Origin: Arcobacter sp. FWKO B
GTDB lineage: Bacteria; Campylobacterota; Campylobacteria; Campylobacterales; Arcobacteraceae
Direction: 5' to 3'
DNA length: 64,000 nt
NCBI RefSeq assembly: GCF_014844135.1
Contig: NZ_CP041403.1
Span: 1,488,001-1,552,000, forward strand
Numbering within the stretch: the stretch's first letter is position 1; the number at the start of each line of letters is the position of its first letter. Below, one piece after another: positions 1 through 64,000 of the stretch. Under the pieces are notes generated by a model. That model did not search any database and was not told where the DNA came from. It was given only the letters and a program-made list of their open reading frames with translations. The position numbers and the translations under genes are program-made.

Positions 1-1408
1 AAAGGTGTAGTCTTCTCATTGCATTGACATAAACACCTGTTTTTTCATAAGCACTCTTTACACCAAAAACTATATCGCTTTTTTTTGCTATTTCATTCAT
101 AAAAAGTTCTTGTGTGATGATTAACTCAAGATTTTCTAGGGCTTGGTTTATTTTGTTTTGATTTGGATGGATATGTGCTAAGTCCTCACCCATTATGTAC
201 ATAGATTTGATTTTGCCATCAATCATTGCATCTATAAGTTCAGGGGTAGTAAGTCCAACCTCTTTTGCATCTTTATAATCAGGTTCATAATAAGGTAGAC
301 AGCCTACATCACAGGTACCTTGGACATTGTTTTGACCACGAAGAGGCATAAGCCCAGCTCCAACTTGTCCAATATTTCCAGTAAGAAGTGCTAAGTTTGC
401 TATAGCCATAACAGCTTTACTTCCATCAAGATGTTCACTAATCCCTAATCCCCAAAAAATCATAGATTTTTTTGTAGCATATTCTCTAGCAATCACAGGG
501 ATAAGTTCAGCTAAATCTTCATACCCTTTTAATGACTCAAAAAACTTTGGATTTGCAAACTCATCATTTAAGATTGAGTTTTTATACTCTTCAAAACCAC
601 TACATCTTGTATTTATAAATCTAGTATTATATAGATTTTCACTAAGTATTACATATGCCATCATATTAAGAACTAATAAATTTGCTTCATAAGGGATAAC
701 AGCATTGTATTTTGCAAATTTACCAAGATGAATTTCTCTCACATCAATTACAGCAATATCAACTATCTTATCTCTTGATGCTTCTATCATTCTATTTGCT
801 ACTATTGGATGGGCTTCAGTTGTGTTTGAGCCAATTACTAGTAAAAATTCGCTTTTAAAAATATCATCATATGGATTGGTTGCTGCACCTTCACCTATAG
901 TAGTTTTAAGCCCTTTTAGACTTGGACTATGACAGACCCTTGCACAGTTGTCTATATGGGGCGATTCCATAGTAGTTCTTGTAAATTTTTGAAGCATCCA
1001 GCCACTTTCACAGCTTGTTCTTGCCCCACCTGTTGCACAAAAAGAGTGTCTACCATATTTGTTTTTGAGTTCATTTAGTTTCCATGCACTTAAAGATGTA
1101 GCAAATTCATAGTTTGCTTCATACCAAGTATCATCAAAGTCTTTTAATGTTTTAGAACGAGCTTTCAACTCTATAGGAAGTAAATCAAAATTCTTTTCTA
1201 TAAAAGATTTTTTGATTCTAGGAGTTCTTATTCTATTAGGAGAATCTACAAAGTCATATCCATATTTACCTTTAATACAAAGCTTACCACGGCTTACATA
1301 TCCATCACTTTGAGCATATATTTTTGTGATTTTATTATTAGCAACAACAGCAGTTATATCACACCCAACACCACAGTAAGTACAAACCGAATTTATATCA
1401 GTCGTCAT
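1..1408 (-). CDS. fdhF: Formate dehydrogenase-type molybdopterin oxidoreductase, N-terminal part (cut by window edge)
   Basis: Translating the minus strand from the ATG at 1408 gives 469 open codons that run off the window. Residues C9, C12, C16 and C44 form the N-terminal [4Fe-4S] motif (CTYCGVGC, then GKLCIKG). Around residue 159 the sequence CARVCHSP matches the formate dehydrogenase active site, with cysteine where some homologues carry selenocysteine; there is no in-frame TGA there. This family oxidises formate to CO2 (or the reverse) at a Mo/W-bis-MGD centre. A GGAGG ribosome site lies just upstream of the start. No twin-arginine signal is visible, so a cytoplasmic enzyme is likely. The thiS-like gene 35 bases upstream is probably in the same transcript. 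A related bis-MGD reductase cannot be fully excluded because the C-terminus is missing. Confidence 0.85.
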   Translation of the reverse strand, partial: MTTDINSVCTYCGVGCDITAVVANNKITKIYAQSDGYVSRGKLCIKGKYGYDFVDSPNRIRTPRIKKSFIEKNFDLLPIELKARSKTLKDFDDTWYEANYEFATSLSAWKLNELKNKYGRHSFCATGGARTSCESGWMLQKFTRTTMESPHIDNCARVCHSPSLKGLKTTIGEGAATNPYDDIFKSEFLLVIGSNTTEAHPIVANRMIEASRDKIVDIAVIDVREIHLGKFAKYNAVIPYEANLLVLNMMAYVILSENLYNTRFINTRCSGFEEYKNSILNDEFANPKFFESLKGYEDLAELIPVIAREYATKKSMIFWGLGISEHLDGSKAVMAIANLALLTGNIGQVGAGLMPLRGQNNVQGTCDVGCLPYYEPDYKDAKEVGLTTPELIDAMIDGKIKSMYIMGEDLAHIHPNQNKINQALENLELIITQELFMNEIAKKSDIVFGVKSAYEKTGVYVNAMRRLHL

Positions 1409-1443
1409 TAAAATCCTCCAAATAAGTTATCATTTTAGGGGTA

Positions 1444-1644
1444 TCAACCGCCACCTACAAATTGTAAAAGTTCTATTTTATCGCCATCTTTTGGGATAAA
1501 AGTTTGCCAATCTTGTTTTTTGACTATATCCATATTAACTGCAACTGCCATTACCTTATCGATAATTTGTAGTTGTGTCATTATTTCAAATATAGTTTTG
1601 CTATCATCAAATGATAGATTTTCACCGTTTATTACTAATTTCAT
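1444..1644 (-). CDS. thiS: Sulfur carrier protein ThiS
   Basis: This 66-residue protein has the beta-grasp, ubiquitin-like pattern of ThiS: an N-terminal MKLVINGE strand, a central AVAVN strand, the DGDKIELL stretch and a C-terminal GGG tail whose last glycine would be thiocarboxylated by ThiF/ThiG partners. ThiS carries sulfur for thiazole synthesis in thiamine biosynthesis. The length fits ThiS better than MoaD, which is usually near 80 residues. AAAGGG precedes the ATG. No other thi gene lies next to it; it sits directly upstream of a molybdoenzyme gene, which makes the pathway assignment slightly less certain. Confidence 0.85.
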   Translation of the reverse strand: MKLVINGENLSFDDSKTIFEIMTQLQIIDKVMAVAVNMDIVKKQDWQTFIPKDGDKIELLQFVGGG

Positions 1645-1718
1645 CTTGTACCCTTTAAGTTACAAAATTTTATCGTAAGATATCAAAGTTTTACTTGAAT
1701 TTTCTTGTAAAAAATGAA

Positions 1719-4391
1719 TTAAATATTTTGTATAGGTGGTGAGAAAAAATATCCTTGAGAGTAATCAACTTCTAGTTTTTGTAAAATCTCTAATATTTCT
1801 TTATTTTCAACAAACTCAGCAACGGTTTTTATTCCCATTTCTTTCGCAAATTTTACAATTACTGATACAACTACATATGAGCTGTGATTTGTAGCAATAT
1901 CTTTTATTAAAGAACCATCTATTTTTATAAAGTCAGCTTTTAGTTTAATAAGGTATTCAAAGTTTGAATAACCTGTTCCAAAGTCATCTATAGCAATCTT
2001 GCACCCTTTTTGTTTAACCATATCAATAAAGCTAATAACATCATCATAGCTTGCAATTGACTCAGATTCTACAATCTCAAATACAACTCGTGAACCAATA
2101 CCATCATATTTTTCAAGAAGTTCCATAATATATTGTTGTAATTCTTTATTTAATATATCCTGAACAGATAAATTGATTGAAAATTCTTCTTCTTTTGAAG
2201 CAAATGTTTGAAAACTTTTACTAAGCATAATTTTTGTAAGTTTTGCGTATTGTTTTGTTTGTTTAGCAATATCCAAAAAGAAAAATGGTGTTACTACTTT
2301 ACCATCAACATCAATCATCCTTATTAAGGATTCATATTTTTCTAGTTTTAGTGTTTTATTGTTTATAATAGGTTGAAAAAATGGGACAATTTTATCATCA
2401 TTTATAGCTTCTTTTAATTTCTTTGTCCATTTTAAATTATTTTGATATATTTGATTAAGGCTATTTTCACTATTATAAACTATAAATGTTTTTTGCTCTT
2501 TTTTAGATACTTTAAGTGCCATATCTGCTGTTAGTAAAGCAGAAGTGCTACTTTCAAAAGAGACACCACAACTTACATTTATATCAACTTCTTCATCACC
2601 TATTAGTAAATTCTCCTTCTCCAAATTTTCTAATACAATTTGTAAATTGGTAAGAAATTCATTCTTTTTTTGTTGTGAGTCTAGCAAAACAAACTCATCT
2701 GCACTTAGCCTATATAGTAAGATATCATTTATAAATACTTTAGTGCTAATAGTTTGGAGTTTTTTTGAGAATTCTTGTAAGACAATATCTCCAAAATTAT
2801 GTCCATAAAAGTCATTGATCTGTGAAAAACGGTCAATATTTATAACAGCAAGTGCAGTGTTATCCATATTATTTAGATCTCTTTGTAACTTATTTCTAGT
2901 TCCAAGATTTGTTAATGTATCAAAATCTGCAATATATTGAATCTTCTCTTTTTGCTCCATCAGCTCTGTAATATCTCTTCTTATGGAAATATATTCTTTT
3001 GTATTACCATCGCTATCAACAATAGGACTAATGACTGCATCTGTCCAATAATAGCCACCATCTTTTGTTTTATTTTTGATAATACCACGCCAAACTTTGC
3101 CACTTTTGATAGTTGTCCAAAGTTGTTTAAATGTATTTTGTGGAGTATCTGGATGCCTTACTATATGATGTGGTTTATTTATAACTTCATCATATGTATA
3201 ACCACTTATTTGTAAAAATTGTTCATTTACAAAGGTTATCCTACCACTTAAATCTGTAGTGCTTACAATATTAGCAGTGTCTATTGCTTTTTTATAGCTA
3301 TCTAAGGATGCATAGTTATTAGAAAATTTTTCAAAAAGCTCATTAAATTCTTTAAGAATTTTTCCTAGTTCATCATTTTTTTGATACTTAATTTTTTTGT
3401 ATTTATTTATTTTAATTGATTCAATAGCATCTTTTAGTGCATTTAGTGGATTTATAATAAGATATTTACTAAAATACCAAGAAATTGTATATGATAATAT
3501 TATAAGAATTATTCCTAATAAAGCTAACTGTGTAAGAATTGACTTTTTTTCTTTTTCAATAAAGCTTTTATCAATAATATGATTTACAAAAAGTTCTTGG
3601 GTTCCTTCATATACTAGTGTTTTGATAATTTCATCTTTATTGGTTAATACATTTGAATTTATTGTTTCTAAATTTAACTCTTTTGGCAAAATCACTTGGT
3701 TAGTTGCTGTTTGAAAATAAACTTTATATATTAAGTTTTCATTGAGATACTTTAGATCATTTAATCCAAACCAATAATCTAGTTTCATGTATCCAATTAC
3801 TTTATTGTGTGTTTTTATTTCACTAGTATAACAAAATTTATAATGTCCATCTTCAAAATCATTTTTAATTTGCCCTATGCAATCTTTTGTGATATATTTT
3901 TCTTGATTAAAAATAGTTTTTGAATCATTTGATACAAATACCATATTTTGATTTTCATCGTAAGAAATAAAACCAGTTGTAAAATTTTTTGATGTGAAAC
4001 CTTTTTGTGCTATTAAAGTTCCTTCAATATTGTATATACTAATAGAATACTGACTATTGTAGGATATCCATTTATCAAGCATTTGCAATATGTTTATTTT
4101 TTCATTATCAAAAATTACCCCTTGATAATTACTCTTATCTTCATACATAGAGATTAGATTAATAGATGCTTGAATATCCTCTTTTGTGCTTATCTCATCG
4201 GTAACTTTTTTTAAATTTGATTCTATTGAAGCAAGATAGTTTTGGATTTTGATTGAATCATAAGATGTATCTTGAGAAGTTTTGTTATCAAAAACAGCAT
4301 CTATACTTTTTAAATAAGCAACAGCACCAAGAATCAAGACAAATGATATAATTAGTGTCGTTTGGATAAAAAGTTTTGAGTGTATTGTCAT
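1719..4391 (-). CDS. Membrane PAS-GGDEF-EAL cyclic-di-GMP protein (probable phosphodiesterase)
   Basis: The 890-residue protein has a transmembrane segment near residues 7-27, a periplasmic region of about 255 residues, a second segment near 285-308, a HAMP-like linker, a PAS domain (about 370-480, with HPDTP near 411), a GGDEF domain (about 490-640) and an EAL domain (about 660-885). The GGDEF signature is degenerate (SADEF near 561), so diguanylate cyclase activity is doubtful. The EAL domain keeps its key residues: ESLIR, the NLS asparagine, EIVESE, DDFGTGYS near 800, KIDG, AEFVE and QGY. It therefore probably hydrolyses c-di-GMP. The gene starts 9 bases after a periplasmic binding protein gene, which suggests that protein is its ligand sensor (inference). 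Its closest relative here is the protein at 6440-9250. Confidence 0.88.
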   Translation of the reverse strand: MTIHSKLFIQTTLIISFVLILGAVAYLKSIDAVFDNKTSQDTSYDSIKIQNYLASIESNLKKVTDEISTKEDIQASINLISMYEDKSNYQGVIFDNEKINILQMLDKWISYNSQYSISIYNIEGTLIAQKGFTSKNFTTGFISYDENQNMVFVSNDSKTIFNQEKYITKDCIGQIKNDFEDGHYKFCYTSEIKTHNKVIGYMKLDYWFGLNDLKYLNENLIYKVYFQTATNQVILPKELNLETINSNVLTNKDEIIKTLVYEGTQELFVNHIIDKSFIEKEKKSILTQLALLGIILIILSYTISWYFSKYLIINPLNALKDAIESIKINKYKKIKYQKNDELGKILKEFNELFEKFSNNYASLDSYKKAIDTANIVSTTDLSGRITFVNEQFLQISGYTYDEVINKPHHIVRHPDTPQNTFKQLWTTIKSGKVWRGIIKNKTKDGGYYWTDAVISPIVDSDGNTKEYISIRRDITELMEQKEKIQYIADFDTLTNLGTRNKLQRDLNNMDNTALAVINIDRFSQINDFYGHNFGDIVLQEFSKKLQTISTKVFINDILLYRLSADEFVLLDSQQKKNEFLTNLQIVLENLEKENLLIGDEEVDINVSCGVSFESSTSALLTADMALKVSKKEQKTFIVYNSENSLNQIYQNNLKWTKKLKEAINDDKIVPFFQPIINNKTLKLEKYESLIRMIDVDGKVVTPFFFLDIAKQTKQYAKLTKIMLSKSFQTFASKEEEFSINLSVQDILNKELQQYIMELLEKYDGIGSRVVFEIVESESIASYDDVISFIDMVKQKGCKIAIDDFGTGYSNFEYLIKLKADFIKIDGSLIKDIATNHSSYVVVSVIVKFAKEMGIKTVAEFVENKEILEILQKLEVDYSQGYFFSPPIQNI

Positions 4392-4400
4392 TAAGTGCCT

Positions 4401-5294
4401 TTAAAAAATTGGTTCTATTTTATAAACATTATCTTTTGTTACTATAGTTGTATCTATGGTAACATTTTTTTCTACATTTTCACCTTGAATTATTCTTACT
4501 ATTGCTTCTATACCATCTTTTGCAACTGTTGGATAAGTAAAGCTTGCACTTTGTGAGCCTTTTGCGATAGCATCTTTTGCATCTTTTATATAATCAATCC
4601 CAACAGTTGGTATTTTTCTAAAATCTTTATTTTTAGCCATAACTTCTCTAGCACCTATTAACATACTATCACTATGGGAATATATTGCATCAAATTTGAT
4701 ATTATCTTTGTATATTTCATCCATTGCTTTTATAGCATCAGTTCTTAAGTAATTAGCTCTTTTTTTAATAATTTTAATATCTTTATATTGGGATATTACC
4801 TCTTCAAAACCAGCTTCTCTTTGAGTAGTGGGCATTGCTTTTTCTAGCCCTTTAAGCATCAAAACCACACCTTTGTAGTTCATCTCTTTTGCTATAAACT
4901 CCGCAGCTTGTTTTGCAATTTTTTTATTATCAGGTGATATAAATGTTGTATACCCATCACCGTAAATTCCTCTATCTATAAGTATGACTTTAATACCTTT
5001 ATCAATAGCTTTTTGTAAAGCAAGTGATGTTACATGTGGGTCAATTGGACTTGTAATTATAAAATCAACACCATCATGTATAAATTGTTCAATATGTAAT
5101 ATTTGGTTTGCAACTTTTGTTTTTGCATCTTTGATTTCTATTTGTAAAAAAGGGTATTTACTAACCTCTTTTATTGCTTCTTCCACTTGAGCTTTTCTCC
5201 AATCATTTTCTAATGTGTCTTGGGCAAAGCCTATTTTGTAAGTTTTCGCATTTAAAGTCAAAATAGTTAAAAATAAGATAATTAAAATTTTCAT
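4401..5294 (-). CDS. Periplasmic sugar-type substrate-binding protein (Peripla_BP_4/LuxP-like)
   Basis: The 297-residue product starts with a short signal peptide (cleavage likely after LNA, near residue 16). It has the two-lobed periplasmic binding protein pattern of ribose/LacI-type proteins: YKIGFAQ strand, VDFIITSPID, IKVILIDRGIYG, and the hinge-region segments FDAIYSHSD and KIPTVGIDY. No transporter permease or ATPase gene is adjacent. Instead the next gene, 9 bases downstream on the same strand, is a membrane PAS-GGDEF-EAL protein. By analogy with known pairs such as LuxP-LuxQ or NspS-MbaA, the protein may report a sugar or signal molecule to that partner rather than feed an ABC transporter. 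The ligand cannot be told from sequence. Confidence 0.87.
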   Translation of the reverse strand: MKILIILFLTILTLNAKTYKIGFAQDTLENDWRKAQVEEAIKEVSKYPFLQIEIKDAKTKVANQILHIEQFIHDGVDFIITSPIDPHVTSLALQKAIDKGIKVILIDRGIYGDGYTTFISPDNKKIAKQAAEFIAKEMNYKGVVLMLKGLEKAMPTTQREAGFEEVISQYKDIKIIKKRANYLRTDAIKAMDEIYKDNIKFDAIYSHSDSMLIGAREVMAKNKDFRKIPTVGIDYIKDAKDAIAKGSQSASFTYPTVAKDGIEAIVRIIQGENVEKNVTIDTTIVTKDNVYKIEPIF

Positions 5295-5386
5295 TGATAC
5301 TCTTTAAGAAATTATACTTATATATAATATAGATATATTGATAAATTGTACCTTAAAGATATTAATCAAATCTAGCGATTTTATGA

Positions 5387-5926
5387 TTAATTTGTAGTTC
5401 TTGAATTTAATAGTAATAATATTAAATCTTTACTTTCACCTTCTATTGCAAAATCTATTGGTTTTAACCCATTTGGATTTTGGATATCAGTTTTTGCACC
5501 ATATTGTACAAATAGTTCAAACATTTCAACTCTATTTTTAAATGCAATTTGATGCATAGGAGTATTTCCAATGTTATTTGGTATAGAAGTATCAGCATTG
5601 CGTTCCAAGAGAAGTTTTGCAATTGGTAAATGATTCATAACAACTGCATAATAAATTGGGGTAAATCCTTTGGCATCTTTTGCATTTATATCAGCACCAA
5701 TTTCAAGTAAATAAGTAATTATATTAAGATCTCTTTTTTTTATAGCTATATGTAAAGGTGATAACCCAGCAGTTGTTACTGATTGAATAGAGTTGTTTTT
5801 TAAAGCAATCTCTATATCTTGTATATTACCATTGTATACAGCATTATGAAGACTATTCCATCCATTTTCATTATTTGAAAAAGCAAATGAAATAACAAGA
5901 GTTATTAAAATTATTATTTTTTTCAT
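5387..5926 (-). CDS. Secreted ankyrin-repeat protein
   Basis: The 179-residue protein has a signal peptide (about residues 1-17, ending FAFS) followed by about five ankyrin repeats: NGWNSLHNAV, AGLSPLHIAI, KGFTPIYYAV, IGNTPMHQIA and NGLKPIDFAI, each followed by a helix pair of the LLLE-GADIN type. The fold is a protein-binding scaffold, here expected in the periplasm. Periplasmic ankyrin proteins in other bacteria are linked to oxidative stress and catalase, but no catalase gene is nearby, so the partner is unknown. It lies 92 bases upstream of the binding-protein gene on the same strand. The ribosome site is weak (AAGAA close to the ATG). Confidence 0.85.
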   Translation of the reverse strand: MKKIIILITLVISFAFSNNENGWNSLHNAVYNGNIQDIEIALKNNSIQSVTTAGLSPLHIAIKKRDLNIITYLLEIGADINAKDAKGFTPIYYAVVMNHLPIAKLLLERNADTSIPNNIGNTPMHQIAFKNRVEMFELFVQYGAKTDIQNPNGLKPIDFAIEGESKDLILLLLNSRTTN

Positions 5927-6151
5927 TTCTTACAGCCTTGTTTATTTGATTTTAGTAAATGTACCATAATAAAATTAATTTGAGTTAAATTTTATCTATA
6001 AACACTCTATTATAAGTAATTATTATGACTCTTTGTGACTATATTTATTAGTATTAAACTATAAAGTTATTTTAAGAATTTTGGAGTAAAATTCCGTGCG
6101 CATTTTAGTATAAATAACTAAAATATTATTTTTAAAACAAGAGGGTGTAAA

Positions 6152-6406
6152 ATGAAAAAAATTGCTGTAATAGCTGTTGGTATGATGTTGGCTTTAGGTT
6201 TTAGTGGTTGTGATAAAAAAGAAGAAGCTAAAGAAGTTCAAGTTTTAGCTCAACCAGCTCAAGAGAGTGTTGTTGAAGCAGAAGCAACTGAGGCTACTGA
6301 GGAAGTTGTAACTGAAGAAGTTGCTGAAGAAACAGAAGAAACTACTGAAGAAGAAGTAGTACTTGAAGAAGTAGCAGTAGAAGTTGAGCAAGCTCAATCT
6401 AACTAA
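6152..6406 (+). CDS. Small acidic, low-complexity lipoprotein
   Basis: The 84-residue product has a lipoprotein signal (residues 1-19) with lipobox FSGC, so the mature protein would be anchored through Cys20. After DKKEE the rest is almost entirely Glu, Val, Ala and Thr, with repeated TEEV/EEVA/EETE units and no hydrophobic core, so it is probably disordered and very acidic. The good ribosome site (AAGAGGGTG, a few bases before the ATG), the lipobox and the following hairpin support a real gene despite the composition. No family is recognised. The GAA-rich repeats make the length prone to change by slippage. Confidence 0.75.
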   Translation: MKKIAVIAVGMMLALGFSGCDKKEEAKEVQVLAQPAQESVVEAEATEATEEVVTEEVAEETEETTEEEVVLEEVAVEVEQAQSN

Positions 6407-6416
6407 TATATAATAA

Positions 6417-6443
6417 CTAACCCTTTTGTAGCTAAAGGGTTAG
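6417..6443. terminator. Convergent bidirectional hairpin terminator
   Basis: Perfect 10-bp arms (6417-6426 and 6434-6443) with a 7-base loop lie between the lipoprotein gene and the stop of the convergent GGDEF-EAL gene, which falls inside the stem. No long T-run follows on either strand, so termination strength is uncertain. Confidence 0.6.
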
Positions 6444-9250
6444 CTTATAATTTCTGGATTTGGTTCAGCTATAAAATATCCTTGGGAATAATCTACTCCT
6501 AACTCATAAATCATATCTTGAATTTCTTTGTTTGAAACGAATTCTGCTATAGTTCTCATATTTTGAGATTTTGCAAATTGTACAATAATTTTTACTACTT
6601 CAAATGCATTCTTATCTTGATTTATATGTTTTATTAAAGAGCCATCAATTTTTACATAATCAGCTTTTAGTTTCAATAAATATTCAAAATTTGAATATCC
6701 AGTTCCAAAATCATCTATTGCTATTTTACATCCATTTATTTTAGCTTCTTTAATAAACTCTATAACATTATCAAAATCTTTAAATCCTTCAGACTCAACA
6801 ATTTCAAATACAATTTTATCAACAATATTTGGATACTGTTTTAATTTGTTGATTATAAACTCTTTTATTTCACTACTTTCAATATCTTCAGCTGTTAGAT
6901 TTATAGAAAACTCATAGTCTTTATCACTAAAATATTCAAAACTTTTTTCAATCATTATTTTAGTAAGTTTTTTGTATAGCTTTGTCTTTTTTGCGATATC
7001 TAAGAAAAACCAAGGAGAAATTGGTCTATTATCTTCAATTAATCTCATTAAAACTTCGTATTTCTCGATTTTTTGAGTTTGATTGTTATAAATTGGTTGA
7101 TAATAAGGGACAATTCTATCATCTTTTATTGCAGCTTTTAGTTTATGAGCCCATAGTATATTGTTTTTATATTGATTAGCTTCTGTTTGGATTGACTCAT
7201 CAAACTCAACCATAACAATACCAAGTTTTTTTGCTGTCTTTAATGCTATATCAGCATCTTTTAATACCTCATTATTTAGACTAGAGAGTGCTAATCCTGC
7301 TGTTAAATTGACAGTAATGTCAATGTTATTTATAGAAAAATATGTATCACTAATTTCTTCAATAAACTTGCTTAACTCTTTTTTTATATCGTTGTCTAGA
7401 TGAACTGAATTATCAAACATTAATGCATATTCATCTGAAGGCATTTTGTATATCTTAGCTATTGTATCAAAATATGTTTTTATTTTTTGACCTATTAAAA
7501 TAAGGATTTCATCACCAGTTGAATGACCATAAAAATCATTTATTTCTTTAAAAGAATCTATATTTAAAAGTATCAATTTTGCATCTTGAATTTTTTCAAT
7601 ATCTATAATTAGTTTATTCCGATTTGGTAGCTTTGTTAGGATATCTGTATAGTAAGAGTCTTCTAGTTCTTGTTTTGCTTTCATAATATCAGTAATATCA
7701 TTTCTAACTGCAATATACTCTTTGATACTGTTATTGTTATCAAAAATTGGAACAATTGTAGTTTTTACATAATACCCTTTTCCATCTTTTGTTTTATTTT
7801 TGATAATACCTTTATAAATTTCCCCTTTTGTTACACTTCTCCAGAGTTTAACAAACTCTTCTTTTGGTGTATCAGGATGTTTAAATATAGAGTGGGGTTT
7901 ACCTATTAATTCCTCTTTTGTATACCCTGTTTTTACACAAAGTTGAGTATTTACATATGTTATTTTACCTTCTAAATCAGATTTTGATACAATAGAAGTT
8001 TCATCAAGGGCTATTTGATAAGCTTTTAGTTGAGATACAATATTTTCTAACTCTTTATTTGCTAGTTTTTGTTCTTGGGACTTTAAGTATAGCTCTGTTT
8101 CTTTATTTAATAAAGTATTAGTCATATCATAAAAAACTTTTTGAAATGTACCAAACTCATCATTGAGCTTTTCATTATTATTAAAAAAATGATTTTTGTG
8201 TTTGAAATTTTTGATATCATCAAGAAGTTTTTCTATTGGGTTATTGATATATTTCTTAACAAAAAGATATCCCAAAGGGATTATGATAAGAAAGATTATG
8301 AGCATTGAAAAAATAGTAGATTTTTTCAATGAATCAATCTCTTGGTCAAGTTGTTCAAAGCTCATCATATATGTTATATCAAAGTCTTTTAAAAGATTGT
8401 GTGTAACAATAAATAACTCTTTATTATTGATAACTAGTTTTTCTAAATCTTGTAATAAAGATGCTTGTATTAAAGCCGTACTATTTTGTAACTCATCTGA
8501 TAGTGCATAAAGCAAGTTTTTTGATTTGGCAAGTAAATGTATGCTGTCATTTGTATTTAATGATTGTAAAAACTCTTGGTCAATAAGCTTTACCATAGCA
8601 ATAGTTCCAAGTTTTGTATTATTTGCATCATATATAGTGTGTTGTATATTTAAAAATATTTCTGAATTGTAATGTACGATAGCAATATCTTGATGTTGAT
8701 TTGAGTTAATATATTTTGTGAAAAAATCAACTTCATTTGTTTTATCTGTTTTAAGATTAAAAGTATTGGAAGAGATATCTTTTGTATAAATTATGGTAGA
8801 GTCATTATTTTGTAATGAATATCCAACACATGGTTGGGTTTTTTGATTCATTTTTTGGGATTTATAAAAACTTACAAGAACACCACTTGAGTCTAAAATA
8901 ACCATAAAGTCAGAATTAATAACTTGTGAAAGTATTAATAAATCAGAAGTTATATTTTGATATATATCTTGAAAATTAATATTGTATATATGAGAGTAGT
9001 TTTTAATAAGTGTTAAGTTTGCTAAAAGTTTTTCATCTTTTGATAAAATATCTGCTGTTGAGTGAACTTTATTTGTATATGCTTCAAAGTTATGAGTAAG
9101 GTTAGAATGGACTAAATTAATCTCTAGCTTAGAGTTATTTTTATGAAATTCGATTAGATTATAAATAAATATTACAGACATAAGAGATATAGTGACTATT
9201 ATAGTCAATACACCAGAGAGTAAAATTTTTTTTCTAATTCCAAAAAACAT
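6440..9250 (-). CDS. Membrane PAS-GGDEF-EAL cyclic-di-GMP protein (probable phosphodiesterase), second copy
   Basis: From the ATG at 9250 the product has 936 residues. That start has AAGG six bases upstream; a TTG two codons earlier is less likely. Order: transmembrane segment near 8-30, a periplasmic sensor region of about 270 residues, a second segment near 310-332, a HAMP-like linker, a coiled region, PAS (HPDTP near 453), degenerate GGDEF (PSDEY near 603) and EAL. The EAL domain has canonical EVLMR near 729, NLT, EIVESE, DDFGTGYS near 845, KIDG, AEF and QGY, so c-di-GMP hydrolysis is likely. PAS-GGDEF-EAL is clearly paralogous to the protein at 1719-4391, while the periplasmic parts differ. 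No binding-protein gene sits directly upstream; the next gene is divergent dnaE. Confidence 0.88.
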   Translation of the reverse strand: MFFGIRKKILLSGVLTIIVTISLMSVIFIYNLIEFHKNNSKLEINLVHSNLTHNFEAYTNKVHSTADILSKDEKLLANLTLIKNYSHIYNINFQDIYQNITSDLLILSQVINSDFMVILDSSGVLVSFYKSQKMNQKTQPCVGYSLQNNDSTIIYTKDISSNTFNLKTDKTNEVDFFTKYINSNQHQDIAIVHYNSEIFLNIQHTIYDANNTKLGTIAMVKLIDQEFLQSLNTNDSIHLLAKSKNLLYALSDELQNSTALIQASLLQDLEKLVINNKELFIVTHNLLKDFDITYMMSFEQLDQEIDSLKKSTIFSMLIIFLIIIPLGYLFVKKYINNPIEKLLDDIKNFKHKNHFFNNNEKLNDEFGTFQKVFYDMTNTLLNKETELYLKSQEQKLANKELENIVSQLKAYQIALDETSIVSKSDLEGKITYVNTQLCVKTGYTKEELIGKPHSIFKHPDTPKEEFVKLWRSVTKGEIYKGIIKNKTKDGKGYYVKTTIVPIFDNNNSIKEYIAVRNDITDIMKAKQELEDSYYTDILTKLPNRNKLIIDIEKIQDAKLILLNIDSFKEINDFYGHSTGDEILILIGQKIKTYFDTIAKIYKMPSDEYALMFDNSVHLDNDIKKELSKFIEEISDTYFSINNIDITVNLTAGLALSSLNNEVLKDADIALKTAKKLGIVMVEFDESIQTEANQYKNNILWAHKLKAAIKDDRIVPYYQPIYNNQTQKIEKYEVLMRLIEDNRPISPWFFLDIAKKTKLYKKLTKIMIEKSFEYFSDKDYEFSINLTAEDIESSEIKEFIINKLKQYPNIVDKIVFEIVESEGFKDFDNVIEFIKEAKINGCKIAIDDFGTGYSNFEYLLKLKADYVKIDGSLIKHINQDKNAFEVVKIIVQFAKSQNMRTIAEFVSNKEIQDMIYELGVDYSQGYFIAEPNPEIIS

Positions 9251-9346
9251 TGGCAACCTTGGGTATAAAATAGTAACAAGAGGTTATCTAAAATATAATA
9301 AAAAATACCTTATATCATATTCAATAGGGCTTTATTAAAATCTTGA

Positions 9347-9352
9347 TATAAT
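9347..9352 (+). promoter_or_regulatory. Probable -10 box for dnaE
   Basis: A perfect TATAAT preceded by TTGA lies 32 bases before the dnaE ATG, leaving a leader of about 25 bases that contains the CGGAG ribosome site. No clear -35 box is visible, as is common in Campylobacterota. Confidence 0.5.
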
Positions 9353-9384
9353 AAGTACAAATTAAAGATATTTCGGAGTATTCA

Positions 9385-12300
9385 ATGTCACAAGTTCCAC
9401 AATTTACCCATCTTCATCTACATACTGAGTATTCTTTACTTGATGGTGCAAACAAAATAAAAGAGTTGGCAAAAAAAGTCAAAGAGTATGGAATGAATAG
9501 TGTAGCAATGACAGATCATGGAAATATGTTTGGAGCTATTGATTTTTATAAAACAATGAAAAGTAATGGCATAAAGCCAATAATTGGAATGGAAGCTTAT
9601 TTGCACAATAATAGTGAGCTAGATGATAAAAGTACCAAGCAAAGATTTCATTTATGTTTGTATGCCAAAGATTTTGAAGGGTATCAAAATTTAATGTATC
9701 TAAGTTCACAAGCTTATTTAAATGGCTTTTACTATTATCCTAGAATTAATAAAAAATTACTAAAAGAACATAGTAAAGGTTTGATATGTAGTGCAGCTTG
9801 TTTACAAGGTGAGATTAATTGGCACTTAAATCTTGCAAATGAAAGAAATGTAAAATTTGGTGCAAAAGGGTATGATAGAGCCAAAGAGATAGCACTTGAG
9901 TATAAAGAAATCTTTGGTGAAGACTTTTACCTTGAAATAATGAGACATGGCATAGGTGACCAACATTTTGTAGATGAACAAATAATAAGACTTTCTCATG
10001 AAACTGGAATAAAAATAGTAGCTACAAATGATACACACTATTTAAGGGCTGATGATGCACAACCTCATGAGGCTTTTATGTGTATAGCAATGAATAAATC
10101 TTTTGATGACCCAAATCGTTTAAAACACTCTGTACATGAGTTTTACCTAAAAACGCCACAAGAGATAGCAAAACTTTATGCTGATATTCCAGAAGCTATA
10201 CACAATACTCAAGAAATAGTAAATAAGTGTAATTTAGAGTTAAAGTTAGGTGATCCAACTCCACCAAATTTTAAATTTACTAGAGATTTTGCCAAAGAGT
10301 ATAATTTAGAACTCCCTGAAAATGAAGTTGAATATTCACTTGAAAATGATAAAGTGTTATTTATTTATGAGTGTAAAAAGGGGCTTGAAGAGAGACTTTT
10401 ACTTGTAGATGAGAATCAACATGAAGAATATAGACAAAGATTACAAACAGAAATTGATATTATTAATAATATGAAATTTCCTGGATATATGCTTATAGTT
10501 TGGGATTTTGTGAGAGTTGCTAAAGAATTGGGTATTCCTGTTGGGCCAGGCAGGGGGAGTGCTGCTGGAAGTTTAGTAGCTTATGCATTAAAAATCACAG
10601 ACATTGATCCTATGAAGTATGATTTGCTTTTTGAGAGGTTTCTAAATCCAGAGAGGGTGTCAATGCCCGATATTGATATGGACTTTTGTCAAGCTCGTCG
10701 TCAAGAGGTAATAGATTATGTTGTACAAAAATATGGAAGGGTGAATGTTGCTCAAATTATAACTTTTGGTAAATTACTTGCAAAAGGTGTTATTAGAGAT
10801 GTTGCGAGAGTTTTGGATGTACCATATGCAAAAGCTGATGCAATGGCAAAACTCATCCCTGATGAGCTAGGAATTGATTTAAAGAGTTCATATGAGAAAG
10901 AACCAGCTATAAAAGAGCTTTGTGAAAGTGATGCCACTGCAAAAAGGGTATGGGAGTTTGCATTAGCACTTGAAGGCCTTAATAGAAATGCAGGGACACA
11001 TGCAGCTGGTGTGGTAATAAGTAATGAGCCTTTATGGAAAAAGACACCACTTTTTAAGCCAAGTGGTATGGATACCATAGCTACACAATATAGTGGTAAA
11101 TATGTAGAAGATGTAGATTTAATTAAGTTTGACTTTTTGGGTCTTAAAACACTTACTGTTATAGAAGAAGCAAATAAGTTAGTAGAGAAAAGACATGGTA
11201 AAAGGATAGATTTTAATCTTTGTGATGTAAATGACAAAAAAGTTTATGAGTTAATTCAAACTGGTAATACACTAGGATTATTTCAAATAGAATCATCTGG
11301 AATGCAACAATTAAATTCAAAATTAAAACCAACAAATTTTGAAGATATTATTGCCGTTTTAGCACTTTATCGTCCAGGTCCTATGGAAAGTGGGATGTTA
11401 AATGATTTTATTGAAAGAAAGCATGGGCGTGCAGAAATAGAGTATATGTTTCCTGAACTTGAACCAATATTGAAGCCAACTTATGGGGTAATTGTATATC
11501 AAGAACAGGTTATGCAAATAGTTCAAACTATAGGTGGATTTTCTCTTGGTGGTGCAGACTTAGTTAGACGGGCAATGGGTAAAAAGATCAAAGAAGAGAT
11601 GGATAGGCTAAAAAGTCAGTTCGCTGATGGTGCACAAGAAAAAGGGTTTGATAGGGCAAAAAGTGAAGAACTATTTGATTTGATTGTAAAATTTGCTGGG
11701 TATGGTTTTAACAAATCCCATTCAGCTGCTTATGCAATGGTTACTTTTTATACTAGCTACCTAAAAGCATATTACCCAACAGAGTTTATGGCAGCACTTC
11801 TTACAAGTGAAAAAGATAAAACAGAAAAAGTTGTAAAATATGTTGATGAGGTAAAAAGGCTTGGTATTGGACTTTTACCTCCAGATATTAATAAATCTAT
11901 ACTTGATTTTAGTGCAACAACAGTAGATGGGCAAAATTTTATTTTATTTGGTTTAGGTGCTATAAAAGGCTCTGGTGAAGTTGCTATTAATTCAATTATA
12001 AGCTCAAGAGGAGATGAACCATTTCGTGATTTAAGTGATTTTATAAGTAGAATAGATGGTTCTAAAGTAAATAAGAAGGTAATAGAATCTTTAGCAAAAT
12101 CTGGGGCACTTGATTGTTTTGGATATAGTAGAAAAGCAATTTTAGCTCAGATTGATACCATTTTAGAAGCATCTTCAAAAGTTTCAAGTGCAAAAAAAAT
12201 GGCTACTGGTTCACTTTTTGGTGATGCAGAAGAGATGATAAGTATAGAACTTAGTATAAATCAAATGGAAGAATATGAGCCAAAAGAGATACTTGAACTT

Positions 12301-12909
12301 GAAAAAGAGACATTAGGATTTTATGTTTCTGGACATCCTCTAGATAAGTATAGAGATATGTTAGATAAAATGAATTATACATTAAGCTCTCAAATTGATG
12401 AACTAGGAGATAATTCACAGGCACTTTTTATTGGAAAAATTGAAGAAATCACTACAAAAATCTCAAAAAAAGGGAATAAGTTTGGTATAGCAAATATCAT
12501 GGATTTACACGGCAATATAGAACTTATGCTTTTTGAATCAAAAATGGAAGAGTTAAAAGCATTTAATCTTGATGATCCACTTGGGTTTAAAGTAAAGATA
12601 TCAAAAGATGGCGATTTTACTAGGATGAATCTTATAAAAATTGAGTCACTAGAAGATGCAAAAAAAGAGAAAATTAAACAAAAAAAAGTTGAGCCAGAAA
12701 TACCACCTCTTACAATAGAGGTTCATTTAAGTAATAATGACAAAGTATTATATGATTTATTTGAGGTGGTATCTAAAAACCAAGGAAGACAAGAGTTAAA
12801 TATAGTAATAAAATCAAAACTAGCAGATATTGTACTACAAAGTGGTTATAAGTTTGATCCTAAGTCTCATCAGGCACTAAAAGATATTAACGGGGTATTT
12901 GTTTTATAA
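9385..12909 (+). CDS. dnaE: DNA polymerase III subunit alpha
   Basis: The 1174-residue product is the replicative polymerase catalytic subunit. An N-terminal PHP domain begins with HLHTEYSLLDGANK and continues with TDHGNMFG. The C-family polymerase core has PGRGSAAGS, then the catalytic aspartates in PDIDMDF (about 428-433) and the third aspartate in KFDFLGLKT (about 583). GVIVYQEQVM and FNKSHSAAYA are typical of DnaE, followed by helix-hairpin-helix and OB-fold regions (about 970-1065). The size matches DnaE rather than PolC, and no exonuclease domain is present. CGGAG precedes the ATG. The stop codon overlaps the convergent secretin gene by six bases, so no terminator fits between them. Confidence 0.98.
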   Translation: MSQVPQFTHLHLHTEYSLLDGANKIKELAKKVKEYGMNSVAMTDHGNMFGAIDFYKTMKSNGIKPIIGMEAYLHNNSELDDKSTKQRFHLCLYAKDFEGYQNLMYLSSQAYLNGFYYYPRINKKLLKEHSKGLICSAACLQGEINWHLNLANERNVKFGAKGYDRAKEIALEYKEIFGEDFYLEIMRHGIGDQHFVDEQIIRLSHETGIKIVATNDTHYLRADDAQPHEAFMCIAMNKSFDDPNRLKHSVHEFYLKTPQEIAKLYADIPEAIHNTQEIVNKCNLELKLGDPTPPNFKFTRDFAKEYNLELPENEVEYSLENDKVLFIYECKKGLEERLLLVDENQHEEYRQRLQTEIDIINNMKFPGYMLIVWDFVRVAKELGIPVGPGRGSAAGSLVAYALKITDIDPMKYDLLFERFLNPERVSMPDIDMDFCQARRQEVIDYVVQKYGRVNVAQIITFGKLLAKGVIRDVARVLDVPYAKADAMAKLIPDELGIDLKSSYEKEPAIKELCESDATAKRVWEFALALEGLNRNAGTHAAGVVISNEPLWKKTPLFKPSGMDTIATQYSGKYVEDVDLIKFDFLGLKTLTVIEEANKLVEKRHGKRIDFNLCDVNDKKVYELIQTGNTLGLFQIESSGMQQLNSKLKPTNFEDIIAVLALYRPGPMESGMLNDFIERKHGRAEIEYMFPELEPILKPTYGVIVYQEQVMQIVQTIGGFSLGGADLVRRAMGKKIKEEMDRLKSQFADGAQEKGFDRAKSEELFDLIVKFAGYGFNKSHSAAYAMVTFYTSYLKAYYPTEFMAALLTSEKDKTEKVVKYVDEVKRLGIGLLPPDINKSILDFSATTVDGQNFILFGLGAIKGSGEVAINSIISSRGDEPFRDLSDFISRIDGSKVNKKVIESLAKSGALDCFGYSRKAILAQIDTILEASSKVSSAKKMATGSLFGDAEEMISIELSINQMEEYEPKEILELEKETLGFYVSGHPLDKYRDMLDKMNYTLSSQIDELGDNSQALFIGKIEEITTKISKKGNKFGIANIMDLHGNIELMLFESKMEELKAFNLDDPLGFKVKISKDGDFTRMNLIKIESLEDAKKEKIKQKKVEPEIPPLTIEVHLSNNDKVLYDLFEVVSKNQGRQELNIVIKSKLADIVLQSGYKFDPKSHQALKDINGVFVL

Positions 12910-14295
12910 CCCGAAAATATCATTTACGATTTTTGTATGCGATGAACTCTCTTTTTCATTTTTTGAAGAAGGGAGTTTAATCTTTGATTTTTCTTCTATT
13001 GTATTTATTTGTTCTTTCATTTGTTCTTTTGTATTTTCAAACTCTTGAATTTGTGTGTTGTTTGAAGGCTCCACTATTTCAGGTGTTATAAAAAATACAA
13101 GTTCACTATTTTCATTTTGAAAATCTTTACTTCTAAATAAATGTCCAAGTATTGGAATATCTCCTAAAAGTGGGACTTTGCTAATATCTCTTGATTGATC
13201 ATTTTTAATTAATCCTCCCAAAACTATAGTAGCTCCATCTCTTACAATAACATTTGTTTCAATTGATTGATTCTTAAATCCAGGAACATTACCTACTTTT
13301 GTAGCTGAACTAGGGTCTATTTGTGTTGATTTTGTAATCAGTGTCAAATCTATATATTCACCATTGATGATTTTTGTTGCTAAAACTTCTAAGATAATTC
13401 CATACTCTTTTTCCATATAGCTTGAAACTGGGATTCCACTTGCATTTATAGTTTGTTGTTCCACCATCAACTCACCACCAGCAAGAAATTTTGCACTTTT
13501 TTCCTCTACAGTTAAAATAGTTGATTCATGTAATATAGTAGCAGCTCCAGCAGATGAAAGATATTTTAAAGTCATTCCCACATTAAAATTTTTTCCTAAA
13601 TAGTTTGCTCCAGCAGTTAGTCCACCAGTTAAAGTAACTGCACTTTCCATAAGATTTGAAAGATTAGGGATAAATGAGTTAAAATTTTGTTGTGTTGCAT
13701 CAACATTTGTGTAACCTCTAAGGTAGTTTCTATATCCAACAGCCCAGTTGTTTTTTAGTTCAGTCCCTTTTGTGTTATTGATTTCAGTAATATATAGTTT
13801 TAGTCTTAACATTTTTTTTGTTTTGTCTGTTGTAGTAAAATCTATTAGTTTTGTATCTGTGTCAATACCAGCTTTTTTTAAGATATCTATTATGGTATTT
13901 CTATCTTGTATGGAGTCTAAGGTACCATCTAAAATTATATTATCATTAGATTGTATTATTTTAACTTTTGGATATCTATGTTCTAGTGCAGATAATATAC
14001 TTCTTATATTTCTAACAATATTGATATCTTGCGAAACTATAACATTGTCATAAAATGTAATCAGTAAAGTTGCGTTACCAAACTCTTTTCCTAAAATTTT
14101 TAATTTTTGAAGAGGCATAGAATCATCTTGTATAAATGATACTTCAGCAGTTTTACTATCACTTACTTTTATATTTTTGATCATTTTATCAAATTCTACA
14201 ATTCTATAACTATTTTTTTCTATAGTGATTGTTTGGCTAAAACCAAAACTTACTATAAAAAATAGTAAAGCTATAATTTTTAATATATATTTCAT
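12904..14295 (-). CDS. cpaC: Tad pilus secretin (CpaC/RcpA)
   Basis: The 463-residue protein has a signal peptide (about 1-20), an N-terminal pilus/secretin domain (ITIEKNSYRIVEF through FGNATLLITF) and a C-terminal secretin barrel domain marked by VIVRDGATIVLGGL and the KVPLLGDIPILGHLFR signature, near residues 350-390. It would form the outer-membrane channel through which the Flp pilus passes. It is the last gene of the Tad operon, 10 bases after the TadE-like gene. The tail after about residue 405 is Glu/Lys-rich and probably disordered. No lipoprotein pilotin gene (RcpB/CpaD) is seen in the locus. Confidence 0.92.
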   Translation of the reverse strand: MKYILKIIALLFFIVSFGFSQTITIEKNSYRIVEFDKMIKNIKVSDSKTAEVSFIQDDSMPLQKLKILGKEFGNATLLITFYDNVIVSQDINIVRNIRSILSALEHRYPKVKIIQSNDNIILDGTLDSIQDRNTIIDILKKAGIDTDTKLIDFTTTDKTKKMLRLKLYITEINNTKGTELKNNWAVGYRNYLRGYTNVDATQQNFNSFIPNLSNLMESAVTLTGGLTAGANYLGKNFNVGMTLKYLSSAGAATILHESTILTVEEKSAKFLAGGELMVEQQTINASGIPVSSYMEKEYGIILEVLATKIINGEYIDLTLITKSTQIDPSSATKVGNVPGFKNQSIETNVIVRDGATIVLGGLIKNDQSRDISKVPLLGDIPILGHLFRSKDFQNENSELVFFITPEIVEPSNNTQIQEFENTKEQMKEQINTIEEKSKIKLPSSKNEKESSSHTKIVNDIFGL

Positions 14296-14305
14296 CTTAA
14301 ACCCC

Positions 14306-14734
14306 TTAGTTTAATGTTAAATTACAAGTTATTTGAGATTTATTTACCTCATTAAATACAACTTTTTTAGCGTGAATGTTGCTACTAGGTAGAAATTTAC
14401 TATTATAAGTAGCATAAACATTGAAAATTACTTGATAGTTTTCTGTACTTGAATCTTCTGTACAAACTATATCACCACCACTTATTGTGGGAAAGTAATC
14501 TATTTTTATCTGATTTATACCACTTGCTATAGTACTTTCTTCATTTCCTAAACCTTTCATTCTAGCCCCATAATCTGCTATTGAATCACAATTGTCTTTT
14601 ACCCTTATAGCAGAAGAATAATCAATAACAAAAAATAAAAAACTTACAAACAAAGCAAAGAGTAAGAGCCAAAGCATTATTTGATCAATTGCACCTTTTT
14701 TGTAGTTTAAATTACTTGCTATATTATCTTGCAT
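14306..14734 (-). CDS. TadE-like minor pseudopilin
   Basis: The 142-residue protein has a short N-terminus ending KKGAIDQI, followed by one hydrophobic helix (about 20-42) and a soluble part with a few cysteines. This is the layout of TadE-type pseudopilins, which are cut by the TadV/CpaA prepilin peptidase and assist Flp pilus assembly. The cleavage motif GAIDQI resembles the GAMDKI and GAMDSI of the two small pilins in the same operon. It overlaps the end of cpaB by 11 bases and precedes the secretin by 10 bases. The exact family (TadE or TadF) is not resolved. Confidence 0.7.
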   Translation of the reverse strand: MQDNIASNLNYKKGAIDQIMLWLLLFALFVSFLFFVIDYSSAIRVKDNCDSIADYGARMKGLGNEESTIASGINQIKIDYFPTISGGDIVCTEDSSTENYQVIFNVYATYNSKFLPSSNIHAKKVVFNEVNKSQITCNLTLN

Positions 14735-15884
14735 TTAAAAACTCTTGTGCTTGATTTGGTGAAATTTCTTCTACTGTATTTTCATGAATAAAAAGACCAT
14801 CACAAGTTCTATACCAACTATCTATTTTATCTGTATAAGGTATCATATAGTTCTTATAAACAGTTAAGATTGCCTGTGACCTTGTAGTTGGCTGAGTTCT
14901 TAAGTATGCACTATTTACTTTGACAATAATTAAATCATCTCTATTTTCCTTACATTGGGTTATAAAGTCAGATTTGATAATTGCTGTTTGTGTAAGTCCT
15001 TTATCTGCACTATCAGCATATTCAATAGTGGCTACTTTTTTCAGTGCACTACTAGCTGGTATATACCATCTATAAGGGTAGTTTTTTGTTTTTTGTACAT
15101 CTTGTTGGTCAGTTGAAGATATAGTATCTTGAGTATTACTTTGAGTAATTTGTTTTTTCTCTTCAACATTTGACTTAGTTTTTACCATCCATAGCTGGCT
15201 ACCTCTATTAAAATCATTTATTAGATTTAATAAAATATCACTTTTTATATCAATAACTATTTCATCAGCTTTTACATATTCTTCTTTTTCTACCTCTTTT
15301 TTATTTTCAATTTTTTTTACTTTTATTTTATTGAAAACTTCAGCAACTGGCTTACCAAGAAGGATAAATCCTAAAACTTCCACATCTTTTGCCACATATT
15401 GAACAGAATATTGTGGAAGTTTGTCAGCTGTTGTTGGATATGTTGAGATAATATTTATAATATCTCCTTTTTGTAATGTATAGTTTGGATTATTAAACAT
15501 TCTAAAAGCCATATTATAACTATTGTTTTTATAGTCACTTTTTATAGGGTCTTGTGCTTTTTTTTCTAAAGTATCAGTTATTTTTTCTTTGATGATCATC
15601 TCATTTAAAAACATATCAACTTTTGCATATTTCCCTATAATCTCACCAGAACTAAGAGGTTTTGTTATAAGTTCTTGTTGTGTTATAAAATGTTCTTTTA
15701 AATCATCTTTACTGAATTGATATCCAGAATTAACTGGTTTATTTACTACAAAAACTTTAACTTTTTGGTTCATTTTGGTAATCGTTTTTGTATTTTGTGT
15801 ATAAAAATAATACGCAGCCCCAACCGCTGATAGTAAAAAAGAAGCCAAAACTAATATTATGGCTATTTGTTTATTAAATTTCAT
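14724..15884 (-). CDS. cpaB: Flp pilus assembly protein CpaB/RcpC with C-terminal SH3-like domain
   Basis: The 386-residue protein has an N-terminal membrane anchor (about 8-28), then a SAF-type region (VFVVNKPVNSGYQFSKDDL, SSGEIIGKYAK), followed by the RcpC-like region (LQKGDIINIISTYP). CpaB is a periplasmic component of Tad pilus machines, thought to stabilise the secretin. Residues of about 325-380 (IIVKVNSAYLRTQPTTRS through SWYRTCDGLFIHE) look like a bacterial SH3 domain, which is not usual for CpaB and could bind peptidoglycan. The linker in between is Gln/Thr/Ser-rich. It lies 10 bases after tadC. Assignment to CpaB is good from position and SAF pattern. Confidence 0.82.
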   Translation of the reverse strand: MKFNKQIAIILVLASFLLSAVGAAYYFYTQNTKTITKMNQKVKVFVVNKPVNSGYQFSKDDLKEHFITQQELITKPLSSGEIIGKYAKVDMFLNEMIIKEKITDTLEKKAQDPIKSDYKNNSYNMAFRMFNNPNYTLQKGDIINIISTYPTTADKLPQYSVQYVAKDVEVLGFILLGKPVAEVFNKIKVKKIENKKEVEKEEYVKADEIVIDIKSDILLNLINDFNRGSQLWMVKTKSNVEEKKQITQSNTQDTISSTDQQDVQKTKNYPYRWYIPASSALKKVATIEYADSADKGLTQTAIIKSDFITQCKENRDDLIIVKVNSAYLRTQPTTRSQAILTVYKNYMIPYTDKIDSWYRTCDGLFIHENTVEEISPNQAQEFLNAR

Positions 15885-15894
15885 TTTTTATCCT

Positions 15895-16734
15895 TTATAT
15901 CCCAAAGCTTATTTTTCCTGCCATCATAGGAAATACTATAAATGCACCAAGTGCTGGTAAAACAAAAATAAAAATTACTAGCATAAGATACATATTTAAA
16001 GTACTAACTTTACCTTTAATTTTATAAAATTTTTCTTTTCTCATTTCATCAGATTGCATAGAAAATATATTTTTTACACCAATACCAGTTTCTTCACTTA
16101 AAATAAGAAAATCTACAATCTTATCCATTTCCTTACTATCAATCCTAAGTTTAAGATTTTCATAGGCTTTTTTTGTGGAATAATTGGTCATTTCATATTC
16201 AAGTATAGCAATCTCTTTTAATAAATCTTCACATATTATGCCGTGAGCTTTATTTGATACTTGAAAAAAAGCGTTTTTCAAGCTTCCTCCAGCTTCTAAA
16301 ATAACATTAATCAAATCCAAAAAGACACCAAGGTCATTTTCTATCTTTTCTACTCTTTCAGCTTTTGATATACTTAAGTAAATATCACCACTAAATATAA
16401 TCAATAAAATAGCCACTATTACAGCAATAACAGATAAATTAAAAGAGAGAAAAAAAGGTAATACTACACCTATAATTATACCAATAATTACAAAAATAAG
16501 TTTTGCTTCATGATATTCTTTTAAAGTTATGCCAGATTGTATCAGTTTAAGGTTAAAATCTGGGGTATTTTTATGACTTTTTGATAGTTTTTTTTGCTTA
16601 TCTATGATATCTGAAACATCAAGTTTTGATAAAGATACAATTAGTTTTTTGGTTTTTAGCCTTTCATTAATAAATAAAAATATCAAGATGATAAGTCCAG
16701 TAAATAATGGGGCTAAAATTAACATATATAACAT
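15895..16734 (-). CDS. tadC: Tad inner-membrane platform protein TadC
   Basis: The 279-residue membrane protein has hydrophobic segments near 4-24, 80-115 and 245-275, and a cytoplasmic T2SSF/GspF-type domain (FLDLINVILEAGGSLKNAF, and IVDFLILSEETGIGVKNIF near 205-225). With TadB it forms the inner-membrane platform on which TadA acts. It starts one base after the tadB stop, so the two are translationally coupled. Length and order agree with other tadB-tadC pairs. Confidence 0.9.
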   Translation of the reverse strand: MLYMLILAPLFTGLIILIFLFINERLKTKKLIVSLSKLDVSDIIDKQKKLSKSHKNTPDFNLKLIQSGITLKEYHEAKLIFVIIGIIIGVVLPFFLSFNLSVIAVIVAILLIIFSGDIYLSISKAERVEKIENDLGVFLDLINVILEAGGSLKNAFFQVSNKAHGIICEDLLKEIAILEYEMTNYSTKKAYENLKLRIDSKEMDKIVDFLILSEETGIGVKNIFSMQSDEMRKEKFYKIKGKVSTLNMYLMLVIFIFVLPALGAFIVFPMMAGKISFGI

Positions 16735-16735
16735 A

Positions 16736-17665
16736 TTATTTCACCTTTGTAAGAAGGTTATTTACAAATAATCCAAATGCAACCCACAATGATATAAAAA
16801 ACATCTGTATTTTCCCTTCAGTTGAACCAAAAAAGTGTTCATTTAGGTTATTATCCAATGATGTATTCATCATCATATATATAAACACAACAAGAGCCAA
16901 AATCATATATGTTCCAACTTTTATCTCTTTTGTTGAAGATGTTATCTCTTGTTTTAATTCCCCTTGGTCTTGTAGTGTTTTTCTTAGTTTATCAAGTGTA
17001 TTAGAAAACTTACCACCACTTTGTCTCCCTATCATAATAGTAAGATAAAATATTCTCAGCTCTTTTGAGTCTACTAATATAAACATTTTTTCAAAAGCTT
17101 TGACCTCTCCTATAATATCTTTTTCATTAATATAGATATTAAAAACATCTCTTGTAAAATCTGATTTACAAGTTGCAACAGCTTTTTTAAGTGATTGTTC
17201 AAAACCTACACCACTTTTCATCATACTTGTGACTTTGTCAATTATCTCTTTTAGTGATACATTAAACTCTTCTTGTCTCATACTGATTACTTTTGATAGT
17301 ACTATATAAGGAAAAAGGCTAAAAAGGAAAAAACATACTACAATAGTAATAACATGTGGAACAACCAAATATACAAGTACAGCAGCTAAAATAGCAAAGG
17401 CTATAGTAATAAAAATAAATATATATTCAGCACCATAGTGTAAAAAACCTGCAAAGTTTAGTTTGCTTTTTAACCAGCTTGTTTTTTTGAAATCAATTCG
17501 TTCTTGTTGCTTATTTTTATTTAGTATTTTTGTATTTTCAAGTACCAGTTTATTGATAATATCTTGAGTTTTTCTATTTTCTATATAATAGTCAAATACA
17601 AAATATCCAAGCAATACACTTAGTACTGGTATAACTACAATGAAAAACCAAATAATATTATCCAA
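16736..17665 (-). CDS. tadB: Tad inner-membrane platform protein TadB
   Basis: The 309-residue protein has an N-terminal helix (about 5-25), two central hydrophobic helices (about 80-130), a GspF-type cytoplasmic domain (KEIIDKVTSMMKSGVGFEQSLKKA; TIMIGRQSGGKFSNTLDKL) and two C-terminal helices. It is the first of the two platform proteins of the Tad machine. It lies 9 bases after tadA and directly before tadC, the standard order. Confidence 0.9.
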   Translation of the reverse strand: MDNIIWFFIVVIPVLSVLLGYFVFDYYIENRKTQDIINKLVLENTKILNKNKQQERIDFKKTSWLKSKLNFAGFLHYGAEYIFIFITIAFAILAAVLVYLVVPHVITIVVCFFLFSLFPYIVLSKVISMRQEEFNVSLKEIIDKVTSMMKSGVGFEQSLKKAVATCKSDFTRDVFNIYINEKDIIGEVKAFEKMFILVDSKELRIFYLTIMIGRQSGGKFSNTLDKLRKTLQDQGELKQEITSSTKEIKVGTYMILALVVFIYMMMNTSLDNNLNEHFFGSTEGKIQMFFISLWVAFGLFVNNLLTKVK

Positions 17666-17674
17666 AAGTTATCC

Positions 17675-19261
17675 TTATAACATATGTTGAAAATGGGGCC
17701 ATCTATGAAAAAATGATGGATCCCTCTTTGTAAAGACATTTAAAAATTCATTTTTCCAACCACACATTTTTGAAGGTAGATCTTTTTGAAGCTCTTCTAT
17801 CAACATCTCTCTTGTCATTTCAAAATTTGGATCAAATACCCTTTTGTCTAAATCTACACCAAACATATTCATTTGTTCAAGTGTTCTGCTTGGAGTTGCT
17901 AATACTTCAAACTTACCTTTTACTTTTTTCATATCTGTTGTATCTCTTTTGAACTTGAAAATGTCATTAAGTGAAATCACACCATTATCTTCCATTCTTT
18001 TTTCAATTTCACTTATGGCTATAACTTTTCTACTACCATCAGGAAACCTTACAAGTTGAAGAATAATATCAACTGCACTAACAATTTGTGCTCTAATAAA
18101 ACCTATATTTGCTGTTGGTCTTGCTTCAAGGTACATATTTTCTACCCTTACAAGTGCTTCTTTTACATTATCAGCATGTATTGTAGTCATTGAGCCTGGA
18201 TGTCCAGTATTCATAGCATTTAGCATTACCACAATTTCAGGTCCTCTACACTCACCAACTATAATCCTTCTAGGACTAGATCTAAGAGCAGAGCGGAGTA
18301 AAAAGTCAAGGGTAATCGCCCCTTTGCCTTCTTCATTTGCATTTCGTGCTTCATATGATCTTACACTATGACAAGGCATTTGTGGTTGCATCTCTTTTGT
18401 ATCTTCTATAACCATAAGTTGCTCATTATCATCAACAAATCTTGTAATAGCATTTAAAAATGTTGTTTTACCGCTAGAAGTTCCACCACTTACTATAATA
18501 TTACATTTTCCTTTAGATACTTTTGCTAAAAAATAAGCCATTTTATAATCCATTTGACCACTATCAATCAAGCTTTCTAAAAGTAAAGGGATATCGTTAA
18601 ACTTTCTTATTGTCACACAAGTTCCACTATTTGCTGCAATTGGAGGAATTTGAACTTCTACCCTTGAGCCATCATTAAGTTTGCTTGATATAATAGGGTG
18701 AGCTTCATCTATTTTACGATTATTTTCTGCAAGCATTTTATCTACAACTTTTCTGAGTTCTTCTTCACTTCTAAAAGTAAATGGTGTAATCTCTGTTTTC
18801 CCTTCATAGATAATATCAATATAATCTTTTGTATTTACAATAACATCATTTAATCCATCTTTTGCCAAATCAAAAATAGTACTAATAGGACCATACCCTA
18901 TAACAAAATTGATAATAAATGTTTTGATATCATCAAGAATTTCTTTTGAAAGTCCTCTTGTTTCTGGAAATGCTGATATAAATTCAGGCAACACTTCTTC
19001 TAAGGACTCTTTAGTGATTTTTTTATCTGATTTGAGGTTTGCCATAAAACTATCATTGATTTTATAAGCAAGATCCAAAAGTCTTTTATTTACATAAATT
19101 TCAGGATATCGTAACTTAGAATTAAAACTTTGTTGTTTAATAGTTTCAATTTTTGTACTCAATTCCAAAGACGGCTCAATTTCATCTAAACCTTTTTGGA
19201 ACAAGTTCTCTTTTTCTAGTTTTTTCTCTTCATCTTCAATAAGTGCTCTTAAGCTTCTCAT
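17675..19261 (-). CDS. tadA: Tad pilus assembly ATPase TadA/CpaF
   Basis: The 528-residue protein is a secretion ATPase of the VirB11/CpaF branch. The Walker A is GGTSSGKTT near residues 258-266. IEDTKEM follows as the Walker B-like Asp box, then SPRRIIVGECRG and the histidine box GHPGSMTTIHAD. It would power polymerisation of the Flp pilus, and in some systems retraction. The N-terminal 100 residues are charged and helical. Its ATG overlaps the stop of the tadZ gene (ATGA), showing tight coupling. All catalytic boxes are intact. Confidence 0.94.
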   Translation of the reverse strand: MRSLRALIEDEEKKLEKENLFQKGLDEIEPSLELSTKIETIKQQSFNSKLRYPEIYVNKRLLDLAYKINDSFMANLKSDKKITKESLEEVLPEFISAFPETRGLSKEILDDIKTFIINFVIGYGPISTIFDLAKDGLNDVIVNTKDYIDIIYEGKTEITPFTFRSEEELRKVVDKMLAENNRKIDEAHPIISSKLNDGSRVEVQIPPIAANSGTCVTIRKFNDIPLLLESLIDSGQMDYKMAYFLAKVSKGKCNIIVSGGTSSGKTTFLNAITRFVDDNEQLMVIEDTKEMQPQMPCHSVRSYEARNANEEGKGAITLDFLLRSALRSSPRRIIVGECRGPEIVVMLNAMNTGHPGSMTTIHADNVKEALVRVENMYLEARPTANIGFIRAQIVSAVDIILQLVRFPDGSRKVIAISEIEKRMEDNGVISLNDIFKFKRDTTDMKKVKGKFEVLATPSRTLEQMNMFGVDLDKRVFDPNFEMTREMLIEELQKDLPSKMCGWKNEFLNVFTKRDPSFFHRWPHFQHML

Positions 19262-20859
19262 TTATCCCCTTTTGATAAAAATGAAAGAATTCCTTTTTTT
19301 TCTTTTTCGTTTTTGATATCTTGAGTAAAAAAATGTTTTTTTACTAGTATATCTTCAAGACTTTTTACAAATACCGAATCTTTAGATGTTTCACAGGCAA
19401 GTTCACAATAGTTCCATGCACGCCCTAAAGTTTTGTAATCATTTTTTATTTTAAAATCAAAATGGAGTTTTTCATCCTCTTCCATATTTAAAATAGATAA
19501 AATATCATCGGTAGATATTGCACATTCTGAGTCATATCTATTGATTAAAAATGATGTTTTTTCCTTAAGTCCAGCTCTTTTTAAAAGATTGTAAAAAGTT
19601 TTTAGTTTTGAAATATGAGGCAATGTCATTTCAGTCACAAGCCAAATTTCATTAACTAAGTCATACATAGTTGTTTTTAGATGTGAAGCATCAGCTGTTC
19701 CAATATCTACAATAATATAGTTAAAATGGCTACTTATTTGTTTTATATAATCCAATAATTTAGTTATAAAAACATCTTTTTCTAAAAACTCTTTGTCAAT
19801 TTGTTTTTGGATACCTGTTATTGCATAAAAATTTTCTTTTATTTCTACTAAACCATTTTCAAGGTTTTTTGCAATGTCATATTCACTTGAATTTACTAGG
19901 TCTATTATAGTTTTTTCTGGAACAGGATTTTGCTCTAAAAATAGATTACTTACTGCTTTTGTTGTAGATAAATCTATATACAAAATATTTTTATCAAACA
20001 TATTCTTAGCCATCATACTAGCTAGATTCATAGCAATAGTTGTTGTTCCAATTCCTCCACTTATCCCACAAAGAGCAATTATTTTGTTGTTTGATTTATT
20101 TTTGTTTATAAGTTTTTTTCTTGTTTGAAGAATAATTGGTTTTAGATTTTCTGCTCTAAATTGGTTGATAGGTATATATGTCTCAATACCAAGTTTACCA
20201 CATAGCATAGATAGTTTATGATCATCAGGTCCAATTACGATTATGAGCTCATTGAGTTTTTTGATTAGTTCTTGACTTTTTACAATAGTGTCTTCATCGC
20301 TAATAAGGTATATAACTATATGTTTTATATCTTTTGATTTAATACTTACTAGGTTTTCATTTAAAGATGTCTCTAAAAAAATATCAACATTAAAAAGTCC
20401 TTTTAGTCCATTTTGCATAGCATTTGCAAATTCACCTAGTGATTGGTCATGAACTAAATGGATATTAAACATAGATTGTGTACCAATTAGCTCTTTTTCA
20501 ACCTCATATAGTTTGAATAAATCTCTTTTGATTTTATTAAATGTCTTTTTGAGTGCAGAAAGGTTGCTTTTGAGTTTGTTTGATATGACGACTTTCCCTA
20601 AAACTAAACCACCTTTTTTAATAAGAAAATCAAATTTATTTAGTCTTGAATAAGTCTCTTCATCTATTACGATATCGCAATTATTATTTACACTAAATTG
20701 GTAGATAAAGTCATTATATTCATAGTTATATTTATAATAAGAGAGATAATTAAGACTCGATAATGTACATAAAAGCTCAAACATCTCTTTGATATTTTCT
20801 TCAAGAGTTATTTTAGCCATTCTTAGCGTTAATTGGCTATGATAATTTTTAAGTGTCAT
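19258..20859 (-). CDS. cpaE: TadZ/CpaE-type pilus localisation ATPase with atypical P-loop
   Basis: The 533-residue protein has an N-terminal stretch of about 130 residues without a recognised fold, a receiver-like region (about 150-245) lacking the normal phospho-acceptor pattern, and a ParA/MinD-type domain (about 260-510). The P-loop reads GISGGIGTTT, so both lysines of the deviant Walker A (KGGxGKT) are absent; such divergence is known among TadZ proteins. YIIVDIGTADASHL is the Walker B-like part. TadZ proteins mark the pole or site of pilus assembly. The gene follows the tadG-like gene by 20 bases, with GGACAG before the ATG, and overlaps tadA by four bases. ATP hydrolysis is doubtful. 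Confidence 0.85.
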   Translation of the reverse strand: MTLKNYHSQLTLRMAKITLEENIKEMFELLCTLSSLNYLSYYKYNYEYNDFIYQFSVNNNCDIVIDEETYSRLNKFDFLIKKGGLVLGKVVISNKLKSNLSALKKTFNKIKRDLFKLYEVEKELIGTQSMFNIHLVHDQSLGEFANAMQNGLKGLFNVDIFLETSLNENLVSIKSKDIKHIVIYLISDEDTIVKSQELIKKLNELIIVIGPDDHKLSMLCGKLGIETYIPINQFRAENLKPIILQTRKKLINKNKSNNKIIALCGISGGIGTTTIAMNLASMMAKNMFDKNILYIDLSTTKAVSNLFLEQNPVPEKTIIDLVNSSEYDIAKNLENGLVEIKENFYAITGIQKQIDKEFLEKDVFITKLLDYIKQISSHFNYIIVDIGTADASHLKTTMYDLVNEIWLVTEMTLPHISKLKTFYNLLKRAGLKEKTSFLINRYDSECAISTDDILSILNMEEDEKLHFDFKIKNDYKTLGRAWNYCELACETSKDSVFVKSLEDILVKKHFFTQDIKNEKEKKGILSFLSKGDK

Positions 20860-20879
20860 ATCTGTCCTTTAATTTTGTG

Positions 20880-21944
20880 TTAGTAAACAAGTTGAACATC
20901 TCGTTGTAATATAGTAAGATCCATTCTAAATAAACCACTGCCAGAACAATCTTTACTCTCAACCCAATCAACCCAACTTATATTTGAAAATATTTGCCCA
21001 GTATCATCCAAAAAAGCTGCTTCTACATCAGCATCTGAGGTTTTTTTATCTCCGCAATATATTTTATCCATAGAAACTGATATCAAATTGACGACATTCA
21101 TAGCACTGTCTTTGTCATTATCGCACCCTAAAAGGGCTATACTGATATTCCAAGGAGATGCGGCAGAGTCATTAAACTTATGAACTTCCAAAGCAGATGC
21201 AAGTTGCTGAGCATCATTATATATTACTTTAGAAAAATCCCCATCACTATCATATAAGTTTGAATCAACTAAATAAACATCTTGTTCTTGACTATTAAAC
21301 GAAGTAACTTCATTTTTAAAGTGAGCAAATCCACTTTGAGAGCTATCAGTTCTATCTGGATTTGTGTAAGCTAATCCATAAAATCCAAATTGTTCACTAG
21401 AGTTATAAATATCATATGGTTTATATAGCAGTTGCAAACCCTGTCCATAAATGAAGTCATCTCTATCGCAGATATTTATAGCAAATGGTACAAAATCATT
21501 TACCTGATTTCTTATATTTATATTAGCTTTTGACTCAGCATTTAGATTAAATCCCATTAAATCTAAAAAACGATACCAAAATGTATTTTGCATATAACCA
21601 TCAATTTTAACAATTACAGATTTTTGAGCACTTTCCAAGTCCCAAATATATGATACTAGATTTTTAACTTCTAGACCCAGTTTTGTTTGGTCTAACATAT
21701 CATTTGATATAAGCTCTGCTTCTTCTATTACTTGATCTTGGTCTGCTTGGGTAGATGTTCTACTCTCATAATGTTGTATAATGTAATACTTTGACAAAGT
21801 TAAAGCAGCATTATCAGTAATCTTTTTTAGTTGATAGTATTTATTTCTTGTTTCCATCTCATCAGCTACGGTAGCACCAAAAACTATCAATGAAACAAAA
21901 ATAAATAAACCTAATAAAATCTGATCAACCAAGGCTCTTTTCAT
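20880..21944 (-). CDS. TadG-like pilus-associated protein
   Basis: The 354-residue protein has an N-terminus, MKRALVDQILLG, leading into one hydrophobic helix (about 9-25) and a long soluble domain. This resembles the N-terminal TadE/TadG-like part of Flp pilus-associated proteins. The processing region (ALVDQI) looks like a variant of the GAMDKI motif of the pilins, but lacks the glycine. The soluble part has several cysteines and no clear von Willebrand motif, so it may be a distant TadG or a large pseudopilin. Its ATG overlaps the tadV stop (ATGA). Confidence 0.65.
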   Translation of the reverse strand: MKRALVDQILLGLFIFVSLIVFGATVADEMETRNKYYQLKKITDNAALTLSKYYIIQHYESRTSTQADQDQVIEEAELISNDMLDQTKLGLEVKNLVSYIWDLESAQKSVIVKIDGYMQNTFWYRFLDLMGFNLNAESKANINIRNQVNDFVPFAINICDRDDFIYGQGLQLLYKPYDIYNSSEQFGFYGLAYTNPDRTDSSQSGFAHFKNEVTSFNSQEQDVYLVDSNLYDSDGDFSKVIYNDAQQLASALEVHKFNDSAASPWNISIALLGCDNDKDSAMNVVNLISVSMDKIYCGDKKTSDADVEAAFLDDTGQIFSNISWVDWVESKDCSGSGLFRMDLTILQRDVQLVY

Positions 21945-22372
21945 AATGGATATACCCCAATCATATAAGCTATTTCAGTAAATGCTACAGCCAAAACCAT
22001 AGCAGGTACCATAGGAGCAAAACGCCTTTTTTTAATTTTTTTGTAAAAAACTAAAAAAAGAAGTTGCAATAAACCACTTAAAACTAAAAATAACGCAAAA
22101 GCTAAAGGTTCTAAATATATTGCTATAATAAGCAAATATTTAATATCACCACCACCTATATAGCCTAGATTTAATTTACTAATAAACCAAAACAAAAAAA
22201 CTAATGCAATGGGCATTAAGAGATTGTACATAGTTAATGTAGAGTTGAAAAAACCAAATAAAATAACAAATACAAAAAGTGTCAAAATAAGTTCATTTGG
22301 CACCACATACTTTTTGCAATCAAAATATATCAAAAAAAGTGATAGAGTGTAAAAAGCAATACTTACAAACAA
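21941..22372 (-). CDS. cpaA: Prepilin peptidase TadV/CpaA (A24 family)
   Basis: The 143-residue membrane protein is a short A24-family aspartic protease. The first catalytic aspartate is in FDCKKYVVPNEL near residue 18 and the second in GYIGGGDIKYL near residue 75. Several hydrophobic helices span the protein. It should cleave the N-termini of the small pilins and the TadE-like proteins of this locus. There is no N-methyltransferase domain, typical for the Tad type. It starts immediately after the second pilin gene. Confidence 0.9.
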   Translation of the reverse strand: MFVSIAFYTLSLFLIYFDCKKYVVPNELILTLFVFVILFGFFNSTLTMYNLLMPIALVFLFWFISKLNLGYIGGGDIKYLLIIAIYLEPLAFALFLVLSGLLQLLFLVFYKKIKKRRFAPMVPAMVLAVAFTEIAYMIGVYPL

Positions 22373-22564
22373 TTATTCTAAAGCCTCACTTAGTACTGTA
22401 GCTCTTTTTTCAGAAGCACTTGTTTGAACACTCTCTTTTTGATCTTCAAAAAAAGTAAACAAACCTATAAGTAATCCAATCCCCATAATCACTAACAATA
22501 ATGTTACTAAAATTGAATCCATAGCCCCTCTTGTACTTTGAAGTCTCAAAAGAAATACTTTCAT
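22373..22564 (-). CDS. Second small Flp-like pilin
   Basis: The 63-residue protein has the layout of a Flp prepilin: a basic leader (MKVFLLRLQSTRG), the motif GAMDSILVTLLLV, one long hydrophobic helix and a short charged tail. The predicted cut is after the glycine. It is about half identical to the pilin gene just upstream through the leader and helix, so the two are tandem duplicates that diverged in the tail. It may be a minor pilin or an alternative major subunit. 59 bases separate it from the first pilin; cpaA follows directly. Confidence 0.75.
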   Translation of the reverse strand: MKVFLLRLQSTRGAMDSILVTLLLVIMGIGLLIGLFTFFEDQKESVQTSASEKRATVLSEALE

Positions 22565-22623
22565 ACAAAACCTTTATCCAAATTGAGAAGGTAGATACTT
22601 TATATTATCTACCTTCAAAGAAA

Positions 22624-22821
22624 TTATTCTCCTGTTGTTTCGCCAACAACTTCAGTGATTTTGCTTCCAGCTGCATCTTTTACAGTATCCATTTCGTCAC
22701 TCATCCAAGTATTTAAACCAACAACAAGTCCAACACCAATAACTACTAATAAAAGAGTAACAAGAATTTTATCCATTGCACCTTTTGTATTTTTTGCTAA
22801 TTTTAAAATATATGTCATCAT
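22624..22821 (-). CDS. flp: First small Flp-like pilin (probable major pilin)
   Basis: The 65-residue protein has a short basic leader ending NTKG, then AMDKILVTLLLVVIGVG and a single hydrophobic helix (about 17-38), with a Gly/Glu/Thr-rich tail. This is a type IVb (Flp) prepilin, though it has Asp at mature position 3 where classical Flp pilins have Glu at 5. It heads the Tad operon: AAAAGGAG lies six bases before the first of two tandem ATGs, and a TATAAT box stands just upstream. First position and strong ribosome site fit the most abundant subunit. Confidence 0.8.
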   Translation of the reverse strand: MMTYILKLAKNTKGAMDKILVTLLLVVIGVGLVVGLNTWMSDEMDTVKDAAGSKITEVVGETTGE

Positions 22822-22849
22822 AATTTTCTCCTTTTAGATGATTTGTACA

Positions 22850-22855
22850 ATTATA
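22850..22855 (-). promoter_or_regulatory. Probable -10 box of the Tad operon
   Basis: On the minus strand this reads TATAAT, preceded by TGTGT. It lies 28 bases before the first pilin ATG and gives a leader of about 22 bases holding the AAAAGGAG ribosome site. Confidence 0.5.
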
Positions 22856-22950
22856 ACACAATTTCAACTTTGTTTTAACTTATTCATAAAAAAATAATGA
22901 TAGCATTTTGTAATAGTGTAGATATTTGAACATTAATATAGCTCCTAAAT

Positions 22951-22978
22951 TTGTATTTAAAATGTTTTTATATATAAT
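22951..22978 (+). promoter_or_regulatory. Probable surE promoter giving a leaderless transcript
   Basis: TTGTAT (22951-22956) and TATAAT (22973-22978) are 16 bases apart. The surE ATG at 22986 is 8 bases after the last T of the -10 box, where transcription would start, so the mRNA may have no leader. No ribosome site is seen. Confidence 0.5.
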
Positions 22979-22985
22979 GTTGTTC

Positions 22986-23771
22986 ATGAAACATATACTT
23001 ATAACAAATGATGATGGATATGAAGCTGTAGGGTTAAAAGCTCTTGTGGAAGCACTCAGTCCTATTGCAAAGATTACAGTTGTTGCACCTGCAACCCAAA
23101 AGAGTGCTTGTGGGCATTCTTTAACCTTAACTCGCCCTTTAAGACTAGTAAGTATTGAAGATGATTTTTACAAAGTTGATGATGGGAGTCCTACTGATTG
23201 TGTTTTTATATCACTACATTCACTTTTTAAAGAAGGCAATAAGCCAGATTTGATAGTAAGTGGTATAAATGCAGGCTCAAATATGGGTGAAGATATTACT
23301 TACAGTGGAACAGCAAGTGCTGCTATGGAAGGTGTACTTCATGGTATCCCATCTATTGCCATATCTCAAGTATGTAAAGATAACTGTAAAGATATAGAAA
23401 ATGGCTGGGATTTTGCATTAGCTAAAGAAACAATAGTTAAAATTGTTAAACAAATTTTATCAAGTTCTTATCCTTTAGGAGAGAGAAAATTTTTAAATAT
23501 AAATATACCACCGATTTTACCACAGGAGTGTGCAGGAATAAAGGTTACAAAAGCTGGATATAGACTTTATGGTGATGATGTGCATAGGCATACCAATCCA
23601 AGAGGAGAAGAGTACTATTGGGTAGGACTTCATCCACTTATTTGGAAGCCAAGTGATGATAATATGTGTGATTTTGAAGCAATAAAACAAAATTATGTTT
23701 CAATAACACCAGTACAACTTGATATGACAAGTTATAATGATATACAAAAATTAGGAGAATGGCTGTGTTAG
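22986..23771 (+). CDS. surE: 5'/3'-nucleotidase SurE
   Basis: The 261-residue product matches SurE, a metal-dependent nucleoside-monophosphate phosphatase. Motifs are ILITNDDGYEAVGLKAL at the N-terminus (metal-binding aspartates), GSPTDCV, and SGINAGSNMGEDITYSGT near residue 100. The start at 22986 gives MKHILITNDDG, where other SurE proteins begin. In-frame upstream ATGs exist (22926, 22977), but the latter lies within a TATAAT promoter box. The gene starts a plus-strand run and ends overlapping the next small gene. Confidence 0.94.
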   Translation: MKHILITNDDGYEAVGLKALVEALSPIAKITVVAPATQKSACGHSLTLTRPLRLVSIEDDFYKVDDGSPTDCVFISLHSLFKEGNKPDLIVSGINAGSNMGEDITYSGTASAAMEGVLHGIPSIAISQVCKDNCKDIENGWDFALAKETIVKIVKQILSSSYPLGERKFLNINIPPILPQECAGIKVTKAGYRLYGDDVHRHTNPRGEEYYWVGLHPLIWKPSDDNMCDFEAIKQNYVSITPVQLDMTSYNDIQKLGEWLC

Positions 23772-24025
23772 ATATTACAGGTGCAGTTGCGAGTAATATA
23801 AAAATTTTGCAAGGTGAGCTTAAAAATGAAAAAGAGCTTATTGAAGTTTTGAAAAAAAGACTTACAAAAAAAGAGTTTAAAGTGTTTGTTGCTATGGAAG
23901 AGGGTATTGATGAGTCTAAAATAGCAGATATGGTAAAAATGGATGAAGATGGCGTAGCTGAAACTTACCAAACGGTTATAAAAAAATTAAATCAAGAAAA
24001 ACTAAAACAAGAGTTAACTCTTTGA
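23765..24025 (+). CDS. Small protein with possible sigma-70 region 4-like helix-turn-helix
   Basis: This 86-residue protein overlaps the surE end. The GGAG at 23754-23757 is one base from an ATG at 23759 but seven bases from an in-frame GTG at 23765, so GTG is the better start. The N-terminal half looks like a coiled coil. Residues of about 30-80 (RLTKKEFKVFVAMEEGIDESKIADMV...) follow the spacing of a sigma-70 region 4 or LuxR-type helix-turn-helix, but this is pattern resemblance only. It may be a conserved protein of the group with no assigned function. The stop overlaps the mltA ATG by one base. Confidence 0.65.
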   Translation: MLDITGAVASNIKILQGELKNEKELIEVLKKRLTKKEFKVFVAMEEGIDESKIADMVKMDEDGVAETYQTVIKKLNQEKLKQELTL

Positions 24026-25137
24026 TGAAACATTTTTCTATTTTTTTCATACTTGTATTGTTCTTTGGAGGATGTGCTCTAAAAAAAGATATTGAGTATG
24101 AAAAACTCAGTTTTACAGAAGCAAATTTGGTAGAAGTGCCTTGGGAAAATATAAAAGGTTTTGATACGAATGATTTTGAAAGTTCATTTGAAGTTTTTAA
24201 GCTTGGATGTACTAAAAGTGCAAGATTTGAAACTCTGAAAAATGTATGTACATTAGCAAATACTTCTACTGATCCAAAGGGATTTTTTACATCAAATTTT
24301 ACCCCTTATAAACTTTATAGTGATAAAGGTTTAGATAGCGGTTTAATGACTGGCTATTATGAACCTATTTTAAATGGTAGTAGAACAAAAAGTGAAATAT
24401 ATAAATATCCAATTTACAAAGTTCCAAATGATATATATGTGATTGATTTAAGTTCAGTTTATCCAGAACTTGGTAATTATCGTCTTAGGGGAAGAATTGA
24501 AGGAAATAAAATTGTTCCATATTACTCAAGAAGTGAATTAAAAAATATTGATGAGTCAAATTTTGATACAATAGTTTATGTAGATAGTGAAATAGATTTG
24601 TTCTTTTTGCATATTCAAGGTTCTGGTAAAGTAAAATTGGAAGATGGAACTATTATCAATGTTGGGTATGGGATGCAAAATGGGCATAGATATTATTCAA
24701 TAGGGCGAAAACTTATTGAAATTGGAGCATTACAAAAAGAGGATGTTAGTTTACAAACCATTTCTAAGTGGTTAGAAGAAAATCCTCATATGACAGATGA
24801 AATTTTGAATTTAAATCAAAGTTATATCTTTTTTACAGAAAATACAAAATCAGCAACTGGCTCATTAGGAATAGAGCTAAAAGCACAAAAAAAGATAGCA
24901 GTTGATAGACGCTATATACCCCTTGGATTTCCTGTTTTTATAAATACAACGAATCCTATTACAAAAGAGCCAATAGATACTTTAGTGTTAGCTGCTGATA
25001 CAGGTGGTGCTATAAAAGGTGAGATTAGGGGAGATTTCTTTTGGGGCAATACACAAGAGGCAAAAGAAGCAGCAGGACTTATGAAAGAAAAAGTAACAAT
25101 GTATCTTTTTGTTCCAAATGATTTAATTTCAAAATAA
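24025..25137 (+). CDS. mltA: Membrane-bound lytic murein transglycosylase A
   Basis: From the ATG at 24025 (a TTG one codon earlier is less likely) the product has 370 residues. It carries a lipoprotein signal with lipobox FGGC near residue 17. The MltA barrel region has GLMTGYYEPILNGS, FLHIQGSGKVKLEDG and VGYGMQNGHRYYSIG; the C-terminal 3D domain has LAADTGGAIKGEIRGDFFWG, with the catalytic aspartate in that segment. MltA cuts peptidoglycan glycan strands to form 1,6-anhydro ends and is tethered to the outer membrane. TGATG couples it to the gene before. Confidence 0.94.
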   Translation: MKHFSIFFILVLFFGGCALKKDIEYEKLSFTEANLVEVPWENIKGFDTNDFESSFEVFKLGCTKSARFETLKNVCTLANTSTDPKGFFTSNFTPYKLYSDKGLDSGLMTGYYEPILNGSRTKSEIYKYPIYKVPNDIYVIDLSSVYPELGNYRLRGRIEGNKIVPYYSRSELKNIDESNFDTIVYVDSEIDLFFLHIQGSGKVKLEDGTIINVGYGMQNGHRYYSIGRKLIEIGALQKEDVSLQTISKWLEENPHMTDEILNLNQSYIFFTENTKSATGSLGIELKAQKKIAVDRRYIPLGFPVFINTTNPITKEPIDTLVLAADTGGAIKGEIRGDFFWGNTQEAKEAAGLMKEKVTMYLFVPNDLISK

Positions 25138-25158
25138 TACTAAATAAAAAGGCTAAAT

Positions 25159-25980
25159 GTGCATAGTACAAATAAAATATCAAGAATGTTTGGGAAATTT
25201 GCAAGTTATAATTTTCCAAGACCTATCCAAAATCTTATAAATTATTCTTATGTAAAACTACTAGGGCTTGATATGCAAGAATTTTACCCACCAAGTTATT
25301 ACAAAAGTTTAAATGAACTTTTTACAAGGGAATTAAAAGTTCCTAGAGTTATAGATGTCTCTTTAGACAATTTTATATCTCCATCAGATAGTTTTATTAC
25401 ATCTTGTGGTAGACTTGAAAAAGATAGTTTACTTCAAATAAAAGGGATGAGTTATAGTGTAAGTGAATTACTTACAAATCATATTTCACAAGAAAATTTA
25501 TTAAAAGTAAGTGATGGTGAGTATATGAATTTTTATCTCTCACCAAAAGATTATCATAGATACCATAGCCCTTATTATGCAAAAGTAACTAAACTTATAC
25601 ATATTCCAGCTAAACTATACCCTGTAAATGTCCCTTATCTAAAAAAAGAGCAAGATTTATTTATCAAAAATGAGCGAGTAGTGCTAGAATGTTTTGATGA
25701 AAATGGAAGAGTTTTTTATATGGTATTTGTAGGGGCATTAAATGTTGGTGATATGGTATTTTCTTTTGATAATAGAGTAGAAACGAATAAAGACAACAAA
25801 AATATACAAGTATATGAATATGAAAATCTACATATTTCAAAAGGGGATTGTCTAGGATATTTTAAGATGGGCTCAACAGTCGTAATGATTTGGGAAAAAG
25901 ATTTTGTTAAATTAAATAATTTAGAAAACACTAAAGTAAGTTTTGGCACAATTGTAGCGGATATCGAAAATCCTAAGTGA
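25159..25980 (+). CDS. psd: Phosphatidylserine decarboxylase proenzyme
   Basis: The 273-residue protein matches Psd, which makes phosphatidylethanolamine from phosphatidylserine at the inner membrane. ISRMFGKFASYNFPRP, FTREL, the DYHRYHSP histidine motif and the C-terminal FKMGSTVVMIW are visible. The Gly-Ser bond in MGST is the self-cleavage site that yields the alpha chain with its pyruvoyl group. The start is a GTG with AAAAAGG six bases upstream; no better in-frame ATG is near the conserved N-terminus. It lies 21 bases after mltA. Confidence 0.94.
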   Translation: MHSTNKISRMFGKFASYNFPRPIQNLINYSYVKLLGLDMQEFYPPSYYKSLNELFTRELKVPRVIDVSLDNFISPSDSFITSCGRLEKDSLLQIKGMSYSVSELLTNHISQENLLKVSDGEYMNFYLSPKDYHRYHSPYYAKVTKLIHIPAKLYPVNVPYLKKEQDLFIKNERVVLECFDENGRVFYMVFVGALNVGDMVFSFDNRVETNKDNKNIQVYEYENLHISKGDCLGYFKMGSTVVMIWEKDFVKLNNLENTKVSFGTIVADIENPK

Positions 25981-26036
25981 TAACTACAAGTTATGATTTA
26001 AGATTTACTAATCAAGTATAAAAATAAGGAGAAAAA

Positions 26037-26258
26037 ATGGCAACGACAGAATTAAGTAGAATAGAACTAGCAGGTACAAAAAAAGGTGCTATTATTTTGG
26101 CAAATGTAACAGAGCCATATGGAACTGGGACATCTGATGTTGTAAGTATTGGTATAGCTTTAAATGGTGAAGATGTTGAGTGGAAAACACATATTCCTTA
26201 TGAAAATATTGATGCATTGATAGAAGCATTAAAGATTGCAAAAGAGAGTAAAAAATAG
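26037..26258 (+). CDS. Conserved small hypothetical protein
   Basis: This 73-residue soluble protein has no signal peptide or membrane segment. It has a strong ribosome site (AAGGAG before the ATG) and lies 2 bases upstream of dsbD, with which it is probably co-transcribed. The pattern is beta-rich in the middle (GAIILANVTEPYG, VVSIGIALNGEDVEWKTHIP), with a C-terminal helix. I do not recognise a family. The coupling to dsbD does not by itself show a redox role; it has no cysteine. Confidence 0.7.
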   Translation: MATTELSRIELAGTKKGAIILANVTEPYGTGTSDVVSIGIALNGEDVEWKTHIPYENIDALIEALKIAKESKK

Positions 26259-26260
26259 TT

Positions 26261-28054
26261 ATGATAGTTAGCTTTGGTGAACGGTTATTTAAAAATATTT
26301 TTTTAGCACTCTTTTTATTTGTATCATCTCTTTATGCAAACCCTTTTGGTTTGGATAGTGGTGGTTTTTTGGAGCCAGAAGAGGCATTTAAAACAAGTGT
26401 TATAAAAGAGGGTGATTATATAGAATTTGAAATAGTTTTAGCTAAAGATATATATTTGTATCAAGATCAGCTAAAAGTGTTGATAACTTCACCAAAGCAA
26501 CAAAATATAACTGATAAGATACAACTACCAGAATATAAAGAGTATCAAGACTCAAAGGCTATATTTGATGTGGCAAATATTTCAGTACCAATATCTTTGG
26601 TTGAAGATTTAGTTGGTAGTGATGCGTTTGCCTTGGAGTTGAACTTTCAAGGGTGTTCTAGTGCTGGATTATGCTATTCTCCTATGAGTATTTTTTATGA
26701 CCAAAATTTATCTCAAGGTGATAGCCCAAAAGAGACTATACAAGCTACTCAAAGCCAACAAACACTAAGTGAAACCGATGAAATTGCACAGTTATTTGTT
26801 GGGACAAATATATATCTTGTATTAGCTACATTTTTTGGTTTTGGACTTTTATTATCACTTACACCTTGTGTATTTCCGATGATTCCTATAATATCAAGTA
26901 TATTAGTTTCAGCACAAAATACAACTGTTGGAGGGCTTAGTAGTAAAAGAGGGTTTTGGCTTTCGTTTGTATATGTCTTTTTTATGTCATTAGCATATGC
27001 AATAGCTGGGATGATGGCAGGGGTATTTGGAGCCAATTTACAAAGTGCTCTTCAAAATCCATATGTATTAACTGCATTTGCAGCTATATTTGTAGCTCTT
27101 GCTATGTCAATGTTTGGATATTATGAACTTAAAGTGCCTTCATTTATACAAAGTAAAATAAACAAAACAACTGATGGACAAGAAAAAAATGGTGTACTTG
27201 GTGTTGCTATTATGGGATTCTTATCTGCGTTGATAGTAGGTCCATGTGTTGCACCTCCACTTGCTGGGGCTTTGGTATATATTAGCCAAACTGGTGATGC
27301 ATTTATTGGTGGTTTGGCATTGTTTGTTATGAGTATGGGTATGGGTGTACCACTTTTAGTTATAGGTGCAGGGGCTGGAAAATTTATGCCTCGTCCTGGT
27401 GGATGGATGGAAAATGTAACAAAAGTGTTTGGTGTTATGATGTTAGGTCTTGCTATTTGGATGCTTGATAGAGTGCTAGATCCTTCTGTTACGCTTATGC
27501 TATGGGCATTATTACTTATAGGAAGTTCTGTATATCTAGGGCTTTTTGATCCACTAAAAGAGGGGTGTCAAGGAGCTAAGAAACTAAAAAAAGTTTTTGA
27601 AATAGTGTTATTACTTCTTGGAGCATCTTTATTTGTTGGGTCACTTAGTGGTGCTACAAATCCTGTAAAACCATTTGAAAAGTTCACAAGTGGAGTTGCT
27701 ATTTCACAAGAAGGTTTGAATTTTGGTGAAATAAAAAGTGTCTCACAACTTCAAGAGATAGTAAACTCCGCACAAAAGCCAGTTATGATTAAATTTACCG
27801 CTTCATGGTGTGTTAGTTGTAAAGAGCTTGAAAACATTACTTTAAAAGATATGGAAGTGATAGCAAAATTAAAAGGTTATGATTTATATAAAGTAGATAT
27901 TTCAGACAATACAAAAAATGACAAAGAGTTGTTAGAATATTTTGGGCTTTTTGGTCCACCAGCACTTTTGTTTTTTAATAATGCAACAGAAGAAAAAGGT
28001 AAAAGAATAATTGGTTACAAATCCCCAAAAGAGTTTTTGGAAATAGTTCAATAA
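26261..28054 (+). CDS. dsbD: Thiol:disulfide interchange protein DsbD
   Basis: The 597-residue protein has the three DsbD parts. A signal peptide is followed by the periplasmic alpha domain, whose cysteine pair is in GCSSAGLC (about 131-138). The eight-helix membrane domain has one redox cysteine in LTPCVFP near 201 and the other in GPCVAPP near 328. The C-terminal thioredoxin domain has FTASWCVSC near 512-520. DsbD carries electrons from cytoplasmic thioredoxin to periplasmic proteins, including cytochrome c maturation factors and DsbC-like isomerases. All six expected cysteines are present. A small unknown gene sits just upstream and a periplasmic thioredoxin-like gene follows. Confidence 0.95.
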   Translation: MIVSFGERLFKNIFLALFLFVSSLYANPFGLDSGGFLEPEEAFKTSVIKEGDYIEFEIVLAKDIYLYQDQLKVLITSPKQQNITDKIQLPEYKEYQDSKAIFDVANISVPISLVEDLVGSDAFALELNFQGCSSAGLCYSPMSIFYDQNLSQGDSPKETIQATQSQQTLSETDEIAQLFVGTNIYLVLATFFGFGLLLSLTPCVFPMIPIISSILVSAQNTTVGGLSSKRGFWLSFVYVFFMSLAYAIAGMMAGVFGANLQSALQNPYVLTAFAAIFVALAMSMFGYYELKVPSFIQSKINKTTDGQEKNGVLGVAIMGFLSALIVGPCVAPPLAGALVYISQTGDAFIGGLALFVMSMGMGVPLLVIGAGAGKFMPRPGGWMENVTKVFGVMMLGLAIWMLDRVLDPSVTLMLWALLLIGSSVYLGLFDPLKEGCQGAKKLKKVFEIVLLLLGASLFVGSLSGATNPVKPFEKFTSGVAISQEGLNFGEIKSVSQLQEIVNSAQKPVMIKFTASWCVSCKELENITLKDMEVIAKLKGYDLYKVDISDNTKNDKELLEYFGLFGPPALLFFNNATEEKGKRIIGYKSPKEFLEIVQ

Positions 28055-28067
28055 CTCTACTTAATAT

Positions 28068-28091
28068 AAAGCTTTTTGTCTTAAAAGCTTT
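28068..28091 (+). terminator. Hairpin after dsbD
   Basis: Perfect 9-bp arms (28068-28076, 28083-28091) with a 6-base loop lie 13 bases after the dsbD stop. The stem is AT-rich and no T-run follows, so it may be a weak terminator or an RNA-processing site. Confidence 0.4.
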
Positions 28092-28127
28092 GTATATTCT
28101 ACTATATTAACTTACAAAGGTTTTATT

Positions 28128-28520
28128 ATGAAAAAGATTTTAGGTCTTATATTTGTATTTTCTACTTTTTTATTAGCATCCTCTATTCAAAGTGTTTTTA
28201 GTCTTGAAAAAGCTAAAGAGATAGCAAAAAAAGAAGATAAACTAATTTTGGCTATGTTTACAATGGAAAATTGTCCAACTTGTGAATATATGAAAGATGT
28301 TGCTTTTGAAGATAAAATGTTAAGTGGTTATATAAATGGATACTTTGTATTGTATGAAATCGACTACCATAAAAAAGATACATTTCCACAAGGGCTTAGT
28401 GCATTTGGTACACCAACATTTTATATTCTTGACTCAAGCGGGAATAGGATAGGTAGAGCCATAGTGGGTGGAACAACTGCAAATGTTTTTTTAGATAAAT
28501 TAAAAGAGTATAGAAAATGA
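28128..28520 (+). CDS. Periplasmic thioredoxin-like protein (SoxW-like)
   Basis: The 130-residue protein has a signal peptide (about 1-17), then a thioredoxin fold with active site MENCPTCEYM near residue 46 and the cis-proline segment AFGTPTFYIL. The CPTC pair points to a reductant or disulfide handler in the periplasm. Such proteins commonly receive electrons from DsbD, whose gene is directly upstream, so the two probably work together (inference). A role in sulfur metabolism, as for SoxW, is not shown because no sox gene is near. The stop overlaps the next gene by four bases. Confidence 0.82.
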   Translation: MKKILGLIFVFSTFLLASSIQSVFSLEKAKEIAKKEDKLILAMFTMENCPTCEYMKDVAFEDKMLSGYINGYFVLYEIDYHKKDTFPQGLSAFGTPTFYILDSSGNRIGRAIVGGTTANVFLDKLKEYRK

Positions 28521-29905
28521 TAAGTAAATCAATTTTTAGAGAGTATGATATAAGAGGTATTGTTGGTGGTGAACTAAATGAACATACAGTTAAGCTAATA
28601 GGCTATTTTCTAGGGGTTAGAATATATGAAAGACAAAGTGAGTGTTGTACCCCTTATGTAGCTGTTGGGTATGATGCAAGAACACATTCTCCTGAGCTTT
28701 TTTCTTATCTTGCAAGTGGTTTGAATGCAAGTGGCTGTAAAGTCTTAAATATGGGGATGGTTGCTACAGGTGTAAATTATTTTGCAAATTTTAATACAAT
28801 AGATGACTTTAATGTAAACGCAACAGTGATGATAACTGGCTCACATAACCCAAGCGAGTATAATGGTTTTAAAATAACAGTCAATAAAAAACCATTCTTT
28901 GGTGAAGATATTTATGCTCTTGGTAGAACAATTATAGCAAACCAAATCAAAGAAATAAGGTTTGATGATAGACACACTACAATAGATGTCAAAACACCAT
29001 ATATAAACTATATTGTTAATCAGTTCTCTCACTTAAAAGGATTGAATCACAAGTTTATAATTGATTGTGGTAATGGAGTTGCAGATACTGTATTAACAGA
29101 GATTTTTGATAAACTTGAGCTTAAATATGATGGACTTTATTGTGAGCCTGATGGAACTTTCCCAAATCACCATCCAGACCCAAGTGATGAGCATAATTTA
29201 GTAGATTTAAAACAAGAGTTATTAAAAGATGAATACGAATTTGCTTTTGCATATGATGGTGATGCTGATAGAATTGCATTTTTGACAAAGAAATATAATG
29301 TAAAAGGTGATATAATGGCAATACTATTTGCCAAAACTATGACAAAGCCTACTGTTATTGGTGAAGTTAAATGTAGCCAGATAATGTATGACATTATAAA
29401 TACAAGTGGCGGTAAAGCTATAATGTATAAAACAGGTCACAGTAACCTAAAAGTAAAACTAGTTGAAGAAAAAGCTGATTTTGCTTGTGAGGTTAGTGGG
29501 CATATTTTCTTTGCTGATAGATATTTTGGATATGATGATGCAATATATGCTACATTTAGAGTATTGGAACTTATAGCAAATGGTATGGATATAGATAAAG
29601 AGATTTCAAACTTGCCTATAGTTTACAGCACAGAAGAGTTGAAAGTAAAAACTACTGAAGAAGCAAAATTTGTAATAATTGAGAAACTTAAAAATATCTT
29701 GCAAAATCCACCAAAAGATTTTCCTATTATAAAAGATATTATAGATGTAGATGGACTTAGAATAGTTTTTGAAAATGGATGGGCACTTGTAAGAGCAAGT
29801 AATACCACACCAATTTTAGTAACTAGATTTGAATCAACTGACAAGCAATTGGTAACTTTATATGAGAAAAAAGTAAATGAACTTATAGTTTTGGCAAGTA
29901 AGTAA
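28517..29905 (+). CDS. manB: Phosphomannomutase/phosphoglucomutase
   Basis: The 462-residue protein belongs to the alpha-D-phosphohexomutase family. FREYDIRGIVG is at the N-terminus. The phosphoserine loop is TGSHNPSEYNG near residue 112, the metal loop DGDADRIAF near 245, the sugar loop EVSGHIFF near 326, and the phosphate-binding loop RASNTTP near 425. It interconverts hexose 6- and 1-phosphates for LPS or capsule sugars and glycogen-like routes; the preferred hexose cannot be read off. It starts with ATGA overlapping the thioredoxin-like gene, yet its function is unrelated, so the coupling is probably only positional. Confidence 0.92.
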   Translation: MISKSIFREYDIRGIVGGELNEHTVKLIGYFLGVRIYERQSECCTPYVAVGYDARTHSPELFSYLASGLNASGCKVLNMGMVATGVNYFANFNTIDDFNVNATVMITGSHNPSEYNGFKITVNKKPFFGEDIYALGRTIIANQIKEIRFDDRHTTIDVKTPYINYIVNQFSHLKGLNHKFIIDCGNGVADTVLTEIFDKLELKYDGLYCEPDGTFPNHHPDPSDEHNLVDLKQELLKDEYEFAFAYDGDADRIAFLTKKYNVKGDIMAILFAKTMTKPTVIGEVKCSQIMYDIINTSGGKAIMYKTGHSNLKVKLVEEKADFACEVSGHIFFADRYFGYDDAIYATFRVLELIANGMDIDKEISNLPIVYSTEELKVKTTEEAKFVIIEKLKNILQNPPKDFPIIKDIIDVDGLRIVFENGWALVRASNTTPILVTRFESTDKQLVTLYEKKVNELIVLASK

Positions 29906-29929
29906 CAGACACAAAGAATAAGGAATAAT

Positions 29930-30493
29930 ATGAGTATAGAAAAAGATTTAGAAAAAAGAAGCAATGGTGTATGTGAGTTATGTGGAAGTAATGAGGATTT
30001 AAAAGCATATCAAGTAAATTTAAATGATGATGGACTTGATGGGAGTGTTTTACTTTGTGGTGTGTGTAACTCAAATGTAGATAGCCCAAAAGAGATAGAT
30101 ATGAACCATTGGAGATGTTTAAGTGACTCTATGTGGAATGAAAACCAAATAGTTCAAATCTTAGCTTATAGAACTCTAAAACAGCTAAATGACCCATGGG
30201 CTAACGAACTTCTTGATATGATGTATCTTGATGATGAAGCGAAGGCTATTGCTGAAGCTGGGATTGTAAGTGAAGATGATAGTGAAGTCAAAAAAGATGC
30301 AAATGGAAATATTTTAGTTGAAGGTGATAGTGTAACTATTATAAAAGATTTAGAAGTAAAAGGTGCTGGTTTTACTGCAAAAAGAGGAACAGTAGTAAAA
30401 GGTATAGGGCTTGGTGATGTTGCTGGGCATATTGAAGGTAAAGTAAACGGTACTAAGATATATCTAAAAACTTGCTTTTTAAAGAAAGTTTAA
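29930..30493 (+). CDS. phnA: PhnA-like zinc-ribbon protein
   Basis: The 187-residue protein has an N-terminal zinc ribbon (CELCG and LLCGVCN, four cysteines), a middle region HWRCLSDSMWNENQIVQILAYR, and the C-terminal PhnA domain (VEGDSVTIIKDLEVKGAG, TKIYLKTCFLKK). The name comes from the phosphonate region of E. coli, but no phosphonate genes are near and the true function of this family is not settled. AAGGAAT precedes the ATG. It abuts convergent rimM with no base between the two stop codons. Confidence 0.87.
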   Translation: MSIEKDLEKRSNGVCELCGSNEDLKAYQVNLNDDGLDGSVLLCGVCNSNVDSPKEIDMNHWRCLSDSMWNENQIVQILAYRTLKQLNDPWANELLDMMYLDDEAKAIAEAGIVSEDDSEVKKDANGNILVEGDSVTIIKDLEVKGAGFTAKRGTVVKGIGLGDVAGHIEGKVNGTKIYLKTCFLKKV

Positions 30494-31021
30494 TTAGCTA
30501 TTTTCAAGTATTTGGTATGAGTTTTGAACTTCTATAGTTTTTAAACTTGTATCAACTTTAAGTATGTATTCATCTTTTATATAAGGGATAAGAAATACTT
30601 TAGGTAACCCTTTTTTTTGTAAATCTTCAGTTACAGTTATTTCAAGATAATCATGTAATGGAAATCTATGTATTTCAACTACATTTCCTAATAAAATATC
30701 ATTTTCATAAATATTACACCCCAAAATATCAAACCAGAAAAATTCATTTTCTTTTAATTTAATTGAATCTTTTGTATTTTCTATTGTTGTATAAAGTTCT
30801 AAATTTGTAAGTTTTTTTGCACTGTCGCAGTCGTCATATGAGTTAAATTTGATGGTACTTTTGTCCAAATCAAATTTTTCTACACATAATTCAATTTTTT
30901 TATTTGTTTGTAAAATGGTCCCTTTTTTGATTTGGGTAGGAAAATCTGTGTCTAAATAGATTTTAACCAATCCATTTAGCCCCACAGTTTTACCAAGTTT
31001 ACCAAGGTACACTTTATTCAT
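30494..31021 (-). CDS. rimM: Ribosome maturation factor RimM
   Basis: The 175-residue protein has the RimM N-terminal barrel (YLGKLGKTVGLNGLVKIYLDTDFP) and the PRC-like C-terminal barrel (FFWFDILGCNIYENDILLGNV, then FLIPYIKDEYI). RimM binds S19 and helps 30S maturation. It overlaps khpA by eight bases. In many bacteria trmD and rplS follow, but here the operon stops and a convergent phnA begins. Confidence 0.93.
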   Translation of the reverse strand: MNKVYLGKLGKTVGLNGLVKIYLDTDFPTQIKKGTILQTNKKIELCVEKFDLDKSTIKFNSYDDCDSAKKLTNLELYTTIENTKDSIKLKENEFFWFDILGCNIYENDILLGNVVEIHRFPLHDYLEITVTEDLQKKGLPKVFLIPYIKDEYILKVDTSLKTIEVQNSYQILENS

Positions 31022-31259
31022 CTATTGCAACCACTTGTATTTTATAAGACATATTGTCTTTTGCTTTGCAACCATTTATTATAGTTTTAAGAGAATTTAT
31101 CATATTCCCATTTTTTCCTATAAGTTTACCTACATCTATTTGGTGTGCTTTGATAAAGATTTCACAAAAGTCGCCATCAACTTCACTAACACTAACAGAT
31201 ATAAGTTCTGGATAACTTGCAATAAGTTTTGCATAGGTTTGTATAAAGTCTGTTACCAT
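31014..31259 (-). CDS. khpA: KH-domain RNA-binding protein KhpA
   Basis: The 81-residue protein is essentially one KH domain. The GxxG loop is in VGKLIGKNGNMINSL near residue 45. KhpA proteins bind RNA, often together with KhpB/Jag, and are usually encoded between rpsP and rimM, as here. It starts five bases after the rpsP stop. N-terminal FIQTYAKLIASYPELISV fits the family. Confidence 0.9.
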   Translation of the reverse strand: MVTDFIQTYAKLIASYPELISVSVSEVDGDFCEIFIKAHQIDVGKLIGKNGNMINSLKTIINGCKAKDNMSYKIQVVAIDE

Positions 31260-31264
31260 TAATA

Positions 31265-31492
31265 TTATTTACCAGCTAGTTTTTTAACTTTTTCACTCAT
31301 TTGAGCGCCAACACCTATCCAGTAGTTAAGTCTTTCTTCATCAATTTTTACAACTTTTGGCTCTACAACTGGGTTATAATAACCAATTGATTCTATCCAA
31401 CCACTATCTCTTCTTTTTCTGCTGTCTGTTACAACTATTCTATAAAATGGTTTTTTGTTTCTTCCCATTCTTGTAAGTCTAATTACTGTCAT
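31265..31492 (-). CDS. rpsP: 30S ribosomal protein S16
   Basis: The 75-residue protein has the S16 signature [21 protein letters not shown], followed by [12 protein letters not shown] and IGYYNPV. It binds 16S rRNA in the 30S body. A strong ribosome site (AAGGAG) precedes the ATG. A 119-base gap with a hairpin separates it from ffh, so it probably has its own promoter or read-through regulation. Confidence 0.97.
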
Positions 31493-31578
31493 GTTCTTGT
31501 TCTCCTTAAATTTTAGTATTGTGAAAATACTTATAAAAGTCTTTTTATAAAAACTTTAATAAATATTTTATATGTGAT

Positions 31579-31604
31579 AAGTAGTAACAATAAAGTTACT
31601 ACTT
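31579..31604 (-). terminator. Hairpin between ffh and rpsP
   Basis: Perfect 10-bp arms (31579-31588 and 31595-31604) with a 6-base loop lie 7 bases after the ffh stop. There is no U-run behind it on the minus strand, so partial termination or processing between ffh and rpsP is more likely than a full stop. Confidence 0.5.
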
Positions 31605-31611
31605 TGGTGGC

Positions 31612-32952
31612 TTATCTTGGTATCCCTTTTTGTGCTTGAGATAACATATTTGTAAAGCCTTTCATTCCACCTTTGCTTGATAGCTTTTTCGCCATTTTTG
31701 ATGCGTTTTTAAACTGCTTTAGTATTTTATTTACTTGCATTTCATTAAGCCCTGCACCAGTTGAAATTCTTTTTTTTCTGCTTGGGTTTAATAAGTCAGG
31801 ATTTTCTCTTTCTTTTGGCGTCATTGAGCTTATAAGAGCTTTTATTTGAACTACTTCTTTTGAGTTGTCTAAATCCATCTCTTTAAGTGCTCCAGCCATT
31901 TGAGAAAGTCCTGGAATCATTGATATAACAGATTTTAAACTACCAAGTTTTTTCATCATTTCAAGTTGCTCTAAAAAGTCATTAAAGTTAAATTCACCCT
32001 TTTGAATTTTTTTAGCTACAACTTTTGCTTTTTTCTCATCCATAACAGCAGCTGTTTTTTCTGCTAAACCTTCAATATCCCCTGCACCTAAAAGTCTGCT
32101 TACTATTCTATCAGGTATGAATACCTCAAGATCAGGCATTTTCTCACCAATACCTATAAATCTAAGTGGTACTTCAACTTGATTTGCTATAGAAAGTGCA
32201 ACACCACCTTTTGTATCACCATCAAATTTTGATAATATAACACCATCTATTCCAATTTTTTCTTTAAAAGTTGTTGCAGTTCTAGTGGCATCATGTCCTG
32301 TAAGAGCATCCGCAACATAAAAAATTTCATTTGGTTTTACCGCTTCTTTAACATTATAAAGCTCATTCATAAGATCTTCGTCAATTGCCAAACGACCAGC
32401 CGTATCTATTAGAAGTACATCATAAAGCTCTTTTTTTGCTTTTTCTTTTGCTGCAAGTGCTATTTTAATAGGATCTTTTTCATTATCATCAAAATATATG
32501 TCTACATCTATTTGAGCTGCAATTTGCTTTAGTTGTTCAACAGCTGCTAACCTTTGTAAGTCACAAGCAGCAACAAGAACTTTTTTCTTTCTAAGTTTTA
32601 GATAATTTGCAAGTTTCCCTGTAGTTGTAGTTTTACCACTACCTTGAAGACCTGTCATTAATATAACAGTAGGGGGTGTACTTGAAAATACAAAACCTTG
32701 ATTTCCTTTTGCTGTAAGAATAGATGTTAGCTCATCTTTAAGAGCTTTTAAAAACGAATTTTGACCAATTCCAGCTTTTTTCGTTTCTATTTCTACATTT
32801 GTAACAAGTTGTTTTGTAGTTTTATGATGAACATCAAATTTTAGTAAAGATTTTCTAAGTTCAGCAATAGCATTCTTTAATGCTTTTTCATCATCTTGAA
32901 ATCTTATTTTATTTATAGTACCTTTTATAGAATCCGTAATAAAATCAAACAC
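31612..32952 (-). CDS. ffh: Signal recognition particle protein Ffh (SRP54)
   Basis: The 446-residue GTPase has the N-domain helices, then the G domain with TGLQGSGKTTTTGKL near 105, VLIDTAGRLAIDEDL near 185, and LSKFDGDTKGG near 245. The methionine-rich M domain (about 300-446) has MIPGLSQMAGALKEMDL and a basic SRP-RNA-binding helix. Ffh with 4.5S RNA delivers nascent membrane proteins to FtsY. No 4.5S RNA gene was recognised in the window. It heads the minus-strand ffh-rpsP-khpA-rimM set. Confidence 0.96.
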   Translation of the reverse strand: MFDFITDSIKGTINKIRFQDDEKALKNAIAELRKSLLKFDVHHKTTKQLVTNVEIETKKAGIGQNSFLKALKDELTSILTAKGNQGFVFSSTPPTVILMTGLQGSGKTTTTGKLANYLKLRKKKVLVAACDLQRLAAVEQLKQIAAQIDVDIYFDDNEKDPIKIALAAKEKAKKELYDVLLIDTAGRLAIDEDLMNELYNVKEAVKPNEIFYVADALTGHDATRTATTFKEKIGIDGVILSKFDGDTKGGVALSIANQVEVPLRFIGIGEKMPDLEVFIPDRIVSRLLGAGDIEGLAEKTAAVMDEKKAKVVAKKIQKGEFNFNDFLEQLEMMKKLGSLKSVISMIPGLSQMAGALKEMDLDNSKEVVQIKALISSMTPKERENPDLLNPSRKKRISTGAGLNEMQVNKILKQFKNASKMAKKLSSKGGMKGFTNMLSQAQKGIPR

Positions 32953-33089
32953 AACTGTACCTTAATTAAAATTTTTTTATGATATTATCAAAACAAAGCT
33001 TTAGAATTGTTTAATTAAGTGATATTTAAGTTTATAATATATAAAAAAGCCTATTTTTAGGGATTTTAATATTAAAAAAACTTTAAGTA

Positions 33090-33143
33090 GTAAACCAGAT
33101 ACTTTAAACAATTAGGGGATGTAAAAAATAATATCTGGTTTAC
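33090..33143. other. Alternative pairing partner of the 33137-33183 hairpin
   Basis: A perfect 12-bp inverted repeat joins 33090-33101 with 33132-33143. The right arm overlaps the left arm of the larger hairpin at 33137-33183, so only one of the two structures can form at once. This is the kind of switch seen in attenuators, but no leader peptide or ligand domain was recognised. Confidence 0.4.
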
Positions 33144-33183
33144 AAGTGATAACTAAGAAAATATTAGTTATCACTTGTAAACC
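33137..33183 (-). terminator. Large hairpin, possible terminator of the chemoreceptor transcript
   Basis: Perfect 20-bp arms (33137-33156 and 33164-33183) enclose a 7-base loop. On the minus strand the stem is followed by a T-rich run about nine bases later. It lies in the 303-base gap between the chemoreceptor (33256) and ffh (32952), the only long gene-free stretch; the rest of it is AT-rich without other signals. Confidence 0.55.
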
Positions 33184-33194
33184 AATAATCTAGA

Positions 33195-33234
33195 TTTAAA
33201 GCTTTTGTAACTGTATAATTACAAAAGCTTTAAA
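33195..33234 (-). terminator. Hairpin directly after the chemoreceptor gene
   Basis: Perfect 16-bp arms (33195-33210 and 33219-33234) with an 8-base loop begin 21 bases after the chemoreceptor stop. The stem is AT-rich except for two GC steps. No long T-run follows, so it may act with the larger hairpin next to it. Confidence 0.5.
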
Positions 33235-33255
33235 AACTTATTATTGTATTGTATG

Positions 33256-35103
33256 TTAAAAGTTCTTCCCAATAAAATCTTTTTTCATAGCATCAGCCAC
33301 AATTTCTTTTGCGATAGTGTCAGTTTGAAGTGCTACTTGTTTGGTTTGATTAGCAATAGATGCATTTGCTTGAGTTTGTTGGTCAAGTTGAGTTATTGCA
33401 TCATTTATTTGGATTATTCCAGCTTCTTGTTCTTTAGAGGCTGTAGAAATCTCATCAATCATTTGTGTTGTTTTATTTATGTTTTCTAGTAATTCTTCAT
33501 ACCCTTTTATCATCTCATTACTTATAGCTTTACCTTGGTCAGCTTTTTGAGTTGCATTTTCTACAATATGCTTTATCTCTTTAGCAGCTTCAGCACTTCT
33601 TGAAGCAAGATTTCTTACTTCTCCAGCAACAACAGCAAATCCTTTTCCAGCTTCTCCTGCAGTTGCAGCTTCAACAGCAGCATTTAAAGATAAGATATTT
33701 GTTTGGAATGCAATTTGATCAATTACTGCTATTGCTTCATTTATTAGACTAACTTGTGATGTAATCTCGTCCATAGCAGTTGTAGTGTTTTTAGCAAGTT
33801 CTTGTCCTTTTTTTGCTGAAGAGCTTACTTGATTTGAGTAAGTTGCCATTTGTGATACACTGTTAGAGTTGTTTGTAATAGTACTTGTAATTTCTTCAAG
33901 TGCAGCAGCTGTTTCTTCTAAACTTGCAGCTGCATGGTTAGAATTACGGTTTAATACTTCAACATTTCCTATTAACTGATCTGAAACATCATCTAATGTT
34001 TTTCCAATTGTAAGTGATTGTTTTAATAGCTGTGATATCTCTTCTCCTAAATCATTAATTGCTTTTTCAATTTCACCCTTGCTATTTGGTACTTTTGTAG
34101 TAAAGTTGTATTGAGCAAAATCTGATAAGACTTTTGAAATAGCATTTAGGTCAGTTCCAACTTTACTTCTTAGTATTTCAAGCATTTCATTTAGTGTTTT
34201 AGTAAGCTCAAGTAACTGTGGATTAGCAGGAACTACAGATACATTGTGACTTAAATCACCGTTTTTAACACTATCAACCACCTTAATAGTAGCTAAAACA
34301 GTTTTTGTATCTTTAATTAGGTCTTGCTCAATAGTAGTAATATTTTGATTAATAACTTTAGCCATCTGACCAAATTCATCTTTACTATCAAGAGAAATTA
34401 GTTCAGCTTTAGTAGTTTCTTTATTTAAAAATGAAAAGAATGTGAGTAAGCCATTCTGAAATACACTTAATTGATTTGCGATAAGTTTAGATATTAATTG
34501 TATAATACCAACTATTACTGATATTATTATTACTAAGATTAAAATAATAAAAGTTGTAGTATTAGATGTAGTTGATGTAAAGTTATTGTTTAACTCTTCT
34601 GTTCTTTGTTTATTAGCATTTTCCCATTCAATTAATTTTGCCTTCAAAGGTCTCCATTTTGATGTCACAACTGAATTATCTTCTTTTGTTGTTAACTCAT
34701 TGTTTCTAAATTTTTTTGTAACCTGATACAAATTTGTTTGCATTTCTAAATAAAGTTTTTCTATCTCAAATCTAGTATAACCTTTTGAAATAGAAGAACT
34801 CTTAGATAAAGATTTTATTAAGCCATCAAAATCTTCGACAGCTTTAATGAAATTTTCCTTTGCTTTCGTATCTGACGGATTGATTATAGTTCCTCGTAAA
34901 GCATTTACTACCTGTAAACCTTGTTCTGAAGTTTTAGTAATTGTTACAGCAAGCTCACCAACTGAGTTGGTGTTTTGATAGTTGCTTTGTAAACTTGTTA
35001 ACCTAAAATATATAAAGATTGCTACCACGACCAATGATATAGTGGCAATTAAAGCAATTATATTTATTTTATTGCTTATATTCAAATTATTTATAAAAAC
35101 CAT
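33256..35103 (-). CDS. Methyl-accepting chemotaxis protein
   Basis: The 615-residue receptor has transmembrane helices near 13-33 and 185-208, with a helical periplasmic domain of about 150 residues between them, then HAMP-like segments and a cytoplasmic signalling coil. The signalling tip is [20 protein letters not shown] followed by [15 protein letters not shown], the region that binds CheA and CheW. The ligand is unknown. GGGAGG precedes the ATG. The tip region is nearly the same as in the receptor at 57270-59324, at DNA level too. It lacks the C-terminal EWESF tail present in that second receptor. Confidence 0.93.
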
Positions 35104-35306
35104 TTTTCCTCCCTTGCGTTTATTATAAGTTTTTGTAATGCCATATTAATAAATAAAATATTAATACTTACTTAATATTTATTAAAATATAACTAAAAGT
35201 TTCAATTTTAAACATAAATTAATAAAAAAATACATAAAATATACACTAATGAATGATTTTTCTATATTTTAGTGTTTAATTAGAATGCAAAAATCAATTT
35301 GATATA

Positions 35307-36203
35307 ATGGTAAACTACATTAAAAAGGATCACACAATCAAATTCAATCATATTTATATAGAACTTACCACAATTTGTGGACTTAATTGTTTTTTTTGTC
35401 CACCAACAAATAGAAAGTCACATATTATGTCTTTGGAAATGTTTGATAATATATCTCTAGAGGTAAAAGATTTTACAGATGAGATTTATTTACATATTGT
35501 TGGTGATCCTATGGTGCTGTCAAATTTATCTGAATATATACAAATTGCATCTAAGTATGATTTGAAAGTCAATATTACAACTAGTGGATTTTATATGGAC
35601 AAAACAAAATATGAAATACTTTGTGCAAAAAATATAAAGCAAATAAATTTTTCACTGAATAGTTTTAATGCAAATGAAACTAATATTACTTTTGAAACAT
35701 ATATGGACAATATACTAAATTTTTGTATATATAAACAATCCTCACCAAATAATATGTTTATCAATCTTAGACTTTGGAATGAAGATGAAAGTAAAAGTGC
35801 AAGTAAATATAATGAAAGAGTATTTCAAAAGTTAAAATCTTTTTTTGGACTTGAACGAATAGATATAAGTGGGAAAAAAGCAAGAGTGTCTAATAAAGTA
35901 TTACTTAGTTTTGATGAATATTTTGAATGGCCAAATTTAAATAATACATATTATGAGCCAAATGGGTATTGTTTGGGATTAAAGTCTCATATTGCAATAT
36001 CTTCCAATGGTATAGTTGTTCCTTGTTGTTTAGATAAAGATGAAGTGATAGTTTTAGGTGATTTGAAAAAAGAAAAACTAAAAGATATATTACAAAACAA
36101 AAAAGCAAATGATATAATTAATGGTTTTAAAAAAAATACAGCAGTTGAAGAGTTATGCAAAAAGTGTAGCTATAAAAGCAGATTTAATTCATATGGTAAT
36201 TAA
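35307..36203 (+). CDS. Radical SAM protein with SPASM/twitch-like C-terminus
   Basis: The 298-residue protein has the CX3CX2C cluster motif in TTICGLNCFFCPP near residues 28-35, which binds the [4Fe-4S] cluster that cleaves S-adenosylmethionine. The middle follows the partial TIM barrel pattern (EIYLHIVGDPMV, KVNITTSGFYM). A second set of cysteines (YCLGL, VVPCCLD, ELCKKCSY) near 225-292 suggests an auxiliary cluster as in SPASM proteins. The substrate is unknown: no precursor peptide gene was seen beside it. The start is an ATG without a ribosome site that overlaps a TATAAT, so the start is somewhat uncertain. feoA follows after 59 bases. Confidence 0.82.
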   Translation: MVNYIKKDHTIKFNHIYIELTTICGLNCFFCPPTNRKSHIMSLEMFDNISLEVKDFTDEIYLHIVGDPMVLSNLSEYIQIASKYDLKVNITTSGFYMDKTKYEILCAKNIKQINFSLNSFNANETNITFETYMDNILNFCIYKQSSPNNMFINLRLWNEDESKSASKYNERVFQKLKSFFGLERIDISGKKARVSNKVLLSFDEYFEWPNLNNTYYEPNGYCLGLKSHIAISSNGIVVPCCLDKDEVIVLGDLKKEKLKDILQNKKANDIINGFKKNTAVEELCKKCSYKSRFNSYGN

Positions 36204-36215
36204 TTAACCATTAAG

Positions 36216-36238
36216 TTAATAATAGTTATCATTTCAAT
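36216..36238 (+). promoter_or_regulatory. Possible Fur-like site upstream of feoA
   Basis: The AT-rich stretch with ATAATAGTTATCATT resembles part of a Fur box and lies about 25-47 bases before the feoA ATG. The match is incomplete and the region is AT-rich throughout, so chance similarity is possible. Confidence 0.25.
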
Positions 36239-36262
36239 AATTAAAAAGAAAAAGAAGTAAAT

Positions 36263-36487
36263 ATGACATTAGATAAGAGTAATATTGGCGATAAAGTAGT
36301 TGTTAAAAAATTTTTAAATGATGATATGCTTAAAACAAGGGTTTATTCCTTTGGTATGATAGAAGGCTCAACTTTGGAGATTGTAAATATTTCTTTAGCT
36401 AAACAAACTATACAGGTCAAAAGTGATGATGGAACATTAATAGGACTAAGATTAACTGAAGCAAAAAATATCGAGGTAAGCAAATGA
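36263..36487 (+). CDS. feoA: Ferrous iron transport protein FeoA
   Basis: The 74-residue protein is an SH3-like FeoA domain (YSFGMIEGSTLEIVN, then QVKSDDGTLIGLRLTEAKNI). FeoA is a small cytoplasmic partner of the FeoB iron channel. Its stop overlaps the feoB start by four bases. The ATG has AAGAAG upstream. Iron control through Fur would be expected, but only a weak candidate site is seen. Confidence 0.92.
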   Translation: MTLDKSNIGDKVVVKKFLNDDMLKTRVYSFGMIEGSTLEIVNISLAKQTIQVKSDDGTLIGLRLTEAKNIEVSK

Positions 36488-38586
36488 CTCCTATTAAAAT
36501 AGTTTTAGCTGGACAACCAAATGTTGGTAAAAGTATGCTTATCAACTCTATTTCAAAATCAAATCTAAAAGTTGGAAATTTTTCTGGTGTAACAGTTGAA
36601 AAAACAGAAGTATGTTTTGAACATGATTGCCATATTTTTGAACTTGTTGATTTACCTGGAACTTATTCGATAGATGGTTTTTCAAAAGAAGAGATTGTTG
36701 CAAAAGACTATCTTGCAAATAATGACTACGATGTTATAGTAAATGTTATAGATTCTACACACTTACAAAGAAATCTTTTACTTACTATGGAACTTGCAAG
36801 AACAAATAAAAAAATAGTCATAGCATTAAATATGGATGATGAGGCACAAAAAGAGGGTATTTTTATTGATGTTGAGCAATTTTGTGCAATTACAGGGATA
36901 AAAGCTGTTAAAGTTTCTGCATCGAAAAAAACTGGAATAGACAATCTTTTACAAGCTATTCATGATGTATATGAAGAGCCAAGATGCTCCCATAAGATAA
37001 TCTATAATGACTCTATAGAACAAGAAATTTTTCATATTTCAATGTTTTTAGAACAAAAGAATTTTTTGTATAAAGATTTAACTAATCGAGAAATTGCGAT
37101 AAGACTTATTGCTGGGGAAAAAGAACTTTTTAAAGTTGTGCATGAACATCCAATATATTTGGAACTTCAACCTTTGCTGTTAAGTAGTCTAAATAATATT
37201 TATGAATACTATGAAACAAAGAATATAAAAGATATATTTAAAAAAGAGGATTTTGCAATAGCTAAAGGGCTTACTACAGAAGTTGTATCCCAAAAAATAC
37301 AAAAATCACAAAATCTTACACAAAAAATTGATTCAATTTTGATAAATAAATTTGCTGGAATTCCAATATTTTTATTTTTTATGTGGGCACTATTTCAAAT
37401 TACATTTGAATTGGGTTCAATCCCTATGGATTATATAGAGGTCTTTTTTGGTTCACTTAGCGAAGCTGTTAGTAACTCTTTAGGTGATGGATTGCTTAGG
37501 GATATGATAGCTGATGGTATTATTCCAGGTGTTGGTGCTGTGGTATTATTCTTACCAAATATAGTGATATTATATATTGGTATTGCACTATTAGAAACTA
37601 CTGGATATATGAGTAGAGTAGCATTTTTATTTGATGGATTTTTTCATAAATTTGGACTTCACGGAAAAAGTTTTATTCCCCTTGTAACAGGCTTTGGATG
37701 TAGTGTTCCAGCATATATGGCTGCAAGAACTTTAAAAAGTGAAAAAGATAGACTGATTACTTTATTTGTAATAGGCTTTATGAGTTGTGGAGCGAGATTA
37801 CCTGTGTATGTACTATTTGTTGGTACTTTTTTTGCTTCTACAAATGCGGGAAATGTATTATTTGCAATATATATAGCAGGTGCTTTTATGGGACTTTTGA
37901 TGGCAAAACTTTTAAGAGTTACTGCATTTAAAGGAGCAGATGAACCATTTGTAATGGAAATGCCAAAATATAGACTTCCAACATTGAGATTGCTTTGGTT
38001 TACCGTATCAAATAATGCTTATTTATATCTAAAAAAAGCTGGAACTTTTATACTTGCAGCTTCTGTTCTTATATGGGTAGCAAGTACATATCCAAAAAAC
38101 TATGAGATGATACAAGAGTATGAGAGTCAAATAGAATTATTAGAAGATGAAGATGAAATAGCACACTTAGAACTAGAACTTTCTCAAAAGTCATTAGAAC
38201 AGAGTTATTTAGGTATTATTGGTAAAAGTACAGAATTTTTATTTGCACCACTTGGTTTTGATTGGAAGCTTACAATTGCTCTTGAAGCTGGACTTGCGGC
38301 AAAAGAGGTGATAGTTGCTACACTTGGGATTTTATATAATGTTGGTATAGATTTGGATGAAGAAAGTACATCATTGCAACAAGCTTTAGCTCAAAGTATC
38401 CCATTGCCAACAGCTGTTGCGTTTATAGTGTTTGTAATGTTATATCTTCCATGCCTTGCAGCTAGTGTAGTTTTTGCGAAAGAAGCTGGAGGATACAAAT
38501 ATCTTGGATATCTATTTGTATTTACAACAGCTACAGCTTGGATTATGTCATTTATTGCGTATAATTTGGTTTTAATTTTATTATAA
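36484..38586 (+). CDS. feoB: Ferrous iron transporter FeoB
   Basis: The 700-residue protein begins with a G domain: GQPNVGKSM (P-loop), VDLPGTYSID (G3) and NMDD (G4). A helical spacer follows (about 170-270), then a membrane domain with two Gate motifs; GFGCSVPAYMAARTL near 405 is the typical core. The C-terminal membrane half ends near residue 700, without the cysteine-rich FeoC-like tail. It imports Fe2+ across the inner membrane. ATGA overlap with feoA shows one operon. Confidence 0.96.
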   Translation: MTPIKIVLAGQPNVGKSMLINSISKSNLKVGNFSGVTVEKTEVCFEHDCHIFELVDLPGTYSIDGFSKEEIVAKDYLANNDYDVIVNVIDSTHLQRNLLLTMELARTNKKIVIALNMDDEAQKEGIFIDVEQFCAITGIKAVKVSASKKTGIDNLLQAIHDVYEEPRCSHKIIYNDSIEQEIFHISMFLEQKNFLYKDLTNREIAIRLIAGEKELFKVVHEHPIYLELQPLLLSSLNNIYEYYETKNIKDIFKKEDFAIAKGLTTEVVSQKIQKSQNLTQKIDSILINKFAGIPIFLFFMWALFQITFELGSIPMDYIEVFFGSLSEAVSNSLGDGLLRDMIADGIIPGVGAVVLFLPNIVILYIGIALLETTGYMSRVAFLFDGFFHKFGLHGKSFIPLVTGFGCSVPAYMAARTLKSEKDRLITLFVIGFMSCGARLPVYVLFVGTFFASTNAGNVLFAIYIAGAFMGLLMAKLLRVTAFKGADEPFVMEMPKYRLPTLRLLWFTVSNNAYLYLKKAGTFILAASVLIWVASTYPKNYEMIQEYESQIELLEDEDEIAHLELELSQKSLEQSYLGIIGKSTEFLFAPLGFDWKLTIALEAGLAAKEVIVATLGILYNVGIDLDEESTSLQQALAQSIPLPTAVAFIVFVMLYLPCLAASVVFAKEAGGYKYLGYLFVFTTATAWIMSFIAYNLVLILL

Positions 38587-38630
38587 ATATTATAAAGCAT
38601 AGTTATTTTAGTTTTTCAGGTTTTTTTTAG

Positions 38631-38636
38631 TATAAT
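38631..38636 (+). promoter_or_regulatory. Probable -10 box of the haem-c diguanylate cyclase gene
   Basis: A perfect TATAAT after a T-rich run lies 36 bases before the TTG start. The leader of about 30 bases holds the AAAGG ribosome site at 38661-38665. Confidence 0.45.
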
Positions 38637-38672
38637 ATTTTTGTATATATCCTACAATACAAAGGTGTTATA

Positions 38673-40370
38673 TTGAAGATAGCCAGAAATTTTATAAATA
38701 GATATACTATATTAGTTATAGCAATTATTTTTTATATATTTTTAGTTTATGTTTTTTATTATCAAACTAAAAGTTATACTATAACAAAATCTCAAGAAAA
38801 AATAGAAGATTTACTTCTTAATGTGCAAGCATTAAGAAGTTTTAATTCAAACTACCAAAAAGAAGAAGTTTACAAACTCCAATCTCTTGGGTATATTTAT
38901 GATGGATATTTTTCTCCAGAACTTTTATCTTCAACATATGTATCCAAAGAAGTTAATAAAATCTATAATGACTTAAGAATAGCTCAAAATAAAGCTCCTA
39001 TTATCATAAGATTTGCTTCTTCAAATCCTAGAAATCCAGATAATCTTGCATCCACAAAAGAGGATGAAATACTAGAACTTTTTAATAATAAAACAATAAG
39101 TGAATATACACAAATTATCAAAACATCTGACGGTGAAGCTATATATTATGCCGTGCCAACAAAAGTAACCACAGCTGAGTGTGTAAAGTGTCACAGTGAT
39201 CCATCTTATGCACCAGCAGACTTGGTGAAGATATATGGAGATACAGCAGGTTTTTATGAGCACAATGGAAATATAAGAGCTTTATTATCGACAATATATC
39301 CAATAAAAGATGAGTTAAAAGTAGGAAAGTTCTATTTTTATATGTTTTCTTTAACTACCCTTTTTGTATTTGTGATTATTGGTGCTTTATCACATAAGTT
39401 TTTAAATATTATTGATGAAAAGCAAAATGAACTTGAAGATATTAATAAATCACTAGAAGATAAGGTTCAAGAGCAAACAAAAGAGCTTGAACAAAAAAGT
39501 GAATATCTAAATCTAATATTTGATTCTTCACCAAATATTATCTTAGTAAGTGATGGACATAATTTAGTATTTGCTAACAAAACTTTTTTTGAACTCTTTA
39601 ATAAATGTGATAACATAGATGATTTCAAAAAATATTTTGTTTCAATAGATAATTTTATCGCAAGTCATCATATTTCTGATATGGAAGATAAGGATTTTGA
39701 TATAAATAATTTTATAGACAAAAACAATAAGCTATCATTTATTTTAAACAATAAAGAGTACTATTTTAATATGACCACCACTAAAATACATTTTAATAGT
39801 GATGTACTATTTTTACATATTTTAGCTGATATTACGGAGTTAGAAACTACTAAAAAAGCATTAGAAGAGATCTCTATAAAAGATGAATTAACAGGACTAT
39901 ATAATAGAAGATATTTTAACAAAATATATGAACAAGAGATTCATAGAGCAATAAGAGCAAATGAATATATCTCTTTTGCAATATTAGATATAGATTATTT
40001 CAAAAATTATAATGATACTTTAGGACATATTGCTGGAGATAATGCTCTTAAAGAAGTTGCGAAAGTTTTAGCAAACTCTTTTAATAGAAGTAGTGATTAT
40101 GTATTTAGGATGGGTGGAGAAGAGTTTAGTATTATTATGGTTGGTGTTGAGCCAGAAAAGTCTTTACAATATATACATCAACTTCAAGACAATATCAAAA
40201 ATATTAAAATACCACATCCATCAAGTGATATATCATCATATTTGACAGTATCTATTGGTTTATTTGTGTCTAAAGTATGGCTAAGTGAGGATGTTGATTT
40301 TTATAAAGAAGCTGATTACTTATTGTACAAAGCAAAATTAGATAGAAATTGTATACAAACAAATATATAA
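38673..40370 (+). CDS. Haem-c sensor diguanylate cyclase (Tll0287-like domain, PAS, GGDEF)
   Basis: The 565-residue protein starts at a TTG with AAAGG upstream. It has a transmembrane helix (about 13-33), a periplasmic domain of the DUF3365/Tll0287 type with one c-type haem site CVKCH near residue 170, a second helix (about 222-244), a coiled coil, a PAS-like domain (about 275-385) and a GGDEF domain. The active site is intact (RMGGEEF near 480). RSSD lies five residues before it, the spacing of an inhibitory I-site. It should make c-di-GMP in response to redox state or a haem ligand such as NO or O2 (inference). A cytochrome c gene lies convergently downstream. Confidence 0.9.
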   Translation: MKIARNFINRYTILVIAIIFYIFLVYVFYYQTKSYTITKSQEKIEDLLLNVQALRSFNSNYQKEEVYKLQSLGYIYDGYFSPELLSSTYVSKEVNKIYNDLRIAQNKAPIIIRFASSNPRNPDNLASTKEDEILELFNNKTISEYTQIIKTSDGEAIYYAVPTKVTTAECVKCHSDPSYAPADLVKIYGDTAGFYEHNGNIRALLSTIYPIKDELKVGKFYFYMFSLTTLFVFVIIGALSHKFLNIIDEKQNELEDINKSLEDKVQEQTKELEQKSEYLNLIFDSSPNIILVSDGHNLVFANKTFFELFNKCDNIDDFKKYFVSIDNFIASHHISDMEDKDFDINNFIDKNNKLSFILNNKEYYFNMTTTKIHFNSDVLFLHILADITELETTKKALEEISIKDELTGLYNRRYFNKIYEQEIHRAIRANEYISFAILDIDYFKNYNDTLGHIAGDNALKEVAKVLANSFNRSSDYVFRMGGEEFSIIMVGVEPEKSLQYIHQLQDNIKNIKIPHPSSDISSYLTVSIGLFVSKVWLSEDVDFYKEADYLLYKAKLDRNCIQTNI

Positions 40371-40372
40371 TC

Positions 40373-40403
40373 TGTAGTAACCTTTTATATAAAAGGTACT
40401 ACA
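40373..40403. terminator. Convergent bidirectional terminator
   Basis: Arms of 14 bp with one bulged A (40373-40387 and 40390-40403) lie between the diguanylate cyclase stop and the end of the convergent cytochrome gene. Confidence 0.6.
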
Positions 40404-40416
40404 AAATTACTACTAT

Positions 40417-40902
40417 TTATTTTAGTGTTTGAAGGTATTCGTATACACCTTGAACTTCTTCTTCACTGATATTAGAAAATGGACTCATCAAAAATCCCAT
40501 ACCTCTATCATATGTTCCACCTTTGTATCCTCTGATAGCTTGAACTATATCATCATTTGAAAGGCTATTAAGGGCTCTTGATTTACCATAAGCTCTTTTT
40601 TGTCCACTATCACCATGACATACTGCACATCTGTTTGTATAAAGGTTTTTACCAACTTCTGTAAGTTCAGCTTTTGTAATAGCTTTTTTCTCTGTTACTG
40701 TAAATAGTGATATACCTTTAGCTTCGCTTGAAGTACTATCACTTTTTATATGAGCTAGTTCACCATGATATTTCTCTATAAGTGCTTTTAATTCTGCACC
40801 CATTTCACCCTCAAGTTTAAAACATACACAATCACTTGATGTACTAGATGCATAAAGTGATGTTGCTAGTAAAGTAGCCGTTGCCAATTTTAAAAATCTC
40901 AT
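40417..40902 (-). CDS. Periplasmic class I cytochrome c
   Basis: The 161-residue protein has a signal peptide (about 1-18), a short N-terminal region with a CVCF pair, and a single haem-c domain. The haem site is CAVCHGDSG near residue 93, with a probable axial methionine in GFLMSPF near 139 and a C-terminal helix EEVQGVYEYLQTLK. This is a small soluble electron carrier; partners such as a cytochrome c oxidase or peroxidase are possible but not encoded nearby. The N-terminal extension before the haem domain has no clear family. Confidence 0.87.
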   Translation of the reverse strand: MRFLKLATATLLATSLYASSTSSDCVCFKLEGEMGAELKALIEKYHGELAHIKSDSTSSEAKGISLFTVTEKKAITKAELTEVGKNLYTNRCAVCHGDSGQKRAYGKSRALNSLSNDDIVQAIRGYKGGTYDRGMGFLMSPFSNISEEEVQGVYEYLQTLK

Positions 40903-40997
40903 TCGTTCTCCTAATGTTTAGTCTAATATTTGCTTAGTAGTATATTAGTATATTATTTCTTAAAATTAATTACAAATATATGCATATAAGCTAATAA

Positions 40998-42260
40998 TTA
41001 TGCTTCAATCCTTATCATTGCAGGTTTTTCTTGAATAAAATCAAGACTCTCGATTTTTTCTAATGCTTGAAGAACATCAATCTCTTTTGCTGTATGTGTA
41101 GCAAGTAAAAGATTTGAGAATCCACTTTCAAGAGGTTTTTGTAATATTTTTTCTATTGAAATATCAAAACCAGAAAGGATTGATGCTACACTAGCTAGTA
41201 CACCAGTCTTATCAACTACTTTTAGTCTTATATAGTATTTTGTTTCAATGTCATTTTTTTCTGCAAGGCTTAAGCCACTTTCTAGAGGTTTGTTAAAACC
41301 AAGCATAGGTGAACCTTTACCCCTTCTTGCAATATCTATAATATTTGCAATAACAGCACTAGCAGTTGCATCACCACCAGCACCAGCACCATAATACATA
41401 GTTTCACCAACTTTATCACCAACAACACTTATTCCATTCATTACACCATCAACTTTCGCTATCATTTGTGTATTTGGTATAAGAACAGGGTGAACTCTAA
41501 GTTCAACTAATTTGCCTCTTTTTTTTGCAATACCAAGAAGCTTAATAGAATAATTAAATTCATTTGCAAAATCTATATCACAAGGTGTAATATTTTGAAT
41601 GCCTTCTATTAAAATATCTTCAGGTTTTGCATCTATCCCATAAGCTATACTTGCCAAAATAAGAAGTTTATGTGCTGCGTCAAATCCACCCACATCAAAA
41701 GTTGGATTAGCTTCAGCATATCCAAGCTCTTGAGCTTCTTTTAGTACATCTTCAAAACTAGCACCCTCATTTATCATTTTTGTAAGTATAAAATTACAAG
41801 TACCGTTTATTATCCCTTTGATTGATAAAATATGGTTTGCACTTAGTCCCTCACGAAGTGCATTTATAATAGGAATCCCACCAGCTACACTCGCTTCAAA
41901 CTCAAAAGGGACTTCACCAGCAATTGCCTCTAATTCATATCTATGATATGCTAAAAGTGCTTTATTGGCTGTTACTACTGATTTACCTTTTTCAAGTGCA
42001 CTTTTTACAATTTGGTATGGCTTTTCAACTCCACCCATAAGTTCAACTATTAAATCAATACTTTCATCATTTAGTACTTCGTTTACATCATCAGTAAGTG
42101 GAATATCAACATCTCTAAGTTTTGATAGATTATTAACAACACCACAAACAGGAACAATTTCTACCCCAGCTCTAGCTTTGATAATCTCTTTATTATCTTT
42201 AAGTATTTTGATTACACTGCTTCCAACAGTTCCAACTCCAATGATTGCAATTTTTAACAT
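40998..42260 (-). CDS. hom: Homoserine dehydrogenase
   Basis: The 420-residue protein has the Rossmann motif IGVGTVGSSVIKIL, the catalytic domain with ASVAGGIPIINALREGL near residue 130 and FDVGGFDAAHKL near 200, and a C-terminal ACT domain (about 345-420, RLKVVDKTGVLASVASIL). It reduces aspartate semialdehyde to homoserine, the branch to threonine and methionine. The ACT domain suggests feedback control, usually by threonine. It is monofunctional, with no aspartokinase part. It follows the aminotransferase gene by 21 bases. Confidence 0.95.
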   Translation of the reverse strand: MLKIAIIGVGTVGSSVIKILKDNKEIIKARAGVEIVPVCGVVNNLSKLRDVDIPLTDDVNEVLNDESIDLIVELMGGVEKPYQIVKSALEKGKSVVTANKALLAYHRYELEAIAGEVPFEFEASVAGGIPIINALREGLSANHILSIKGIINGTCNFILTKMINEGASFEDVLKEAQELGYAEANPTFDVGGFDAAHKLLILASIAYGIDAKPEDILIEGIQNITPCDIDFANEFNYSIKLLGIAKKRGKLVELRVHPVLIPNTQMIAKVDGVMNGISVVGDKVGETMYYGAGAGGDATASAVIANIIDIARRGKGSPMLGFNKPLESGLSLAEKNDIETKYYIRLKVVDKTGVLASVASILSGFDISIEKILQKPLESGFSNLLLATHTAKEIDVLQALEKIESLDFIQEKPAMIRIEA

Positions 42261-42281
42261 ATCTTTCCTTATTATTACTTA

Positions 42282-43484
42282 TTATGCTTTTAAATATTTT
42301 TTTATATTTTTTGCTGCTTGGCGAATTCTTTTTTCATTTTCAATTAAAGCAATTCTTACATAATCATCACCATAATGTCCAAATCCAATTCCAGGACTTA
42401 CTGCAACTTTAGCTTGTGTTAATAGTTCTTTAGAAAATTCGAGTGATTTTAAATGTGCTTTTGATTGTGGAATTTTAGCCCATATAAACATACTTGCTTT
42501 TGGAGAATTTAATTCCCATCCAGCTTCACGGAATGCTTCTACCATAACATCTCTTCTTTTTTGGTAAGTTTGTCTTATCTCTTCAACACACTCTTGTGGC
42601 CCATCAAGTGCAACTGTTGCAGCTACTTGAATTGGTGTAAACATACCATAATCTAACCATGATTTAATTCTTTTTAGTGCATTTACAAGTCTTGGATTTC
42701 CAACCACAAAACCAACTCTCCATCCTGCCATATTGTAACTTTTACTTAATGTATAACTCTCAACTGCAACATCTTTAGCCCCTGGAACACTTAGTATTGA
42801 AGGAGTTTCATATCCATCAAAAGCAAGATCAGCATATGCTATATCGCTTATGATATAAAATCTCTCTTTTTTTGCCATTGCTACAATTCTTTCATAAAAT
42901 GCAGGTGTTACAACTGCACTTGAAGGGTTGTGTGGGAAATTTACTACAACAAATTTTACTCTAGGAATACTTTCGTTAATTGTTTTTTGTAATCTTTCAA
43001 AAAATAAATCTTCATCAACTTCATATCTGTCATTGAAACTTAGCTCCATTTTATGTACCGCTGCACCTGCAAGCATAAACGCATAAGAGTGGATAGGGTA
43101 TGTTGGATCAGGAACAACAGCAACATCACCGACATTTACTATAGCTTCAACTAAGTGAACATAACCCTCTTTAGAACCTATTGTTGCAACAGCTTCTGTA
43201 TCAGGATCTAATTCAACTCCATATTTTCTTTTGTACCAGTTACAAATAGCAAGTCTAAGTTTATATATACCAGCAGAAGCTGAGTATCTATGAGCTTTTG
43301 GTTTTTGAGCAACTTCTACAAGTTTATCAACTATATGTTTTGGTGTAGGACCATCAGGATTTCCCATAGAAAAGTCTATTACATCTTCACCAGCTCTTCT
43401 TGCTTCCATTTTCAAATCATTCACTACTGCAAAGACATAATTTGGAAGTCTCTTCAATCTTTCAAAATCAATTTCATTAAACAC
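42282..43484 (-). CDS. alaC: AlaC-type pyridoxal-phosphate aminotransferase
   Basis: The 400-residue fold-type I aminotransferase resembles E. coli AlaC through most of its length: LPNYVFAVVNDLKMEARR, DFSMGNPDGPTPKHIV, TIGSKEGYVHL, and SPGIGFGHYGDDYVRIALIE. The PLP lysine is in TLSKSYNMAGWRVGF near residue 240. AlaC makes alanine from pyruvate and glutamate; in this group related enzymes may use other amino acids, so the exact substrate is inferred. It starts two bases after the unknown secreted protein gene and precedes hom. Confidence 0.87.
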   Translation of the reverse strand: MFNEIDFERLKRLPNYVFAVVNDLKMEARRAGEDVIDFSMGNPDGPTPKHIVDKLVEVAQKPKAHRYSASAGIYKLRLAICNWYKRKYGVELDPDTEAVATIGSKEGYVHLVEAIVNVGDVAVVPDPTYPIHSYAFMLAGAAVHKMELSFNDRYEVDEDLFFERLQKTINESIPRVKFVVVNFPHNPSSAVVTPAFYERIVAMAKKERFYIISDIAYADLAFDGYETPSILSVPGAKDVAVESYTLSKSYNMAGWRVGFVVGNPRLVNALKRIKSWLDYGMFTPIQVAATVALDGPQECVEEIRQTYQKRRDVMVEAFREAGWELNSPKASMFIWAKIPQSKAHLKSLEFSKELLTQAKVAVSPGIGFGHYGDDYVRIALIENEKRIRQAAKNIKKYLKA

Positions 43485-43486
43485 TT

Positions 43487-44311
43487 TTACCCCTTTATTA
43501 CTAGAGTTAATCCTCTTTTTATATTTACTAGATTATATAAATCACCAATTTGTATATATTTTGTACCATCTGGAATAGCAGATTTAAGTCCGCTGTATCT
43601 TTCATTTTTTGATATGATATATAAAGGTCTTAACATCTCATCAAAAAAGATTATATATGGAAACCAATTATCTAATCTTTTTGATGTTACATTAAGCTCT
43701 TTTGCATCACCAATTTCTATCATATATGGTTTTAATGGTTTTTGTAATGAAATTTTTTCATTTGTGGATACTTTTATTGTATCAGGAACTCTTGAAACTT
43801 TCATATCTAGTCTGTAAGTCCATATATTGTGCTCTTTTTTTGTTACATCTACTATTTTGACTTGATTTTTTGAGAATTCATTTGATAATAAAACAGGATC
43901 AACTATATATTCAGTATTTAGAATGATATCCCATTTAAGTAAATTTTGTGTTGAATCTTTTTGGACATTTTGAGTAAAATAGTAATAATACCCAAGTTTG
44001 TTCAAAACACTATTTACAACATAAATTCCATTTATTGATTTATCTACAATCTCAAACTCTAAAATAAAGTCTTTTGGATCATTGAAATTTAATTTTAATA
44101 ATCCATTATTTTTAAGTTCTTCTAAAACAGCAACTACTTTTAGTTCCCCTCCTAAAAAAAATTTGTTTCTATCATTAAATAAAACATTGATAATATTTTT
44201 ATTTCTGTTATAATCATTTTGTCCTATCAAATTGATAATCTTATTATGTAAAACATCTGCATTTAAAATATTAATAAATACAAAAATAAGTACACAAAGT
44301 TTTTTTATCAT
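43487..44311 (-). CDS. Unknown periplasmic protein
   Basis: The 274-residue product (ATG at 44311; a TTG one codon earlier is possible) has a signal peptide ending near LNA at residue 19, and no further membrane helix. AAGGA lies about seven bases before the ATG. The rest is beta-rich with many Asn and Lys residues. I do not recognise a family. It sits between rlmB and alaC with one- or two-base gaps, so it is co-expressed with translation and amino-acid genes, which does not explain an exported protein. Confidence 0.7.
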   Translation of the reverse strand: MIKKLCVLIFVFINILNADVLHNKIINLIGQNDYNRNKNIINVLFNDRNKFFLGGELKVVAVLEELKNNGLLKLNFNDPKDFILEFEIVDKSINGIYVVNSVLNKLGYYYYFTQNVQKDSTQNLLKWDIILNTEYIVDPVLLSNEFSKNQVKIVDVTKKEHNIWTYRLDMKVSRVPDTIKVSTNEKISLQKPLKPYMIEIGDAKELNVTSKRLDNWFPYIIFFDEMLRPLYIISKNERYSGLKSAIPDGTKYIQIGDLYNLVNIKRGLTLVIKG

Positions 44312-44315
44312 CAAA

Positions 44316-44999
44316 TCAATCCTTTAAATGATGTACCAAAATAGCAGTAGCACTAGATACATTTAGTGAGTCAAATTCTCTAGCCATTTTAATTGATATT
44401 TTATAATCAAGTTTTTTTAAGACTTTATTTTGTATACCACTACCTTCATTACCAACTACAAGCGCTATTTTATGTAAATTTTGTTTAAAGTTCTTTATAT
44501 TTTCACCATCCATATCTGCACCAATGACTGAAAATTTTTCAAATTTTAATTGATTTATCAAATCACTTATATCAAAATGGTTTAATATTGGCATATCCAA
44601 AGCTGCTCCTGCACTACTTCTTATGATTGCTTCAAGTTTTAAATCTCTTATTCCTGTAACAATAACGCCATCAACACCAAGTGCATATGAAGTTCTTATA
44701 ATAGCACCAATATTACCAACATCAGTAAGCCCATCTAATATGACTAAAAATTTAGATTTTTTTAGATCATTTATATTTGCAAAACCTATATCTGATATAT
44801 TTAAGAAAAAGCCTTGATGATTACCACCATGAGCTAATGCTTGAGCTTTTTTAGCGTCAAGTTTAATAATAGGTTTATTAAGCTTTGCAAATTTAGAAAA
44901 CAACTTTTTATCGATCTCTTTGCCGAGTAATACTTCTTCTATTAGATGCGGGTGTTTTTCTAGTACAAATAGTACGATTTGTTTACCATATATTATCAT
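44316..44999 (-). CDS. rlmB: TrmH/RlmB-family 23S rRNA 2'-O-methyltransferase
   Basis: The 227-residue SPOUT methyltransferase has an N-terminal L30e-like substrate-binding part (YGKQIVLFVLEKHPHLIEEV) and the trefoil-knot domain with LDGLTDVGNIGAIIRTSYALG, ALVVGNEGSGI and IKMAREFDSLNVSSATAIL. RlmB methylates G2251 of 23S rRNA in E. coli; relatives act on tRNA, so the exact target is inferred. It overlaps rsmI by four bases. Confidence 0.9.
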   Translation of the reverse strand: MIIYGKQIVLFVLEKHPHLIEEVLLGKEIDKKLFSKFAKLNKPIIKLDAKKAQALAHGGNHQGFFLNISDIGFANINDLKKSKFLVILDGLTDVGNIGAIIRTSYALGVDGVIVTGIRDLKLEAIIRSSAGAALDMPILNHFDISDLINQLKFEKFSVIGADMDGENIKNFKQNLHKIALVVGNEGSGIQNKVLKKLDYKISIKMAREFDSLNVSSATAILVHHLKD

Positions 45000-45817
45000 T
45001 TGTTTATTTTATCCAAAAATTCCTCATAAGCAACTTTTGGAGTTATCCCTTTTAATTTAGCTATTAATTTTGCTTTTTGTTTTGGAGGCATATCCAAATC
45101 TTTTATATCATCAAAGTCTAGCAGATTACCATCATTATGTAATCCTTGTATTACAACAACCCATTCACCTTTTATATCAACAGATTTTAGATTATTATAA
45201 AGCTCTTGAACACTCCCTTTATATGTACTTTGGTAAAGTTTTGTTAGTTCTTTTGCCAAAAATATAGTTCTATCTTTATCTATTGATAGTAGCTCTTTTA
45301 AAAGTATTAACACTCTTTTTGGAGATTCATATAAAATTGTGTTATATCCCATATTCAGGATATTTTTTAGTTCTTGTAGTCTATTTTGTTCTTTATGGGG
45401 TAAAAATCCATAAAATAAAAATTCTTTCTCTTCAAATCCACTCATTGCATATGCACAAAGTAGGGCATTTGCACCTGGAAGTACATCATATTGTATATTG
45501 TTTTGGATACAAAAGTTCACTATTTTAGCACCTGGATCACTTATACAAGGCATACCAGCATCACTAAGGTATACAATATTTTTTGATAAATCCATATTTT
45601 TTAGAGTTTCTAAAAAGGAGCTCTCATTGTGAGAGTGGACAGAGATAAAGTCTTTTTGATTGAATGTTATAGAAAGTTTGTCAGAAATTAGATGCAAAAG
45701 TCGTTTTGTGACTCTTGTATCTTCACAAAGTAAAACTTCTGCACCTTCTAAAACCTTGATAGTACGATATGAAATATCCTCAAGGTTTCCTATTGGAGTA
45801 GGTACAAAAGTTATCAC
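44996..45817 (-). CDS. rsmI: 16S rRNA 2'-O-methyltransferase RsmI
   Basis: The 273-residue protein has the tetrapyrrole-methylase fold of RsmI: VPTPIGNLEDISYRTIKVL at the N-terminus, CEDTRVTKRLL, YLSDAGMPCISDPGAKIV, and FLPHKEQNR with LYESPKRV. RsmI methylates the ribose of C1402 in 16S rRNA. The start is a GTG at 45817; the conserved N-terminus begins immediately. It lies 12 bases after rpmE and overlaps rlmB. Confidence 0.94.
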   Translation of the reverse strand: MITFVPTPIGNLEDISYRTIKVLEGAEVLLCEDTRVTKRLLHLISDKLSITFNQKDFISVHSHNESSFLETLKNMDLSKNIVYLSDAGMPCISDPGAKIVNFCIQNNIQYDVLPGANALLCAYAMSGFEEKEFLFYGFLPHKEQNRLQELKNILNMGYNTILYESPKRVLILLKELLSIDKDRTIFLAKELTKLYQSTYKGSVQELYNNLKSVDIKGEWVVVIQGLHNDGNLLDFDDIKDLDMPPKQKAKLIAKLKGITPKVAYEEFLDKINK

Positions 45818-45829
45818 TTTAGTGTATAA

Positions 45830-46030
45830 TTATTTCATTGCATATTTAGCTTTGAATTTCTCAACTCTACCTGCAGCATCAACCATTTTTTGCTCACCTG
45901 TGAAAAATGGGTGGCAAGATGAACAAATATCTACTCTTAATGATTCACTATTTGATTTAGTTTCAAAAGTGTTTCCACATGCACAACTAACTGTACAAGC
46001 TTTGTAATCTGGGTGAATGTCTTTTTTCAT
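45830..46030 (-). CDS. rpmE: 50S ribosomal protein L31, zinc-binding form
   Basis: The 66-residue protein has the L31 pattern MKKDIHPDY, then C-A-C and [10 protein letters not shown]. The cysteines of CACG and ICSSC form the zinc site, so this is the zinc-containing type; zinc-starved cells often switch to a cysteine-free paralogue, which is not in this window. AAGGAAAAC precedes the ATG. Confidence 0.97.
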
Positions 46031-46092
46031 TTTGTTTTCCTTGGACTTATTTTAATCACTATGTAATACATTTTACATTTTAAAGTTTGTGA

Positions 46093-46974
46093 TTATACCA
46101 AAAAATTCTTAAAAATAGCTTTTTTAATATTACTAAGAGAATCTTTAGTGTGTGTTGGGAGTTGAGTTTTATTAAAAGTTCTTTGCTTTTTGGCTAGTTG
46201 AGCAGTATGTATTGATATTAGATCAAGCAACTCTTTTTTAGTACTTTTGCCATCAAGATAATCCAATGTTTCGATAATTCCTATTGATTTCATAGAGTTA
46301 AGATTTCTAGGGTATTTTTTTTCTAGATATATCACTTCATCAATAAGCCCATCTTCAATCATTTTTATAGTTCTTAAGTTGATTCGTTGCCTAAGTAGCT
46401 CTATATCCCACTCTATTTCAAAAATATCAATATCTTTAATAATAGGTATTTTCTTATAATTTTCAAAAAAAAGTGATGGTGACATATTGGAGGATTTATA
46501 TATATTGTATGCTTTTTCAATTCTATATGTATCATTTTTATCTATTTTTAACATATAAGTAGGGTCAATCTCTACTAGCATATCATAAGCCTCTTGGTGA
46601 GAAATATCAATTTTCTGATTTGTCGTTGGGTATTCATTAATGCTCAACCCATCTATGAGTGATTTTAGATAAAAACTACTACCACCTGTAATTATCAAAT
46701 TTTTGTTATGAGTTAGGGCGTAGTGGTATGCTTCATTATAACAATCAATAAAATCCATAATACCAAATTGATATGATGGGTATACCACATCTATACCAAA
46801 ATGTAAAATGCCTTGCATCTCATCTTTTGTTGGTTTTGCTGAAGCGATATCTATTTCTTTATATACGCTAAGTGAATCAAGAGAAAGTATTATAGAGTCA
46901 GTTTTAAGTGCTACTTCTATGCTTAGTGCACTTTTACCTGAAGCAGTGGTTCCTATTATAGCTATTTGTTTCAT
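46093..46974 (-). CDS. miaA: tRNA dimethylallyltransferase MiaA
   Basis: The 293-residue protein has the P-loop IIGTTASGKSALS, the DSLSVYKEIDIASAKPT motif, HFGIDVVYPSYQF and TGGSSFYLKSLIDG. MiaA adds a dimethylallyl group to A37 of tRNAs that read UNN codons. The protein is slightly short, as in other members of the group. It lies about 30 bases after tRNA-Arg on the same strand, and upstream of rpmE. Confidence 0.95.
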   Translation of the reverse strand: MKQIAIIGTTASGKSALSIEVALKTDSIILSLDSLSVYKEIDIASAKPTKDEMQGILHFGIDVVYPSYQFGIMDFIDCYNEAYHYALTHNKNLIITGGSSFYLKSLIDGLSINEYPTTNQKIDISHQEAYDMLVEIDPTYMLKIDKNDTYRIEKAYNIYKSSNMSPSLFFENYKKIPIIKDIDIFEIEWDIELLRQRINLRTIKMIEDGLIDEVIYLEKKYPRNLNSMKSIGIIETLDYLDGKSTKKELLDLISIHTAQLAKKQRTFNKTQLPTHTKDSLSNIKKAIFKNFLV

Positions 46975-47005
46975 ATCGTATTTTAACTTTTTGGGACTTA
47001 AAAGA

Positions 47006-47082
47006 TGGTGCGCCCAGAAGGAATCGAACCCTCAGCCTTCTGATCCGAAGTCAGACGCTCTATCCAGTTGAGCTATGGACGC
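47006..47082 (-). tRNA. tRNA-Arg (TCG)
   Basis: The minus strand folds into a cloverleaf starting GCGTCCA and ending TGGGCGC, discriminator A and an encoded CCA. The anticodon loop CTTCGGA gives TCG, for CGN arginine codons. The T-loop GTTCGATTC is present. Length 77 with CCA. Confidence 0.95.
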
Positions 47083-47086
47083 ATAA

Positions 47087-47115
47087 AAGTAAAAAGGGAT
47101 TGTACCCTTTTACTT
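47087..47115 (-). terminator. Terminator after folE
   Basis: A stem of 47087-47098 with 47105-47115, with one bulge, overlaps the folE stop. On the minus strand it is followed by a T-rich run (TTTTTACTTTTAT-like). It should end the era-gspE-gspF-folE transcript just ahead of tRNA-Arg. Confidence 0.6.
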
Positions 47116-47694
47116 GTTAAAAGATGATGAAATAATACTCATAAACTCATCTTTAGTTTTCTTATTTTCTTTGAAAAGCCCACGAAGTGCTGAAGTGACA
47201 GTTGTTGAGTTGATTTTTTGTACACCTCTCATTTCCATACACATATGTCTTGCATCAAGAACTACTGCTACACCTTTTGGATTTATAGCTTGACTTATTG
47301 CATCTGCTATTTGTTCTGTCATTTGTTCTTGTATTTGAAGTCGTCTTGCAAATACATTTACGACTCTTGGAATCTTACTAAGACCTACTACTTTACCATC
47401 AGGTATATAAGCAATATGAGCTTTTCCAATAATAGGCAATATATGGTGTTCGCACATAGAATAAAATTCTATATCTTTTACTACTACCATCTCATCGTTG
47501 GTAGTACTAAACATTGCTGAGCTTAATATTTCTTGAGGATCTTGGGCATAACCTTCACACATAAATTCATATGCTTTTCGGACTCTTGAAGGGGTCTTGA
47601 CTAAGCCCTCTCGACTAACATCTTCTCCAACATATTCTAATATATATTTGATAGCTTCTTCAAACTTTTGTTGTTCATCTAATGTTTTATTCAA
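47110..47694 (-). CDS. folE: GTP cyclohydrolase I
   Basis: The 194-residue protein has the FolE motifs: [21 protein letters not shown] (zinc cysteine and histidines), [21 protein letters not shown], and [11 protein letters not shown] (second zinc cysteine). It converts GTP to 7,8-dihydroneopterin triphosphate, the first step to folate. The start is TTG at 47694, with AAGGATT upstream. It lies 14 bases after the GspF-like gene, a chance-looking coupling of a folate enzyme to pilus genes. Confidence 0.95.
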
Positions 47695-47708
47695 AATTAA
47701 TCCTTTTT

Positions 47709-48881
47709 TTACCTAATAATGTTTCCCATTTCCCATATTGGTAACATTAAAGCTAATACTAACCACATAATAATAACAGCTATAAAAAGTAAAAAAACAG
47801 GTTCAATCAAAGAAGAGAACGATTTTATTCTTTCTTCAAGTTTTGATTTGTATATATTTTCTAACTCTTTTGTTATTTGGGGTATAGTATTGCTTATTTC
47901 ACCACTATATATAAGTTTGTAACAAAGTTCATCAAAAAGCTCTGACTTTTCAAAAGCTTTGTGTATCATACTACCACTTTGAATATCTTTTTCAATCATT
48001 TGTAATTTGCTTAATACAAAACTATTTGTAGAAATCAATTGTGCATTTTGAAGTGATTGAACAAAGCTATATTTTGAATCAAGTAAGCTACTTAATATCA
48101 GAAAAAAGCGATGTATATTCCAAAGGGAAATAATTTTACTAACAAGTGGTATTTTATTAAAAAGTATTTTATCCATTTTTAGTTTAAAATCAAAAGAGGT
48201 TTTGATTTTAAAGTTAATTATCAAAGTAAAAACCAATAATAACAACAAAAAAATAAAGCCATAGTTTACAAAGGTATCTTTTGTGGAAAGGAGAAGTTTA
48301 GTAGCAAAAGGTAGATTTGAGTTAAATTGTATATACAATATCTCAAACTGTGGAACAACAATATTAAAAATTATAAGTAGTGCCAAGAATAAAAATATTG
48401 TTACTATTATTGGATAAGTGATAGCAGTTAAAACCATTTTTTTACTTTTATTTGAGATCTCTAAAATTAGATTTAGATTTTGAATAGCTTGCTTTATATC
48501 ACCGCTTAAAAAACCTATTTTAAAAAAAAGTATTGGTAAAATACCGATGGTTTTCTTGTGCTTTTCAAGTGCTATATCAACTTGTTTTCCACTATTTAGT
48601 GCTTGATTTATATCACTTAAAATCTCTTTATGATAGCTGTTTTGTGTATTTTTTAGAAGTAAATTGATACCATCACTAAAACTTAAGCTAGAATTTAATA
48701 TTACTCCTAGTTCTTTAAAAAGTATATCATGATTATTTGTTTTTATAGTTGGCAACTTAAATTTAGAGTATTCTTTTATTGATATAATATCATAAGAAAG
48801 TGATATGTCCTCTTTTGAATTTGCTTTGATTATGGAGTGTTTTATCTTTCCATCTTTTAAATATGTGATTTTATACTTCAT
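47709..48881 (-). CDS. gspF: GspF/CtsF-type inner-membrane platform protein
   Basis: The 390-residue protein has two GspF domains (about 60-180 and 260-380) with three long hydrophobic helices near 155-180, 205-228 and 360-385, plus a short N-terminal domain. It is the platform of a type II secretion or type IV pilus-like machine. In Campylobacter the equivalent pair CtsE-CtsF is needed for DNA uptake. It starts 8 bases after gspE. No pilin or secretin gene is next to it here. Confidence 0.87.
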
Positions 48882-48889
48882 TATAAAAC

Positions 48890-50263
48890 TTAGCTTTGAA
48901 TTGCAAACAAAAGCTCATCTTTTGTTGTAATATTTTTTGATATTTTATTTAATCCATCTTGATAGATAGTCGTAAATCCACTATTTATGGCATTTTCATA
49001 CATCTCATTATAAGTTGCTTTTTTTGATATTAGGTTTGAAAAATCATTACTGATATCTAATACTTCACTTATAATAGTTCTAGATTTGAATCCTGTGTTA
49101 TTGCACTCTTTGCAACCTGTTTGATTGGAGTTATTACAATGTTGGCATAATATTCTTACAAGTCTTTGTGCTATCACGCATTTTAGTACTGATGCTATCA
49201 AAAAACTTTCACTTTCTAGATCAAGTAGTCTATGAATAGTACTAATTGCATCATTGGTATGAAGTGTAGCTAGGACAAGATGTCCAGTCATTGCAGCTGT
49301 TATAGCACTCTTTAAAGATAACGCATCTCTTATTTCTCCAATTAAAAGAATATCTGGATCTTGTCTTAAAATATTTTTTAAGATTTCGCTATAAGTAAGA
49401 TTTAGTTCATAATTGAGTGAAATCTGTGTTATATCATCAATTTTATATTCAACTGGATCTTCAATAGTGATAATCTTTTTATTAGTTTGTTTTAGTTCTT
49501 TGATAATTGAATAAAGTGTTGTAGTTTTACCACTTCCTGTAGGACCAGTTACTAGTATCATGCCACTAGAAAGAGAAATCTTTTGTTTTATTATTTCTAA
49601 TGCAATATCATTAAAGCCAATTTTACTTAAATCAAATTTATCAAAATTCTTCTGTAATATTCTTATAACTATAGACTCACCATTAATAGTAGGCATTGTT
49701 GAGATTCTAAAATCATAATCATTAAGCTCTGTTAATGTAAATCGCCCATTTTGAGGAAGACGGCGTTGAGTTATATCTAGATTTGAATAGAGTTTTAAAA
49801 TAGAGCTAATTATAGGTGCTAAAGTAGAGTCAAATTTAAAAAAGTTAATTAATACACCATCTACTCTAATTTTACAACTAAATGAGGTGGAAGTATTTTC
49901 AAGATGTATATCACTACCATGTTTTTCTATAGCAAAAGCTACTATATTTTGTATGAATATATTTACAAGATTTTCTTTTGAACTATTTTTCATAATTTGT
50001 TCTGATATATTAAAAAGATTTTGTTTTATTTTTAAATGATTTAGTTCAAATAAAAGCTCTTTTTCTTCAAAAATTACAGGCTTGATTAGTTTATGGGAAA
50101 TAGATTGTATCAAATCAATATTAGATAAAAGTGTAGTTGCTATTTTGATAAATAGTTCATTTTCTTCGATAGGTAGAAATAAGTATTGTGTTAGAATGTT
50201 ATAATCAAATTTAGTAGATATACTGTAATCAATATAAATATCTTTTAACTTACAATCTCTCAC
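48890..50263 (-). CDS. gspE: GspE/CtsE-type secretion ATPase
   Basis: The 457-residue ATPase has HGSDIHLEN, the Walker A motif VTGPTGSGKTTTLY near residue 238, the Asp box IITIEDPVEY, the Walker B-type ILRQDPDILLIGEIRD and TGHLVLATLHTND. The tetracysteine zinc module is CQHCNN with CKECNN near 375-390, as in GspE/PilB. It would drive pseudopilus or pilus assembly, probably for DNA uptake. The start is GTG and overlaps the preceding stop (GTGA). The N-terminal domain is shorter than in classical PilB. Confidence 0.92.
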   Translation of the reverse strand: MRDCKLKDIYIDYSISTKFDYNILTQYLFLPIEENELFIKIATTLLSNIDLIQSISHKLIKPVIFEEKELLFELNHLKIKQNLFNISEQIMKNSSKENLVNIFIQNIVAFAIEKHGSDIHLENTSTSFSCKIRVDGVLINFFKFDSTLAPIISSILKLYSNLDITQRRLPQNGRFTLTELNDYDFRISTMPTINGESIVIRILQKNFDKFDLSKIGFNDIALEIIKQKISLSSGMILVTGPTGSGKTTTLYSIIKELKQTNKKIITIEDPVEYKIDDITQISLNYELNLTYSEILKNILRQDPDILLIGEIRDALSLKSAITAAMTGHLVLATLHTNDAISTIHRLLDLESESFLIASVLKCVIAQRLVRILCQHCNNSNQTGCKECNNTGFKSRTIISEVLDISNDFSNLISKKATYNEMYENAINSGFTTIYQDGLNKISKNITTKDELLFAIQS

Positions 50264-50940
50264 AATTTTACCCTAATAATCTCTTTTTGATTGGAAAATA
50301 TTGCACTATCTGATTCAATTGAGATAAGTTTATATTTTTTGTAAGTTTCACCAATTTTTATAAATTCTTTATCTATTAAGACATAGTTATCAAAGATTGC
50401 TTTTAGTTTTATTGGCTCTTTTGCTGTTGTTTGTTTAATGTCTCTAATAAAAGGATTTTGTATCTTATCAAGGTCACGCAATAGTCCTTTATGATCATAT
50501 TTTTTGGTTCTATCTTCAGATATTATTGTTGTTTCTAAAAGAAGACTTTTATTATTGTTCGTAAGATTTAGAGTAATTGTTTGAAAACTATAATCTTTTT
50601 CAATTTCATAAATAAAATTCATAATACCTTTAAATCCACCTTGTGCAGATAATGATATCTCCCCTTTTTTAAATGTATCAATTGCATATATTTTTATACC
50701 ATACCGTTTACTCTTTATTTCAATTTGTTTTAATATTTCTAGGGTTTGGTTTGGTTGTTTTGGAAGTTCAATTTTATTTGGTAACTCAGTATTTGTGATA
50801 TGTTCGTTTGGGATAGGATGGTTTATTATATAAATATAAATGTATATTAAATAGGCAAATATTATAATAGGGATTAGATACAATTCAATTTTTTGATATG
50901 GCTTTAATGAATCATAATATTCCCTTATCTTCAATAACAA
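50260..50940 (-). CDS. PilO/GspM-like single-pass membrane protein
   Basis: The TTG at 50940 gives 226 residues. GGAG lies seven bases before it and only one base before a TTG at 50946, so the later TTG is preferred. The protein has one transmembrane helix (about 22-42) and a soluble domain whose segment GEISLSAQGGFKGIMNFIYEIE near 115-135 matches the PilO/GspM type fold. The rest is lysine-rich and without a named motif. It would belong to the inner-membrane alignment complex of the GspE-GspF system. The start lies inside the end of the upstream gene. Confidence 0.68.
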   Translation of the reverse strand: MLLKIREYYDSLKPYQKIELYLIPIIIFAYLIYIYIYIINHPIPNEHITNTELPNKIELPKQPNQTLEILKQIEIKSKRYGIKIYAIDTFKKGEISLSAQGGFKGIMNFIYEIEKDYSFQTITLNLTNNNKSLLLETTIISEDRTKKYDHKGLLRDLDKIQNPFIRDIKQTTAKEPIKLKAIFDNYVLIDKEFIKIGETYKKYKLISIESDSAIFSNQKEIIRVKL

Positions 50941-51823
50941 ATTCAATCTCCATAATATGATGATTTGTTAGATTATCATAAATAATCTTTTTAATTGCTA
51001 AATTATTATCATATTTTGAAGCAAATTCAAAAAGTTTTTCTTTATTTTCACTTTTTAATATCGCTTTTAGAAGATTTTGTTCTATATTTATGGATTGTAA
51101 GATTATTTGTTGTTTGTTAAGATTTAAAAATAGTTCGTTAATATATTCAGAAATTTGGTATTTTTCTTGAACTTCTATAGTTCTTTCAACCAATTCTTGG
51201 GTAGATTTTTGTTCAGAGGAAATTTGATGTGGTTTGTTGAGTATCATAAACAATATATAAGCAATAGATAAAGTAATAGTTGCAACAAAAGCTAGTAATA
51301 TTTTAAATTCAAAATTATTCTCAAAAGTTATGTAATAAAAATTAGATTTTTCTATTTGTTTAGTTTTTAGTTTATCAAATTGGTCTTGTTTTATATAAGT
51401 GAACTCAAAAGTATAAATGCCATAATTTCTTCCTATATAATCACTTAATTCATCTATTGTAAAATCACTTTCAAAGGTTTTAAAATAAATAGCTTTACTA
51501 TTTTTATAAACATAAATTCCCCTTTTATATATAAATACTCTATATCCATCTTTTTGGATATCAAATAAATCAAATGCATTAGAAAAAAGTTCACATTCTA
51601 AAATAAAATCTTTTTCATTGCATTCAAATAATACTATTTCATATTGTTTTAGATGTGGATTATATAGCAGTAAACTTTTTGTTTTTGAAGTAATTATGTA
51701 GTTATTGTCACCAGCAAGAGTTTGTATAAACTCTTTTTGATGGTTTTTCTCTATTAGAGAATTTATATTTTTAGTTAATATTTTGTATTTAGTAGAATCA
51801 ATAATGCAACTATTAGTTTGCAT
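50912..51823 (-). CDS. Pilus-platform membrane protein (PilN/GspL-like position)
   Basis: The 303-residue protein has a cytoplasmic N-terminal part of about 170 residues, one transmembrane helix (about 175-196) and a C-terminal part that includes a helical stretch and a possible ferredoxin-like end (IMEIEFVIEDKG). The layout resembles a GspL- or PilM-PilN-like component, but no signature is clear. Its position before a PilO-like gene, gspE and gspF supports a role in the same machine, possibly DNA uptake. It overlaps the era stop by 11 bases. Confidence 0.65.
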   Translation of the reverse strand: MQTNSCIIDSTKYKILTKNINSLIEKNHQKEFIQTLAGDNNYIITSKTKSLLLYNPHLKQYEIVLFECNEKDFILECELFSNAFDLFDIQKDGYRVFIYKRGIYVYKNSKAIYFKTFESDFTIDELSDYIGRNYGIYTFEFTYIKQDQFDKLKTKQIEKSNFYYITFENNFEFKILLAFVATITLSIAYILFMILNKPHQISSEQKSTQELVERTIEVQEKYQISEYINELFLNLNKQQIILQSINIEQNLLKAILKSENKEKLFEFASKYDNNLAIKKIIYDNLTNHHIMEIEFVIEDKGIL

Positions 51824-52715
51824 CTATATCATATCCCATATTTTTCAAACCTTCTTTGTTTTTGCTCCATCCTTTTTTGACCGAAACAAAAAGCTCTAAG
51901 TAAGCTTTTTTTTGACTTAACTTTTCAATTTTTTCTCTTGCAGCTTTGCCTATTCTTTTAATAGCTTCAGCATTTTTCCCTATTATCATCCCTTTTTGTG
52001 AATCTTTTTCTACTATTATTGTAGCTCTGATTACATCAACATTAGGTTTTTCCTCAATTTTATCTATCTTGACATCAGCTTCATAAGGTATTTCATCACT
52101 TATTTTTTCAAATACTGCTTCACGAATAAATTCTTTGTAGATATCTCTTAAATTATCTGTTGTTAAAATCTCAGTATCAAAAAGAGGAGGAGAATATGGA
52201 AGATTTTTACATATCAAATCCAGTAGATATTTAAGATCAGATGATTTTTTGATGGTAATTGGCATCATTGCAATATATTTATCACTATATTTTGCATATT
52301 CTGAACTTTTTGCTAATATCTCTTCATTACTTACCATATCTATTTTTGTAAGAAGTACTATATGAGGAGTATTTTTTTTATTTTTTTCTAGGAAACTTTC
52401 ATAGTGTGTAAGCTTATCTGTAACAGGAGCCAAAAAAACTATTAAATCACAATCCCCAATAGCTTTTAGTGCTTCATCAAGCATAAATTGATTGATAAGT
52501 TTTTCACTCTCATGAATCCCTGGAGTATCTACAAATATTATTTGATCATCACCATTCATTGCTATGATATTTGATCTTTTTCTTGTAGCATTAGCTTTGT
52601 GTGATACCATTGCTACTTTTTCACCAATAATCCAATTTAAAAGTGAACTTTTACCAGCATTGGGTCTACCTACGACTGCTACAAATCCACATTTTGTTTT
52701 TATATTTTTATCCAA
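51813..52715 (-). CDS. era: GTPase Era
   Basis: The 300-residue protein has GRPNAGKSSLLN (G1), VDTPGIHES (G3) and LTKIDMV (G4), then a C-terminal KH domain with GMIIGKNAEAIKRIG near 240. Era binds 16S rRNA and checks 30S maturation. It starts at a TTG with AAGGGAA upstream. It heads the run into the pilus-platform genes, with an 11-base overlap to the next gene. Confidence 0.95.
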   Translation of the reverse strand: MDKNIKTKCGFVAVVGRPNAGKSSLLNWIIGEKVAMVSHKANATRKRSNIIAMNGDDQIIFVDTPGIHESEKLINQFMLDEALKAIGDCDLIVFLAPVTDKLTHYESFLEKNKKNTPHIVLLTKIDMVSNEEILAKSSEYAKYSDKYIAMMPITIKKSSDLKYLLDLICKNLPYSPPLFDTEILTTDNLRDIYKEFIREAVFEKISDEIPYEADVKIDKIEEKPNVDVIRATIIVEKDSQKGMIIGKNAEAIKRIGKAAREKIEKLSQKKAYLELFVSVKKGWSKNKEGLKNMGYDIDAN

Positions 52716-52748
52716 ATATTTTCCCTTATATAATTAATAATTAAAAAT

Positions 52749-52798
52749 TATCGCTAGCGATACAATAGTTATTAATTATTCATTATTAGTTATTAATT
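52749..52798. repeat. Palindrome with nearby direct repeat between hisIE and era
   Basis: A 14-bp perfect palindrome centred on CGCTAGCG (52749-52762) lies in the AT-rich gap upstream of era. An 11-bp direct repeat, AGTTATTAATT, occurs at 52767-52777 and 52788-52798; the second copy covers the hisIE stop. It may be a regulatory or processing site; I did not find another copy in the window. Confidence 0.5.
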
Positions 52799-53466
52799 TC
52801 TCTTCTGTTTTTCTCTTCTATCCCACTAAGCCCAAATCTTCTAGCTAATTCTTGCTTTACTCTATCAGGAGAGATATTTTTAGCAGCAAGTGCTACTAGT
52901 ACATGATAAGTAATATCTGCTGCTTCATATATCATTTCTTCTGTATTATTATCTTTAAATGCAAAAGTAAACTCTCCCGCTTCTTCAACTATCTTTTTGA
53001 GCATAGAGTTATCTTTGCCATGAAGTAATTTTGCAGTATAAGATGATGAAGCATCAGCAGTTTTTCTCTCACAAATAGTATGGTAAAGAGTATCTATCAC
53101 ACCATAACTAGATGTTGTATCAACAAGAGGTTTTGCTATCTCTTTGCCTTCTACAGTTCTAAAAAAGCAGTTTTTTCTGCCAGTATGACAAGCAACACCT
53201 ACTTGTTCAACCTTAAGTAAAATAGTATCTTCATCACAATCAATTAAAACTTCTTTTACTTTTTGGATATGTCCGCTTGTTTCACCTTTTTTCCAAAGGC
53301 GTTGTTTGCTTCTGCTGTAATAGTGTGCTTCGTTTGTAGAAAGAGTAAGTTCTAATGCTTCTTTGTTAGTATATCCTAGCATCAACACTTCAAGAGTATT
53401 TATATCTTGGGTAATGACGGGAAGTAGCCCGTCACCTTTTTCCCAATCAAGTTTGCTGATATCCAT
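52786..53466 (-). CDS. hisI: Bifunctional HisIE (PRA-CH and PRA-PH)
   Basis: The 226-residue protein joins two histidine-pathway enzymes. The N-terminal cyclohydrolase (about 1-115) has [11 protein letters not shown], the DCDEDT metal site and the zinc cysteines in [12 protein letters not shown]. The C-terminal pyrophosphohydrolase (about 125-226) has [14 protein letters not shown] and [13 protein letters not shown]. It carries out steps two and three of histidine synthesis. TAATG overlap with the gene before couples the two, although their functions differ. Confidence 0.95.
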
Positions 53467-54551
53467 TAGTTACCGCTTATTGAAGATGTTCTTTGATTGT
53501 CTTTAGTATCAACCCAAATATTTGGTGTACTTCCACCAGGTGTTAAGAATATCTTAGCATCTTTGTTTTCTCTAAGAGCTTCGTTAAATTTACCTTGAAC
53601 TTTAACTTGTTCTAAGTGTAATAAATCTTTTGTTAAAGATCTTGAAATCAAATTATTTGACTCAGATTGTGCTTTTGCTTCTATAAGTATTGCATCAGCT
53701 TGACCTTGAGCTGCGATTCTTTTTGCTTGAGCCTCACCTTCTGCTAAAGCAGCAACTTTTTGTGCTTCTTGTCTAGCTCTTTCAACTTCATATCTTGTTC
53801 TTTCTGCTTCTTGGTTTGCTATTTGAACTCTTTCAATTTGCTCTTTGATTTTTGGAGGAAGGATAATCTCTCTTAACTGAACAGATTGAAGCTCAACTGG
53901 TTGGTCTCTTAGAGCATCAATTTTTTCTCTAATTCCAAGTTCTATCAAGTTTGCAATTTCATTTCTTTTTACTGGAAGTTCTTCAGCTGTAAAACTACCT
54001 ACTACACTTCTTACGATATCTCTAACAACTGGATTGATAATTTTTTCTTCCCAACTTAAACCCCAGTTTGCAATAGTTGCAGGTGCACCATCAGGTAATA
54101 GTCTATATTGTACAGTTAAATCTATTGATACTGGAAGACCTCTTGAATCTAGGATATTAATAGCATTATTTACTCTAATACCTGCATCAAATGCCCCCAC
54201 ATCTTCTACTGCTGTATAATGCATAAGTCTAACTTTTGTATCAACAAAAATAACTTTTTGAATCACAGGTATAAAAAGATGAAATCCAGGTCTAAGAGGC
54301 TCTTCTCCATATTTACCAGTTGTGATTTTAATACCAACCTCACCAGAGTTTACTATCGCAAAAGGTTTTGCAAGTACTAAGATAAGTATTACAATAATAG
54401 CACCATATATAAGCCCAGCTTTTTTCCCAAAGTTTTTGAACATTTCAGGTGGCTCAAAAGGAGGTGTATATCCACCACCATTTCCACCGCTGTTGTTCCC
54501 ACCACCGCTGTTTTGTTGTCTGTTTTTAAAATAATCGTTGTCTATTGGCAT
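53466..54551 (-). CDS. SPFH/prohibitin-family membrane protein (HflK/HflC-like)
   Basis: The 361-residue protein has a Gly/Asn/Pro-rich N-terminus (about 15-35, as in HflK), one transmembrane helix (about 45-66), an SPFH domain ([29 protein letters not shown]) and a long Ala/Glu/Arg/Gln-rich coiled coil (about 250-300). The C-terminal tail carries [12 protein letters not shown]. Such proteins form large rings that organise membrane domains and hold the FtsH protease. Only one gene is present rather than an hflK-hflC pair, so a single prohibitin-type ring is likely. Confidence 0.88.
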
Positions 54552-54570
54552 TTAGTTTCCTTTTTTTTTG

Positions 54571-54618
54571 AGGATGAAGGTTGAAGGATAAATAAAATTC
54601 CCTTCGCCCTTTACCCTT
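54571..54618. repeat. Purine-rich short repeats between ilvE and the prohibitin gene
   Basis: On the minus strand AAGGGTAAAGGGCGAAGGG is followed by ATCCTTCAACCTTCATCC, so short GAAGG-like units appear in both orientations with a partial stem. The composition stands out from the AT-rich surroundings. Function unknown; it could be a weak terminator or a small dispersed repeat. Confidence 0.35.
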
Positions 54619-54619
54619 T

Positions 54620-55540
54620 TTAATTAATGTATGTCAAATATTTTGTATATTTTGGGTTTTTCCCAGCAACTGCATCAAAATACGCACTTTGTAACTTTTC
54701 AGTTATAGGCCCTCTTGAGCCACATCCTATCACTCTAGCATCTACTTCTCTTATAGGAGTAACTTCAGCAGCAGTTCCAGTGAAAAATGCTTCATCAGCG
54801 ATATATACTTCATCTCTAGTAACTCTTCTTCTTACTACCTCTATACCCATATCTTTGGCCAAGTCAATAACTGTAGCTTGTGTGATAGACTCTAGTGAAG
54901 CATCATTTGGTGGAGAGATAAGTACGCCATCTCTAACTATAAAAAAGCACGCTCCACTAGCTTCAGCTATATAACCTTGATCATCTCTAAGTAATGCTTC
55001 ATCATATCCAGCTTCTACTGCTTCGTATTTTGCCATTTGGCTATTTAAGTAGTTTGCAACTGCTTTTGCTTTACCCATACCTGAAGTGTTTGGAGTTCTT
55101 GTAAAAGATGATATTTTTACTCTAACACCTTTTTTTAGTCCCTCTTCACCTAAATATGCACCCCATTTCCAAGCACTAATACTTACATTTACAGGACAAT
55201 CTTTGTGATAAAGACCCATTACACCGTAACCTAAATATACCAAAGGTCTAATATAAGCTCCATCAAAAAGCTCATTTTTTTGTAAAAGTTCAACTTGAGC
55301 TTTGTTTAATTCTTCTAATGAAAAAGGTACATTCATTAAAGTCATTTTTGATGAGTTAAGAAGTCTTTGTGTGTGTTCATTAAGTTTAAAAATAGCACAT
55401 CTTCCATCAACTGTTTTATAAGCCTTTGTCCCTTCAATAGCACCATTGCCATAGTGAAGTGTATGTGTAAGAACATGTACTTTAGCATCATCCCAAGGGG
55501 TATATGCACCATCCATCCAAATATATTTTGATTTATCCAT
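54620..55540 (-). CDS. ilvE: Branched-chain amino acid aminotransferase
   Basis: The 306-residue fold-type IV PLP enzyme has IWMDGAYTPWDDAKVHVLTH, LHYGNGAIEGTKAYKT, RPLVYLGYGVMG, and the PLP lysine in GKAKAVANYLNSQ near residue 155. EALLRDDQGYIAEASGACFF and TGTAAEVTPIREVD follow. It catalyses the last step of valine, leucine and isoleucine synthesis. AGGATG precedes the ATG. ilvD, an earlier step of the same pathway, is at 60397 on the other strand. Confidence 0.95.
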   Translation of the reverse strand: MDKSKYIWMDGAYTPWDDAKVHVLTHTLHYGNGAIEGTKAYKTVDGRCAIFKLNEHTQRLLNSSKMTLMNVPFSLEELNKAQVELLQKNELFDGAYIRPLVYLGYGVMGLYHKDCPVNVSISAWKWGAYLGEEGLKKGVRVKISSFTRTPNTSGMGKAKAVANYLNSQMAKYEAVEAGYDEALLRDDQGYIAEASGACFFIVRDGVLISPPNDASLESITQATVIDLAKDMGIEVVRRRVTRDEVYIADEAFFTGTAAEVTPIREVDARVIGCGSRGPITEKLQSAYFDAVAGKNPKYTKYLTYIN

Positions 55541-55746
55541 TTTTTCATCATCCTATGATAAATTTTTAAGCATTAGTATATCTAAATTTACTTAAAAGTT
55601 GGTAAATTTATCAATATTAGTAAGTGTAGTAAGGTTGTTACATTTGGTGGAAATTTTTATAAATATAGCTAAAAAAATATTTCAATTTTTAAAAATTTAA
55701 TATATTTGTGTTACAATCAAATAAATACTTAAATCAAGGGTTGAAA

Positions 55747-57162
55747 ATGGTCGCTAATATTTTCTTTGGAAGTAATGAAGTTGAAGGTAATAATCTAGAA
55801 AATAGAGTAAGTCCTTATTCTAATAAAATAGTTTCAAAATATCCAAAATGTACAAAAGAAGATACAATAAAAGCTTTAAATATTGCACAAAATGCCTCGG
55901 TTACATGTAGAAATTCAACACTTTCACAAAGAATTGCTTGGCTTGAAGATGTGGCTTTAAGACTTAGTGAAAATCTTGAAGATATTGCAAAAACTATCAC
56001 CGATGAAGTGGGCAAACCAATATATTTTAGTAAAATAGAAGTTGCTAGAGCGGTAGAAACAATAAAGATTTCTGCATATAAAATGGCAAGTATTGGTGGA
56101 AAAACAATTCCCACAGATATAGCACCAAGTGGTAAAAAAACTCATGCATTTTACAAAAGAGTTCCTGTTGGTGTAGTAGCTTGTATAACACCTTTTAATT
56201 TTCCATTAAATTTGATTATTCATAAAATAGCTCCAGCTTTGGTAAGTGGGAATGCAGTTGTACTTAAGCCTACTCCAGAAGCTCCCCTAACTGCATATAA
56301 AATATGTAAGCTATTTATAGAGTCTCCTTATGCAATAAAAGATGCATTAAGTTTGGTTTATGGTGATGTTGAAGTGGGTAGTACTTTAGTAAGTAGTGAT
56401 ATCCCTAGAGTTATAAGTTTTACAGGAAGTGTACCAGTAGGAAAAATAATTACAAAATCAGCAGGTATCAAAAAAGTGAGTTTAGAACTTGGTGGAAATG
56501 CAGCAACTTTTATAGAAAAAAGTGCTGATTTAGACTTAGCAGCTGCAAGATGTACATATGGAGCTTTTTATAATAGTGGACAAGTTTGTATTAGTTTGCA
56601 AAGAATATATGTACAAGATGAAGTGTATGAAGAGTTTGCAAATAAATTAGCAACTCAAACTGCAAGTTTAAAAGTTGGCTCACCCTATGAAAATGAAACT
56701 TTTGTAGGTCCATTAATCAATGAAGAAGCAGTAAATCGTGCTAAAAACTGGATAGATTCAGCAATAAAAGAGGGTGCAAAAGCAATTTGTGGAGGAGATA
56801 GCCAAGGGAATTGTCTTTATCCTACAATTATGACAGAAGTAACTGATGATATGAATATAGTTTGTGAAGAGGCATTTGCTCCAATAGTAAGTCTAATTAG
56901 AGTAAAAACATATGAAGAGGCTTTGGAAAAAATTAATAATTCTCCTTATGGTCTTCAGTATTCAATATTTACAAATGATTTGAAATTGAGCACAAGATTT
57001 ATAGATGATGCTCTATGTGGGGGAGTGGTTATAAATGATATACCAACGCTAAGATTTGATGTACAGCCATATGGTGGTATGAAAGAAAGTGGTATTGGAA
57101 AAGAAGGTCCTGAGTTTGCTATAGAAGAATTTACAGAGATTAAATCTATAGTAATTTGTTAG
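55747..57162 (+). CDS. NAD(P)-dependent aldehyde dehydrogenase
   Basis: From the ATG at 55747 (AAGGG about six bases upstream; a GTG further upstream lacks such a site) the product has 471 residues. ALDH motifs are CITPFNFPLNLIIHKIAPALV, SFTGSVPVGKII, the general-base glutamate in SLELGGNAA, and the nucleophile cysteine in FYNSGQVCISLQRI near 275. EEAFAPIV and GGMKESGIGKEG close the enzyme. The substrate cannot be fixed; lactaldehyde, succinic semialdehyde and glyceraldehyde-3-phosphate enzymes are close relatives. It stands alone between ilvE (divergent) and a chemoreceptor. Confidence 0.9.
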   Translation: MVANIFFGSNEVEGNNLENRVSPYSNKIVSKYPKCTKEDTIKALNIAQNASVTCRNSTLSQRIAWLEDVALRLSENLEDIAKTITDEVGKPIYFSKIEVARAVETIKISAYKMASIGGKTIPTDIAPSGKKTHAFYKRVPVGVVACITPFNFPLNLIIHKIAPALVSGNAVVLKPTPEAPLTAYKICKLFIESPYAIKDALSLVYGDVEVGSTLVSSDIPRVISFTGSVPVGKIITKSAGIKKVSLELGGNAATFIEKSADLDLAAARCTYGAFYNSGQVCISLQRIYVQDEVYEEFANKLATQTASLKVGSPYENETFVGPLINEEAVNRAKNWIDSAIKEGAKAICGGDSQGNCLYPTIMTEVTDDMNIVCEEAFAPIVSLIRVKTYEEALEKINNSPYGLQYSIFTNDLKLSTRFIDDALCGGVVINDIPTLRFDVQPYGGMKESGIGKEGPEFAIEEFTEIKSIVIC

Positions 57163-57269
57163 AAATATTTAGAAAATAAAACATTTTGAGTTAAATTGCA
57201 TATTTATGCTACAAAATTGTCACTAAATTGTAGTACAATGACATATTAAACTAATGAAAGGGTTAAAAT

Positions 57270-59324
57270 ATGTTTAACAATTTACAGATGAAATCAAAAT
57301 TAATGGTTCTTGGAGTTACTTCAATAGTAGCTTTATTAGTTCTTGGGGTGTTAGGGATTACACAATTAAGCAAGGTTAATGATGGTCTTGATAGGGTTTA
57401 TAATGATAGAGTAGTCCCCCTTGAGCAACTTAAAATAATTGCTGATGAATATGCTGTAAATATTGTTGATACTACACATCAAGCAAGAAATGGTAATATA
57501 AGTTTTGCTGATTGTATATCAAATATTGATAGAGCAAACAGTATGATATCAAAACAATGGTCAGCATACATGGCAACAACACTCACAAAAGATGAGGCAA
57601 AAATTGCAACAGAAGTTCAAAACCTTATGAAAGGTGGAGATGAAATTGCTACGAAAATAAAAAATGCTTGTTTAAGTGGAGATATAGATGCACTTTCTGA
57701 GATTACTATAAATGAGCTTTATCCAAAGATTGACCCAATTGGGGAGAGAATTTCTGAACTTATAAAACTTCAATTAGATGAAGCAAAAAAAGAGACTGAT
57801 TTGGCTTTTACAATTTATCAAACAAGCAAAACTATAATTTTCATTACAATAATAATAGCTTTTGTACTAACAATTTTCTTTGTAATGGCAGTGTCAAAAG
57901 ATATTGTTGTTAAATTACAAGTATTTCAATCTGGTTTATTGTCTTTTTTCTCATTCTTAAATAAAGAGTCAAACAAGGCTCAGTTAGTTAATATTGAAAG
58001 TATTGATGAATTTGGTCAAATGGCTAAGATAGTAAATGAAAACATATCAAAAATTGAAACTGGACTTATTAAGGATAATGAAACAGTAAAAGAGGCATTA
58101 TCTATTGTAGAAAAGGCAAAATCTGGGTATCTAAATGTTGAAATAAAAAGCAATCCAAACAATCCTGAACTAAAACAGTTAAAAGATGCAATAAATTCTA
58201 TGGCAAGTGGAATAAAAGCAAATATCGATAGTGTTCAAAAAATATTAATGGAATTTGCTGATTATAAATTTGTTTCAAAAGTAGATGATAAGAATATCCA
58301 AGGTGATATGGCTGATCTTATAAAAAATGTAAATTTCCTAACAGATGAAATTTCAGCTCTTTTAAAACAAAACCTAATAGATGGAGTAACCCTAGATAAG
58401 AGTACAGATATACTATTAGAAAATGTTGATGTTCTAAGTACAAGCGCAAATCAAGCAGCAGCAAGCCTAGAAGAAACAGCAGCAGCACTTGAAGAGATAA
58501 CTGCTACTGTTGTAAGTAATTCTACTCATGTATCTGAGATGTCACAATATTCTGCACAGGTTAGTTCTTCTGCTAAAAAAGGACAAGAACTTGCTAGAAG
58601 TACAACTACTGCTATGGATGATATTACTAATCAAGTAAATCTTATTACTGAAGCTATTACAGTAATAGATCAAATTGCATTCCAAACAAATATCTTATCT
58701 TTAAATGCAGCTGTTGAAGCTGCAACAGCAGGTGAAGCTGGAAAAGGATTTGCTGTTGTTGCTGGAGAGGTAAGAAACCTTGCTTCAAGAAGTGCTGAAG
58801 CAGCAAAAGAAATTAAAGCTATAGTAGAAAACGCAACAGCTAAAGCAAACCAAGGTAAAGCTATAAGTAATGAGATGATAAAAGGATATGAAGAACTTCT
58901 TGCTAATATAAATAAAACAACCCAAACTATCTCTGAAATAGCAAGTGCAAGCAAAGAACAAGAAGCTGGTATTACTCAGATTAATGATGCAGTAACAAAC
59001 CTAGATCAACAAACACAACAAAATGCATCAATAGCAGCACTTGTAAAAGATATAGCTATTGAGGCTGATGAACTTTCTAAGAGAATGGTTAATGAAGCTA
59101 ATCTAAAAGAGTTTCTTGGAAAAAATGATGTAAAGGTTGAAGATATAAAAAGAAAGAAAGCTACTGCTAGTATTCAAATATCAAAAAAACAACCAGCTAA
59201 GGTAAAAACTTCTAGTATCAGTAAAGTAGAAGATGAGTCAGTAAAAGCTACAAAAAGTGTAACTCCTATAAAAACGATTTCTCCATCAAAATCATCAAAG
59301 GATGATGAATGGGAATCATTTTAG
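57270..59324 (+). CDS. Methyl-accepting chemotaxis protein with CheR-type C-terminal pentapeptide
   Basis: The 684-residue receptor has a helix near 10-30, a four-helix-bundle-like periplasmic domain, a second helix near 187-210, HAMP-like segments and the signalling coil with [20 protein letters not shown] and [15 protein letters not shown] near 470-505. After a lysine/serine-rich linker (about 620-675) it ends in EWESF, close to the NWETF pentapeptide that recruits CheR/CheB in enteric receptors. The signalling half is nearly identical to the receptor at 33256-35103. GAAAGGG precedes the ATG. Confidence 0.94.
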
Positions 59325-59327
59325 AGA

Positions 59328-59353
59328 TAAATAGTGGGGTATCCCACTATTTA
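59328..59353. terminator. Convergent bidirectional terminator
   Basis: Perfect 11-bp arms (59328-59338 and 59343-59353) with a GTAT loop lie between the chemoreceptor stop and the doxX stop, which falls in the right arm. Confidence 0.75.
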
Positions 59354-59734
59354 TTTATCGTTAACTGCAAATTTACCACTACCTTGTAAGAATATCACTA
59401 CACACATAATAAGATATATTAAAGCAAGTTCATAAACAGGTCCTCCTGTTTTACCAAGAGCCAATAAAGAACTACCATAAGCAAGGTAAATAGCTACAAC
59501 CATAGTAAAGCCTAAAACTGCTGAAGCAATTCTTGCATAAAGACCTAAGATGATAAGTATAGGCATAACAACTTCACCAACATAAACACCATAAGCCATA
59601 ATTTCTGGTAATCCAGCTTTTACAGTCAGAGCTTTTACTCCATCAATTCCATGCATTATTTTATGCACACCATGAAAAAGCATCAATACCCCAACACCAA
59701 GGCGTAAAATAAGTTTTGCTATATCGTTTTGCAT
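59351..59734 (-). CDS. DoxX family membrane protein
   Basis: The 127-residue protein has four hydrophobic helices and the DoxX pattern KLILRLGVGVLMLFHGVHK at the N-terminus. It ends with LIYLIMCVVIFLQGSGKFAV. The family includes the thiosulfate:quinone oxidoreductase small subunit and many membrane proteins of unclear role in redox or stress. No partner subunit is adjacent. GGAGTCAG precedes the ATG. Confidence 0.87.
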   Translation of the reverse strand: MQNDIAKLILRLGVGVLMLFHGVHKIMHGIDGVKALTVKAGLPEIMAYGVYVGEVVMPILIILGLYARIASAVLGFTMVVAIYLAYGSSLLALGKTGGPVYELALIYLIMCVVIFLQGSGKFAVNDK

Positions 59735-59837
59735 ACTGACTCCGTTAAATTGTAGATTTAAAAACGGTAATTGTATCGTAAATAGTAGATTTTGTAAAGT
59801 TGAAAATTATAAAAGGGAAAAGATAATTTGGGAAAAA

Positions 59838-59925
59838 TGGCAGAGGATGAGGGATTCGAACCCTCGGAGGCTCTCACCTCGCCGGTTTTCAAGACCGGTG
59901 CTTTCGACCACTCAGCCAACCCTCT
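59838..59925 (-). tRNA. tRNA-Ser (TGA)
   Basis: The minus strand begins AGAGGGT and ends ATCCTCT, then G and an encoded CCA. The anticodon loop CTTGAAA gives TGA, for UCN codons. The long variable arm typical of tRNA-Ser is present. Length 88. It is the last of four tRNAs. Confidence 0.95.
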
Positions 59926-59956
59926 ATACCGAAAAAAAGTGGCATTCATGCCAAAT

Positions 59957-60030
59957 TGGAGGCGACACCCGGATTCGAACCGGGGATAGAAGCTTTGCAG
60001 GCTCCGGCCTTACCACTTGGCGATGTCGCC
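59957..60030 (-). tRNA. tRNA-Cys (GCA)
   Basis: The minus strand starts GGCGACA and ends TGTCGCC, then T and CCA. The anticodon loop CTGCAAA gives GCA. T-loop GTTCGAATC. Length 74. Confidence 0.95.
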
Positions 60031-60060
60031 GTTTATCAAGATTTTAATAACACCAAATTA

Positions 60061-60147
60061 TGGTGCGAATGGTGAGAATCGAACTCACACTCCGAAACCG
60101 GAACGGGATTTTAAGTCCCGCGCGTCTACCTATTCCGCCACACTCGC
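60061..60147 (-). tRNA. tRNA-Leu (TAA)
   Basis: The minus strand starts GCGAGTG and ends with CATTCGC, A and CCA. The anticodon loop CTTAAAA gives TAA, for UUA/UUG, the main leucine codons in this AT-rich genome. A long variable arm is present. Length 87. Confidence 0.95.
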
Positions 60148-60169
60148 AAATTTTAATACCGCTCTTAGG

Positions 60170-60244
<75 letters not shown>

Positions 60245-60276
60245 ATTGTTTAAGGCTTTATCAAATTTGGACTGGA

Positions 60277-60282
60277 ATTATA
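60277..60282 (-). promoter_or_regulatory. Probable -10 box of the tRNA operon
   Basis: The minus strand reads TTTGATATAATTCC, with TATAAT 32 bases before the first tRNA (Gly). It matches the form seen before dnaE. Confidence 0.5.
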
Positions 60283-60364
60283 TCAAAAAAAATATTAAAT
60301 GTAAAGGGGTTTTTGAACAATTTTCAAAATTTCTTTTAAAATCAACTTTTTATTAGTTGTTTGG

Positions 60365-60370
60365 TATAAT
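60365..60370 (+). promoter_or_regulatory. Probable -10 box of ilvD
   Basis: TTGGTATAAT ends 27 bases before the ilvD ATG, with AAAGG at 60386-60390 as ribosome site. No leader peptide or attenuator is seen in the short leader. Confidence 0.5.
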
Positions 60371-60396
60371 TAATGAAAATTTTTCAAAGGTAATAT

Positions 60397-62088
60397 ATGA
60401 GAAGTGATGAAGTAAAATTAGGGCATCAAAGAGCCCCACATAGAAGTTTGTTTAGAGCTACTGGTCTTAAAGATGAAGATTTTGGTAAGCCATTTATTGG
60501 TGTGGCAAACTCTTTTATAGAGATAATCCCTGGGCATTTTTTCTTGGATAAAGTAAGTGATATTATAAAAGAAGAGATAAGAAATGCTGGATGTGTACCT
60601 TTTGAGTTCAATACAATAGGTGTTGATGATGGTATAGCTATGGGGCATGATGGTATGCTTTTTTCTCTTCCTTCAAGAGAAATTATAGCAAATTCTATAG
60701 AAACTGTTATGAATGCACACAAACTTGATGCAATGATAGCGATACCAAACTGTGACAAGATAGTGCCAGGTATGATAATGGGTGCATTAAGAGTAGATGT
60801 TCCTACAATTTTTGTAAGTGGCGGACCTATGGCTAAGGGGTATAAAAAAGATGGTACTCCTATAGATTTGGCTACTGCATTTGAAGCTGTTGGTCAGTTT
60901 GAAGCTGGGCAAATAAGTGAAGATGAGCTTAAAGATATAGAGTGTAATGCATGTCCAAGTGGTGGAAGCTGTAGTGGTATGTTTACAGCAAATTCTATGA
61001 ATACTTTGATGGAAGCTATGGGTATAGCACTTCCTGGAAATGGTACTATACTAGCACTTACTGCTGAGAGAGAAGAGTTATATAGAAAAGCAGCTAGAAG
61101 AATATGTGAGATTGCAAAAAGTAAAGAATTAACTCAAAAATTCAAATTAAGAAATATATTAAATGAAAATGCTGTAAGAAATGCTTTTGCTGTGGATATG
61201 GCAATGGGTGGAAGCTCTAATACAGTTTTACATATGTTAGCTATTGCAAAAGAAGCTGATGTGAAATTTGAGCTAAGTGATATAAATGCAATAAGCAAAA
61301 AAGTATCTCATATAGCAAAAATATCTCCAAGTTTAAGCACTGTTCATATGGAAGATATCAACCGTGCAGGTGGAGTAAATGCTGTAATGAAAGAGATGAG
61401 CAAAAGAGGTGATGATATTTTGCTTGAAAATCTTACAATCAGTGGTGAAAGTGTTTATGAAAAAATGAAAGATGCTTATATCAAAGATACAAACATCATC
61501 CATACTATAGACAATCCTTACTCAGCCGTTGGAGGACTTGCTATACTTTATGGTAATCTAGCAGAGCAAGGAGCAGTTATAAAAACTGCTGGTATAACTG
61601 GAAGTCGTGTATTTACTGGTACTGCTGTTTGTTTTGATGGCCAACCTGAAGCAATACTAGGTATCACAAGCGGTAAGGTAAAAGCTGGTAATGTAGTAGT
61701 TATTAGATACGAAGGTCCTAGAGGAGGGCCAGGGATGCAAGAAATGCTTGCACCTACATCTCTTATTATGGGTATGGGGCTAGGTGATAAAGTAGCTCTT
61801 ATTACTGATGGTAGATTTAGTGGTGCTACGAGGGGAGCTAGTATTGGGCATGTGAGTCCAGAAGCTGCAGAAGGTGGTATGATAGGACTACTTAAAGATG
61901 GTGATGAAATACATATAGATGTGGATCAATATATCTTACAAGTAAATCTTAGTGATGAAGAAATAGCAAAACGAAGAGCTGAGTTTAAACCTCTTATTAA
62001 ACCATTAAAATCAAAATGGCTTGGACAATATAGAAGTTTAGTAACAAACGCAAGTAGTGGTGCAGTTTTAAAAACTGATTTACATTAA
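60397..62088 (+). CDS. ilvD: Dihydroxy-acid dehydratase
   Basis: The 563-residue protein has [17 protein letters not shown] near the start, the cluster cysteines in [10 protein letters not shown] near residue 122 and [15 protein letters not shown] near 195, and [11 protein letters not shown] and [11 protein letters not shown] in the second half. [22 protein letters not shown] is typical. It dehydrates dihydroxy acids to the 2-oxo acids used for valine, leucine and isoleucine synthesis. A strong terminator follows, so it is probably a single-gene transcript. Confidence 0.97.
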
Positions 62089-62103
62089 TATAAAATTAGT
62101 ATT

Positions 62104-62140
62104 AAAAAAAGGGGAGGGTAGTTAAACCCTCCCCTTTTTT
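62104..62140. terminator. Strong bidirectional intrinsic terminator after ilvD
   Basis: An A-run, then a 9-bp GC-rich stem (62111-62119 with 62126-62134), then six Ts. It serves ilvD on the plus strand and the rhodanese gene on the minus strand. Confidence 0.92.
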
Positions 62141-62168
62141 ATTGGTGTATGTATGAGATTTAGTTTGA

Positions 62169-62693
62169 TTATTTATAACAATGTTGAGCTTTGTACTCAC
62201 CAAATTTAAGTCCGCTACCACCTTTGTCATTTAACATAGAGTAGTTTGTAACTACTGGGTTACATTTGTCTATCCATTGATAAATGTCAAAAATTTTAAC
62301 TTCTGTAAAACCCATTTTTCTAAATGCTTCAGCCTCAATAGATGCTCTTGCTGCTGAGTTACAAACAACAATCATTTTTGGCTTAATGAAGTTTCCATCC
62401 ATGTCTAATACAAAGTTTTCTAATGCAACTTCTGGTGACTCACGACCAATTCTTACACTACCTTGGATTTGAGCAGCAGCCCACTCATCCATTGTTCTAA
62501 CATCAGCTACTATCCATTCTTTTGAAGCTAAAGCCGCTTTTACTTCTTCAATTGTAGCATAAGTACCATTTTTTTTGTTTTCAGCTTGAAGCTCTTTTGT
62601 AAGAGTTCTATAGTCTTTAAATTTTGGCTCAGCTGCAAAACCTGCAGTTAAAAGTAGTGAACTAACAACCAATGCACTTGTAATTTTTTTCAT
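62169..62693 (-). CDS. Periplasmic rhodanese-like protein
   Basis: The 174-residue protein has a signal peptide (about 1-20, ending GFAA) and one rhodanese domain with VADVRTMDEW, and the active cysteine in VVCNSAARAS near residue 111. The C-terminus carries two more cysteines (DKCNPVV, QHCYK). Such proteins move sulfane sulfur; in the periplasm of sulfur-using Campylobacterota they may take part in polysulfide or thiosulfate handling, which is inference. A strong ribosome site (GGGGAG) precedes the ATG. Confidence 0.87.
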   Translation of the reverse strand: MKKITSALVVSSLLLTAGFAAEPKFKDYRTLTKELQAENKKNGTYATIEEVKAALASKEWIVADVRTMDEWAAAQIQGSVRIGRESPEVALENFVLDMDGNFIKPKMIVVCNSAARASIEAEAFRKMGFTEVKIFDIYQWIDKCNPVVTNYSMLNDKGGSGLKFGEYKAQHCYK

Positions 62694-62821
62694 AGATATC
62701 TCCCCTTTATTATTTTAATAAGTTATAATGCATTATAAGTGAAACTTACTTAAATATTTATTATTTTTTAAAAAACTTTTTTTATATGAATGATAAGCTA
62801 TCGTTATAAGCAATTTTTTGA

Positions 62822-62827
62822 TAAAAT
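62822..62827 (+). promoter_or_regulatory. Probable -10 box of mqnP (leaderless)
   Basis: TAAAAT ends eight bases before the ATG at 62835, the same spacing as at surE. No ribosome site is visible. An in-frame ATG at 62826 lies inside the box. Confidence 0.4.
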
Positions 62828-62834
62828 GCTATTT

Positions 62835-63692
62835 ATGAAAGATTTAATACAAAAACTAAAAGATTTTAATGAATTAGTGGCGTTTAGCCATTCTGTGTTT
62901 TCATTACCATTTATTTTTATAGCTATGATTGTAGCTGCAAGTGGTTGGTTTGGATGGGGATTATTATTACTTGGGCTTTTTGCAGCTTTGAGTGCTAGAA
63001 ATTTTGCTATGGGGTTGAATAGATATTTAGATAGAGATATTGATGCACTAAATGAAAGAACTATAAACAGACCTAGTGTTGATGGTAGAATTACACCATC
63101 TCAAATGCTTCTATTTACAATTATAAATGCTTTGATTTTTATTATTGTTGCTTATTTTGTTAATGATTTGGCTTTTATTTTAAGTGTACCTATATTGTTT
63201 ATAATAGGGAGTTATTCATATTTTAAAAGATTTAGTTTTTTAGCTCATATTATACTTGGGATATCTTTGGCACTTGCACCATTAGCAGGTGTGGTAGCTG
63301 TGAGTGAAACTATATATTTATGGACTGTATATCTTAGTATTGGTGTTATGTTTTGGGTAGCTGGATTTGATTTGCTTTATTCATTGCAAGATATTGAAGT
63401 AGATAAAAAACTGGGACTTCATTCTATACCTTCAAAGTTTGGTGAAAAAAATACATTTTTGATATCAAAAGTGTTTCATGTATTGACAGTTGTTTTTTGG
63501 TTGCTATTTGTTGTAGAAGCTAGTCTTGGTATATTTGGATATATTGCTGTTGTATTTGGAGCTTTGATGCTTTCTTATGAACACTATCTTGTTAGCAAAG
63601 ATTTCAAAAAAATAGATAGAGCATTTTTTACTGTAAATGGATATTTAGGGATAGTGTTTTTTATTTTTATAGTATTAGATAGTATATTTTAA
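62835..63692 (+). CDS. mqnP: UbiA-family prenyltransferase (MqnP, menaquinone pathway)
   Basis: The 285-residue membrane protein has about eight helices and both Asp-rich motifs: NRYLDRDIDALNERT near residue 61 and DLLYSLQDIEVDKKLG near 190. UbiA enzymes attach a polyprenyl chain to an aromatic ring. Campylobacterota lack ubiquinone and generally make menaquinone by the futalosine route, so the aromatic acceptor is probably of that pathway; older annotations call it UbiA. The start at 62835 gives MKDLIQKLKDFNELVAFSHS. An upstream in-frame ATG (62826) lies in the promoter box. A TetR gene follows after 10 bases. Confidence 0.85.
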   Translation: MKDLIQKLKDFNELVAFSHSVFSLPFIFIAMIVAASGWFGWGLLLLGLFAALSARNFAMGLNRYLDRDIDALNERTINRPSVDGRITPSQMLLFTIINALIFIIVAYFVNDLAFILSVPILFIIGSYSYFKRFSFLAHIILGISLALAPLAGVVAVSETIYLWTVYLSIGVMFWVAGFDLLYSLQDIEVDKKLGLHSIPSKFGEKNTFLISKVFHVLTVVFWLLFVVEASLGIFGYIAVVFGALMLSYEHYLVSKDFKKIDRAFFTVNGYLGIVFFIFIVLDSIF

Positions 63693-63702
63693 GGATTATA
63701 AG

Positions 63703-64000
63703 TTGGAAAAAAAAGTTACAAAAAAAGAGCAGATTATTCAAGCAGCATTGGAACTTTTTGCTTATAAAGGTTTTTATTCTACAACAATACCTGATATTGC
63801 ATCTTCACTTAAGATGAGTGTTGGGAATATGTATAACTATTTTAAATCAAAAGATATTTTGGCAAAAGAAATTATAAAATACATTTCCATTTATCTTGGA
63901 AATGAATTAAAAAAAATCAATGAAGAACAAATATCTACAAAAGAAAAAACAAAAAAAATAGTAACTATGTATTTTAATATTGCATCAAGTCGCCCTGAAA
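63703..64000 (+). CDS. TetR/AcrR-family transcriptional regulator, N-terminal part (cut by window edge)
   Basis: The open frame starts at a TTG at 63703 with AAGGAT six bases upstream and runs 99 codons to the window end. The helix-turn-helix is typical: IIQAALELFAYKGFYSTT, then IPDIASSLKMSVGNMYNYF. The ligand-binding part has just begun. It lies 10 bases after mqnP and may be co-transcribed; its target genes are probably downstream, outside the window. Confidence 0.87.
   Translation, partial: MEKKVTKKEQIIQAALELFAYKGFYSTTIPDIASSLKMSVGNMYNYFKSKDILAKEIIKYISIYLGNELKKINEEQISTKEKTKKIVTMYFNIASSRPE

Follow-up and report, generated by a model that had tools for sequence, protein, structure and literature searches.

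A sugar-type binding protein paired with a c-di-GMP receptor: a probable two-part chemosensor in Arcobacter sp. FWKO B and its relatives

Introduction

Periplasmic solute-binding proteins (SBPs) that work through a membrane receptor are known from several systems, among them LuxP-LuxQ, in which a ribose-binding-protein-like SBP is joined to a receptor with a tandem-PAS/dCache-type periplasmic fold (LuxQ, a hybrid histidine kinase). Two further systems lead to c-di-GMP: the ligand state of NspS sets the synthesis or breakdown of c-di-GMP by MbaA (Vibrio cholerae, also Sinorhizobium meliloti; PMC8967002), and ScrB, a periplasmic binding protein from the same operon, switches the dual-function c-di-GMP enzyme ScrC of Vibrio parahaemolyticus (PMC10269520). 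The activation of cyclases and phosphodiesterases by SBPs was already recorded in a survey of these proteins (PMC9602780), and a 2022 review of c-di-GMP sensing gives SBP_bac_3 as the only member of the PBP clan studied in c-di-GMP networks (PMC8846402). Our literature search (mostly without subscription journals) returned NspS-MbaA and ScrB-ScrC, both first worked out in Vibrio, as the only SBP-to-c-di-GMP pairs, and no description, for this lineage, of a GGDEF-EAL receptor that goes with a Peripla_BP_4 SBP. SBP-controlled c-di-GMP receptors are thus already known, and no description was found for the present SBP class, receptor family and lineage, which agrees with the suggestion of the first-pass annotation that the sensing system had not been described in this group.

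Here, we analyse such a gene pair from Arcobacter sp. FWKO B, situated in a stretch of 64,000 nucleotides (hereafter the window) that starts at base 1488001 of the complete genome (2,243,170 bp). The pair resembles NspS-MbaA in that an SBP would act on a membrane GGDEF-EAL receptor; however, NspS binds polyamines and belongs to an SBP class other than that of the sugar-type window protein (Peripla_BP_4/RbsB-like, not an NspS-type polyamine binder), and MbaA is bifunctional, whereas the window receptor has a degenerate GGDEF domain and a PAS domain; the likeness drawn here is one of arrangement. With ScrB-ScrC it shares a binding protein encoded together with a c-di-GMP enzyme, but the ligand of ScrB is an autoinducer made by ScrA from the same operon, and inspection of the loci showed no recurrent synthase-like neighbour of window-type pairs. 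LuxP-LuxQ likewise combines an RbsB-like SBP with a dCache-type receptor; it differs in its output (a kinase in LuxQ, EAL in the window, although relatives within the window family do have histidine kinase outputs) and in its ligand, AI-2 being unsupported for the window SBP. The Bacteroides hybrid two-component fructose sensor BT1754 also signals through an SBP of this class, with identical R/R/D pocket residues; that SBP is, however, built into the sensor as its periplasmic domain, whereas the window SBP is a separate protein that would act through a dCache domain. Finally, RbsB and YtfQ of CUT2 uptake systems share the SBP fold and the core pocket residues, yet their genes accompany those for a permease and an ATP-binding subunit, neither of which adjoins the window SBP.

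Results and Discussion

Gene pair and receptor architecture

The SBP gene (4401-5294, minus strand; 297 aa) is followed, after an intergenic gap of 9 bases (4392-4400), by a same-strand gene (1719-4391) for an 890 aa membrane receptor with the architecture TM1-dCache-TM2-PAS-GGDEF(SADEF)-EAL. Both open reading frames are in place, as the first-pass annotation had read them (an SBP gene and, 9 bases on, one for a c-di-GMP phosphodiesterase-like protein). The SBP gene is thereby paired with that of a GGDEF-EAL receptor which sits in the membrane and has a periplasmic domain. The gap and the end of the SBP gene carry a ribosome-binding-like AAAGG ahead of the receptor ATG (within TTTTTTAAAGGCACTTAATG). 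An ankyrin-repeat protein gene with a signal-like N-terminus lies 92 bases upstream of the SBP gene on the same strand (5387-5926); as no ankyrin-like neighbour of the SBP was recognised in the inspected relatives (by reading, without a profile search), it was dropped as a third member of the system.

The EAL (E = 1.2e-62), GGDEF (E = 7.9e-18) and PAS domains of the receptor all scored above the Pfam cut-offs, and its periplasmic part had no Pfam match, dCache included. This part (approximately residues 31-285; 3537-4301, minus strand) lies between TM helices predicted at about 12-30 and 285-303, and was modelled by AF2 with a pLDDT of 87.1 and a pTM of 0.81, with TM helices at both ends. Foldseek matched it to dCache-type domains (3lid, 3lie, 2p7j, from histidine kinases and GGDEF proteins) at TM ~0.45, a value that the long TM helices of the query may have depressed, and also to Tlp3 and TlpQ, while a dCache profile run against PDB by sequence gave chance membrane-helix matches only. 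The large periplasmic domain noted at first pass is therefore borne out, and is predicted from the model to be a dCache, with its pair of Cache modules flanked by the TM helices. The most conserved stretch of the dCache family reads LI..Y.....Y....D.EK, in which Y83, Y89 and K98 are invariant.

The window receptor keeps all EAL catalytic residues (E, N, E, DD, K, E, Q; motifs ESL, INLS, EIVES, IDDFGTGY, IKID, AEFVE and SQGY), which were intact in each of the 27 EAL proteins checked. The diguanylate cyclase motif GG[DE]EF is replaced by SADEF, and is degenerate also in L020, L021, L081 and the paralogous receptor treated below (PSDEY), being intact in the rest. Considering the intact EAL residues and the degenerate GGDEF, the window receptor is predicted to be a c-di-GMP phosphodiesterase rather than a cyclase; other receptors of the family, with intact GGDEF domains, may be bifunctional like MbaA. 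The PAS domain (residues 362-484; 2940-3308, minus strand) has its nearest matches in 3ewk, the solved structure of a sensor protein, and in Aer (8dik, E = 1.1e-29), followed by NifL (2gj3, 5.5e-17), and this likeness to flavin-type PAS domains makes a cytoplasmic flavin redox input plausible.

Conservation across the order

We scanned 399 genomes of the order with a profile of the SBP (A1) and, at a carrier threshold of E <= 1e-40, recovered 28 carriers; the listed matches had E-values from 1e-146 to 1e-100, which sets the subfamily well apart. The SBP loci (n = 36) were read with home-made profiles, and in 32 of them a same-strand receptor with a homologous periplasmic domain directly adjoins the SBP (in L066 with one gene in between), with gaps of -29 to +58 bases and the receptor gene first in L024 and L081. 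The conservation across Arcobacteraceae raised in the first-pass annotation hence holds in one respect, the genes staying together in relatives well beyond the family, and fails in another, the pair being patchy within the family as in the order at large (28/399 genomes).

A second profile (A3), built from the periplasmic domains of SBP-adjacent receptors and run on the same genomes, found the domain in 29 of the 399, namely all 28 SBP carriers and G196 (a weak match in a genome 82% complete). Its presence in carriers is partly a product of how the profile was built, which does not apply to its absence from 370 of the 371 SBP-less genomes. One genome (G003) had a receptor and no SBP that we could find.

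Four SBP loci lack an adjoining receptor: L072 ends at a contig end, and three are orphans in the genus of the window organism, flanked by YebC-like and carboxynorspermidine-dehydrogenase-like genes (named by inspection). Each orphan-bearing genome (G000, G001, G002) encodes an unlinked histidine kinase receptor of the same dCache family, and these kinases played no part in building A3. The orphans sit in a clade of the SBP tree (support 98/96) whose other members pair with kinases, a placement which fits unlinked kinase partners. The orphan of the window genome (L005 9167-10066; genome ~1,716,166-1,717,065) is a paralogue 46% identical to the window SBP, without an adjoining transporter or receptor, and is kept in place in two genus mates; its likely partner is the unlinked kinase beside a hisA-like gene (L105 5764-8154; genome ~483,763-486,153). 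The same genome holds a further SBP-sensor pair: a PAS histidine kinase gene shares 23 bases with the gene of a third Peripla_BP_4 SBP, which belongs to a different subfamily (L004 5815-9079; genome ~803,814-807,078).

Several loci depart from the simple layout. A GGDEF-domain gene stands just upstream of the SBP in L018 (3627-4940; REC-PAS-GGDEF), L017 (1-714) and L072 (856-1779), overlapping the SBP gene by 4 bases in the first two, and a cyclase-SBP-phosphodiesterase operon is a possible reading of this layout. In L066, an NMT1-type SBP gene (6469-7428) separates the sugar-type SBP gene from that of its GGDEF-EAL receptor, perhaps as a two-ligand input. In L075 (5487-6197, G158) an in-frame TAG stands close to the start of the SBP gene, whose matched part begins at profile position 45, the receptor gene being open.

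In further searches, a scan of genome contigs with a single SBP gave only distant Nonomuraea proteins (25-28% identity), and viral contigs gave no match. Plasmids yielded rhizobial SBP homologues (~30%) and no match to the receptor domain, together with one SBP remnant in Aliarcobacter cibarius (plasmid pACIB; L125 6001-6273), an unannotated gene piece covering residues 16-106 at 65% identity, with an IS1380 transposase nearby and chemoreceptor genes on either side.

Exchangeable outputs

Three kinds of output were found among the 32 paired loci: PAS-GGDEF-EAL in 8 (the window, L017, L018, L020, L021, L060, L075 and L081; PAS was tested by Pfam in six, L060 and L075 being assigned by close match to the others), GGDEF-EAL in 18, in which HAMP replaces PAS where tested, and HisKA-HATPase histidine kinases in 6 (L019, L022, L024, L025, L059 and L077). 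The distances of SBPs and dCache domains were correlated (r = 0.84, permutation maximum 0.33), a value that partly reflects shared species history. A better control for modularity is genome G046, with three pairs whose SBPs each lie beside their own kinase receptor but belong to three different clades, of which two are mostly EAL-linked; moreover, the histidine kinase label must have changed four times or more along the SBP tree. On these two grounds we reason that outputs were exchanged while SBP and dCache stayed together, and this constancy under varying outputs suggests, at the level of sequence, that the dCache domain is the partner of the SBP. The two trees disagree on a few deep placements (L024 and the unlinked kinases), which sit on long branches.

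One SBP may also serve several receptors (the adjoining EAL protein, a paralogue and an unlinked histidine kinase), an arrangement that is compatible with a two-part sensor and would extend it. The paralogue in question (6440-9256, minus strand; 938 aa, PAS-GGDEF(PSDEY)-EAL) lies 1.1 kb upstream of the SBP without an SBP gene of its own, making it a possible second client, and the window genome as a whole has two SBPs for three receptors of the family. We nevertheless hold such sharing to be rather unlikely, given that SBPs and receptors are equal in number in most genomes and that the periplasmic domain of the paralogue is strongly diverged (A3 E = 5.5e-17, end branch 3.27).

Binding pocket and ligand

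Following a signal-like N-terminal segment, the SBP matches Peripla_BP_4 (PF13407) with E = 1.1e-44 (153 bits, cut-off 35.1), and its subfamily is marked by an invariant SDSM motif (S208-D209-S210-M211 in the window protein). Its AF2 model (pLDDT 94.7) has as best fold match the fructose-sensing domain of BT1754 (2x7x; TM 0.87, 29% identity), followed by ribose and galactofuranose binders, and superposes on RbsB and YtfQ structures with TM 0.85-0.88, placing it among the RbsB-like proteins. Of the ligand positions of RbsB, R90, R141 and D215 are matched by R108, R159 and D234 of the SBP, which are invariant in 33 family members and agree with RbsB, YtfQ and BT1754 alike. R33 of the SBP also occurs in YtfQ and BT1754; D26 and S208 (N190 in RbsB) are family-specific. 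As the R108/R159/D234 pocket is retained, the ligand is probably a sugar, perhaps in furanose form.

The families matching the SBP were sugar, AI-2 or LacI-type only, and the protein could in principle be a LuxP-type AI-2 receptor, the pair then forming a quorum-sensing system from AI-2 to c-di-GMP, as the periplasmic fold of LuxQ would allow. In a site comparison made against LsrB, the AI-2 contacts (K35, D166, Q167, P220, A222) are mostly absent from the SBP, the position of K35 being taken by D26 and the D166/Q167/P220/A222 region not being kept; for the LsrB family, whose cut-off is 384 bits, the SBP scores 27. LuxP does contain a Peripla_BP_4 domain (PMC12268683), but R108, R159 and D234 suit aldose and ketose binders. 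Among the structure matches shown for the SBP and the receptor domain, none bore the name LuxP or LuxQ. The luxS gene is present in the window genome, but equally in all 50 genomes tested (32 SBP carriers and 18 others), and thus shows no specific link to the SBP. Considering that the LsrB residues are mostly missing and that luxS occurs in carriers and others alike, a sugar-type ligand is more likely than AI-2, and we regard the quorum-sensing reading as improbable; of the two ligand types named at first pass (sugar or AI-2), the pocket favours the former, and the latter is unsupported.

Absence of a transporter

No permease or sugar ABC ATPase was found near the SBP, as the first-pass annotation had observed, and the CUT2-type permease domain BPD_transp_2 (PF02653) had no match anywhere in the complete 2.24 Mb genome, the search being positive in 12 of 14 control genomes. 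The domain is absent from 27 of 32 SBP-carrier genomes; in the remaining five it occurs mostly in adjacent gene pairs elsewhere, none adjoining the SBP. The SBP thus stands without a CUT2 permease, neither the window genome nor those 27 carriers offering a CUT2 transporter that could use it.

Since dCache domains commonly bind ligands directly (as the fold matches Tlp3 and TlpQ recall) and RbsB-type SBPs also serve chemoreceptors, the receptor could sense through its own dCache without the SBP, which would then serve an unlinked transporter or chemoreceptor from an incidental neighbourhood, a reading we consider very improbable in view of the missing CUT2 permease, the adjacency seen, across three kinds of output, in 32 of the 36 SBP loci, the nearly perfect co-occurrence across genomes and the fact that reading the inspected loci (without a chemoreceptor profile) brought up no chemoreceptor as an immediate neighbour of the SBP.

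A two-part sensor and its significance

Given that the pairing recurs, that the outputs are interchangeable and that a matching sugar transporter is lacking, we judge it likely, by sequence, model and analogy, that the gene pair is a two-part chemosensor (SBP and c-di-GMP receptor) and does not serve nutrient uptake. For ligand, docking, direction of effect and phenotype alike, we infer a route in which the SBP would be exported to the periplasm, bind a small ligand (most likely a sugar, possibly a furanose) and, depending on its ligand state, dock on the dCache domain of the neighbouring receptor, the docking site being proposed from AF2, Foldseek and the co-occurrence with the SBP. Docking would alter the EAL phosphodiesterase activity via TM2 and the PAS domain, to which the latter, if of the flavin type, may add a redox input; the resulting shift in c-di-GMP would bear on the motile versus the attached state. 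The earlier proposal of an SBP acting through an EAL protein in the manner of NspS-MbaA is, by analogy, supported.

On balance, we lean towards a broader view, namely that sugar-type SBPs of one purely signalling clade and a dedicated family of dCache receptors have evolved together order-wide, forming a portable input for three outputs in hosts mostly without matching sugar permeases, and that this would be the first sugar-class SBP to act in trans on c-di-GMP. If the ligand is a sugar, it would be a cue, and not a food imported by a CUT2 system. A recurrent family with swappable outputs, including one genome with three pairs, offers a natural test set for the control of receptors by SBPs, as well as for what these bacteria sense.

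What the first reader, a model, noticed from the sequence alone, without database searches (positions are those of the whole stretch)
14306..22821. Four Tad-locus proteins share an unusual G-A-x-D-x-I type processing motif
The two pilins read GAMDKI and GAMDSI, the TadE-like protein GAIDQI, and the TadG-like protein ALVDQI, each directly before the hydrophobic helix. Classical Flp pilins have Glu at mature position 5 (often GxxxxEY). Here an Asp at position 3 is conserved instead. This suggests a variant substrate rule for the local TadV peptidase and a different helix registry in the pilus.
Basis: partly seen in the sequence, partly recalled or inferred. Interest (0 to 1): 0.55.

Follow-up and report, generated by a model that had tools for sequence, protein, structure and literature searches.

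The report
Tad pilins with a shifted acid
A family of bacterial surface hairs is built from tiny proteins whose key acidic residue sits two places earlier than the textbook position, so the textbook way these hairs hold together may not apply to all of them.

Summary
The four Tad-locus proteins read KGAMDKI, RGAMDSI, KKGAIDQI and KRALVDQI, each just before the N-terminal helix. It is not an artefact: 27 of 104 genomes of the window's family carry this Tad type. All 32 leader-bearing pilin rows have Gly-1 and Asp+3; 25 of 25 TadE rows have Asp/Glu+3; 25 of 25 scorable TadG rows have Asp/Glu/Asn+3. No clade A pilin row has Glu5-Tyr6. The canonical Flp model finds nothing in 104 genomes. Nine of nine loci of another Tad lineage in the phylum keep GVTAIEY. 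The sister lineage (Sulfurimonas and kin) has no acid there.

The reading as a TadV substrate rule is weak. Published mutants, seen as cited in later papers, show Glu5 dispensable for processing but needed for assembly. In 15 of 76 outgroup loci, all Clostridia, pilins have D/E/N+3; in 12 of those 15 the locus also encodes Glu5 TadE-type proteins. My best explanation is an assembly change: an acid plus polar partner at +3/+4 stands in for Glu5-Tyr6. A new variant of a known system; geometry and cleavage are untested.

The parts
22624..22821 (-). flp1, major pilin candidate, 65 aa, ...NTKG|AMDKILVTLLLVVIGVG; GAMD codons 22771-22782
   Evidence: ORF; pattern hit; relatives; no pilin-family Pfam hit
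22373..22564 (-). flp2, second pilin, 63 aa, STRG|AMDSILVTLLLV; GAMD codons 22517-22528
   Evidence: ORF; 47% identical to flp1
21941..22372 (-). tadV, short prepilin peptidase (Peptidase_A24), Asp18 and Asp76 of GGGD
   Evidence: Pfam; alignment of 12 TadV sequences
20880..21944 (-). tadG-like pseudopilin, 354 aa, MKRA|LVDQILLG; ALVD codons 21924-21935
   Evidence: ORF; no Pfam hit; relatives; AF2 model (pLDDT 70.2)
19258..20859 (-). tadZ (ParA/BcsQ-like)
   Evidence: Pfam
17675..19261 (-). tadA/cpaF assembly ATPase
   Evidence: Pfam; best solved relatives CpaF, 6.7e-71
16736..17665 (-). tadB, T2SSF platform protein
   Evidence: Pfam
15895..16734 (-). tadC, T2SSF platform protein
   Evidence: Pfam
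14724..15884 (-). rcpC/cpaB-like (sub-threshold SAF and SH3_3 only)
   Evidence: Pfam; place in the locus
14306..14734 (-). tadE-like pseudopilin, 142 aa, KKG|AIDQIMLWLLL; GAID codons 14684-14695
   Evidence: sub-threshold Tad/TadE Pfam; alignment; AF2 model with helix 10-61 plus four strands, pLDDT 85.6
12904..14295 (-). rcpA secretin
   Evidence: Pfam

Best explanation
This is a Tad (type IVc) pilus locus of a divergent Campylobacterota lineage whose pilins and two pseudopilins share the prepilin site [G/A]|x-hydrophobic-[D/E]-[K/Q/N]-[I/M]. TadV is inferred to cut after Gly (pilins) or Ala/Gly (pseudopilins). The conserved acid then lies at mature position 3 with a polar partner at 4, and this pair does the filament-core job that Glu5-Tyr6 does in canonical Tad pilins: it satisfies buried polar groups near the N-termini of neighbouring subunits. 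Because position 3 is about 200 degrees round the helix and 3 angstrom from position 5, the helices would have to pack with another rotation or contact set. That pilins and both pseudopilins carry the same pair suggests that they polymerise through one interface. Shown: motif, conservation, lineage limits, absence of Glu5-Tyr6. Inferred: cleavage site, contacts, packing.
For: Clade A counts: 35 pilin rows, 32 with a leader: -1 Gly 32/32, +3 Asp 32/32; over all 35 rows +4 is K28/R4/S3. TadE 25 rows: -1 A22/G3, +3 D14/E11, +4 Q20/N5. TadG 25 scored of 26: -1 A23/G1/S1, +3 D21/E2/N2, +4 Q24/T1. Acid and polar partner are kept while +1 and +2 vary in the pseudopilins. Flp_Fap in 0 of 104 family genomes; Caulobacter is the one of 14 control genomes that rings. 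Canonical G|VTAIEY pilins in 9 of 9 clade C loci, where TadG-type proteins seen in six loci have no acid at all, so an acidic TadG start is itself peculiar to clade A. TadA tree (106 of 122 sequences): clades A and B lie together beyond a branch of 1.59, SH-aLRT 100, clade C elsewhere. Glu5/Tyr6 hydrogen-bond network in Caulobacter, needed for assembly and not processing (PMC11067988, passages). Clostridial +3 pilins beside Glu5 TadE in 12 of 15 loci show that +3 pilins recur and suggest that the peptidase does not read the acid's position.
Against: Sister clade B has pilins KG|[ML]SGV with no acid, in all 8 rows found in 9 loci (L041 and L077 are the same contig, so 7 distinct rows of 8 loci): an acid near the N-terminus is not needed by every member of the wider lineage. 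Clostridial +3 pilins have no donor at +4 (AAEIV, ASDMV, DSNMV), so the proposed pair is not general. No mature N-terminus, filament structure or expression was seen. TadG/TadE have mostly Ala-1, and 14 of 21 TadG leaders measured are 4 residues, shorter than the 6-26 reported (PMC4471445, passage), so they may not be cleaved. Three pilin-like rows lack the leader.
Confidence: 0.55

Rival explanations
1. Asp3 is a recognition residue of the local TadV: the peptidase has a variant substrate rule.
For: The acid is shared by all three substrate classes of one locus and sits three residues from the presumed scissile bond; the window's TadV is only 16-28% identical to the five clade B and C TadV sequences tested.
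Against: Glu5 reported always dispensable for processing (PMC4471445, passages; PMC11067988, passages). The two Asp of the peptidase are kept in all 12 TadV sequences aligned, 7 of clade A, 2 of B, 3 of C. In Clostridia +3 pilins and +5 TadE share a locus (12 of 15); a simple pattern scan of the TadA strand found exactly one GxGD peptidase-like ORF in 15 of 17 such loci, one of them doubtful (L105), and none in two.
Confidence: 0.12
2. The cut lies elsewhere: after Ala (GA|MD, acid at +2) in the pilins, or two residues earlier so that the acid is at +5 as usual.
For: Aligning the pilin helices of clades A and B by eye puts B's KG|M opposite A's GA|M (sequences); two leaderless pilin-like ORFs start exactly at that Met (L167, L170).
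Against: A +5 acid would put Glu, Thr, Gln or Asp, never Gly, at -1 of the pilins (sequences). A +2 acid would put Val, Tyr, Phe, Leu, Ile or Met at -1 in 44 of 50 TadE/TadG rows, while the +3 reading gives Gly or Ala at -1 in 32 of 32 leader-bearing pilins, 25 of 25 TadE and 24 of 25 TadG.
Confidence: 0.15
3. The charged cluster before the helix is only a membrane-topology feature at the inner face, with no role in assembly or processing; the pseudopilins may not be cleaved.
For: The TadG leader is often just four residues such as MKKA (14 of 21 measured); a short membrane protein elsewhere in the genome has a similar start, GKIDKIARIAIGIVIIL (L216).
Against: Negative charge at +3 is kept in all leader-bearing pilins and all TadE rows, and replaced only by Asn (2 of 25) in TadG, more than topology seems to need.
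Confidence: 0.13

Closest known systems
Canonical Tad/Flp (type IVc) pilus with Flp_Fap pilins (Caulobacter; clade C of Campylobacterota here)
   Same: tadV, tadZ, tadA, tadB, tadC, rcpC-like, rcpA and tadE-like genes together; small pilin (65 and 63 aa) with Gly-1 and apolar helix; TadA closest to CpaF
   Different: No Glu5-Tyr6; Asp3-Lys4 (or Ser4) instead; pilins not recognised by Flp_Fap; pseudopilins mostly Ala-1 and Asp/Glu3
Clostridial Flp1_like pilins (PF16982)
   Same: A sub-group has D/E/N at +3 and no Glu5 (15 of 76 outgroup loci by script; L104, L119 and L131 in addition by eye)
   Different: Window pilins do not match PF16982; Clostridial TadE-type proteins keep Glu5 in 12 of the 15 loci; no donor at +4
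Sulfurimonas-type Tad (clade B)
   Same: Grouped with clade A by TadA; similar pilin core LLLVIVGVGL
   Different: Pilin KG|MSGVL or KG|LSGVM with no acid; TadE-like start ...[AGP]QI[MI]A with Gln and no acid
Archaeal pilins/archaellins (class III signal peptide)
   Same: Glu5 often absent and exceptions to Gly-1 common in archaea (PMC4471445, passages)
   Different: Only far sub-threshold NCBIfam hits: flp2 to archaeal UpsB (E 0.062) and BasB (0.064), flp1 none; TadA is CpaF-like, not FlaI-like

Membership tests
Tad (type IVc) pilus machinery | CpaF/TadA-type ATPase | tested here: met
   T2SSE Pfam 9.5e-46; CpaF 6.7e-71 versus FlaI 2.4e-30
Tad (type IVc) pilus machinery | Two separate T2SSF platform proteins TadB/TadC, secretin RcpA, TadZ | tested here: met
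Tad (type IVc) pilus machinery | Short prepilin peptidase TadV with two Asp | tested here: met
   143 aa, Peptidase_A24 1.4e-9; Asp18 and Asp76 invariant in 12 sequences
Flp_Fap pilin (PF04964) | Match to the family model | tested here: not met
   No hit for the window pilins; 0 of 104 family genomes, control Caulobacter rings
Flp_Fap pilin (PF04964) | Glu/Asp at +5 and Tyr at +6 | tested here: not met
   +5 is I/V and +6 is L/I in all 35 clade A pilin rows
Class III signal peptide (bacterial) | Leader ending in Gly before an apolar helix | tested here: met
   For the pilins: 32 of 32 leader-bearing rows. The pseudopilins mostly have Ala (TadE 22 of 25, TadG 23 of 25); cleavage at Gly or Ala is described in PMC3244431 (passage)
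Class III signal peptide (bacterial) | Leader cleaved by TadV at the predicted bond | not testable with these tools
   needs mass spectrometry
Flp1_like pilin (PF16982) | Match to the family model | tested here: not met
   No hit for the window pilins; of five Clostridial +3 pilins tested four match (L085, L089, L131; L090) and one does not (L103)
TadE-like pseudopilin | Pfam Tad/TadE model; long helix plus beta domain | tested here: inconclusive
   Sub-threshold, E 0.018 and 0.085; model has helix 10-61 and four strands, pLDDT 85.6, but no PDB fold match at E 0.001 or better

The most novel reading that the evidence does not exclude
The Glu5-Tyr6 hydrogen-bond network described for Tad pili, and implied to be universal, is only one solution. 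At least three lineages lack it: a group of Clostridia (D/E/N+3 in pilins only), Sulfurimonas and kin (no acid) and this lineage, where the pilins and both pseudopilins share an acid and polar partner at +3/+4, giving a filament with a different helix packing.
Probability: 0.45. Interest if true: 0.62.

Novelty: new variant of a known kind. Interest (0 to 1): 0.45.

Why it matters
Glu5 is treated as the near-invariant residue of bacterial type IV pilins, and a recent Tad filament structure paper infers a universal mechanism from the Glu-Tyr contact (PMC11067988, passages). A lineage with the acid at +3 in all three subunit types is a natural experiment: it separates what the peptidase needs from what assembly needs. 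It also shows that the standard Flp model misses these pilins, so Tad loci of this family may well be annotated without a pilin (inference).

Tried and rejected
Isolated artefact: rejected, the motif is in every clade A row with a leader that could be read. Chance: rejected by the genome-wide pattern controls, with one lookalike reported. Archaellum or archaeal pilus instead of Tad: rejected for the ATPase; for the pilins NCBIfam gave only far sub-threshold hits. Fold searches of the TadE and TadG models against the PDB gave no match at E 0.001 or better; nothing was concluded from them. The models used 21 of 25 TadE rows and 13 of 26 TadG rows.

Counting. The first motif counter left out 5 of 35 pilin, 10 of 25 TadE and 5 of 26 TadG rows, mostly because its search window was cut short; one search replaces its counts. 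The classifier left 31 of 76 outgroup loci without a called pilin and missed L104, L119 and L131; its hit in L129 for a second pilin is spurious and was not counted. The tree used 106 of 122 TadA sequences, clade A thinned to 12, quick method and simple model, with long branches flagged. L041 and L077 are the same contig. The family searches count matches at E 1e-60 and 1e-100. The name Arcobacteraceae for the window's family is recalled and given by no tool; clade B is named from record titles.

Literature: I found no description of a +3 acid in Tad pilins in searches (listings read) or in the passages of six papers. The primary TadV mutant paper was not held; its result is taken from papers that cite it. 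Figure 2B of PMC3244431 (Flp-like pilins of Gram-positive bacteria, said to have diverged at Tyr6) could not be seen and may already show +3 acids.
Full report
What is there. The window holds a Tad locus on the - strand, in the order flp1, flp2, tadV, tadG-like, tadZ, tadA, tadB, tadC, rcpC-like, tadE-like, rcpA, from 22821 down to 12904. Pfam supports the secretin, the two T2SSF platform proteins, the T2SSE ATPase and the A24 peptidase, and a ParA/BcsQ-like TadZ. The ATPase is closest to solved CpaF (6.7e-71) and far from FlaI (2.4e-30). Neither pilin matches a pilin family in Pfam; in NCBIfam flp1 has no hit and flp2 only far sub-threshold ones (archaeal UpsB 0.062, BasB 0.064). TadG has no Pfam hit, and TadE is below the cut-off of the Tad and TadE models.

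The motif. TadG is A-L-V-D, not G-A-x-D, so the shared form is [G/A]-x-hydrophobic-D-polar-I. In the whole genome the DNA pattern for GA[I/M]D occurs 18 times; judged by eye, only the three Tad copies are near an ORF start before an uninterrupted apolar stretch. A wider pattern gives 27 sites: three are Tad proteins, seven are an AVIDQI stretch of chemoreceptor-like proteins (identity recalled), and one (L216) is a short membrane protein with a similar start.

Relatives. A TadA of this kind (E 1e-60 or better) is in 22 of 397 genomes sampled across the phylum. They split into clade A (the window's family f1, 7 genomes), clade B (family f7, 6) and a divergent clade C (families f2 and f3, 9). 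In the window's family 27 of 104 genomes have it (E 1e-100 or better). I fetched loci from all of these (the window for its own genome). Pilins were found in 24 of the 27 genomes; in the other three (L158, L168, L174) only short contigs without that end of the locus were available. Counts over clade A, with one named MAG (L076) added: 35 pilin rows, of which 32 have a leader, all with Gly-1 and Asp+3; the other three lack it (L054, L167, L170). TadE: 25 of 25 rows have Asp (14) or Glu (11) at +3 with Ala (22) or Gly (3) at -1. TadG: of 26 rows one is truncated (L076); the other 25 have Asp (21), Glu (2) or Asn (2) at +3, with Ala (23), Gly (1) or Ser (1) at -1. The next residue is polar in every row: K/R/S in pilins, Q/N in TadE, Q/T in TadG.

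Controls. The canonical Flp_Fap model finds nothing in 104 genomes of the family, while one of 14 control genomes, Caulobacter, rings. In clade C all nine loci have pilins reading G|VTAIEYALIAVA. Pseudopilins with Glu5 are visible in eight of the nine (not in the listing for L044), and the TadG-type proteins seen in six have no acid at their start. So the phylum has both kinds, in different TadA lineages: clades A and B lie together beyond a branch of 1.59 changes per column (SH-aLRT 100), clade C among the other Tad ATPases (quick tree, simple model, long branches). In clade B (record titles Sulfurimonas) the 8 pilin rows found in 9 loci read KG|[ML]SGV with no acid, and the TadE-like rows found in 8 of 9 loci have Gln but no acid; two of these loci, L041 and L077, are the same contig. 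The window genome also has a longer, PilD-like peptidase (259-aa frame) and three N-methyl family matches, one of which reads KGFTLIEIAIVL with the normal Glu5.

A wider surprise. All 15 are Clostridia. Of five such Clostridial pilins tested against Pfam (four of the 15, and L131, which the script missed) four match Flp1_like and one, L103, does not. In 12 of the 15 loci the same locus encodes TadE-type proteins with ordinary Glu5. A simple pattern scan of the TadA strand found exactly one GxGD peptidase-like ORF in 15 of 17 loci (the 15 plus L104 and L131), one of them doubtful (L105), and none in two. So the +3 acid of pilins has arisen more than once or is old, and one peptidase probably handles both kinds.

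Interpretation. A review states that Glu5 is always dispensable for processing but needed for homopolymer assembly (PMC4471445, passages), and another that tip complexes are capped by a subunit lacking Glu5 (PMC10191384, passages). The Caulobacter Tad filament shows Glu5 hydrogen-bonded to the backbone of residue 3 and to Tyr6 of neighbours; these residues are said to be crucial for assembly and not processing, and a universal mechanism is inferred (PMC11067988, passages). I therefore favour an assembly role: an acid with a polar partner at 3-4 in place of 5-6. The distance from the presumed cut to the first charge after the helix is similar (clade A 23-34, median 28; clade C 25-26), so the acid moved within a helix of similar span. 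The peptidase keeps both Asp. Not shown: the cut itself, cleavage of the mostly Ala-1 pseudopilins with leaders as short as MKKA, and any contact in a filament.

Models. AlphaFold2 gives TadE a long helix (10-61) and four strands at pLDDT 85.6, as expected of a pilin-like protein; the TadG model is weaker (70.2). Neither finds a PDB match at E 0.001 or better.

Verdict. A real, lineage-wide variant of the Tad pilin N-terminus, worth a specialist's attention because it contradicts an inferred universal; the peptidase-rule reading is unlikely.

Noticed in passing
L167:4292-4438 (+), L170:14147-14305 (-), L054:2346-2486 (-): Second pilin-like ORFs without a leader: L167 and L170 start at the Met of the motif (MEKIL..., MDRIL...), L167 with what looks like a good ribosome-binding site; in L054 an in-frame stop precedes the helix. 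Possibly leaderless or decayed pilins.
   Followed up: partly
L036:11235-13655, L163:11313-13757, window 20880-21944: TadG-like proteins vary from 314 to 846 aa; the two long ones tested carry bacterial Ig/cadherin repeats, suggesting a tip adhesin whose outer part is exchanged.
   Followed up: partly
L157:3155-6158: Two TadG-like genes lie side by side in one genome (G002), and a third TadG-like copy is on another contig of it, L054.
   Followed up: no
L042:5050-6822 and similar ORFs in L038, L043, L079: Clade B loci have a 550-590 aa protein next to TadZ; the one tested has no Pfam hit. It lies where clade A has TadG.
   Followed up: no
window 14724-15884: RcpC has a sub-threshold SH3_3 stretch at residues 325-360 (E 0.0059), which I do not recall from other RcpC proteins.
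   Followed up: no
L162:11479-13134: About 1.65 kb separate tadB and tadC in this genome, unlike the other clade A loci read; an insertion is likely.
   Followed up: no
L093:12842, L105:12825, L130:13986, L139:10773: Clostridial pilins with Asn3 carry an acid at +1 here (DSN, DTN, EAN, ETN), as if the charge had moved to the very N-terminus.
   Followed up: no
G000:C1:1778536 (L216): Short membrane protein reading MTKNVGKIDKIARIAIGIVIILLG resembles the pilin motif; probably a DUF2892 protein (recalled, not tested).
   Followed up: no
clade C loci L044, L046-L050: Canonical TadG-type proteins of clade C start GAIALIL... with no acid, unlike the TadG-like proteins of clade A, so the acidic TadG start is peculiar to clade A.
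   Followed up: partly
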